44,216 bases of DNA from SAR86 cluster bacterium (GTDB lineage Bacteria > Pseudomonadota > Gammaproteobacteria > Magnimaribacterales > D2472): assembly GCA_029254395.1 (NCBI GenBank), contig JAQWXQ010000065.1, positions 1-44,216 of the forward strand, read 5' to 3'. The first letter of the stretch is position 1; every line of letters starts with the position of its first letter. Made by a program: the position numbers and the translations under genes. Positions 1 through 44,216 of the stretch are shown here, piece by piece. The notes beneath the pieces are model-generated. The model saw nothing but the letters and a program-made list of their open reading frames with translations. It had not been told where the DNA came from and did not search any database.

Positions 1-18
1 AGTTGTAATTATGCATAT

Positions 19-369
19 TTATAACCAAATAATATAAAAATAAGAGATTGTTAAAATACAACCTAATAAAATAAAAAAGAGTTCATAAGTTTTTCTAATG
101 GTGTTGGCAACTCCCCCCAAACCTTGTGATAGAAAACCTAGTGTTCTTTCAGTCAAGTAATCTGTTCCTACTGTCCATAAACCAATAAATCCATGAATAT
201 TTGCAAGTAATATAAATAGGCTTGTAGATATCTTAAAAAAGATATTGCTGTTAAAAAAAATAAAATTGAATTGATTTGATAGATATAAATATTCTAAGTA
301 AACAATAAAAGCTAAAAAATATAATGCGCTATATCTTTGCATATACCAAAACAGTCTTCCTATATTCAT
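19..369 (-). CDS. sdhD: Succinate dehydrogenase membrane anchor subunit D
   Basis: Small three-TM protein directly downstream of sdhC; ATGA start/stop overlap at 366-369 favours the internal Met over the ORF start at 381. Confidence 0.75.
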   Translation of the reverse strand: MNIGRLFWYMQRYSALYFLAFIVYLEYLYLSNQFNFIFFNSNIFFKISTSLFILLANIHGFIGLWTVGTDYLTERTLGFLSQGLGGVANTIRKTYELFFILLGCILTISYFYIIWL

Positions 370-746
370 ACGAGAACCCATATGGTTAGCAAAGCATCAA
401 TAATAAACAAAACCAAAGTTACTACTGACGACTTTTGTGATGATGCAAGACTGTGACTGATTATGTGGAAATCCATCAACATATGACGAACTCCAGTAAA
501 AATATGATACTTAAGAACAACAATGAGCATTATGATGATTGATTTAAACAGATAATTATTATGAAAGAATAAAGTAATTGCATTGTATGAATCCTGAGAA
601 TTCGAAAGCTGAAATAAGCCATAAACAGTTACAGGAAGAACTAAAAAAAAGATTATTATACCGCTAACCCTGTGTGTTATTGATAACATGGCGGTCAAAG
701 GAAGTTTTATCTTTAAGAGGTTAATGTTAACTGGTCTTTTATTCAT
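366..746 (-). CDS. sdhC: Succinate dehydrogenase cytochrome b556 subunit C
   Basis: RPVNINLLKIKLPLTAMLSITHRVSGIIIF and YHIFTGVRHMLMDF motifs typical of SdhC (SHR, heme His region). Confidence 0.93.
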   Translation of the reverse strand: MNKRPVNINLLKIKLPLTAMLSITHRVSGIIIFFLVLPVTVYGLFQLSNSQDSYNAITLFFHNNYLFKSIIIMLIVVLKYHIFTGVRHMLMDFHIISHSLASSQKSSVVTLVLFIIDALLTIWVLV

Positions 747-841
747 ATTAAAAAGTAAACAAATGTTGATTTTATGCTGATATTTACGGGATGATTATAC
801 CCTAGAATAGAATAGAAAATAGAAGAAAAAAGCTCAAAAAA

Positions 842-2227
842 CTATTTTTTATTTTTCTTAACGTGCTTCATCAACCTTTGTTTCTTTTTGATCTGCCTTT
901 CAGTTAATTTATTCACTTTATTTTCAAAAGGGTTTTTGGATTTTCTAAAAAATATTCTTAACTGAATGCTTTTAAGCTTTAAAGTTTCTCTAAATGAATT
1001 CTCTAGATAGCGTTTATAGTTTTGTGGAATCTTGCTTTCATTGTTTGAATGAATAACAAAAGTTGTTGGATTAATTCCTGCAAAATGAACATACCTAAGT
1101 TTTAATTGTCTGCCTCCCACTGAGGGAGGAGCGCTAGAATTTACAAATGATGCTAATAACTTGTTTAATTCTGAAGTTGTATAAGGTTTTTGTGAGCGCG
1201 TTATAAGTTGGTCAAGGTTTCTAAATAGCCTCTTAAAGCCCCTCCCTTTAATTCCTGAAATTTCTAACTTAATAAAATCAGCAACAAAATTTGATTGTGC
1301 TCTTTTTGAGTTATACATTTCATCTTTATCTTTTCTGCTTAAAAGGTCAATTTTATTAAAAGCAATAAGGATGGGTTTGCCTGTTTCACAAACCATATTA
1401 ATAATTTTTAAGTCTTGATCAACAATACCCTCTGAAGCATCACACAGAAATAAAACAACATCGGATTCTTCAACTGAATGCATTGCTCTAACATATGAGA
1501 AATACTCTACTTTGTGACTTGTTTTATAGCCCTTTCGGATACCAGCAGTATCAATAAAAATATAGTCATTTCCATCAATTTCAAAAGGAATACTGATTGA
1601 ATCAATGGTTGTTCCTGCAATCTCAGAAACAATCAATCTATCTTCATTAATGAATTTATTAATAAAAGTTGATTTGCCTGCATTTGGCCTGCCTATAACA
1701 GCTATCCTCTTCCCTTCTGGATATTCTAACTTTTCCTCAGGTAATTTTCCTTTGAGCAAAGCTCTGAGTTCTTTGATATTCAAGGAATGCTCTGCGCTAA
1801 CCTCAATAAGATCTTTAATTCCTCTTTTTGACAAATCATGAACCAACTGACTATCAGATTTTTTATCTGATTTATTCACTACAGTTATAAATTCTTTATT
1901 TAACTTTCTTAAACCTTCTAAAATATCAAGGTCTTCATTGTTTAAGTCTTGCGACCCATCCAAAACAAAAATGATTAGATTAGATTCCTCAGCAGCTACC
2001 CATGCCTGATCTGCAATATCTTCCTTAAGAATTGATTCATCTTTTGCAATACCTCCAGTATCAATAACAAAGAAGCGGTTTTCACCAAATTCTATATAGC
2101 CATAGTTTCTATCTTTAGTTAGACCTGAATAGTCAGATACTATAGCCTTCCTAGTTCGTGTGAGTTTGTTAAAAAGTGTGGATTTGCCAACATTTGGCCT
2201 GCCTATTATTGCAATTGAGGTAAACAT
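842..2227 (-). CDS. der: Ribosome biogenesis GTPase Der (EngA)
   Basis: Two tandem G domains (GRPNVGKSTLFN and GRPNAGKSTFIN) with C-terminal KH-like domain. Confidence 0.97.
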   Translation of the reverse strand: MFTSIAIIGRPNVGKSTLFNKLTRTRKAIVSDYSGLTKDRNYGYIEFGENRFFVIDTGGIAKDESILKEDIADQAWVAAEESNLIIFVLDGSQDLNNEDLDILEGLRKLNKEFITVVNKSDKKSDSQLVHDLSKRGIKDLIEVSAEHSLNIKELRALLKGKLPEEKLEYPEGKRIAVIGRPNAGKSTFINKFINEDRLIVSEIAGTTIDSISIPFEIDGNDYIFIDTAGIRKGYKTSHKVEYFSYVRAMHSVEESDVVLFLCDASEGIVDQDLKIINMVCETGKPILIAFNKIDLLSRKDKDEMYNSKRAQSNFVADFIKLEISGIKGRGFKRLFRNLDQLITRSQKPYTTSELNKLLASFVNSSAPPSVGGRQLKLRYVHFAGINPTTFVIHSNNESKIPQNYKRYLENSFRETLKLKSIQLRIFFRKSKNPFENKVNKLTERQIKKKQRLMKHVKKNKK

Positions 2228-2239
2228 GTTTCACCGATT

Positions 2240-3388
2240 TTATATTGATAATGAAAATAGGTTAAAACTTTCATCTACAACATAAATTGCATTCCCCCTC
2301 GATGATAAGGATTTAATAGGTTGCTTAGATATTTTTTTTCTTCCAACTGTTTTGCCATTTATTGGATTTACTATGTGCACATACCCCTCATAGTCACCAA
2401 AAAGAAGATTACCTTTAAAGGAGATTGGGTTGCTTAAAGAGCGATTAAGGTACTCATCAGAATTCCATGATTCTTCTAAAGTTTTATTGGAGTATGTAAT
2501 GATTTTTGAATTTTCTTCAACAACTATCACCAATCCTTTTGTGATTACCGGTGAATAGAAAGAAGATGCCTCTGATTTCCAGATTGATCTTTTTTGAGAT
2601 TGGTCAAATATACTAAGATTGCCTTGGTAATTTACAGCATATATGAGTGAGCCTGCAATGACAGGGTTTGAATCTGCATCAACAAGATTGTCTAGTTCTG
2701 ATGTTCCTGATACATAAGAAATAGCACCATCCCAAAGAGGAAAACCAGTGGCAAGCTGAAAAACAACCAATCTACCATTATCAAATGTTGCTATAACCTT
2801 ATCGTCATCTATAACTGGACTACTGCTTCCACGGACTGTTAAAAGTGGTAGTTGCGATCTGTAAGACCAAACTATTTCTCCGTTATTTTTATCAAGAGCG
2901 ATCAACTCGCCAGCACTTGTTTTTACTATCACAACAGATGCATCAATTGCTGCTTGGGATAGAACACCTGCTTTTACATTTTTAGACCATAATTTAGAAC
3001 CATCAATTTGGTCATAAGATATAACGTTTCCCAATTTATCTGAAACCACAACGGCCCCGAAACCTGATGCAGTACCTGAAGAGAGCTCAGAACCCTTTAT
3101 TGTCCACAAAAGATTACCTGTGCTAGCTTCATAAGAATTGACATTGCCAAGCTCATCGGAAAAAAATAACTTATCAGCTGAAAAACTAGGTATAAAATTA
3201 CCTAAATCATTATTACCAGCAAGTTTAATTTTCCAATTCTCTAAAATATTTTCACTATTTTTAACATCGATCAGTGACATTGGTTCATCTAAATCAACTT
3301 CAGAGCTTTCCCAGAATTTCATAGAAGAAATAGAGGAGCAAGATGTTAATAGAAAAAAGAAAAGTAGATAGCAATATTTTAATTTCAT
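2240..3388 (-). CDS. bamB: Outer membrane assembly lipoprotein BamB (PQQ-like beta propeller)
   Basis: Lipobox LLTSCSS, repeated beta-propeller motifs, located between yfgM and der. Confidence 0.92.
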   Translation of the reverse strand: MKLKYCYLLFFFLLTSCSSISSMKFWESSEVDLDEPMSLIDVKNSENILENWKIKLAGNNDLGNFIPSFSADKLFFSDELGNVNSYEASTGNLLWTIKGSELSSGTASGFGAVVVSDKLGNVISYDQIDGSKLWSKNVKAGVLSQAAIDASVVIVKTSAGELIALDKNNGEIVWSYRSQLPLLTVRGSSSPVIDDDKVIATFDNGRLVVFQLATGFPLWDGAISYVSGTSELDNLVDADSNPVIAGSLIYAVNYQGNLSIFDQSQKRSIWKSEASSFYSPVITKGLVIVVEENSKIITYSNKTLEESWNSDEYLNRSLSNPISFKGNLLFGDYEGYVHIVNPINGKTVGRKKISKQPIKSLSSRGNAIYVVDESFNLFSLSI

Positions 3389-4030
3389 TTACTGCTCTAA
3401 ACTAATATTTGCTATTTTCATTGAGACAATTGATTTTGCTTGCTGATCGTCATACTTATTTTTAGCAAATTCGTATTGCTCTAGACTTCTAGATTTATCA
3501 TTTTTTGCGGCAAAAATATCTCCAATTAATTCATGTATATAAGCATTTGTTGATTCTTCAGAATAGCTGGATAATTCTAATAATGCTTCGTCAAATTGTT
3601 CTAAGTGTATATGTATTCTTGAGATGCTAACCCGAGAAATCTTATTAAAGAATTTATTACCATTAAATCCATCTGTTAAATCTTTAAGATTAGAAAAGAC
3701 TTCTATACTTTCTTCATAACTTCCATTTTCAGCAAGTTCAGCCCCTTTACCTAACATTGCCATCATTGAGTAACCTGAATTAGGGTAATTATTTACCAAG
3801 TTCAAATAAAGGCTTTCAACATCGCTATTTTCAGACGCGGAAGAAATTAACCACTGATTATAGATCCCTGCAGCTTTTTCATTGGAGAGTTTATTTGTAT
3901 AAACGTTGCCAGCAAAGATAGCTGAGACCAAAATTGCAGCAGAAATAATAATTAAAATTAATTTCTTATTACTATTGAAAAAATTTTGAGCTGAAGATGT
4001 TCCAGCCTCATTGTCAAAAATTCTGTTCAT
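3389..4030 (-). CDS. yfgM: YfgM-family tetratricopeptide protein (SecYEG ancillary)
   Basis: N-terminal TM anchor plus TPR-like repeats; hisS-yfgM-bamB-der synteny. Confidence 0.8.
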   Translation of the reverse strand: MNRIFDNEAGTSSAQNFFNSNKKLILIIISAAILVSAIFAGNVYTNKLSNEKAAGIYNQWLISSASENSDVESLYLNLVNNYPNSGYSMMAMLGKGAELAENGSYEESIEVFSNLKDLTDGFNGNKFFNKISRVSISRIHIHLEQFDEALLELSSYSEESTNAYIHELIGDIFAAKNDKSRSLEQYEFAKNKYDDQQAKSIVSMKIANISLEQ

Positions 4031-4042
4031 TTTTCTTCCTGT

Positions 4043-5305
4043 TTATAGTGACTTGTAAAAAGATAAGACTTCTTCATGTGAGACAGTCTCCTGACTTCTT
4101 AGTTCATCATCCAAATATTTAATTAAAATACTACCGCTCTCCAACTCACCATCACCAATAATAATTGCATGGCTAGCACCTATTTTGTTGGCTCTTCTTA
4201 ATTTTGATTTAAGACTGCCGCTAGATAAGTTAACATCTAGTGTGACGCTTTTATTTAGCGTTCTGAGTTGGTGTGCTATTTTAAATGCTTTTGGCTCTAA
4301 ATTGCTAGTTATAGTTATGAAAGATACAGTCTTCGTCTTATTTAAATCAATATTTGCTATATCTGCCAGCCTCTCAATACCAATTGCCAAGCCAATGGCG
4401 GGCAAATTTTTACCACCTAATTTTTCGGATAAGATATCATAGCGACCACCACCTAAAAATGAATCTTGAGCGCCTAAATTGGAAGAAGATGCCTCAAAGA
4501 CAAAACCGGAATAGTAATCAAGACCTCTTACTAAGGAGTAATCTATCTCGATATTGTTAAACTCAGAAAAAGTTTCTTTGATGTTATTTAAAAGCTGAAT
4601 ATTCTCTAATGGTAAATACTTTTTTAGCACAGGTCCATTTTTTAATATTTCTTGTGTTCTTTCATTTTTAGAATCTAGGACTTTTAATGGGTTTTTTTGC
4701 AGCCTTTCCCGCTCAGTTTCACTAAGTTCTTCTAAATAGGGCGTAAGATATGAAACAAGATCTTCACAGTATTTCTTTTTTGTGTCTGGATCACCCAAAT
4801 GATTAATTTTAATTTTTGCATCTTTAACATCAAGGTCTTTAATAATATTACAAATAAGAGATATCAATTCAAATTCTGAGCTTCCCTCTTCATAACCAAG
4901 GATCTCAACACCTGCTTGATTAAATTGTCTAAACCTACCTTTTTGTGGTCTTTCGTATCTCCACATAGGTCCTATGTACCAAAATTTATTAGTTAAGGTG
5001 TCTTGTTTCTTTTCTATCATTGATCTGATGACACCTGCAGTCCCCTCAGGCCGGAGGCTAATGCTTTTATCATTTCTATCAAAAAAGCTATATATTTCTT
5101 TGTTTACTATATCAGAGACATCTCCAGCAGATCTTTTAAACAAATCTGTCTCCTCTAAAGCTGGGGTACGTATTTCAGAAAAATTAAATGAGCTGAATGA
5201 TAATTTTAATAACTCTTCAACTTTAAAGATTTTTTCTGCTGATTGATGTTTGTCTGAATTTTTAAATAAATCTAACATGCCGCTTAAGGATTGAATTTTT
5301 TTCAT
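4043..5305 (-). CDS. hisS: Histidyl-tRNA synthetase
   Basis: RTPALEETDLFKRSAG, LRPEGTAGVIR, RYERPQKGRFRQFNQ, GLDYYSGFVFE; internal Met (MKKIQ) preferred over ORF start 5329. Confidence 0.97.
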   Translation of the reverse strand: MKKIQSLSGMLDLFKNSDKHQSAEKIFKVEELLKLSFSSFNFSEIRTPALEETDLFKRSAGDVSDIVNKEIYSFFDRNDKSISLRPEGTAGVIRSMIEKKQDTLTNKFWYIGPMWRYERPQKGRFRQFNQAGVEILGYEEGSSEFELISLICNIIKDLDVKDAKIKINHLGDPDTKKKYCEDLVSYLTPYLEELSETERERLQKNPLKVLDSKNERTQEILKNGPVLKKYLPLENIQLLNNIKETFSEFNNIEIDYSLVRGLDYYSGFVFEASSSNLGAQDSFLGGGRYDILSEKLGGKNLPAIGLAIGIERLADIANIDLNKTKTVSFITITSNLEPKAFKIAHQLRTLNKSVTLDVNLSSGSLKSKLRRANKIGASHAIIIGDGELESGSILIKYLDDELRSQETVSHEEVLSFYKSL

Positions 5306-5306
5306 A

Positions 5307-6401
5307 TTAACTCCTTGCAATAATCTCAATATTTGATTTAGCTATTTTTTCTCTTACCTTTGACTCTAATTCATCAACTAAATTTTCGCTGCTAATTTTT
5401 TTATCAGGCTGCCCATCTACATACATAAGATTTTTTGGGCTTGCCCCAGTTAAGCCAATATCTGCTGCTTTGCTTTCTCCGGGCCCGTTAACATAACAGC
5501 CTATTACAGCAACTTCTATATCTTCTGTTATATCCTCAAAACGAGATTCGAGCTCATTAACAACCTCGATCACGTTAAAGTTTTGTCTAGAGCAGCTTGG
5601 ACAAGCAACAATTTTTACACCCCTGCTTCTTAAATTTAAACTCTTTAATATATCCCACCCAATTTTTATTTCATCAATAGGATCTGAAGCCAAAGAAATT
5701 CTTATGGTATCGCCGATCCCCTCGGACAGCAACATGCCAACGCCTATTGAAGATTTAACTGTGCCAGCCCTATAAGAACCAGCCTCAGTAATACCAAGAT
5801 GGAGTGGTTGAGCTATTTTTGTAGAGATATCTCTGTAAGCCTCTACTGTCATTTCGATATTCGAAGCCTTTAAGCTCATTTTGTAATTTGTAAAATTGTG
5901 CCTATCTAATATATCTACGTGTCGTAAAGCTGATTCTACTAGCGCACTTGAATTTGGTTCACCATATTTAACCTGTAAATCTTTTTCAAGAGAGCCTGCA
6001 TTAACTCCTACCCTAATTGGAACATTGTTATCTTTGGCAGCACTTATTACCTCTCTTATTCTCTGCTCTTTGCCAATATTGCCAGGATTAATCCTGAGAC
6101 AATCTGCAGTACTAGCTACTTCAAGTGCAATTTTATAATCAAAATGTATATCGGCAACAAGTGGTATTTCCACTTCTTTCTTTATTTTTTTAAATGCATT
6201 TGCTGCATCAAATGTTGGTACTGAAACACGAACTATATCTGCTCCTGCGAGTTGAAGGTCATTAATTTGCCCGATAGTTGCCTCAACATTGCATGTATCA
6301 GTATTAGTCATTGATTGAATAGATATGGGGTTATTACCGCCAACTTTAACATCACCAACGCTTATAACTTTTGTTTTTTTTCTTGTTATCCAATCAGTCA
6401 T
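5307..6401 (-). CDS. ispG: 4-hydroxy-3-methylbut-2-enyl diphosphate synthase (IspG)
   Basis: [33 protein letters not shown] and GCYVNGPGE motifs. Confidence 0.97.
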
Positions 6402-7272
6402 TTAAATAAAATATAGTATTTACATTAAGCCTATCAGCACCGGTGATAAAATCAATATCAAGGCCTTGATAAGTTCCTTTAATAGCATAGACATTTCCAA
6501 CTTTTAAACTGAATGGATATGCTACTGATAACGATAAAGAGTCCCCTTTAGAATAAAGCTCTGATACAAGAATATTACTTCCTGCCTGTATTTCAACCCA
6601 GCACTCATTATCAAAAAATAAGAGTAATTCATTATTAATATTAATATCATTAAGAATTTTCTGTGCGGTCTTTTCGATTGGCAAATTTAAGGCAGGAACT
6701 GTAAGGTTATTTTTAGTTGCACTTGGAATAATTTTTGGTAACTCCACAATATTTTTTTTAGTTATTTTATTTGCCAAGCTACTATTTTGGTTATCGTAAC
6801 TATTATTGTCATCGGCTGAGAATGTATCAGGAATTAATACCTGAATATTCTCACTTACTGATAAATTAGGCTCTAATACTTTGATATCTTTGCTTGTTGA
6901 TTTGGGAAGCATGCCTATAATAACTATTAAACTTAAAACTAAGCCAGCTAACCCAATTAAAATTTTTACAAAAGGGTTATTAATTGATTTGTATGATTTG
7001 TTTATTATTTCGTCTTTTCTATTTTGAACTGCATAAACAGCAGGGAATTCTGGTTTTATATCTAAAATATTTGAGTATTTACGAAAATAAGCTCTAGCAA
7101 AACCTTCGCTTGGAAAGCCTGAGTAACTCCCGCTCTCAATACTTCTTAAATATTTGATATTAATCATATATTTATTTGATACTTCGCTTATTGTTAATCC
7201 AAGCTCCTTTCTTCTTGCTTTGAAAATGATTCCAGTTTTTGCAGAGTTAGCAGACTTAAGATCTTCATTCAT
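6394..7272 (-). CDS. rodZ: RodZ-like protein: N-terminal helix-turn-helix, single TM, C-terminal DUF4115-type domain
   Basis: HTH region ([31 protein letters not shown]), TM segment, C-terminal CWVEIQ...G; next to ispG. Confidence 0.8.
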
Positions 7273-8351
7273 TAGATCTGTCTTGCGTTTATAAGGTTTT
7301 TACCTTTGATTGATTTTTTTAATTTGCCAACTAATTGCCCACAAGCTCCATCAACCGCATCACCTCTTGTAACTCTGAGTGTTGTAATAAAGCCTTTTTT
7401 TACGAGGATATCTTTAAAATTTTGAATATTAAGTTTATTTGATCTTTTGTAATCTGACCCATCAAATGGATTAAATGGTATTAAATTAATCTTGCATGAC
7501 AAACCTGATAAGAGTTTACATAACTCATATGCCAGATCTTTGGAGTCATTTACTCCATCTATAAGAATATACTCTATTGTAATGTTTCGTTTACCATCAT
7601 AAAAAGAAATAAAATCTTTGCAGGATTTAATCAATTTTTCAATTGGGTATTTTTTATTAATTGGGACAATTTCATCTCTTAGTTTATTGTTTGGAGCGTG
7701 CAAAGAGATTGCTAAAGAAATGTCCACATTATTGGCAATACTATCGATTTGAGGAACTATTCCAGATGTACTAATTGTGATTCTTTTTCTTGAAAGCCCA
7801 TAACCCATTTGATCCTTCATAATCTTTGCTGATTCTATAACGGGATTAAAGTTTAAAAGGGGCTCTCCCATACCCATAAAAACAACATTTGTTATAGGTA
7901 TATTTTCACTTTCGCCAAAATTTGCCAGCCATAACTGACCAATAATTTCATCAGAAGTTAAATTTTTTTCAAAACCCTGCGCTCCAGTAGCACAAAAAGT
8001 GCACTGCAAGGCGCACCCAGCTTGAGATGATATGCAAAGGGTGGCTCTTTTCTTTTCCGGTATTCTTACCATCTCTATCATTGTTCCAGAATCAAGCTTA
8101 ATTAGGTATTTCTTTGTTCCCTCTGGTGACAGGAATGACTCCTCGATTATTGGAGGCTTTATGAACGCTACTTCTTTTAATTTAGCCCTAAGGGGCTTAT
8201 TAAAATCCGTCATCTCATCAAAATCAATAATGCCTTTTTGATGTATCCACTTTGATAGCTGCTTGGCTCGAAAAGATGGTTCTTCTAGAGACTTAAAAAA
8301 AACCTCAAGCGATTCTAAAGAGTAACCAAGGAGATTCTTTTTTTCTATCAA
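7272..8351 (-). CDS. rlmN: 23S rRNA/tRNA adenine C2-methyltransferase RlmN (radical SAM)
   Basis: CISSQAGCALQCTFCATG, VFMGMGEPLLN, DAVDGACGQL. Confidence 0.97.
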   Translation of the reverse strand: MIEKKNLLGYSLESLEVFFKSLEEPSFRAKQLSKWIHQKGIIDFDEMTDFNKPLRAKLKEVAFIKPPIIEESFLSPEGTKKYLIKLDSGTMIEMVRIPEKKRATLCISSQAGCALQCTFCATGAQGFEKNLTSDEIIGQLWLANFGESENIPITNVVFMGMGEPLLNFNPVIESAKIMKDQMGYGLSRKRITISTSGIVPQIDSIANNVDISLAISLHAPNNKLRDEIVPINKKYPIEKLIKSCKDFISFYDGKRNITIEYILIDGVNDSKDLAYELCKLLSGLSCKINLIPFNPFDGSDYKRSNKLNIQNFKDILVKKGFITTLRVTRGDAVDGACGQLVGKLKKSIKGKNLINARQI

Positions 8352-8354
8352 AAT

Positions 8355-8778
8355 TTATAATGACATTATTTCTTCTTTATTGAAAAAATAGTCTATCTCC
8401 CTTGCTGCACTCTCAAGTGAATCTGAGCCATGAACAGCATTTGCATCAATGCTGTGGGCAAAATCAGCTCTTATTGTTCCAGGCGCTGCTTCTTGGGGAT
8501 TGGTGCTTCCCATTAATTCTCTATTTTTAAGAACTGCATTCTCCTTCTAGGACTTGAACAAAGACAGGACCTGAAGTCATAAATTTCTTAAGATCTTCAA
8601 AAAAAGGCCTTCCTTCATGCTCAGCATAAAATCCAGAAGCTAATTCATCATCGAGCTGCATTAATTTTGCAGCAACTACTTTAAGGTTATTATCTTCAAA
8701 TCTAGATATTATTTTTCCTATTACATTTTTTGAAACTGCATCTGGTTTAATTATTGATAGTGTTCTTTCTTTTGACAT
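8355..8778 (-). CDS. ndk: Nucleoside diphosphate kinase, split by a frameshift near 8538-8545
   Basis: N-terminal ORF 8527-8778 ([11 protein letters not shown]...[11 protein letters not shown]); the rest ([48 protein letters not shown]) reads in another frame down to the stop at 8355-8357. Confidence 0.88.
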
Positions 8779-8819
8779 TTTGTATCCTTAGGTTAAAAAT
8801 TTTGAGTATTATATGAGAG

Positions 8820-9023
8820 TTATTCAAATTCTTCTATCCATAACATCTGAATTGCTTCTAATATTTTTTCGTTTGATTTTTTAGGGTCGCCTACAAAGCC
8901 AGTAAGGTTACATACCTTGCTATGTAAATCTGGAAATGAAATCCATTGAGGATCAATATCAGGGTATTCATCAGATAGCAAAATAGAGATTTCGTGGACG
9001 TCAGACCATTCTAACTTTTCCAT
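8820..9023 (-). CDS. iscX: Fe-S assembly protein IscX
   Basis: 67 aa, DPQWISFPDLHSKVCNLTGFVGDPKKSNEKILEAIQMLWIEE; located after fdx. Confidence 0.93.
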   Translation of the reverse strand: MEKLEWSDVHEISILLSDEYPDIDPQWISFPDLHSKVCNLTGFVGDPKKSNEKILEAIQMLWIEEFE

Positions 9024-9362
9024 CTAATGGTCCTCTGAAACTTGGTTTATGTTATATCTAGGAAGCTCTACCTCTAAGTCGTCATTGATAGGTATAGTTT
9101 GGCAACTTAATCGAGATGTTTGTTCAAGACCCCATGCTTTGTCAAGCAGATCTTCTTCGGTATCATTTGCATCCTCTAAAGAATTAAACCCCTTTCTAAC
9201 AACTATGTGACAAGTTGTGCAAGCGCATGACATTTCACAGGCATGCTCAATCTTAATACCATTTCTTAATGCAGCTTCGCATACTGTTTCGCCCGGAAGA
9301 TTTTCAATTACAGCCCCATTTGGGCAAATTTCATGATGGGGAAATATCTTGATTTTAGGCAT
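9024..9362 (-). CDS. fdx: ISC-system [2Fe-2S] ferredoxin
   Basis: HACEMSCACTTCHIVVR cluster motif, RLSCQT; internal Met MPKIKIFPHH preferred over 9407 start inside iscA. Confidence 0.94.
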   Translation of the reverse strand: MPKIKIFPHHEICPNGAVIENLPGETVCEAALRNGIKIEHACEMSCACTTCHIVVRKGFNSLEDANDTEEDLLDKAWGLEQTSRLSCQTIPINDDLEVELPRYNINQVSEDH

Positions 9363-9363
9363 T

Positions 9364-9705
9364 TTATATCGTGAAACTTTCACCACATCCACATACAGCT
9401 TTGGCATTTGGGTTTATAAATTTTATACCCTTATTAAGCCCATCTTCAGAATAATCTACCATGCTGCCAGATAAAAATTTGAGGCTGTGATTGTCAATGT
9501 AAATATTGCATCCTTTTTCTTCAAAAACGTAATCATTAATGTCAATATTGTCTATGAAATCAAATACATATTCATAGCCACTACAGCCAGCTTCTTTTAC
9601 ACCAATTTTAATACCTTCTCCACTGCCCCGCTGCTGAAGACTGGTGCGAAAGTGATTGATTGCTTTTTTTGAAAATGAAATTGATTTTGGGTTAAATTCT
9701 TGCAT
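9364..9705 (-). CDS. iscA: Fe-S assembly A-type carrier IscA
   Basis: GVKEAGCSGYEYVFDF and CGCGESF cysteine motifs. Confidence 0.94.
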   Translation of the reverse strand: MQEFNPKSISFSKKAINHFRTSLQQRGSGEGIKIGVKEAGCSGYEYVFDFIDNIDINDYVFEEKGCNIYIDNHSLKFLSGSMVDYSEDGLNKGIKFINPNAKAVCGCGESFTI

Positions 9706-9707
9706 AG

Positions 9708-10112
9708 TTATTGCTTTGATTCATAATCTTCAATTGCTTGACGTATTGAGTCTTCAGCAAGAACTGAGCAATGGATTTTTATGGGAGGCAATTCAAGAGC
9801 CTCTACAATCTCAATATTTTTGATAGCTTTTGCTTCTTCAAGCGTTTTTCCAATTAACATTTCTACTAACTCACTAGATGATGCAATTGCAGATCCGCAA
9901 CCATATGTTTTAAATTTAACATCTTTAATAACATGAGAGTTGCCTTTTGGTTCACATTTGATTTGAAGTTTCATGACATCACCACATGCAGGAGCTCCCA
10001 CCATTCCAGTACCTACATTTAATTCAGCCGGATCAAACCTTCCAACTTTAAATGCCTGAGGATTATTTAGAGTATCCTCGAATTTATCTACAACTTTTTT
10101 TGAATATGCCAT
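9708..10112 (-). CDS. iscU: Fe-S cluster scaffold IscU
   Basis: VGAPACGDVMKLQI, TYGCGSAIASSS, LPPIKIHCSVLAEDSI. Confidence 0.97.
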   Translation of the reverse strand: MAYSKKVVDKFEDTLNNPQAFKVGRFDPAELNVGTGMVGAPACGDVMKLQIKCEPKGNSHVIKDVKFKTYGCGSAIASSSELVEMLIGKTLEEAKAIKNIEIVEALELPPIKIHCSVLAEDSIRQAIEDYESKQ

Positions 10113-10123
10113 TTTTAGTTACC

Positions 10124-11347
10124 TCAGTGTGTTTTCCATTCAACAGTATCAAGATCTATTCCATCGAGATGCATTTCCCAAAGTGGAGATAATTCTCGCA
10201 ATCTCTCAACAACATTTTTTAATATTGAAAGCGTTTCCAATACCTCATCTTCATTAGTGAATCTTCCAAAAGAAAATCTGATTGAGCTGTGGGCTAATTC
10301 ATCTTTTCTCCCTAGAGCTCTAAGAACATAAGATGGTTCTAAACTTGCAGATGTGCATGCCGATCCAGAGGATACAGCAATATCTTTTAAGCCCATAATC
10401 AACGACTCACCTTCAACAAAATTAAAACTTACATTAAGTATATTGGGAACTTTATTGGCAACATCACCATTTAAATAAACATGCTCTATATCATTCACTT
10501 GATCTAAAAACATATCATGAAATTTTTTAATTTTTTCTATGTCTTGTTTCATATCTATTTTTGCAATCCTGAAGGCTTCGCCCATTCCAACAAGTTGATG
10601 GGTAGGAAGTGTTCCGGACCTCATACCTCTTTCGTGTCCTCCGCCATGAATTTGCGCTTCAATTCTTACTCTTGGTTTTCTCCTCACAAAGAGGGCCCCA
10701 ACTCCTTTAGGCCCATATGTTTTATGAGCAGAAAAAGACATTAGATCCACGGGTAATTGTTTTAAATCAATTGGAACTTTGCCAGTACTTTGAGCGGCAT
10801 CAACATGAAAGAAAATTCCTTTTTCTCTTGTGATTCTGCCTATGCCATCAATGTTATTTAATGTCCCTAATTCATTATTAATATGCATAATTGATACTAA
10901 TATGGTGGAGTCTTTTATTGCTTCTTGTACAGCCTCTGGAGTAATAATTCCGCCTTCATTTGGCTCCAAGTATGTAACCTCAAAACCATCACGCTCAAGC
11001 TGCCTGCATGGATCTAAAACAGCTTTGTGCTCTATTTTTGAAGTAATAATATGATTGCCTTTTGTTTTATAAAACTTAGCAATGCCTTTAACAGCTAGAT
11101 TATCGGCTTCAGTGGCGCCAGAGGTCCAAACAATCTCTCTAGGGTCACAATTTACTAAATTTGCTACATGCGATCTTGCTTCTTCTACAGCCTCATCTGC
11201 CTTCCATCCGTAACGATGTGATCTCGATGCTGGATTACCAAACTCTCCATCAGGAGTTAAGAATTCCATCATTCTTTTAGCCACCCTTGGGTCAACTGGT
11301 GTTGTGGAAGCATAGTCAAGGTAAATAGTATTATTTTTTTCTTTCAT
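10124..11347 (-). CDS. iscS: Cysteine desulfurase IscS
   Basis: [28 protein letters not shown] (PLP Lys), [17 protein letters not shown]. Confidence 0.97.
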
Positions 11348-11349
11348 TT

Positions 11350-11784
11350 TTATTTTATTTCTTTAAATTTTATATATGGGTTGTCTGGGGAATTAACAAG
11401 GCTGCTCAAGGTTATAGTTGTTAAATAATTATCAACTAAATTATTTAGATCATTCCATAAATTATGAGTTTTGCACTCTCTTCCATCCTGGCATGTGTGA
11501 CTTCCATGACAGTTTGTAGCATCTAAATCCTCGTCAACAGCGTTCATGATATCTTTGATAGATATTCTATTAATATCTTTTGCATATGCATAACCACCAT
11601 TTCTACCTCTAACACTTTTAACAATTCCAGCTATTCTAAGTTTTCTGAATAACTGCTCAAGGTAAGAAATTTCTATGTTCTGGTTGTTAGAAATATCAGT
11701 TAAGGATACTGGCCCGGAGTTGGCAAGAACTCCCAACTCTGTTAGAGCGCTAACTGCATATTTACTTTTCGTGGTGAGTTTCAC
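11350..11784 (-). CDS. iscR: Fe-S cluster regulator IscR (Rrf2 family), GTG start
   Basis: [18 protein letters not shown]...[11 protein letters not shown]...[12 protein letters not shown], Cys motif [20 protein letters not shown]. Confidence 0.96.
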
Positions 11785-11790
11785 GCACGA

Positions 11791-11822
11791 ATTATAAATA
11801 CCTGACTAATTTAGTCAAGTTT
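11791..11822 (-). promoter_or_regulatory. iscR promoter with overlapping type-1 IscR-binding box
   Basis: Minus strand reads AAACTTGACTAAATTAGTCAGGTAT (11822-11798) against the type-1 consensus ATASYYGACTRWWWYAGTCRRSTAT; -35 TTGACT (11818-11813), 16-nt spacer, -10 TATAAT (11796-11791). Confidence 0.85.
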
Positions 11823-12533
11823 AATATTCATACCCAATCTATCGGCAACCTGATGATATGATTCAACCACATCTCCAAGGCCTTCTCTGAATCTATCTTT
11901 GTCCATCTTTTTTCCAGTTTCTACATCCCACAATCTACATCCATCAGGAGTAAATTCATCAGCAAGTATAATTTGGTTACCCTTTAGGAGACCAAACTCT
12001 ACTTTAAAATCAACCAAAGTAAGACCAGATTCTAAAAATAACTTTGAAAGAATATCATTGATTTTATAGGTAAGAATTTTCATCTGATCAATATGCTCTT
12101 GTTTCGCCCACCCGAATGAAATAATGTGCTCGTCATTTATTAGTGGATCGCCTAAATCATCATCTTTTAAAAAAAATTCAAAAAGCGGTGACTGTAATAC
12201 CAAACCATCTTCTGTTCCAAGTCTTCGGCAGATTGACCCAGAGGCAATGTTTCTTATTACGCACTCAATTGGAAACATCTCAAGCTTATGAACTAATGAA
12301 TCAGTCTGATTTAGAACCTTTATATGGTGTGTTGGAACATTATTATTTTCTAAATGCTCCAAAATAAAAGCATTAAATTGATTGTTAACAGCACCTTTTC
12401 CCAACAAGGCCTCTTTTTTCTTTCCATCAAAGGCAGAAGTGTCATCTCTAAAATTCATTATTAAATGATTTTCATTATCTGTAGTGTATAAAGATTTTGC
12501 TTTGCCTGAGGTTATTTCGTTTATTTTATTCAT
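11811..12533 (-). CDS. purC: Phosphoribosylaminoimidazole-succinocarboxamide synthase
   Basis: SGKAKSLYTTDNENHLIMNFRDDTSAFDG, IECVIRNIASGSICRR, DEFTPDGCRLWD. Confidence 0.97.
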   Translation of the reverse strand: MNKINEITSGKAKSLYTTDNENHLIMNFRDDTSAFDGKKKEALLGKGAVNNQFNAFILEHLENNNVPTHHIKVLNQTDSLVHKLEMFPIECVIRNIASGSICRRLGTEDGLVLQSPLFEFFLKDDDLGDPLINDEHIISFGWAKQEHIDQMKILTYKINDILSKLFLESGLTLVDFKVEFGLLKGNQIILADEFTPDGCRLWDVETGKKMDKDRFREGLGDVVESYHQVADRLGMNIKLD

Positions 12534-13510
12534 TAGTTTAATAATTCGTTAATTTTTGAAAGTAGCTGTTCGGATTCGCTTATATTACCATTTAATGATT
12601 TAGCACTTACGTAAGTTTTATTATTTTTTTGGCTAATTATTACTTCGAACTGTGAATCTTTATTAAAATCTGGTTCTTTTTTTGAACTTCCAAAACCTAA
12701 AAAGGAAAATATTCCCTCTTCTTCATCAAGGCCATAACTTACATAAAATATTCCGTTTGATCTGTCTCTGTCATTGGAAACAATATTCCCACTTGCAAGA
12801 GCTTTGCTTACCGATGACCAAGCTCTATCAAAGTTTAGATCTAATTCGATGATTGTTTGTCCATTCTCGGTAAATATATTAGCTTTTTTTCTTTCATTTA
12901 GATTTTGTGCTGCTAATGATGTACCAGTAAAGACATCAACAGATTCAGCCAAATATTCAACAACCCTACCCAGTTCAGATTGAATGAACTCAGGATTGCT
13001 TACAATTTCTTTAGTCTCTTTATTAATTTGATTTAAAAATATTTCAGAAGAGGCTTCTTTAATTCCATGTTCTATTTTCATTTCTAGTTCAAACTGTTCG
13101 CTAAAATCAATTCTTATAACCCCGCTGTCCGGGTCAGCGCTCAAAATTGAATAAATCGAGGTATCCCAATAATTTTTTGATATTGGCCAAGTAGTTGACG
13201 GAAGTGTTTCTATATAAACCCACATCAATTCGCCCAACCTTCTTAGTTGAACTGAACTTTCACCTCCAGATGAAAATATTTGCCTAGGCTTTGGGATATC
13301 TAAATTTTTCTCTACCTCTACAGCGCTAAAGTATGGATAGTGATTATCGGAGTTTAGCTCTGAAAGATCTTCAGGTGCCTTGAGTGGTGCCTGAGATGTT
13401 TCTTCTAGAAACTCATATTCATTTGTTGGAAAGTAGCCTTCAGGCCCAGTTAACCAAGCGCATGATGAGCATGTAATTAAAATTAATAATAATTTTGAGC
13501 TTTTTATCAT
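12533..13510 (-). CDS. bamC: Outer membrane assembly lipoprotein BamC (NlpB)
   Basis: Lipobox near N-terminus, position between dapA and purC, C-terminal helix-grip-like repeats. Confidence 0.85.
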   Translation of the reverse strand: MIKSSKLLLILITCSSCAWLTGPEGYFPTNEYEFLEETSQAPLKAPEDLSELNSDNHYPYFSAVEVEKNLDIPKPRQIFSSGGESSVQLRRLGELMWVYIETLPSTTWPISKNYWDTSIYSILSADPDSGVIRIDFSEQFELEMKIEHGIKEASSEIFLNQINKETKEIVSNPEFIQSELGRVVEYLAESVDVFTGTSLAAQNLNERKKANIFTENGQTIIELDLNFDRAWSSVSKALASGNIVSNDRDRSNGIFYVSYGLDEEEGIFSFLGFGSSKKEPDFNKDSQFEVIISQKNNKTYVSAKSLNGNISESEQLLSKINELLN

Positions 13511-14397
13511 AAGACTTTTAGTTCCTTTAATGTAGACAAAACTTTATTGTGATAAGTTTCATTTAAATCAGTTAATGGCAAACGAATCGTTTTATTGATG
13601 TATCCCATTTGCGATAGCATCCATTTTACTGGAATTGGATTAGATTCTACAAACAGTAATTTTAATAGATCACTATAATTATCATTTTCTAGCTTAGCTT
13701 TATGATAATTACCGGAAAGTGAATCTTTGCATATTGTAGATATGCTTTTTGGTATTATATTTGCAGCTACCGATATTACTCCTGATGCACCAAGTTGCAT
13801 ACTTTCTAAAAATGTTGGATCGTCTCCTGAAAGAATTGAGAAATTTTTTATTTCTTTGGTAAGTTCAACTAAATGCTTAATCCTACTCATGTCATCTAAA
13901 GCCTCTTTTATACCAATTATATTGTCATGCTCTGATAGTATTTTTGTTGACTGAGGTTGAAGATCACAAGCTGTTCTCGATGGTACATTATATAAAATTT
14001 GAGGGATATTTACCTTGTTCGCAATAGCCAAGTAATGAAGTACAAGCCCTTCTTGTGTTGGTTTATTGTAATAAGGGGTTACCAACAAAGATGCATCTGC
14101 GCCAAGGTTCTTAGACTCTAGTGTTAAGTCTATAGCCTCTTGAGTTGAATTACCTCCGGACCCAGCAATAACTGGAATTCTATTATCAGATATTTTGACT
14201 GTATATCTAATCACATCCAGGTGTTCTTGGACACTTAGCGTTGAAGACTCACCAGTTGTACCAACTGAAACTATTCCGCTTGTGCCATTTTCTATATGCC
14301 AATTGATTAAATGTTTTAGGGAATCATAGTCAATAACACCATCTTCGAACATTGGCGTTACTAATGCGACAAAACTTCCTTTTAAAACTTGCATCAA
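13507..14397 (-). CDS. dapA: 4-hydroxy-tetrahydrodipicolinate synthase
   Basis: GTTGESSTL, LVTPYYNKPTQEGL, YNVPSRT, GIKEA. Confidence 0.97.
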   Translation of the reverse strand: MMQVLKGSFVALVTPMFEDGVIDYDSLKHLINWHIENGTSGIVSVGTTGESSTLSVQEHLDVIRYTVKISDNRIPVIAGSGGNSTQEAIDLTLESKNLGADASLLVTPYYNKPTQEGLVLHYLAIANKVNIPQILYNVPSRTACDLQPQSTKILSEHDNIIGIKEALDDMSRIKHLVELTKEIKNFSILSGDDPTFLESMQLGASGVISVAANIIPKSISTICKDSLSGNYHKAKLENDNYSDLLKLLFVESNPIPVKWMLSQMGYINKTIRLPLTDLNETYHNKVLSTLKELKVL

Positions 14398-14463
14398 ATA
14401 AATTTTCAGTAAAAAATAGGACTATACACTATTTAATACAAAATCTTACACAAAGGAATTCAA

Positions 14464-14934
14464 ATGACAAAAAAACTAGTAGGCAAAAAAGCCCCAAACT
14501 TCAAAGCGGAATGTACCAGTGAAAAAACATATTCTAGGGATGATTTTAATGGTAAAAACTTAGTGCTATATTTTTATCCTAAAGATAGCACTCCAGGATG
14601 TACAACAGAAGGCCAGAATTTTAGAGATTTATATGAAGAATTTCAGGCTAATAATACTGAGATTATTGGTGTGTCGAGAGAGTCCATAAAATCTCATGAA
14701 AATTTTAAAGAAAAGCAGTCTTTTCCATTTGAGCTATTATCAGATCCTGATGAGAAAGTATGCAAGGCATTTGATGTGATGAAATTGAAATCTATGTATG
14801 GAAGAGAATATATTGGTGTGGACCGAAGTACATTTATCATAAATGCTAATGGTAAATTAATAAAAGAATGGCGCGGCGTTAAAGTGAAGGGTCATGCAGA
14901 TGAGGTTTTGGATTTTATTCAGAACTTAGATTAA
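14464..14934 (+). CDS. bcp: Thioredoxin-dependent peroxiredoxin (Bcp/PrxQ)
   Basis: YFYPKDSTPGCTTEGQNFRD active-site motif; divergent from dapA. Confidence 0.95.
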   Translation: MTKKLVGKKAPNFKAECTSEKTYSRDDFNGKNLVLYFYPKDSTPGCTTEGQNFRDLYEEFQANNTEIIGVSRESIKSHENFKEKQSFPFELLSDPDEKVCKAFDVMKLKSMYGREYIGVDRSTFIINANGKLIKEWRGVKVKGHADEVLDFIQNLD

Positions 14935-15986
14935 GCGTTTCCACTAGAGGGCCATGCATTCCAAACTGCTTTAATAAATGTAGCTATTGGTATTGCAAAA
15001 AATACACCCCAGAATCCAAACATACTTCCAAACACAAATACGGCTAGGATAATTACTACAGGATGAAGCTTTACTGCATCTGAAAAAATTATAGGTACCA
15101 GCAAATTTCCATCTAACACTTGAAGTATTAGATACAAAATCATTAATAAGCCAAAATCAAAGGTTAATCCAAACTGAATAAGGCCAATAATAACTATTGG
15201 TACCGTAACAGCAAACGCTCCAACATAAGGAATTACAACCGATAAACCAACAAGAACAGACAAAAGTGCTGTGTAGTTAAGCCCAAGCGATGAGAATATG
15301 ATTGCAGCACACGCTCCCACTATAAATATTTCAAGAGTTTTACCTCTGACATAATTACTTAACTGAACATCCATTTCTTCCCAAATTTTTACAAGCATCT
15401 TCCTTTCTCCAGGAATAACTTTTAAAAAACCCTCTAAAATGGCCTTCCTGTCAAATAAAAAGAAATAGACCAAAATAGGAAATAATAAAATATATATTAA
15501 AAGAGTTATAGCACTTTGTATTCCTGAGATAGAGCTTTTAACAATGTTTTGAGTTAATGCTGATGCCTCAGAAGAAACTGCTTGAAAGAAAGTTGTAATC
15601 TGATCTGATGTTAGCAAATCAGGATAAGAAGACGGTATCTGTGACACAAAAATTACAAAATCATTAAGTAGACCTGGGGTTTCAAGAATTAATAATTGCA
15701 ATTGTGAATATAGAATTGGAATAAGCCATATTAAAAGAGCTGCGCCAACAATTATAAAAATTGAAAAGGTAGCCACCAATGCCCAAAAACTATTTACGCC
15801 AAAAGACTCTATTTTTCTTTGTAGACCAACCAACAAATATGCAACCACAATACTTAATAGGAATGGAGTAAGTATTGAACCAAAGTAGTTAAGCAAGACT
15901 ATAGTTGAAATCAGTAAAATGGAGAAAACAATAGTTTCATCATTTGTAAATATTCTTTTAAAAAAATTATTAAGTCTTTCTATCAT
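14931..15986 (-). CDS. AI-2E/PerM-family membrane permease
   Basis: Multi-TM protein with PILVYFFLFDR and NLLVPIIFSDAVKLHPVVIILAVFVFGSMFGFWGVFFAIP. Confidence 0.9.
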   Translation of the reverse strand: MIERLNNFFKRIFTNDETIVFSILLISTIVLLNYFGSILTPFLLSIVVAYLLVGLQRKIESFGVNSFWALVATFSIFIIVGAALLIWLIPILYSQLQLLILETPGLLNDFVIFVSQIPSSYPDLLTSDQITTFFQAVSSEASALTQNIVKSSISGIQSAITLLIYILLFPILVYFFLFDRKAILEGFLKVIPGERKMLVKIWEEMDVQLSNYVRGKTLEIFIVGACAAIIFSSLGLNYTALLSVLVGLSVVIPYVGAFAVTVPIVIIGLIQFGLTFDFGLLMILYLILQVLDGNLLVPIIFSDAVKLHPVVIILAVFVFGSMFGFWGVFFAIPIATFIKAVWNAWPSSGNA

Positions 15987-16118
15987 TTTTAATCTACATG
16001 TTATATTTAAAACTTATTACAAATAGCTTTGTCTAAAACAGTGTTTGTAATGTTATGTTATGTGATTATGACCGATATTAATCTAAAAAGTCTATTGTTA
16101 TAGTTTTTCAGCAGTTAT

Positions 16119-17573
16119 ATGGAAATTAATAAATTAATAAAAATAAGATTGGGATGCTATCTTTTTATAGTAATCTTTATTAGCTCCTTTGGTTATTCAC
16201 AAGCTGATAATCAAATTAAGCTTCCAGAACTTGGGGATAGAGTCTCTGGAGCTGTGTCATCTTCGCAAGAAAAAGCAATAGGTGAAGCTTTTCTAAAGCA
16301 AGCATATGCCCAAGCACCCCTAATAAATGATTCATTAATTCAGGAATACACTGAACTTCTTGTATTTAGGCTTTCAGAAAAAAGCTACGTACAAGATAGG
16401 TACTTTAATGTGCTTTTAATTGACGATCCATCTTTAAATGCTTTTGCGGCACCTGGGAGTGTTATAGGGGTTAATGGAGGGTTATTCCTTGAAGCAGAAA
16501 ATGAAGGTCAATTTGCCTCAGTTATGGCTCATGAACTAGCCCATCTAAGCCAAAGACATTTTGCAAGAAACATACTTAGATCACAAGATACCAGCCTATC
16601 ATCAGCGCTTGTTTTGGTTTCATCCATAGCGATTGCTTTAATTACAAATCAGCCGCAAGCAATTATTGGTGGAAGTGCCTTCATGCAGCAAGAAAACCTA
16701 AGATATAGCAGACTTTTTGAAAGAGAGGCTGATAGAGTTGGATTTACTAATTTAGTGGCCTCTGGTTATGATCCATATTCAATGGGTGAAATGTTCGAGA
16801 ATATGAACAAAATGAAAAGATACTATGGCGAGGCTCCGCCTGAATTTCTGCTAACACACCCTGTGACTTCTTCAAGAGTAAGTGATGCTTTTAATGCGGC
16901 TGAAAATATTGATGTTAAAGAATCAAAAAAAGATAGTATTGATTATTCTTTCATCCGCTCTAGATTAAAGGTTTATTATGAGAAAATACCAGCCTCCTCA
17001 GTAAGCTACTTTAAAGACGCTTTCAAAAAATCAAACTTACCCTCAGATCAATACGGATTAGCACTTGCATTGAGTAAAAATAATGAATTTGAAGATAGCA
17101 TCCTTGTAATGGATGAGCTTATTAGTAAATTTCCAAAAAACTTAATACTTAATACATCAAGGGTGGAGATATACTTGAATGCTGGTTTCTACACAGAAGC
17201 AAATAGTTATGTCGATAAATTTCTATCAATCTCTCCTGGAAATTACCCACTTACAATTACAAAAGCAAAAATTTTGAATGCGACAGGGGCATATTTTGCA
17301 GCTGAAGAACTATTAAGGGGACAGCTTCTTAAAAGAAATGGTGATCCGTATTTATGGCTTTTGCTATCTGATATACAAAGAGATGGGAAAAATATTGTTG
17401 GTTATTATCAAAGTAAGGCTGAATATCATGTATTACTAGGTCAGTATGAGGAAGCTATAAGCCAGTTAGAATTTGCACTACAACTTACAAAAAATAACTT
17501 TCAAGTATCAGAGAGTGTCATGACTAAAATTATTGATATAAAAAATAAAATCAATAAATCTAGAGGTCTTTAA
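16119..17573 (+). CDS. bepA: M48 family metalloprotease with C-terminal TPRs (BepA-like)
   Basis: Signal peptide, SVMAHELAHLSQRH (HExxH), READRVG, C-terminal TPR-like region. Confidence 0.88.
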   Translation: MEINKLIKIRLGCYLFIVIFISSFGYSQADNQIKLPELGDRVSGAVSSSQEKAIGEAFLKQAYAQAPLINDSLIQEYTELLVFRLSEKSYVQDRYFNVLLIDDPSLNAFAAPGSVIGVNGGLFLEAENEGQFASVMAHELAHLSQRHFARNILRSQDTSLSSALVLVSSIAIALITNQPQAIIGGSAFMQQENLRYSRLFEREADRVGFTNLVASGYDPYSMGEMFENMNKMKRYYGEAPPEFLLTHPVTSSRVSDAFNAAENIDVKESKKDSIDYSFIRSRLKVYYEKIPASSVSYFKDAFKKSNLPSDQYGLALALSKNNEFEDSILVMDELISKFPKNLILNTSRVEIYLNAGFYTEANSYVDKFLSISPGNYPLTITKAKILNATGAYFAAEELLRGQLLKRNGDPYLWLLLSDIQRDGKNIVGYYQSKAEYHVLLGQYEEAISQLEFALQLTKNNFQVSESVMTKIIDIKNKINKSRGL

Positions 17574-18825
17574 ATCTTTTCTGTTTCGTAATACTCCAAC
17601 CTAAGTATGAGTAGAGGATTGCAAATGGAATCGCGGCTATCGGCATAAATGTAATTGGAAGAAATATAGATTTACCAATGCCCATAAAAATACTTCCAGA
17701 AAGGTCGCCAAACCTAGTCATAAATGTATCGATAAATACTGTGGTTTTGTATCTGTCCTTCTTTTCAAGTTGGCTATATGCGATTTCTCTAGCAGGCTTA
17801 TTAAATCCATATTCAAACATTCTAAGAGAGGTTTGACATATAATAACAACTGCCACAGATGGGAATAAACCATAAAGAGAGAAGACCACTACAAATAAAA
17901 TACCATAAACTATTAGTATGAATTTAATTCCAAACTTTGAAATAACATAATAAGTTAAAGTTAGCTGCACTATTAAAGTAAGAGGGGCAACTATTTGCTC
18001 TATCAAAGCAAATAATCTTATTCTTTCAGGAGACAATTCAGAATAGTTTTCAATAATTGGTATTGCAGCTATCCACTGCACTGTCATAAGAAATGTAAAG
18101 GACCATGAATAGAGAGCAATATTTCTAATATCATCCTTAGTTAATATATTCTTGATGCTATCAATTGAACCTCCACCAACCTTAGCTGAAAGGGCTTCAA
18201 CTGAAAATGTTCTTACTATGTATGTTGCGAGGGCTAATGCCAGCAATAAGTAAAAAGATGCTGCGATCAAAAATAGCGCTATGCCGGTTTCTGTAAATGA
18301 ATTTGAGAGGGTGCTGGATGTTGTAGAACCCAGCATAGCGCCAACCGATCCCCCTGCTAAAATAAATCCATAGTATTTTCTAGATGAAGAATCTCTAAAC
18401 AAATTTATTACCAACACCCAAAAAATTGAAACTGTAAAAAATGAATATATATTGCTCCAAACATAAAATATTCTTCCAAGCCACAACCTTTCAGTCACCA
18501 TAGATTGAGACAAACTTGACGAGTACATATATAAAAGTAGTAAGTTAAAAATAAAGAAAGAGTAAGTGTAGAAAATAATTCTTATATAGTTGCCTCTAGA
18601 TGCCACCCAGGAATAAATAGGATTTACTAAAATCATTATTAAAGTAGTGCTTATTAAAAGAGGTATCAGCATTCCTTCGCCATAACTCTCTACAGCAAGC
18701 TCATTTCTTAAGGGCCTTAAAACATACCAAGAAGAAAGTACAAGGTAGAACAGAATACTTGAAAGTAAAGTCTTATTTTTTATTAGCAAATAAGGATTTA
18801 AAGTGTTGATAATATTGAACTTCAT
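17560..18825 (-). CDS. NTP/NDP exchange (ATP/ADP translocase)-like membrane carrier
   Basis: About 12 TM; SSWYVLRPLRNELA and FWVLVINLFRDSSSRKYYGFILAGGSVGAMLGS resemble AAA-family ATP:ADP antiporter-like proteins of free-living bacteria. Confidence 0.7.
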   Translation of the reverse strand: MKFNIINTLNPYLLIKNKTLLSSILFYLVLSSWYVLRPLRNELAVESYGEGMLIPLLISTTLIMILVNPIYSWVASRGNYIRIIFYTYSFFIFNLLLLYMYSSSLSQSMVTERLWLGRIFYVWSNIYSFFTVSIFWVLVINLFRDSSSRKYYGFILAGGSVGAMLGSTTSSTLSNSFTETGIALFLIAASFYLLLALALATYIVRTFSVEALSAKVGGGSIDSIKNILTKDDIRNIALYSWSFTFLMTVQWIAAIPIIENYSELSPERIRLFALIEQIVAPLTLIVQLTLTYYVISKFGIKFILIVYGILFVVVFSLYGLFPSVAVVIICQTSLRMFEYGFNKPAREIAYSQLEKKDRYKTTVFIDTFMTRFGDLSGSIFMGIGKSIFLPITFMPIAAIPFAILYSYLGWSITKQKRFKDL

Positions 18826-18840
18826 AAAACTTAATTTAAG

Positions 18841-18916
18841 TGGTGGGTCGCACAGGATTCGAACCTGTGACCAATTGGTTAAAAGCCAACTGCTCTACCA
18901 GCTGAGCTAGCGACCC
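18841..18916 (-). tRNA. tRNA-Lys (anticodon TTT), CCA encoded
   Basis: Minus strand GGGTCGC...CAGTTGGCTTTTAACCAATT...GGTTCGAATCC...GCGACCCACCA; complete cloverleaf with anticodon loop CTTTTAA. Confidence 0.97.
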
Positions 18917-18942
18917 ATGATTAAGCATCATAAAAAATGTGA

Positions 18943-19593
18943 TTATTCCATATTTTTCAATAACTGCAAGGCCTGTGATGAAGCTGAGTTGTTTGGGTAC
19001 TCCCTAACTACAAACTTATACTTGTCAGTTGCCATATTTAAATCATTATTTTTAAAGTATATATCCCCTATTTTCTTATGTGCTAGTGGTACTCTGTAAT
19101 GATTTGGGTATGAGGAGATCAGATCTAAAAAATATTTTTTACTTACCTCAAGATTATTATTAATTAATGATATTTCACCAAGCCAAAAAAAGGCTAAAGG
19201 TGACTTTTGATCATTTGCAAAACTTTCAACAAAAAATTTAAATAGCTTGAATGCATCTTCATAATTCTGTTCTTCTAATGATTTTGTGGCAGCAGCATAA
19301 ACATCTTCTTCACTTTGAATATCGCTTACTCCTTTAAATCTTATGCTGCTATTTGCATTTATTGCATTACTTTCAGGTGCTTTATTATCAGCTTCGTTAA
19401 AGGTTTCGTTTATGAGTTTTTCTATTAAATGATTTTGGCTTTCAATTTGATTTCTTAATTGAGCAATCTCACTTTCAAGCTCTTGTATCTTTAGAAAAAG
19501 AATATCCGAAGCGTTACTTTTTTCATCAGCTAAGCTAGGGTAGGACGCAAATAGAACAGCCAAAGTTATAAAAGTATTTTTTGTAATTCTCAT
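18943..19593 (-). CDS. cpoB: Cell division coordinator CpoB (YbgF)
   Basis: Signal peptide, coiled coil, TPR repeats (YEDAFKLFKFFVESFANDQKSPLAFFWLGEI); follows pal. Confidence 0.9.
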   Translation of the reverse strand: MRITKNTFITLAVLFASYPSLADEKSNASDILFLKIQELESEIAQLRNQIESQNHLIEKLINETFNEADNKAPESNAINANSSIRFKGVSDIQSEEDVYAAATKSLEEQNYEDAFKLFKFFVESFANDQKSPLAFFWLGEISLINNNLEVSKKYFLDLISSYPNHYRVPLAHKKIGDIYFKNNDLNMATDKYKFVVREYPNNSASSQALQLLKNME

Positions 19594-19600
19594 CTTTTTT

Positions 19601-20095
19601 CTAGTTAATCTCCGCCCTTCTATTTTTTGACCAACTTGCCTCGTTTGAACCTGTTACAAGAGGGTATTCTTCACCAAAGCTCTTCACAGTTACCCTATTA
19701 TCATTGATTCCATTTAACAATAAATAATCTTTTACAGCATCACCGCGTCTTTGGCCAAGGGCTAGATTATATTCACGAGTACCTCTCTCATCAGCATGAC
19801 CAGATACAGTGATAAGCATATCTGGGTTTTCATTCATTGCTCGCACAACACTTTTAAGAGTTTGTATTGACTTGGTAGAAAGGGTAAATTTATCGAAATC
19901 AAAATAAACTACCGCATTAGTAGTTATAGGTTTTTCGTCATATGAAACGACACTATCTTCTGCAACTGAAACTTCAACACTGCTTACAGTTGAATTGTAG
20001 ACAGATTCTTCTGTATTGTTTGTTGTGCTGCAAGATACTGCAAACATGAGGAATGAGACATAGAAAATATTTCTATTTTTAGATTGTATATACAT
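19601..20095 (-). CDS. pal: Peptidoglycan-associated lipoprotein Pal
   Basis: Lipobox VSCSTT, VYFDFDKFTL, VSGHADERGTREYNLALGQRRGDAVKDYL. Confidence 0.97.
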   Translation of the reverse strand: MYIQSKNRNIFYVSFLMFAVSCSTTNNTEESVYNSTVSSVEVSVAEDSVVSYDEKPITTNAVVYFDFDKFTLSTKSIQTLKSVVRAMNENPDMLITVSGHADERGTREYNLALGQRRGDAVKDYLLLNGINDNRVTVKSFGEEYPLVTGSNEASWSKNRRAEIN

Positions 20096-20113
20096 TATTT
20101 TTACTCCAATTAT

Positions 20114-21388
20114 TTATCTTAAATACCCCGACCAAGATGGCTCCCTAACCTCTCCAGAACTTGATGGCAGTCTGAATTTAGCACCGCTGAGGGTAACACC
20201 AGCAAGAAGCCCAACCTTATCTTCTTTAATTGCATAGACTATCACATTACCGTTAGGAGAAATACTTGGAGATTCATCTAAGCGAGATTCGGTTAGAGGT
20301 CTTGAAAAATTCTCATTAAAGTATTTAAGAGCAATCTTGAACTCTCCTTCGTTTCTTTGAACAAACACAATACCCTCATTGCTTGGAAGGTAAGATGCTT
20401 TAGCGTTATAGTTTCCATCAAAGGTTAGCCTTTTTGGCTTTGTATTAAATTTTAATAAATCTATTTCATAAAGCTGAGGCGATCCTGATCTTCCGGATGT
20501 GAATAATATTTTTTTACCATCTGGTGACCATGATGATTCAGTATCTATGGAATAATGATTTGTTAAACGTGTTAGATTTTTATTCTCCAAATTAAGAATG
20601 TATATTTCTGCATTTCCATCTTGATATAAAGTGAGAGATAAAAACTTTCCATCTGGAGAGAATGCTGGTGAGCTGATCTGATATTTATTTTTTACAGCAA
20701 CCTCCCTACTTCCAGTGGCAATGTTTTGAATAAATACTTTTGCCAATCCTGTCTCAAATGAGACATATGCTATATCTTTAGAGTCAGGACTCCATGATGG
20801 AGAAATAATTGCGCTGTTACTTTTAAGCAAAGTCTGCTCATTCATTCCATCGGCATCAGCTAGCATCAATTTATAAACCTTTGCAGATCCCGCAAGACCT
20901 TCGCTAACATAAAGCATTTTTGTTGATGAGACTCCTTTTAAACCTGTTATCTCTTCATAAATACCGTCGCTCACATAGTGTGCTAACTGTCTGGTTTTGT
21001 TAGGTATACCATAAATTTTTGAAGATCTTATTTTTTTTTCTTTAACAGAATCGTAGATATCATATGAAACAGTGATATTCATTTCATCTTTACTATCGAT
21101 TATCCCTTTTAAAATATAATCAACACCAAGAAGTCTATAATTTTTATAATTTAATTCTTCTTGATATGTCTCTTCTGCCAGGAGCTCGTCAGAGCTTAGT
21201 ACTGAAAACTCACCTGTCCTTTGTAAGTCAGCTTTTATAATTGAACTGATTTCATTTGAAATCAAGGCCTGGCCATCAAAATCATGAATAGCAATTCTAT
21301 AGGGATTGTCAGAACTTTCTGTAATTTCAAGAACAAGCTCTGCATTTAAATTTAAGAAAACAAAGAATAGATATAGGATTTTTTTCAT
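20114..21388 (-). CDS. tolB: Tol-Pal system beta-propeller protein TolB
   Basis: Repeated SPSWSPDSKDIAYVSFE / SPAFSPDGKFLSL / SSWSPDGKKILFTSGRSGSPQLY propeller motifs. Confidence 0.97.
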   Translation of the reverse strand: MKKILYLFFVFLNLNAELVLEITESSDNPYRIAIHDFDGQALISNEISSIIKADLQRTGEFSVLSSDELLAEETYQEELNYKNYRLLGVDYILKGIIDSKDEMNITVSYDIYDSVKEKKIRSSKIYGIPNKTRQLAHYVSDGIYEEITGLKGVSSTKMLYVSEGLAGSAKVYKLMLADADGMNEQTLLKSNSAIISPSWSPDSKDIAYVSFETGLAKVFIQNIATGSREVAVKNKYQISSPAFSPDGKFLSLTLYQDGNAEIYILNLENKNLTRLTNHYSIDTESSWSPDGKKILFTSGRSGSPQLYEIDLLKFNTKPKRLTFDGNYNAKASYLPSNEGIVFVQRNEGEFKIALKYFNENFSRPLTESRLDESPSISPNGNVIVYAIKEDKVGLLAGVTLSGAKFRLPSSSGEVREPSWSGYLR

Positions 21389-22026
21389 GATGGGTTGAAA
21401 GTGAGCATTATATTTTTAAAATTTGACTGATACATTTTTGCATCCATTTTGCTAAAAAAATTAAAAGTTTCAACCCTCTTTACAGCCTTAATTGCTGAGT
21501 TATCGAACCTTATGTTGCCGCTACTTCTAAAAAGAGACACATTGATTATCCTTCCATTTTTATTTATCTGAATTCTAAGGTCGCAAACCAGGCCATCTTG
21601 AATATTTTTTGGTTTTAACCATGCGCTTTCAATAGTATCTATTATCATCAGACTAAATTTATCTGCATCATTAATTTTTTCGTTATTTAAGAAATTTTTT
21701 TCTTCGCTTATTAGCTTACTAAGCTCTGGAATTACATTTATAGCTGGCTCAAATTCTTTAAATTGATTGGTTTTAGGGGTTGGTATTTTTGAGGAAACAA
21801 TTTTTATTTCATTAAAGCTTTCTTGAGGTATAGGTTTTTCAATAGTTTTTTTCATTGGACTAATTTTTGCATCTTGCTCAAAAATTAAACTAACATCTAT
21901 TGGGTTATTTAGAACAGGTCTTGCTTTTTTTTCTGAATAGAAATAACCAACAAGAAAAAGTATCAGTGAAGCATGTATTAGAAAAGAGAATATTGAGGCT
22001 ATAGTGTAATTAGTATTAATTTGCAT
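21385..22026 (-). CDS. tolA: TolA-like protein, short
   Basis: N-terminal TM, C-terminal TolA/TonB-type domain (GLVCDLRIQINKNGRIINVSLFRSSGNIRFDNSAIKAV), between tolR and tolB. Confidence 0.85.
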   Translation of the reverse strand: MQINTNYTIASIFSFLIHASLILFLVGYFYSEKKARPVLNNPIDVSLIFEQDAKISPMKKTIEKPIPQESFNEIKIVSSKIPTPKTNQFKEFEPAINVIPELSKLISEEKNFLNNEKINDADKFSLMIIDTIESAWLKPKNIQDGLVCDLRIQINKNGRIINVSLFRSSGNIRFDNSAIKAVKRVETFNFFSKMDAKMYQSNFKNIMLTFNPS

Positions 22027-22438
22027 AGCCTGTTGTGACGATGCCTATTTTCTCTATTCCAACACTTTGAACAGCTGCCATAGCCTTAGCAACGCTATCA
22101 AAAGATACATTTTTATCACCTTTAAAGACAACTTCAATATCAGGATTTGCTGAAAAAATAATTAAAGACTTTCTTTTTAATTCATCCAGGTCTATGGGAA
22201 GTTGCTCTTCACCAATATTAATAAAGTATTCCCCGTTTTTATTAATAGACACTACAAGTGGTTCATTTTGAACAGACATTTTTGTGGTATCAGTTTGAGG
22301 CAAATTAACCTCGACACCTTGGATTAATAAAGGAGAGAGAACCATAAAAATAATCAATAAAACCAACATGACATCAATATATGGGACTACATTAATCTCA
22401 GCATTTAATTTTTTCTTTTTCCCTAATCTGTAAATCAT
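22016..22438 (-). CDS. tolR: TolR (ExbD family)
   Basis: INVVPYIDVMLVLLIIFMV, IQGVEVNLPQ. Confidence 0.96.
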   Translation of the reverse strand: MIYRLGKKKKLNAEINVVPYIDVMLVLLIIFMVLSPLLIQGVEVNLPQTDTTKMSVQNEPLVVSINKNGEYFINIGEEQLPIDLDELKRKSLIIFSANPDIEVVFKGDKNVSFDSVAKAMAAVQSVGIEKIGIVTTGYAN

Positions 22439-23109
22439 TTATTTTTCAAAGTTTGCTTATAAAAAATGCTAGCAAGTTCTTCAGAAAATATGACAGTTGA
22501 TTGTGAAATGCTTTCAAGCTCAGATGCAAATTTGTTGTACGCTAGGACTGCGGGTATGGCTGCAAATAAGCCCATTGCTGTTGCTACCAATGCCTCAGAT
22601 ATGCCAGGAGCAACTGCGTTTATTGTTGCTTGAGTAGCATCAGACAACCCCTGGAATGAGGTCATAATTCCCCAAACTGTTCCAAATAAACCAACATAAG
22701 GACTCACAGAACCAACATTAGCCAAAAATGATAGGTTTACATTCATCTGCTCCTCATCTGAGGCTATAGCGACTCTCATGGAGCGATTAATACCCTCTAA
22801 ATCTAATTCAGTTATCTCATTAGTTTTAGTAAGAGTATTAAATTCATCAAAAGCGCTTCTAAAAACATTCAAAGAGCCATAATTAATATTATTATCATTT
22901 GGTATTTCATTATAAAGTGAATGCAAATCTTTACCTGACCAGAATCTAGATAAAAAATCAGAGTTAATTTTTTTTATTTTTTTATAAAAATTATAGCGTT
23001 CAATTATAACTATCCATGTCAATATTGAAGTTAATAAAAGGGTTAACATGACTGATTTTACAACCGGTCCTGCCTCGAGAAATAAATTTAAAACAGAAAT
23101 TTCATTCAT
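22435..23109 (-). CDS. tolQ: TolQ (MotA/ExbB family)
   Basis: YVGLFGTVWGIMTSFQGL, APGISEALVATAMGLFAAIPAVLAYN. Confidence 0.96.
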   Translation of the reverse strand: MNEISVLNLFLEAGPVVKSVMLTLLLTSILTWIVIIERYNFYKKIKKINSDFLSRFWSGKDLHSLYNEIPNDNNINYGSLNVFRSAFDEFNTLTKTNEITELDLEGINRSMRVAIASDEEQMNVNLSFLANVGSVSPYVGLFGTVWGIMTSFQGLSDATQATINAVAPGISEALVATAMGLFAAIPAVLAYNKFASELESISQSTVIFSEELASIFYKQTLKNK

Positions 23110-23118
23110 AATAATTTT

Positions 23119-23529
23119 TTAACCAAAAAGTAATAATAAATCATTGTGAAACGGTTTTGGTTTATTTGTTTCCGAATTGATCAGACAAACTTCAACCTCT
23201 GCAGAGCAAAGAATTTTGTTTGAGTTGCTTTCTTTTGCTGTTTGTGAAAATGTTAATCTAGCATTTGAGTTTTTGCGAACCAATGAAGAAATGGTCAATG
23301 CATCTTCAATTCTTGCTGGTGAAATAAAATTAATTTCCATCCTACGAACCACAAATACTAATTGTTGATTTAGCAACTTTTCCTGTGAGATGCCATTGTC
23401 TATGAGGAATTCCGTTCTAGATCTCTCAAAAAATTTTAAATAGTTTGCATGATATACAAAACCCTGAAAGTCAGTATCTTCACAGTAAACTTTTAGGTAT
23501 AAATCCTTAGACTTGATATGTTTGCTCAT
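23119..23529 (-). CDS. ybgC: Tol-Pal associated acyl-CoA thioesterase YbgC
   Basis: YCEDTDFQGFVYHANYLKFFERSRTEFL hot-dog motif. Confidence 0.95.
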   Translation of the reverse strand: MSKHIKSKDLYLKVYCEDTDFQGFVYHANYLKFFERSRTEFLIDNGISQEKLLNQQLVFVVRRMEINFISPARIEDALTISSLVRKNSNARLTFSQTAKESNSNKILCSAEVEVCLINSETNKPKPFHNDLLLLFG

Positions 23530-23932
23530 GAAGCTCTATATCTTTTTGAAAAAGCTCTAACAAAATTTGTATAAAATCTGGCCAGAGTAAGTCAACGGTT
23601 ATTAAATGATTTTGAATATTTGGATTGATTGTTGATGCAAGTACTCTTACTTTTATAGGTCTTCTATTAAATTTGTAGATGAGTGCAGGTATTAGATCCT
23701 GTCCATCTGAAGCTCTAATTACTTGATCCCACCAATCCTGAGGTGGCTCTCCGCCGTCACCATATCTCTTACATTCTAGGCACCATCTTCCAAGTCTGAG
23801 ATCGGGGAGTTCTTTTGTTCTGGTTTGCTCTAATATTCTTTTAACAGGATTTGTTAAATTTAGCTCTTGGACTAATAAATTACCTATCTCTCTTTCAAAA
23901 TTTGCACCTTTAGCTCTTGAGTTAACTGGCAA
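23507..23932 (-). CDS. Putative PD-(D/E)XK nuclease, phage-type Holliday-junction-resolvase-like
   Basis: NSRAKGANFEREIGNLL then ELPDLRLGRWCLECKRYGDGGEPPQDWWDQVIRA matches E...PD...ExK architecture; lies between yebC and ybgC. Confidence 0.7.
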   Translation of the reverse strand: MPVNSRAKGANFEREIGNLLVQELNLTNPVKRILEQTRTKELPDLRLGRWCLECKRYGDGGEPPQDWWDQVIRASDGQDLIPALIYKFNRRPIKVRVLASTINPNIQNHLITVDLLWPDFIQILLELFQKDIELHEQTYQV

Positions 23933-23934
23933 AA

Positions 23935-24672
23935 TTATTCTCCTGGTTCAAAATTGTCAGGGAATTGAGCATTGGTATGGACTTCTTGCACATCATCTAG
24001 ATCATCCATGAAATCCATAATTTTTAAGATTTTTTCAGCCATTTCTTGATCTACCTCTATAAGAGTATCTGCTCGAAGTGTTGCTTCAGCATTTGATATT
24101 TCAATATCTTTAGATTTTAAAATATCATTTATATTGCTTAAATCGTTATGGGGGGTAATTACTTCAAAATAATCACCTTCATCAACTAAATCTTCTGCGC
24201 CTGCATCCAAAGCAATATCCATCAAATCATCTTCGGTAATTCCCTTGGCAACATGAATGATTCCAAGCTTATTAAATAAATAAGCTACAGAGCCATCGGT
24301 ACCAAGATTTCCACCAAATTTAGAAAAAGCATGTCTAACATCGGAGACAGTCCTGTTTCGATTGTCTGTCATCGTCTCCACAAGAATAGCTACGCCTCCA
24401 GGGCCGTAACCTTCAAATACTATTTCCTCTAAACTTCCTGTCTCACCAGTACCTGAACCTTTTTGAATTGCCCTTTTTATTGTGTCTTTTGGCATATTTG
24501 ATTGGTTGGCTTTTTCTAGTGCAAGCCGCAATCTTGGATTATCTTCAGGGTCAGGGCCGCCTTTAGCTGCTACCGTTATTTCTCTTATAACTTTAGTCCA
24601 TACTTTGGCTCTAGAAGCATCTTGTCTTGCTTTGCGATGTTTTATATTTGCCCATTTAGAATGTCCTGCCAT
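23935..24672 (-). CDS. yebC: YebC/TACO1 family protein
   Basis: MAGHSKWANIKHRKARQDASRAKVWTKVIREI, YGPGGVAILVETMTDNRNRT. Confidence 0.97.
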   Translation of the reverse strand: MAGHSKWANIKHRKARQDASRAKVWTKVIREITVAAKGGPDPEDNPRLRLALEKANQSNMPKDTIKRAIQKGSGTGETGSLEEIVFEGYGPGGVAILVETMTDNRNRTVSDVRHAFSKFGGNLGTDGSVAYLFNKLGIIHVAKGITEDDLMDIALDAGAEDLVDEGDYFEVITPHNDLSNINDILKSKDIEISNAEATLRADTLIEVDQEMAEKILKIMDFMDDLDDVQEVHTNAQFPDNFEPGE

Positions 24673-26442
24673 TTAAACCTCTTCTATTACTGTAGATTGT
24701 ATCTTAAGCTCATCTAATTGAGCATTATCAACTTTGCTAGGTGCTTCTGTAAGCAGGCATGTTGCACTCTGTGTCTTAGGAAATGCAATCACATCTCTTA
24801 TATTTGATGTATTAGTTATAAGCATTACAAGCCTATCTAATCCAAAGGCAATGCCTCCATGAGGCGGGCAACCGGAAGACAAAGCATTTAGCAAAAATCC
24901 GAATTTATTATTGGCCTCTTCCTTGGTTATCTTTAATATATCAAAAACTGCTTTTTGCATATCTTCTTGATAAATTCGCAAGGATCCTCCTCCAACCTCA
25001 TAACCATTTAAAACAATATCGTATGCATACGCTATTGCATCTTCAGGCCGATCAAGTAACTCAACTGCTGAACATTTTGGCAAGGTAAATGGGTGATGAA
25101 GAGAAGTTAGGCTTCCTTGGCTGTTCCTTTCAAACATAGGAAAATTAACAACCCAACATGGAGCCCATTCAGAAGAATATAAATTCAGATCTTCTCCTAA
25201 TTTTTTAATTAGGCTACTCATAGATAAATTGACGACATTTTTAGGTCCAGCTCCAAAAAATACTAAATCGCCCTTCTCAAGACCAAGATTACTAATTATT
25301 CTTTCAACTGTTTGTTTATTTAAAAATTTAAGAATTGGAGACTGGAGACCATTTTCGCTACCATCGAGCTCATTAACCTTGATATATGCAAGACCCTTGG
25401 CCCCTAGTTTTGAAACATACTTTGTATATTCATCAATTTTTCCTCTACTAAGACTATTTCCACCAGGAATTTTTAAAGCAACTACTCGAGACTTCTCGTC
25501 CTGAGCTGGGCTTGAAAATACTTTAAACTCCTCGTCCATCACCAATTCAGAGATTTCTACCAGATGCAAAGGTATTCTTAAGTCTGGTTTATCACATCCA
25601 TATTTTTCTATCGAATCGTGCCAATCAATAACAGGAAATTTATCTAGTTTATGGTTGCAAAATTTTTCAACCAGCTCCCTGACCATTCCTTCAGCTAAAT
25701 CGATAATATAGTCCTGATCAATAAATGATGCCTCTATGTCTATCTGAGTAAATTCAGGCTGCCTATCTGCCCTTAAATCTTCATCTCTAAAACACCTGGC
25801 TACCTGGTAATACTTATCAAGCCCTCCCATCATTAGCATTTGCTTAAAAAGTTGAGGTGATTGAGGTAAAGCAAAGAAATTTCCAGGCTGAACTCTACTA
25901 GGAAGAATATAATCCCTTGCGCCTTCAGGAGTTGCCCTCGTTAAAATAGGTGTTTCAATCTCATTGAAATCTTTATCATCTAAATAATTTCTGATAGTAG
26001 ATGATATCTTCGATCTTGTAACGATCCTTTGATTCATTTCAGGTCTTCTTAAATCAAGAACTCTATTTTTCAATCTAACATCCTCGTTAACCTCTTGGTA
26101 ATCATCTAGAGGGAATACCGGAGTAACCGCTTTACTTAAAATTTTTATATGTTTAGCCTCTAACTCTATCTCACCAGTAACCATATTTGCATTAGATGTT
26201 CCTTCAAGTCTTTTATTTACATTTCCACTTATGGAAACTACAAACTCATTTCTTAATGTCTCAGCAATCGCAAAAGATTCTTTAGAATCAGGATTAAATA
26301 CGACTTGGCAAATACCTTTGATATCCCTTAGATCTAAAAAAATAACACCCCCATGATCTCTTCGCTTATGAACCCAGCCGCAAAGTGTTACTTCTTGTTC
26401 TAAATTTTTAGTAGTTATTTCACCACAATAATGTGATCTCAT
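24673..26442 (-). CDS. aspS: Aspartyl-tRNA synthetase
   Basis: [65 protein letters not shown]. Confidence 0.98.
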
Positions 26443-26458
26443 TTTTATTCCTCATTAA

Positions 26459-26737
26459 TTAAGTAATCTTATCTTGTTTATTGCCATTCTTGGAGTTAGT
26501 TACCTTATTTACTGAAGATTTTTTTGATGTATCTTCTGAAAGGTTCTTTTTTTTGCCTGTTTTAAAGTCTGTTTCATACCATCCAGAGCCTTTAAGTCTA
26601 AATGAAGGAGCTGAGATTAGCTTTTCAAGAGAATCCTTACCGCATTGCAGGCACTTTTTTAAAGGCTCATCACTAAACTTCTGAAGAGTTTCTATTTGAT
26701 GTCCACAATTTGAACATTTATATTCATAAATCGGCAT
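26459..26737 (-). CDS. FmdB-family zinc-ribbon protein
   Basis: [59 protein letters not shown]. Confidence 0.93.
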
Positions 26738-26796
26738 ATGTCTCTAAAAAAAAGATAGAATTATAAACCATAAGGATTTATTCATATAATTTAAAG

Positions 26797-28071
26797 ATGT
26801 TATTTTCAAAATTACTATTGCCGACATTAAAAGAGGCTCCTCAGGAAGCTGAAATTGTTAGTCATAAGCTAATGCTTAGGGCTGGGATGATAAGAAAAGT
26901 TGCCTCTGGAGTCTACACTTGGCTGCCATTAGGCTTAAAAGTTCTAAGAAAAGTCGAGGCAATTGTAAGAACTGAAATGAATAATGCTGGAGCCCAAGAG
27001 GTTTTAATGCCAATGGTTCAGCCAAAAGAACTATGGAATGAGACTGAAAGATGGGAAAAAATGGGGAAAGAACTTCTTCGATTTCAAGATAGGCATGATA
27101 GAGATTTTTGTTTAGGCCCAACACATGAAGAGGTAATAACTGACCTAATCAGAAGTAATGTGAAAAGCTACAAAGAATTACCAATTAATGCATATCAAAT
27201 ACAGACAAAATTTAGAGATGAAATTAGACCCAGATACGGTGTGATGAGAAGCAGGGAGTTTCTTATGAAAGATGCTTACAGCTTTAGTGTAAATGAAGAG
27301 TGTTTAGATAATAGCTACATAAATATGAGAAATACATATAAAAAAATTCTCCAAAATATCGGGTTAGAATTCAAAGTAGTAAAAGCTGATTCTGGAGCAA
27401 TAGGTGGAGATGCTTCCGAAGAATTCCATGTATTAGCTGAGAATGGTGAGGATACTATTGCTGTAAGTACTGGCTCTGAATTTGCCATTAATACAGAGCT
27501 TTTATTAGAAGAAGGTGAGGATATTAAATCTCTTGAAGGAGAAGACTCTCCTGACGGTAATGGGGTTATTCAAATAAAAAAAGGTATTGAGGTTGGTCAT
27601 ATTTTTAAACTTGGTCAAGTCTACTCGGAAAGTATGGGTGCTAATGTACAAACTAAAGAAGGAAGGCCAGCAACCCTTCACATGGGCTGCTATGGCATTG
27701 GTATCTCAAGAATAGTTGCAGCAGCTATAGAGCAAAATAATGATGAAAGGGGTATTGTCTGGCCACCAACGATTGCACCATTTGATGTAAACATTATCGC
27801 TATTGGCTTTGAGAAAGATGAAAAAATCGCTATGGCAGCAACAAAGCTTTACGAAAGTCTTTCACACCAAGGCTATGATGTAATTTTAGACGATAGAAAA
27901 ACTGGATTTGGGGCAAAAATTAAAGACTCTGAATTGATTGGAATTCCTATGAATATAATAATTGGTAAATCATTTGTAGAAAATGATGAAATAGAATTAC
28001 GAACAAGAGATGGTCAAATTTCTGTAGCCAAGATTGATGACTTGAAAATCATTTTTAACCACTACAAATAA
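26797..28071 (+). CDS. proS: Prolyl-tRNA synthetase, compact form lacking the editing insertion
   Basis: Class II motifs ([51 protein letters not shown]); 424 aa. Confidence 0.96.
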
Positions 28072-28074
28072 TTA

Positions 28075-28356
28075 CTAATAATCATTGATATCTTTAGATG
28101 AATTATCTTTGTAATATTTCTGGATTAAAAATGACAAGGTAATGGAAAACAGCCCCCAGACAACTAAAGAAATTGCCCAGCTAGAAAGAATTATTACTCC
28201 AAGAGAAATCTGTATCTTGTAAATAACACCCACGAAAATTGCAGCAAGGCCAGCTGGAAGAAAAACAACAAAAGAACCTATTAAAAATAATTCAATAATA
28301 ATTAAAATAGTTCCTAGTATTAGCCAATTATTTGCATTTTCAATTAAATTTATCAT
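28075..28356 (-). CDS. NfeD-like membrane protein (short form)
   Basis: Small multi-TM protein directly downstream of the SPFH gene, classical NfeD pairing. Confidence 0.78.
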   Translation of the reverse strand: MINLIENANNWLILGTILIIIELFLIGSFVVFLPAGLAAIFVGVIYKIQISLGVIILSSWAISLVVWGLFSITLSFLIQKYYKDNSSKDINDY

Positions 28357-28358
28357 TA

Positions 28359-29273
28359 TTATTTATCTTTATTAGCTGTTGCACCCATTAGTAATTCAAT
28401 GCTACCTAGTGCTTTAGTAATATCTGAAGGAACTACAAGTGTTTTTGTTTGGTCGGATGATGCTAATTTTGCCAAACCATCAACCTGTCTTTTCATTATT
28501 TCAAAATCAACAGCCGGCTGACCATCATCTTTTATGGCTTTGCCTAGTAACATTGTTTGCTCAGCATCTGCCTCAGCCTTGACTTTTACAGCATAAGCAT
28601 CTGCATCAGCAGTCACTCTTACAGCTTCTGCTTCTTTCTGAGCCTCATACAATTGAGCATCAGCATTAAGCTCAACACTTCTTCTATCACCCTCAGCCTT
28701 TGCTATAGTTGCCCTTCTTTCTCTTTCTGCATTTAGTTGTTGCCTTTGTGAATCCTTTGTTTGTTCATCTACCAAAACATCAAGTATCTCAGTTCTTGTT
28801 ACCTCAACGCCCCATATTTCAGCTGCTTTACCAAGCCTCTCTTTAATCTCAAGATTCATTGATTCTCTTGAGGACTGCAAGTCATCAAGCTCCAATTTAC
28901 CAGCTGCAGATCTGATAACAGATATAGCAGTATTTTCTATAGCTGAATCAATATTTTTAATTCTGTAAACTGATTTAGATGCGTCTAGTATTCTAAAAAA
29001 TACAGTTGAGACAAGACCTACCTCTACATTATCTTTAGTTATAACTGAAATTTGAAATTTAGGTAATTGTCTTTCTAGAATATCAACTTTATGGGCAACC
29101 CTATCTAAAAAAGGTATTATTATCGAGAGACCAGATTCTAATGTTTTTGTATATCTACCAAACCTTTCTATAACATAAACCTTTGATTGAGGAACAACCT
29201 TAACTGAAAGGAATAAAAATGATATCGATAAGAAAAATAGAACGGTTAGAAATGCTTGAAATCCAGTCAACAT
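28359..29273 (-). CDS. qmcA: SPFH/stomatin-like protein (QmcA type)
   Basis: VPQSKVYVIERFGRYTKTLESGLSIIIPFLDRV; RERRATIAKAEGDRRS. Confidence 0.93.
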   Translation of the reverse strand: MLTGFQAFLTVLFFLSISFLFLSVKVVPQSKVYVIERFGRYTKTLESGLSIIIPFLDRVAHKVDILERQLPKFQISVITKDNVEVGLVSTVFFRILDASKSVYRIKNIDSAIENTAISVIRSAAGKLELDDLQSSRESMNLEIKERLGKAAEIWGVEVTRTEILDVLVDEQTKDSQRQQLNAERERRATIAKAEGDRRSVELNADAQLYEAQKEAEAVRVTADADAYAVKVKAEADAEQTMLLGKAIKDDGQPAVDFEIMKRQVDGLAKLASSDQTKTLVVPSDITKALGSIELLMGATANKDK

Positions 29274-29350
29274 AGAAACTCCGATTAATGTGTTATATAA
29301 ACCAATATAACAGATTGAAAAAATTTAACATTTATAAAAATATACACAAA

Positions 29351-30529
29351 CTATATCTTTTTTATAATAGTTGCATTAGCTGTACCGCCGCCTTCACAAA
29401 TAGCTTGAAGCGCATATTTCCCATTTCTTCTCTCTAGCTCATGAAGTAAAGTAGTCATTAATTTAGTTCCAGTAGATCCAAGTGGGTGGCCTAGTGAAAT
29501 TGCTCCACCATTAACATTAAGCTTTGAAATATCTGCTCTCAATTCATGTGCCCATGCCAATGGAACAGGTGCGAATGCTTCATTTATTTCATACAAATCC
29601 ATATCATCGATTGAAAGATTAATATTTTTTAATGCAGATATGGAAGCAGGTATAGGACCAGTTAACATAAATACTGGGTCATCACCTACCACTGATAAAG
29701 AAATTATTTCAGCCCTTGGATCAACTTTAATTTTTTTAAGCCCAGCATCATTACAAACCATAACTGCAGAAGCGCCATCAGTTATTTGACTAGCATTTCC
29801 TGCCGTTATAAGCCCTTCATCAATGACTGTTTTTAGTCCAGACAATGCCTCTAGTGAAGCATCATATCTAATACCTTCATCTTGATAAATTAGAGATCCA
29901 GTATTTGCGTCAGACCTTGATTCAATAGCTAAAATCTCATTTTTGAAAAAGCCTTGCTCTGATGCGTAAGCAGCCTTTTGGTGACTTAATAGTGCAAAAT
30001 TATCTAAATCTTCCCTACTTAAATTCCATTTTTTTGCAACTAGCTCTGCACCTGTGAATTGAGAAAAAAACACTCCAGGGTATCTAGATTCAATACCAGC
30101 AGCATTAAAGGGAAATCCATGACCTGCATCATAACCATCTTTCACACTAGCTCCAATCGGAACCAAAGACATAACCTCAACGCCACCTGCTATAACAACA
30201 TCTTGTGTCCCAGACATAACAGCTTGCGCAGCAAAATGGAGTGCTTGTTGTGATGATCCGCATTGACGATCAACTGAAGTTCCAGGAACTGATTCAGGTA
30301 GTGAAGAAGCTAGAATAGAATTTCTGGCTATATTTCCAGATTGAGCCCCAACTTGATCAACACAACCAAATATTACATCGTCTACATCTTTGGGTTGAAT
30401 GCCAGTTAAATTGACAAGCTCATCTAAAACAACAGCACCCATGTCAGCTGGATGCCATTTACTCAAGCTACCATTTTTCTTACCACCTGGTGTTCTTACT
30501 GCAGCAACAATATAAGCTTTTTCAGCCAT
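29351..30529 (-). CDS. Acetyl-CoA C-acyltransferase (thiolase)
   Basis: VDRQCGSSQQALHFAAQAV (active Cys), NVNGGAISLGHPLGSTGTKL, CEGGGTANATI. Confidence 0.95.
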   Translation of the reverse strand: MAEKAYIVAAVRTPGGKKNGSLSKWHPADMGAVVLDELVNLTGIQPKDVDDVIFGCVDQVGAQSGNIARNSILASSLPESVPGTSVDRQCGSSQQALHFAAQAVMSGTQDVVIAGGVEVMSLVPIGASVKDGYDAGHGFPFNAAGIESRYPGVFFSQFTGAELVAKKWNLSREDLDNFALLSHQKAAYASEQGFFKNEILAIESRSDANTGSLIYQDEGIRYDASLEALSGLKTVIDEGLITAGNASQITDGASAVMVCNDAGLKKIKVDPRAEIISLSVVGDDPVFMLTGPIPASISALKNINLSIDDMDLYEINEAFAPVPLAWAHELRADISKLNVNGGAISLGHPLGSTGTKLMTTLLHELERRNGKYALQAICEGGGTANATIIKKI

Positions 30530-30573
30530 AATAATCCTTATTAAATTAGTCTAATAAGGATTATAACAAATAT

Positions 30574-31593
30574 TTATTTTGTATCTTTAGATTTTGCCTT
30601 TGATGCTATATAAGATGATCTTATTTCGCTAATAAGCTCGTCTCTAATTTTTGTATTTTCTTTAAGATATATGCTTGCTTTAACTTTGCCTTGCCCAATA
30701 GTCTCTCCATTTAACTTATAAAAGGCACCTGACTTATCTACTAAACCGAGCTTATGACCAAAATCAAGTATTTCTCCTTCTTGATTAATACCTAAGCCAT
30801 ACATTATTTGAAACTCAGCCTGTTTAAATGGAGGTGAAACTTTATTTTTTACGACTTTTACCCTAGTTTCATTACCCATAACCTCATCACCTTCTTTTAC
30901 TGATCCTATCCTTCTTATATCTAGACGAACAGACGAGTAAAATTTGAGAGCATTTCCACCAGTAGTAGTTTCTGGACTTCCAAACATCACACCAATTTTC
31001 ATTCTAATCTGGTTAATAAATACCACCGTGGCTCCAGATCTTTGTATGTTGCCGGTTATCTTTCTTAGAGCCTGAGACATTAATCTGGCTTGAAGTCCAA
31101 CGTGATGATCACCCATCTCTCCCTCTATTTCTGCTCTTGGAACTAAGGCTGCTACAGAGTCGATTATGACTAAGTCAACACTTTTAGATTTTACTAACAT
31201 GTCAGCAACTTCTAGCGCTTGTTCACCGGTATCTGGTTGTGATAACAACAGCTCATCCACATTGACTCCAAGTTTTTCAGCATATTGCGGATCTAAAGCA
31301 TGTTCTGCATCAATAAATGCACAAGTACCACCTGCTTTCTGACACTGAGCTATTATTTGAAGTGTTAAAGTTGTTTTACCAGAAGATTCTGGTCCGTATA
31401 TTTCAGTAACTCTTCCTTTTGGAATCCCGCCAATGCCAAGGGCAATGTCTAAACCTAATGATCCTGTTGAGATTGATGGTATATCTACAAGCTCTTTATC
31501 GCCCATCCTCATAACAGTTCCTTTCCCAAACTGACTGTCTATGTCAGCCAAAGTTTCCTTTAATGATTTTTTTGTGTCTTTTAATTTAGCCAT
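30574..31593 (-). CDS. recA: Recombinase RecA
   Basis: [15 protein letters not shown] Walker [38 protein letters not shown]. Confidence 0.99.
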
Positions 31594-31604
31594 TTATTAC
31601 TCCT

Positions 31605-31624
31605 TACTGTATATATATACAGTA
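31605..31624 (-). promoter_or_regulatory. LexA/SOS box upstream of recA
   Basis: Perfect 20-bp palindrome TACTGTATATATATACAGTA containing CTGT-N8-ACAG, adjacent to the AAGGAG SD of recA. Confidence 0.93.
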
Positions 31625-31682
31625 TAAACTTTTATTTAAAATAAATACAACTTTAATTAAAATTATATATATTTTTTATGTT

Positions 31683-31720
31683 TAATAACTTAAAGTCTTT
31701 TTTTTAATTTTAAGTTATTA
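31683..31720. repeat. 12-bp perfect inverted repeat upstream of fdxA
   Basis: TAATAACTTAAA (31683-31694) / TTTAAGTTATTA (31709-31720). Confidence 0.8.
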
Positions 31721-31729
31721 TTTTATCTT

Positions 31730-32053
31730 ATGACATTTGTAGTTACTGAGTCTTGTATAAAGTGCAAATACACTGATTGTGTAGAGGTTTGTCCAGTTGA
31801 TTGTTTTTATGAAGGCCCAGAATTTTTGGTCATCCATCCAGATGAATGTATTGATTGTGCTCTTTGCGAACCAGAATGCCCTATTGATGCAATTCTGTCT
31901 GAAGATGAGCTACCAGATGATCAAATAGAGTTTATTGAAATTAACGCTAGGCTCTCAGAGGTTTATGAAAATATTGTTGAGGCCAAGGACCCCCTTCCAG
32001 ATGCAAAAAAATTTGAGACAGTAGAAAATAAACGAGATTTTCTAGATTTATAG
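31730..32053 (+). CDS. fdxA: 7Fe ferredoxin FdxA
   Basis: [55 protein letters not shown]. Confidence 0.96.
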
Positions 32054-32788
32054 ATTTTCAAATGGGAATATTAATATTCCACTTAATAAAATTAATGCTG
32101 TAAAAAAAGTCATGATCTCTTTTTTTCTAATTTCCAGCAATGAATTTAGTAATTTTGGCATTGTAATCAAAGAAATTAAGCAGCCAAATGCAAATGGAAT
32201 AATTATTGAAAAATTAAGCATTGCTATAGATCCTATAATAATCTCATAAACTCCAAATGATAATAAAATTGCGCTTCCTGATATGCCTGGTAAAAGAAAA
32301 AATGTGAAGGCAATAAAACCCGTTAAAAAGATATAACCATTTGAAATATTTCCCGGAGAAATGCTGATTTCTTTTAAAGTCAATGCCAATAAAATCCCAG
32401 CAAAGAAATAAATATCAAATTTAAAGTTGTTATCAAATTCAGCTCTTACCCTCATCCCTATAATTACAGCAACGAGACACATTAAAATACTTATAAAAAC
32501 CAAAAAATATTCTGTATAAGATGTGTACAAAACAAGTATCAACTTTGATGCGAGAATTACACTAATCATCATGGAGGCTAGAAAAGGAACTATTAAATCT
32601 AGGAAGAATATTTTATTTAATTTTTTAATATCCCAAGTTAGATTAGAAAGCCGAAGATTAGAAAGAAATAGAATGAACTTATCATAAACATTAAAGGCAA
32701 GTGCAATCGTAGAACCTGATACACCTGGAAGTAATTCAGCGATACCTACAAAAAAACCTGAAACAATAAATCTTAGCCTTTCGTTCAA
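32048..32788 (-). CDS. DUF368 membrane protein (PopT-type undecaprenyl-phosphate translocase candidate)
   Basis: [29 protein letters not shown] and [20 protein letters not shown] internal repeat. Confidence 0.88.
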
Positions 32789-33468
32789 GAATCTAACCCA
32801 TCTTCAGACTTACCTGGGAGCATTGGTACAAATGAAACATCATCATACAAATCTTGCTCAACTTCATTGCTGGATATTTTATTAATAACATTTAACTTTT
32901 GTGATTTTGAATTACCGACAGGTATAACTATTTTTGCTGATACATTTAAACTATCAACCAGCTCATGAGGGTACTCCCTTGGTGCAGCAGCACAAATAAC
33001 ACCATCATATTTTATCGTATTGTCCCAGTCCTCAAAACCATCTCCATATATTAATTCTACATTTCTAATTTTTAGTTCATTTAAGTTTTCTCTAGCCTTA
33101 TTAACCAAAGGTTTGATTCTTTCTATGGAGTAAATATTTTCACAAAAATATGATAGTACAGCTGTCTGGTATCCACACCCTGTTCCAAGCTCCAAAACAT
33201 TATTTAGAATTTTTCCTCTAGCTTTTGTGTGCGATATTAAAAGTTCAGTCATTTTTGCAACAATATATGGTTGAGATATAGTTTGTTTATACCCAATGGT
33301 CAATGATCTATTTTCATATGCCCTAGACCACAAAGCTTCATCTATAAATATATGTCTTGGTACTTGCGAAATTGCATCTAGAACCCTGAAATCTTTAATA
33401 CCCATATTAAGAAGGTTTTCTATCATCTCTTCTCTAACTCTTCTGAATGTAAAGCCTGAATTAATCAT
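32785..33468 (-). CDS. pcm: Protein-L-isoaspartate O-methyltransferase
   Basis: VPRHIFIDEALWSRAYENRSLTIGYKQTISQPYIVAKMTELL, VLELGTGCGYQTAVL. Confidence 0.96.
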   Translation of the reverse strand: MINSGFTFRRVREEMIENLLNMGIKDFRVLDAISQVPRHIFIDEALWSRAYENRSLTIGYKQTISQPYIVAKMTELLISHTKARGKILNNVLELGTGCGYQTAVLSYFCENIYSIERIKPLVNKARENLNELKIRNVELIYGDGFEDWDNTIKYDGVICAAAPREYPHELVDSLNVSAKIVIPVGNSKSQKLNVINKISSNEVEQDLYDDVSFVPMLPGKSEDGLDS

Positions 33469-34205
33469 AAAAACTTTTTAAAATTCTCTGAAAGATTATT
33501 ATTTACAAGGTCGTAGTCCAAAATTGAAATAGATACATACCCGTCTTCAATTGCTTTAGCATCTGTTAGATGATCTTCTTGAATGGGCTCCCCTGATAGA
33601 TTGTATCTATATTTGGTAATGGTATCAGAGGATTTAACTGATAGTGGTTTGCTGGGAATACCATTTACTGCAAGGGTGGTGATTTTAATTCCTTTAAAAT
33701 CATCTTCACAAATATCAGGTAAGTTGACATTAAAAACCTTACCTTCATACCCTTTTGAAGAATTTACTATTAAATCAATAATTTCTGCTGATTTTTTTGC
33801 AATATAGCTTTTGTCTTTGCAATCATATGATGCTACTGATAATGCAATTGGAGGATATTTGAGCTTTCTACCTCCAATGGCTGCGCCAACAGTTCCAGAA
33901 TATAAAACATTATTTCCGATGTTAGCTCCATGATTAATTCCTGAAATAACAATATCAAACTCAAAATCAACCATGCCTAATAATCCAAAATAAGCACAGT
34001 CAGCTGGCGTTCCATCTACAGAATAAATTTTGTCACTAACCTTTTCAATTTCAGTTTCTTTTAAAAAAGATATTGCAGCGCTCATGCCACTACAATTATT
34101 TTTTGGAGCTATCATCCAGACCTCGTGATCTTTAACAAGCTCTTGATATAGACAATTGATATTCTCTGCTTTGTATCCATCATCATTAGTAAGTAGTATT
34201 TTCAT
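33465..34205 (-). CDS. surE: 5'/3'-nucleotidase SurE
   Basis: MKILLTNDDGYKAENI, DIVISGINHGANIGNNVLYSGTVGAA. Confidence 0.97.
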   Translation of the reverse strand: MKILLTNDDGYKAENINCLYQELVKDHEVWMIAPKNNCSGMSAAISFLKETEIEKVSDKIYSVDGTPADCAYFGLLGMVDFEFDIVISGINHGANIGNNVLYSGTVGAAIGGRKLKYPPIALSVASYDCKDKSYIAKKSAEIIDLIVNSSKGYEGKVFNVNLPDICEDDFKGIKITTLAVNGIPSKPLSVKSSDTITKYRYNLSGEPIQEDHLTDAKAIEDGYVSISILDYDLVNNNLSENFKKFL

Positions 34206-35362
34206 TATTTATCTTTGAGATTTACAAGGGATTGAACAGATATTGCCTTATTTTTTCCAATAATACCAAGCTTTTCTGCTGTAGTTGCCTTTAGCCCTAT
34301 TTTTGATTCAGGGATACCTAAAATTTGACTGAGACTCTTGAGAATATTGTCTCGAAACGGATTAATTTTTGGTTGCTCACAAATAATAGTTGAGTCTATA
34401 TTGTAAATTTCCATACCAATTGATTCAATTTTATTTAGACAAAACTCAATTATTTTTTTACTATCAAGACCTTTATTATTGATATCTTGATCTGAGAAAA
34501 AAATACCTATATCCCCTAGCGCTGAAGCCCCTAAAATTGAGTCAGCAATTGAGTGAAGAAGCACATCACCATCAGAATGGGCAATAATACTATATTCACA
34601 AGGGACCTTAAAACCCCCTAGAGTTATACCATTACCCTCTTGGTATCTATGAACATCAAAGCCAGTTCCTGTTCTTGTATTAAATTTTGACAACAGCTTT
34701 AAGTCGTCTTTGTAGGTAATTTTTATATTTGAGCGAGAGCCAAGAATTCTACTTACATTAAAGCCACTATATTCTAAGGCAAATGACTCATCTGGAACAT
34801 TCACACCATCGGAAATGCACAATTGCAATGATTGTTTTAAATCATGAAAACTGCATACTTGCGGTGTTTGAGCTAAAAAATATTCATTTTTATCAACCGT
34901 TCCTAACTCTTTTGATCTAAGTGAGTCTGAAATTGGAATATACGGGAATGAACCAGAAGATTTGCTTTCCATTAAATTTTCCAATAATTTACTAATAATT
35001 GTGTAAGAAAAATTAGGCCTTGCAGCATCATGGACCAGAACGTAATCATAGCCATTTGCGCATTCATGATTCAAAGCATTATTAACAGATTCTGCTCTTG
35101 AAGAGCCTCCATTTATAAGTTGTATGGTTTTATTTTTATAAAAATTTTGATTTTTAATATACCTATCGCCTTCTGAAATAACAATTATAAGCTTATCAAT
35201 TAATTTTGATTTAAGCAGCTCATTAACAGTGTTTTCAATAACAGAAAGTGCATTCAATTGGGCATATTGTTTTGGTTTTTTTTCACCAAATCTATGGCCT
35301 ATTCCAGCAGCAGGAATAACTGCTAAGATTTTTTTAATTTTCATCATCCTTTTTCTTTTCAA
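34205..35362 (-). CDS. ispDF: Fused IspD-IspF bifunctional MEP-pathway enzyme
   Basis: IspD domain (VIPAAGIGHRFGEKKPKQYAQL, LVHDAARP) joined to IspF domain (RTGTGFDVHRY, HSDGDVLLHSIADSILGASALGDIGIFF, KATTAEKLGIIG). Confidence 0.96.
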   Translation of the reverse strand: MKRKRMMKIKKILAVIPAAGIGHRFGEKKPKQYAQLNALSVIENTVNELLKSKLIDKLIIVISEGDRYIKNQNFYKNKTIQLINGGSSRAESVNNALNHECANGYDYVLVHDAARPNFSYTIISKLLENLMESKSSGSFPYIPISDSLRSKELGTVDKNEYFLAQTPQVCSFHDLKQSLQLCISDGVNVPDESFALEYSGFNVSRILGSRSNIKITYKDDLKLLSKFNTRTGTGFDVHRYQEGNGITLGGFKVPCEYSIIAHSDGDVLLHSIADSILGASALGDIGIFFSDQDINNKGLDSKKIIEFCLNKIESIGMEIYNIDSTIICEQPKINPFRDNILKSLSQILGIPESKIGLKATTAEKLGIIGKNKAISVQSLVNLKDK

Positions 35363-35633
35363 AGATTATGAACTCTTCATCTGGATAGCTTAAACCCAGT
35401 CTCTCTCTAGCAAAGTTTTCAACATGTTCATCGGAACTTTGCGCACTTTGAATTTCAAAAATTAAAATATCATTTTTTGACTTCAACTGATTATTTTTAA
35501 TATGTTGAATGTTGTTATTGCTCACAAGACTTTCTTTGTGTGTATAGCTATTATCACCAAAAAAAATTGAGTAGCCCAGACCAAAAGAAATGGATATTAA
35601 AAGGGCTATGATTAAGTTAATTGCCCTTATCAT
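35334..35633 (-). CDS. ftsB: Cell division protein FtsB
   Basis: Single N-terminal TM and short coiled coil, FARERLGLSYPDEEFIIFE; upstream of ispD, downstream of eno. Confidence 0.87.
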   Translation of the reverse strand: MIRAINLIIALLISISFGLGYSIFFGDNSYTHKESLVSNNNIQHIKNNQLKSKNDILIFEIQSAQSSDEHVENFARERLGLSYPDEEFIIFEKKKDDEN

Positions 35634-36907
35634 TCAGGAAAACTAAAATTATTATTTTCCTCTTCAATCCATAATATGCGATTATATTTTGCCACTCTAT
35701 CAGATCTGCAGGGAGCTCCAGTTTTAATTTGACCAGCACCAAGGCCAATTGCCAGATCAGAAATTGTTGTATCCTCTGTTTCACCTGAACGATGAGATAT
35801 TATCGATTTATAGTTGTTTGAATTTGCTAAATGTATTGTTTCTATGGTCTCTGTAATGGTACCTATTTGATTAAATTTTATTAAAATAGAATTTGCGAGG
35901 CCTTGTTCAATTCCAGTTTTGAAAATATTTTTGTTTGTTACAAAAAGGTCGTCTCCCACAAGTTGGCATTTATGGCCAATTTTATCAGTCAACTCTTTCC
36001 AGCCATCAAAATCGTTTTCATCCATACCATCCTCTATAGATATGATTGGATATTTTTCAACAAGCTCTTCTAAATAAGAAACAAACTCTGATGGTGAAAG
36101 GCTTCTATCTTCACCTTTAAGGTTATATTTTCTTCCATCAAAAAACTCACTTGATGCGCAGTCAAGTGCAAGAAATATATCTTTTCCTGGAACAAGGCCT
36201 GACTGCTTAATTGCATCTAATATTAAAGTCAAAGCCTCTTCGTTAGACTTAAGATTAGGAGCAAAACCACCCTCATCACCAACAGCTGTCGAAAGAGATT
36301 TATTCTTTAGGATGTTTTTTAGATTCCAATATATCTCACTTGACCATCTCATAGCTTCACTAAAATTTGAGGCATTAGACGGGATTATCATAAATTCTTG
36401 AATGTCTATATTATTATCAGCATGCTCACCACCATTAAGAATATTCAACATTGGCATAGGTAGACTCGACTCGACACTTAACCTAGTTATGTCAGAATAT
36501 ACGTCACGAAAATGCTTGTGCAGTGGAATATTTTTTTTCTTTGCAGCGACATGGGAAATAGCTAATGAAACAGCAAGAATAGCATTTGCTCCAATGTTTG
36601 ATTTATCATCCGTGCCATCTAAGTCAATTAGCTTATGATCTATGAGTTTTTGATCTTGAGGGTTTAGATTTTTTAGAAGAGGGTTTATAAAATTATTAAT
36701 ATTATTTACAGCCTTGGTAACCCCTTTTCCCATAAAGGCACTACCACCATCTCTTAGCTCTAGAGCTTCTTTGGTCCCAGTGGATGCTCCACTAGGAACA
36801 ATAGCGCTTGCCTCTATTCCACAACTAAGTATTACTTTGCATGATACTGTTGGGAGGCCCCTAGAATCTAAGACTTGAATAGCTTTTATAGAATTAATCG
36901 TGCTCAT
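35630..36907 (-). CDS. eno: Enolase
   Basis: QVLDSRGLPTVSCKV, VGDDLFVTNKNIF, SHRSGETEDTTISDLAIGLGAGQIKTGAPCRSDRVAKYN. Confidence 0.98.
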   Translation of the reverse strand: MSTINSIKAIQVLDSRGLPTVSCKVILSCGIEASAIVPSGASTGTKEALELRDGGSAFMGKGVTKAVNNINNFINPLLKNLNPQDQKLIDHKLIDLDGTDDKSNIGANAILAVSLAISHVAAKKKNIPLHKHFRDVYSDITRLSVESSLPMPMLNILNGGEHADNNIDIQEFMIIPSNASNFSEAMRWSSEIYWNLKNILKNKSLSTAVGDEGGFAPNLKSNEEALTLILDAIKQSGLVPGKDIFLALDCASSEFFDGRKYNLKGEDRSLSPSEFVSYLEELVEKYPIISIEDGMDENDFDGWKELTDKIGHKCQLVGDDLFVTNKNIFKTGIEQGLANSILIKFNQIGTITETIETIHLANSNNYKSIISHRSGETEDTTISDLAIGLGAGQIKTGAPCRSDRVAKYNRILWIEEENNNFSFPE

Positions 36908-36912
36908 AATTA

Positions 36913-37751
36913 CTATTTAAGATTTAGATTTTCTTGATCTTTTATAAAAACATCAAGGTCCTTAATTTGCTTTAAAAAAGGTTCTATCATATCTAATTTT
37001 AATGCACACGGGCCGTCACATTTAGCATTATCTGGATCAGGATGTGCTTCCAGAAATAGCCCAGCTATACCTTGCGATATACCAGCTTTTGCAAGGCTCA
37101 AAAGATATTCACGCCTTCCACCAGCAGCATTTCCCAGACCACCAGGAAGCTGCAATGAATGTGTGACATCAAAAAAAACAGGTTTATCGAGATTTTTAAG
37201 AATTTGGAAATTCAAAGTGTCTACAATTAAATTATTATATCCAAATGAATTTCCTCTTTCACATAATGTAATTTTATTATTACCAGCTGACGCACATTTT
37301 TCTATTATGTTTTTCATCTCTGGAGCAGATAAGAACTGCGGCTTCTTGAATTGTATAATTGAATTAGTTTTAGCTGCAGCAGAAACTAGATCCGTTTGCC
37401 GAGCTAGGAAGGCTGGTATTTGTACTATCTCGCAAATTTCGCTTACTGGAGTAGCTTGATCAGGCTCGTGGATATCAGTAATAACAGGAATATCAAAGGT
37501 TTCCTTCACTTCTTGAAGTATTTTTAAGCCCTCGTCCATTCCGGGGCCTCTAAAAGAGTTTATCGAGCTTCTATTTGCCTTATCAAAAGATGCTTTAAAG
37601 ATATAGTTTATTTGCATTGATTCAGATACTTTTGCAAATTTTTCAGCGATTTTCATCGCAAGATCCCTGGATTCAAGAACATTCATTCCACCCATTAAGG
37701 TTAAATTTCCTTCATTTGATATTTCAAAATTTCTTAGTTTTAAATTATTCA

Positions 37752-37752
<1 letters not shown>
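36913..37752 (-). CDS. kdsA: 3-deoxy-D-manno-octulosonate 8-phosphate synthase
   Basis: [48 protein letters not shown]. Confidence 0.97.
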
Positions 37753-39380
<1,628 letters not shown>

Positions 39381-39452
39381 TTATCTCAGTTATGATGGGA
39401 TAAAAGAATAACAGATAACAATAGATAGTTAAATGGAAATAATAAAATACGG

Positions 39453-40508
39453 TTAATTATGGTATGTTTTTTTTACTCTAGATTTTATTCTTATCATTAG
39501 ATCATAAGATATTAAATCGTTAGGTATTGTAATGTTATTAATGCTTGATTCTGGTGAAAAAATTTCACAATAATCTCCAATTTTGCAATTTGTATGATCA
39601 GAAATATCTACCGTTGTAAGATCCATACTTACCTTACCAAATATTTTTGCTTTCTTTCCATTTACAAGAACTGAAGTTCCATCTTTTATATTTTGTGCTA
39701 AGCCATCTGCATAACCAATGTAAACAGTAGCAACGGTCATATCACAAATAGCTGTTGCTCTTCCATCATAACCTACAGAATCACCCTCCTTGATCTTCCT
39801 AATATTTACTATCGGTGATCTCAAGGTCATTGCTGTTTTAAGTTCATGCGTCCCAATATATCCTCCAAAAATACCTATTCCACATCTAACCCAATCATAT
39901 GAGTGATCTGGATAGTTAAATACACAACCTGTATTTGCTATGCTCTTAGAAACTTCTCCAGAAAGTTGATTAAAAACATTGTTAAATCTGGCAAATTGTT
40001 CATTATTACTTTTATTTTTTGGGTTATTAGAAGCAGCTAAATGAGACATAAGGACTATTTTTTTATCTTTTAAATGCTCATTATAAATTTGCAAAAATTC
40101 TTCTTCTTCGAAACCAAGCCTGTTCATTCCAGTATTGATCTTAAACCAAAGATTTTTGTAAAAATTATTTTTTTTGATTAACTCAAATTGCTCTTTATTA
40201 TGAATTACCAGATCGAGATTATGCTTTATTGCAATTTCTAAATCGTCTTCAGAATAGACTCCTGTCATTAAAAGTATTTTTTTATTAGACCTCTCTCTTA
40301 TTCTTATTGCTTCGCCTATTCGAACTGTCCCATACCCATCTACAAAGCAATCTATATGTTTCAATAAATTTTCCATGATGTGGCCATATGCATCAGATTT
40401 TATGACTGCCATAAAATTACTTTTATTTGGTATAAGGGCTTTAAGGTATTTAATGTTCTCTTGAACTATAGATGGATCAATTACTAGCTCAGATCTAAGT
40501 GATGTCAT
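39453..40508 (-). CDS. alr: Alanine racemase
   Basis: FMAVIKSDAYGH (PLP Lys), LWFKINTGMNRLGF, IYGYADGL-like VYIGYADGLAQ. Confidence 0.94.
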   Translation of the reverse strand: MTSLRSELVIDPSIVQENIKYLKALIPNKSNFMAVIKSDAYGHIMENLLKHIDCFVDGYGTVRIGEAIRIRERSNKKILLMTGVYSEDDLEIAIKHNLDLVIHNKEQFELIKKNNFYKNLWFKINTGMNRLGFEEEEFLQIYNEHLKDKKIVLMSHLAASNNPKNKSNNEQFARFNNVFNQLSGEVSKSIANTGCVFNYPDHSYDWVRCGIGIFGGYIGTHELKTAMTLRSPIVNIRKIKEGDSVGYDGRATAICDMTVATVYIGYADGLAQNIKDGTSVLVNGKKAKIFGKVSMDLTTVDISDHTNCKIGDYCEIFSPESSINNITIPNDLISYDLMIRIKSRVKKTYHN

Positions 40509-41872
40509 TCAAATGAATCATAAAAACCATCATTAGAAAAATTCTCAAATCTTGTGTATTCTTTTAAGAATGTCAAATGAACCGTTCCGATTGGGCCATT
40601 CCTTTGTTTGCCTATGATGATTTCAGCTTTATTGCCTTGCTCTGAGTCCTCATTGTAAACCTCATCTCTATAGATAAACAATATTACATCAGCATCCTGC
40701 TCAATCGCACCAGAGTCTCTTAAGTCAGCCATTATTGGCCTTTTGTTTGGGCGCTGCTCAACAGCACGATTTAACTGAGAGAGTGCAATAACAGGAACAT
40801 TGAGTTCTTTGGCGAGAGACTTTAAAGCTCTTGAGATCTCTGATATTTGATTAACACGATTCTCGGCAGACGTTGGAAGCTGCATCAACTGAAGATAGTC
40901 AACAACTATTAATGACAACCCTCCTTCAGATCTAGCAAGTCTTCTAGCTTTTGCTCTTAGCTCCATTGGGCTTAGCAATGAGCTATCATCAATCCATAAA
41001 GGTAAATTTTTTAACCTCTCTCCTTCTTGCAAGAGTATTTTAAGCTGATCATCGCGTAACATACCTGACCTAACATTTTGTTGGTCAAGCTTGCACATAC
41101 CAGATAACATCCTGGTTGTTAGAGATTCGCCTGGCATTTCTAAACTAAAAATAAGGACAGCACCATCTGAATCATCATTAACTAAAACATTTTCTGCAAT
41201 ATTCATAGCAAACGATGTTTTACCCATACTTGGTCTACCGGCAACAATGATTAGGTCTCCATCTTGTATGCCTTGGAGCTTTTTATCAAGATCTTTAAAC
41301 CCTGAAGAAGAGCCTATAAGTCCACCCTTTTTATTAGAAAGCTCATGCAGTCTATCCATGGTCGATGGAATAAGCTCTTTCATAGATTGCAAAGAAGAAT
41401 CATTTTGGCTTGTCTCATCATTGAGCGCAAATATTAATCTTTCCGCATGATCTAATAGCGCTTCTCCATTTTGACCTTGTGGATTGTTAATGAGTTCAGT
41501 AATTTCTGAATTTGCATGCATCAATTTTCTAGAAATTGATCGTTGTCTAATTATCTCTGCATATGCTTCGAGGTTTGCAGCTGAAGGTGTGGATGTTGCT
41601 AATTCTATTAGGTAGTTTTTACCACCTACTCTATTTAAGTTATTACTATTATCAAGTTTCTCTGAAACAGTTAATGGATCTAAAGGTTTGTTTTCATTAA
41701 CAAGCTCAGCCATGGATTCAAATATGATTTGATGATCCTTACCCTGGAAATCAACTTCAGTTATAACTTGTATTACGGTGTCGAACCTATGAGTTTCAAG
41801 CATTAGGCCGCCAAGAACTGCTCTTTCAGCCTCTCTAGCTTGATTGTTTTGATCTATTGGTGTCTCTGTCAT
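40505..41872 (-). CDS. dnaB: Replicative DNA helicase DnaB
   Basis: EAERAVLGGLML, LIIVAGRPSMGKTSFAMNIAENV, LIVVDYLQLM, DADVILFIYRDEVYN. Confidence 0.98.
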   Translation of the reverse strand: MTETPIDQNNQAREAERAVLGGLMLETHRFDTVIQVITEVDFQGKDHQIIFESMAELVNENKPLDPLTVSEKLDNSNNLNRVGGKNYLIELATSTPSAANLEAYAEIIRQRSISRKLMHANSEITELINNPQGQNGEALLDHAERLIFALNDETSQNDSSLQSMKELIPSTMDRLHELSNKKGGLIGSSSGFKDLDKKLQGIQDGDLIIVAGRPSMGKTSFAMNIAENVLVNDDSDGAVLIFSLEMPGESLTTRMLSGMCKLDQQNVRSGMLRDDQLKILLQEGERLKNLPLWIDDSSLLSPMELRAKARRLARSEGGLSLIVVDYLQLMQLPTSAENRVNQISEISRALKSLAKELNVPVIALSQLNRAVEQRPNKRPIMADLRDSGAIEQDADVILFIYRDEVYNEDSEQGNKAEIIIGKQRNGPIGTVHLTFLKEYTRFENFSNDGFYDSFE

Positions 41873-41910
41873 AAGAATATGATTTTTACATCATATTTTA
41901 AAATAAACAA

Positions 41911-42357
41911 CTATTCAGCTAATACTTTAACCACTACGTTTGCAGAAACCTCTGGATGAACGCTTATTGTAATATTATGATCGCCTTGTTCTTTAATGGG
42001 TCCATCAGGAAGTTGCACTTCACTTTTATCTATTTCAACACCGTTATTTGTGAAAGCCTCAGCTATTTCTCTAGTACCAACCGAGCCGTATAATGCTCCC
42101 TCTTCCGTTACCGGAACAAGTATTTCACAAGAAGAGCCTTCAATAGATTCTGATCTAGCCGTTGCTTGTGTAAGTTGATCGGCTGAAGCTGCTGCTAATT
42201 CTTCTTTTTTGGATTCTACTTCTTCGATATTCCTATCACTTGCAAATGCAGCTTTTTTTTGCGGTATTAAGAAATTTCTTGCATAGCCTGAGTTTACCTC
42301 AACTATATCTCCTATCTCGCCAAGTCTTTGAATTTTATCTAATAGTATTATTTTCAT
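41911..42357 (-). CDS. rplI: 50S ribosomal protein L9
   Basis: MKIILLDKIQRLGEIGDIVEVNSGYARNFLIPQKKAAFA. Confidence 0.98.
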   Translation of the reverse strand: MKIILLDKIQRLGEIGDIVEVNSGYARNFLIPQKKAAFASDRNIEEVESKKEELAAASADQLTQATARSESIEGSSCEILVPVTEEGALYGSVGTREIAEAFTNNGVEIDKSEVQLPDGPIKEQGDHNITISVHPEVSANVVVKVLAE

Positions 42358-42366
42358 TATATTCTC

Positions 42367-42561
42367 TTATTGATGCATATCAGTGTAAGGCAAGAGAGCC
42401 AAAAATCTAGCTATCTTAACGGATTTAGTAACCTTTCTTTGGTTAGAAGCTGTAATTCCTGTAACCCTTGCTGGCATTATTTTTCCAGTTTCAGTTATGA
42501 ACTGTTTAAGTAGGTCAGTATTTTTATAATCGAATTTTTTTGGTAGATCAAATTTACTCAT
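42367..42561 (-). CDS. rpsR: 30S ribosomal protein S18
   Basis: [50 protein letters not shown]. Confidence 0.97.
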
Positions 42562-42956
42562 TACTTTACTCCTCTATTTGTTTTTTCAGCAGAATCCTTT
42601 CTTTGAGATGTCTCATTAATATCTGATCTTTTATTTTTAGACTCAACCATCAGAACTGATTCTTCCTCAGAATGATTGCTAACAACTAAAATGATATGAC
42701 GAATAATTGATTCGTTATATTTAATTTTTGTTTCTATTTCTATCAGTTTACTTGGATCACCCTCAAGATTCATTAATAAATAATGACCCTTGTTATGGTT
42801 ATTGATGGAGTATGCAAGTTGACGTCTACCAATATCTTCAAGCTTAGTAACTTTGAAAGAATTTTCAGATAAAAGTTGATTGAACTCGTTTTTGAAATCT
42901 TCTACTTTAGATGATAGATTTGGATTTAATATCAGGACAGCTTCGTATTTTTTCAT
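42561..42956 (-). CDS. rpsF: 30S ribosomal protein S6
   Basis: [47 protein letters not shown]. Confidence 0.97.
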
Positions 42957-43037
42957 AATATTCCCTTTGGTTAAAGATTTAAACTTTAATTAGCTTAAAC
43001 CAAGGAAGATGCATTTTAATAGAATTAATTTTTAGAA

Positions 43038-44216
43038 TCAATACTCGCTTTTAACTATTTTTAATAGCTTAGACCATAGGGTTTGATTGCTTTCTGCAAC
43101 TAAATCCGAAGTTAGCTGATTATGGCCATGCTCCACAAGTCCAATAGAGGTTGAATATATTGGATTTTGCAAAACCCTTTCCATACCAACAAAATTATTA
43201 GGCACACCAAGCCTTACGCTTGTTTGAAAGATTGATTCGGCAAGCTCAACAACTCCTTCAATTTTGGAAGTTCCGCCAGTAAATACAATGCCCGCCGGTA
43301 TCTTGTCATCGAAACCATTTCTAGATATTTCAGCTTTAATTAATTCAAACAGCTCTACATAACGTGGTTCTATTATTTCTGCAAGAGATCTTCTTGAAAG
43401 TTCTCGTGGTGGCCTTCCACCAACACCTGGAACTTCTATGCTTTCGTCATCATTGGTAAATTCAGCAACAGAGCATCCGTGTTTTTGTTTTATCTCCTCT
43501 GCTTGCGGTGTAGGAGTTCTTAATGCTTGAGCAATGTCGCTTGTAACTTGATCGCCAGCAATGGGAATGACTCCTGTATGAACAATAGAGCCAGCATTGA
43601 ATATAGCAATATCGGTGGTTCCACCACCAATATCAACCAAACATACACCAAGATCTTTTTCATCATCAGATAAAATAGAATATGAGCTAGCCAATTGCTC
43701 CAATACGAACCCATCTACTGATAATCCACAATTTTTGACACATTTTTCAATATTTCTTAATGCGCTATTTGAGCAAGTCACGAGATGCACTCTAGCCTCT
43801 AGTCTTACTCCAGACATTCCAAGCGGCTCTTTAATGCCGTCTTGATCATCTATTACATATTCTTGTGGTAAAACATGCAGTACTTCTTGATCTGAAGGAA
43901 TTGAGACAGATGATGCAGATTCAATAACTTTTTCAATATCGAATGGTTTGACTTCTTTATCTTTAATGCCAACTATGCCCTGAGAGTTAATACTTTTTAT
44001 ATGACTTCCAGCCACTCCAACATATATTGATTTTATCTTATCTTCTTGTATTGATTGCGCTTGTTCAACAGCTTTTTTTATTGCATCAGTTGTAGCTTCT
44101 ATATTAACAACTACTCCTTTCTTGAGACCGCTCGATGGATAAGATCCAAGTGAAATAATTTCTAGTTGGCCATTTTCATCTCTAGTGCCAACAATACAAA
44201 CAACTTTTGATGTCCC
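43038..44216 (-). CDS. ftsA: Cell division protein FtsA, 5' end beyond the window
   Basis: Reading frame stays open to 44216 (GTSKVVCIVGTRDENGQLEIISLGSYPSSGLKKGVVVNIEATTDAIKKAVEQAQ...YVGVAGSHI); VDIGGGTTDIAIF, VFTGGTSKIEGVVELAE; amphipathic C-terminal tail. The ORF-track start at 44015 is an internal GTG. Confidence 0.96.
   Translation of the reverse strand, partial: GTSKVVCIVGTRDENGQLEIISLGSYPSSGLKKGVVVNIEATTDAIKKAVEQAQSIQEDKIKSIYVGVAGSHIKSINSQGIVGIKDKEVKPFDIEKVIESASSVSIPSDQEVLHVLPQEYVIDDQDGIKEPLGMSGVRLEARVHLVTCSNSALRNIEKCVKNCGLSVDGFVLEQLASSYSILSDDEKDLGVCLVDIGGGTTDIAIFNAGSIVHTGVIPIAGDQVTSDIAQALRTPTPQAEEIKQKHGCSVAEFTNDDESIEVPGVGGRPPRELSRRSLAEIIEPRYVELFELIKAEISRNGFDDKIPAGIVFTGGTSKIEGVVELAESIFQTSVRLGVPNNFVGMERVLQNPIYSTSIGLVEHGHNQLTSDLVAESNQTLWSKLLKIVKSEY

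Follow-up and report, generated by a model that had tools for sequence, protein, structure and literature searches.

A phage-type, Hjc-like nuclease gene in the ruvCAB position of SAR86 bacteria, a putative replacement for RuvABC

The window analysed here is a 44,216-nucleotide stretch of contig JAQWXQ010000065.1 (assembly GCA_029254395.1) from a SAR86 cluster bacterium. It contains the gene order aspS-yebC-X-ybgC-tolQ-tolR-tolA-tolB-pal, in which X is the open reading frame (ORF) at 23507-23932. In the ORF list of the window, X lies on the minus strand, has a TTG start and encodes 141 amino acids. Its start lies 2 nt beyond the yebC stop codon, and its 3' end overlaps the start of ybgC by 23 nt. 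The ORF, the gene order and the overlap had been reported in a reading made from the sequence only, and all were found as described. The features are as follows.

19601..20095, minus strand: pal, from the ORF list; pal is matched in the f38 locus as well
20114..21388, minus strand: tolB, from the ORF list and comparison of loci
21385..22026, minus strand: tolA, from the ORF list and comparison of loci
22016..22438, minus strand: tolR, from the ORF list and comparison of loci
22435..23109, minus strand: tolQ, from the ORF list and comparison of loci
23119..23529, minus strand: ybgC, acyl-CoA thioesterase-like, named from gene order; neighbour conserved in relatives
23507..23932, minus strand: X, putative Holliday junction resolvase, phage-type PD-(D/E)XK (PDDEXK_15, Hjc-like), from the ORF list, families, conservation, synteny, structure and catalytic census
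23935..24672, minus strand: yebC, upstream flank of the ruv slot, adjoining ruvC in 20/20 ruvC-bearing loci
24673..26442, minus strand: aspS, conserved neighbour upstream, from the ORF list and comparison of loci
30574..31593, minus strand: recA, intact, 339 aa

The window also holds a prolyl-tRNA synthetase gene (26797-28071, plus strand) whose 424-aa product has the class II core and anticodon domains and no separate editing-domain match; the longer form common in bacteria differs from it in the editing domain.

Across diverse gammaproteobacteria, ruvC adjoins yebC in every one of the 20 ruvC-bearing loci sampled, and in most of these it is followed by ruvA, ruvB and then ybgC or tolQ. The locus is thus the place where ruv genes are expected, as had been supposed from gene order. 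The window's genome (1.15 Mb, 145 contigs, 90.9% complete) and 60 relatives make up our sample of the SAR86 order, 61 genomes in 4 families and 18 genera; the same four-family, 18-genus structure has been reported for SAR86 (PMC11582366). RuvC (PF02075) was found in none of the 61 genomes, 34 of which are at least 90% complete, and a loose first-pass search often returned no RuvC candidate at all in them. The RuvC model matches 262 of 276 genomes of the class, very reduced genomes among them. RuvA and RuvB gave nothing over the cut-off in 12 genomes of the order, several of them single-contig, and RuvC, RuvA and RuvB are all missing from the single-contig genomes. The RuvB model, with its cut-off of 299 bits, scored at most 28.8, in AAA+ frames; its matches of 20-31 bits were taken for AAA+ paralogues and discarded because of their partial model coverage, long frames and scores far under the cut-off. 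The best RuvA-model score was 21 against a cut-off of 85, and matches of about 20 bits were rejected because they covered only a short helix-hairpin-helix stretch. The claimed absence of ruvA, ruvB and ruvC therefore extends beyond the locus: profile models found no intact ruvABC elsewhere in the window's genome, and RuvC was not found anywhere in it.

RecA is intact wherever it was tested. Since strand exchange is kept, Holliday junctions should still form. RecG, which the sequence-only reading had put forward as a possible stand-in for RuvAB, is missing from the matches in the window's genome and in three of four further members of its family tested, and it was rejected as the RuvABC substitute in the window's genome. 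Only Mfd-level matches to RecG were obtained in G000, G003, G005 and G006, all of the window's own family; RecG is kept in G008 of that family and in the three other SAR86 families. A large part of the main SAR86 family thus appears to have lost RecG. YqgF/RuvX, also named in the earlier reading as a gene to look for, was found in 15 of 16 genomes tested, including every SAR86 genome among them.

The product of X matches the Pfam family PDDEXK_15 (PF24608) at 39.3 bits, over the curated cut-off of 27, and phrog_244 with E=2.4e-12; its resemblance to phage-type nucleases, first noticed from the motifs NSRAKGANFEREIG and ELPDLRLGRWCLECKRYG, both of which are present, is thus above chance. The core fold and the conserved E / D / ExK active site (E13, D44, E53 and K55) place the protein in the PD-(D/E)XK superfamily. 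An AlphaFold2 model (pLDDT 90.1, pTM 0.86) has helices at residues 4-23 and 64-73 and strands at 44-46, 49-56 and 80-87. The top 16 PDB matches of this model in Foldseek were all archaeal Hjc/ST1444 Holliday junction resolvases, with probabilities mostly of 0.8-1.0 and with modest scores (E from 2.3e-3, TM-scores of 0.4-0.5). The predicted fold is nearest to Hjc among solved structures; an unrelated, non-junction nuclease family might have emerged from this search, and junction resolvases emerged instead.

At the level of sequence, phmmer and profile searches of the SAR86-type protein against PDB sequences gave chance matches only, and no significant match to Hjc models or chains was found in Pfam, PDB or NCBIfam. 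The NCBIfam search gave no useful match of any kind, and PADLOC gave no defence match. The link of the SAR86 type to Hjc leans partly on the f38 type described below, to which it is homologous by profile comparison. The protein has no match to RuvC PF02075, and its PD-(D/E)XK fold is not the RNase H-like fold of RuvC. RecU was not matched in the Pfam scan, nor was RusA to E=10; the label "RusA-like" attached to phrog_244 appears to be loose.

The SAR86-type protein is present in 58 of the 61 genomes and in all 18 genera of the order. Its absence from the other three is due to assembly gaps: the contig stops 29 bp past yebC in G021 and inside yebC in G022, and yebC is absent along with the protein in G030. 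When the locus was compared across related genomes, the ORF was kept in the ruv slot in all SAR86 loci examined, every one of them syntenic (yebC-X-ybgC/tolQ). The uncultured SAR86 cluster bacterium AG-325-A20 has the order yebC-X-ybgC-tolQ, and one family, f4, is without ybgC and has yebC-X-tolQ. Its loci L053, L056, L059 and L060 have no ybgC after the resolvase gene, and the stretch fetched for L056 has no tol genes downstream. All 36 non-redundant chromosomal copies from SAR86 have E13, D44, E53 and K55 without exception, as do 6 copies from f38. Comparison of X with the copy of a congener gave dN 0.035 and dS 0.75 (dN/dS about 0.05); estimated in this way from substitution rates, the SAR86-type gene is shown to be under purifying selection.

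The nearest relatives of the SAR86 type in annotated phages are recombination-module proteins of marine and other phages, at 35-40% identity. Copies of the SAR86 type, with identities of up to 61%, also occur on contigs of marine viruses, where their neighbours are genes for phage structure and lysis and neither yebC nor ybgC. Two such contigs, L119 (5980-6420) and L122 (5998-6417), have SAR86-type resolvases at 52-61% identity which were placed within the SAR86 chromosomal clade with a support of 82. This placement suggests that the gene moved back into SAR86 viruses. A second, phage-like PDDEXK_15 copy was observed in the SAR86 genome G013 (L066, 4017-4436), beside genes for an exonuclease-like protein, an SSB-like protein and a primase/helicase; its contig is possibly a SAR86 prophage or virus contig.

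The recombination modules of the Roseobacter phages CRP-811 (L078) and CRP-823 (L079) are nearly the same, with 98.9% identity in the exonuclease-like protein, 96.6% in SSB and 90.3% in the helicase. At one position CRP-811 has the SAR86 type and CRP-823 the f38 type, and the modules otherwise differ only by an extra small wHTH gene. The two types therefore look interchangeable, and they appear to have been swapped in the chromosomal ruv slot as they were in the phage module.

The second chromosomal type comes from family f38. Its genomes G094 and G310 (1.1 Mb, 97-98% complete) have PDDEXK_15 and none of RuvC, RuvA and RuvB. The f38 locus reads aspS-nudB-yebC-X-ybgC-tolQ, so that gene X is in the same slot as the SAR86 resolvase gene, and the f38-type gene was in the ruv slot in all eight named marine gammaproteobacterial genomes in which it was found. 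Its product, of 104 aa, scores 37.2 bits with PDDEXK_15 and 19.9 bits with the Hjc Pfam model, just below the cut-off of 21.1. All six of its PDB sequence matches are junction resolvases, the best being the Hjc of Tth15-6 (7bgs, E=8.6e-5), and the top 14 fold matches of its model are Hjc. The f38-type protein is clearly Hjc-like. Profile comparison found the SAR86 and f38 types homologous with a probability of 96.4% (E=1.3e-9), and each of the two belongs to a phage clade of its own. A tree built from three proteins joins f38 to G184, which bears ruvC (95% UFBoot), apart from SAR86, and so favours two captures; this result is provisional because of the long branches and AT-rich composition of the sequences. 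The replacement by a phage resolvase in the f38 lineage was probably independent of the SAR86 event.

The gammaproteobacterium G184 (1.1 Mb) has kept ruvC next to yebC and has no RuvA or RuvB over the cut-off. At its locus (L117, 4918-5415 and downstream), queE/queC-like genes lie where ruvAB would be expected. Given its grouping with the f38 lineage, G184 may show an intermediate stage, with loss of the motor preceding replacement of the resolvase.

Over the whole class, PF24608 occurs in 6 of 14 genomes lacking RuvC and in 5 of 262 bearing it. A chance association was examined by Fisher test and rejected (p=2e-6; p=0.015 once each RuvC-lacking lineage was collapsed to one). Of the five copies found in genomes with RuvC, none is closer than about 1 kb to yebC or ybgC. 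Several RuvC-lacking genomes of the class are also without PDDEXK_15. Since most of these lack yebC as well, the locus may be unassembled or lost in them. In G122 yebC is present, the slot is empty, and RuvC and PDDEXK_15 are both absent.

We conclude that, before the SAR86 families split, a phage Hjc-like resolvase was very probably captured at the ruvCAB site and took the place of RuvABC. A phage-derived PD-(D/E)XK resolvase in the place of ruvCAB, with RuvAB lost, had been suggested by the sequence-only reading, and four lines of evidence now support it: RuvC is missing from the whole order, X has become fixed where ruvCAB would lie, its fold comes closest to that of Hjc, and in f38 another Hjc-like phage gene occupies this position.

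Other explanations have to be considered. RuvC, RuvA and RuvB could be present in SAR86 and too divergent for the models, the new gene being an addition, since SAR86 proteins are AT-rich and divergent and many of the genomes are drafts. However, the disparity between 262 of 276 class genomes and none of 61 order members, the occupation of the ruv slot and the absence of all three genes from single-contig genomes as well make this scarcely credible. It is less far-fetched, though still improbable, that the nuclease has another role, such as anti-phage restriction, superinfection control or DNA processing, and that YqgF/RuvX or another enzyme resolves junctions. YqgF is in all SAR86 genomes tested, the PD-(D/E)XK fold is functionally promiscuous and includes restriction and other nucleases, and junction cleavage by the SAR86 protein is something we infer. 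Weighing against a different role are the lack of any PADLOC defence match, the fixation of the gene in the ruv slot throughout the order, with an active site that does not vary, and the case of f38, which is also without RuvC and fills the slot with a different, more clearly Hjc-like protein. YqgF, moreover, is normally found alongside RuvC or RecU, and a demonstrated resolvase activity was noted as lacking for it (PMC1193525).

The number of captures is a separate matter. If RuvABC had been replaced only once, in an ancient ancestor shared by SAR86 and f38, and the phage types swapped later, this would fit the identical slot in both lineages and the visible exchange of both types at one locus in phages. 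Both are low-GC marine lineages, for which deep placement is difficult. The tree that joins f38 to the ruvC-bearing G184 and not to SAR86, together with the separate phage clades of the two chromosomal types, points away from a single event, which we consider possible though rather unlikely. We lean towards the interpretation that different Hjc-like resolvases of phages took over from RuvABC in situ on at least two occasions. In the main SAR86 family this would have left cells with RecA and without RuvAB or RecG, in which a lone resolvase processes junctions and no motor dedicated to branch migration was found.

RusA, a resolvase of a cryptic prophage of E. coli, can replace RuvABC without RuvAB. 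The SAR86 protein resembles it as a phage resolvase able to replace RuvABC without RuvAB, if our reading is correct, whereas the fold of RusA is unrelated and RusA is not known to be fixed as a sole resolvase. To archaeal Hjc (Archaeoglobus, Pyrococcus and Sulfolobus) the resemblance is in structure, Hjc being the nearest solved fold for the models of both the SAR86 and f38 types; unlike it, these proteins are under the Pfam and NCBIfam Hjc cut-offs or give no match to the models, and they have bacterial hosts and phage ancestry. Hjc_15-6 of Thermus phage Tth15-6 (PDB 7bgs/7bnx) is an archaeal-like phage resolvase that cleaves junctions in vitro (PMC8805305). The SAR86 protein shares with it the PD-(D/E)XK fold, the three-part catalytic motif E-xD-ExK, small size and origin as a phage recombination gene, and the f38 relative resembles it in sequence. 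In contrast to Hjc_15-6, the SAR86 gene is fixed in the chromosome as part of a housekeeping operon, and its product has an additional C-terminal strand and helices and no significant sequence match to Hjc_15-6. RecU of the Firmicutes and Mollicutes is likewise a non-orthologous PD-(D/E)XK resolvase used instead of RuvC (PMC1193525). RecU acts with RuvAB and adjoins ruvAB only rarely, in 2 genomes of that survey (PMC1193525), whereas in SAR86 RuvAB is also lost and the newcomer occupies the ruv position.

Phage resolvases cleave by junction shape without a sequence requirement like that of RuvC, which is the basis for supposing RuvAB dispensable. The SAR86 protein would be a small, Mg2+-dependent Holliday-junction resolvase of the PDDEXK_15/phrog_244 clade, probably dimeric. 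In vivo, it would act on four-way junctions produced by RecA, reading their shape and nicking them in pairs by means of E13, D44, E53 and K55. Free of the sequence consensus that binds RuvC, it would have no need of RuvAB to move a cleavable sequence to the crossover. Such independence would explain why RuvA and RuvB were lost along with RuvC, and also why a later loss of RecG was possible in most of the window's family.

In the library searched, we found no paper connecting SAR86 to ruvC or Holliday junctions. RuvAB and RuvC (or RecU) are regarded as core bacterial genes. In a survey of 117 genomes, just two RecA-positive genomes were without RuvAB, and both had RecG (PMC1193525). With the parallel occupation of the slot and the swap between near-isogenic phages, the functional equivalence of the two types is directly testable, and strain HIMB1674 is a cultured SAR86 with a closed genome. 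The order-wide exchange of RuvABC for one phage gene, with its apparent parallel in f38, would mean that RuvABC can be replaced as a whole, and the SAR86 replacement would then be a natural test of the need for branch migration.
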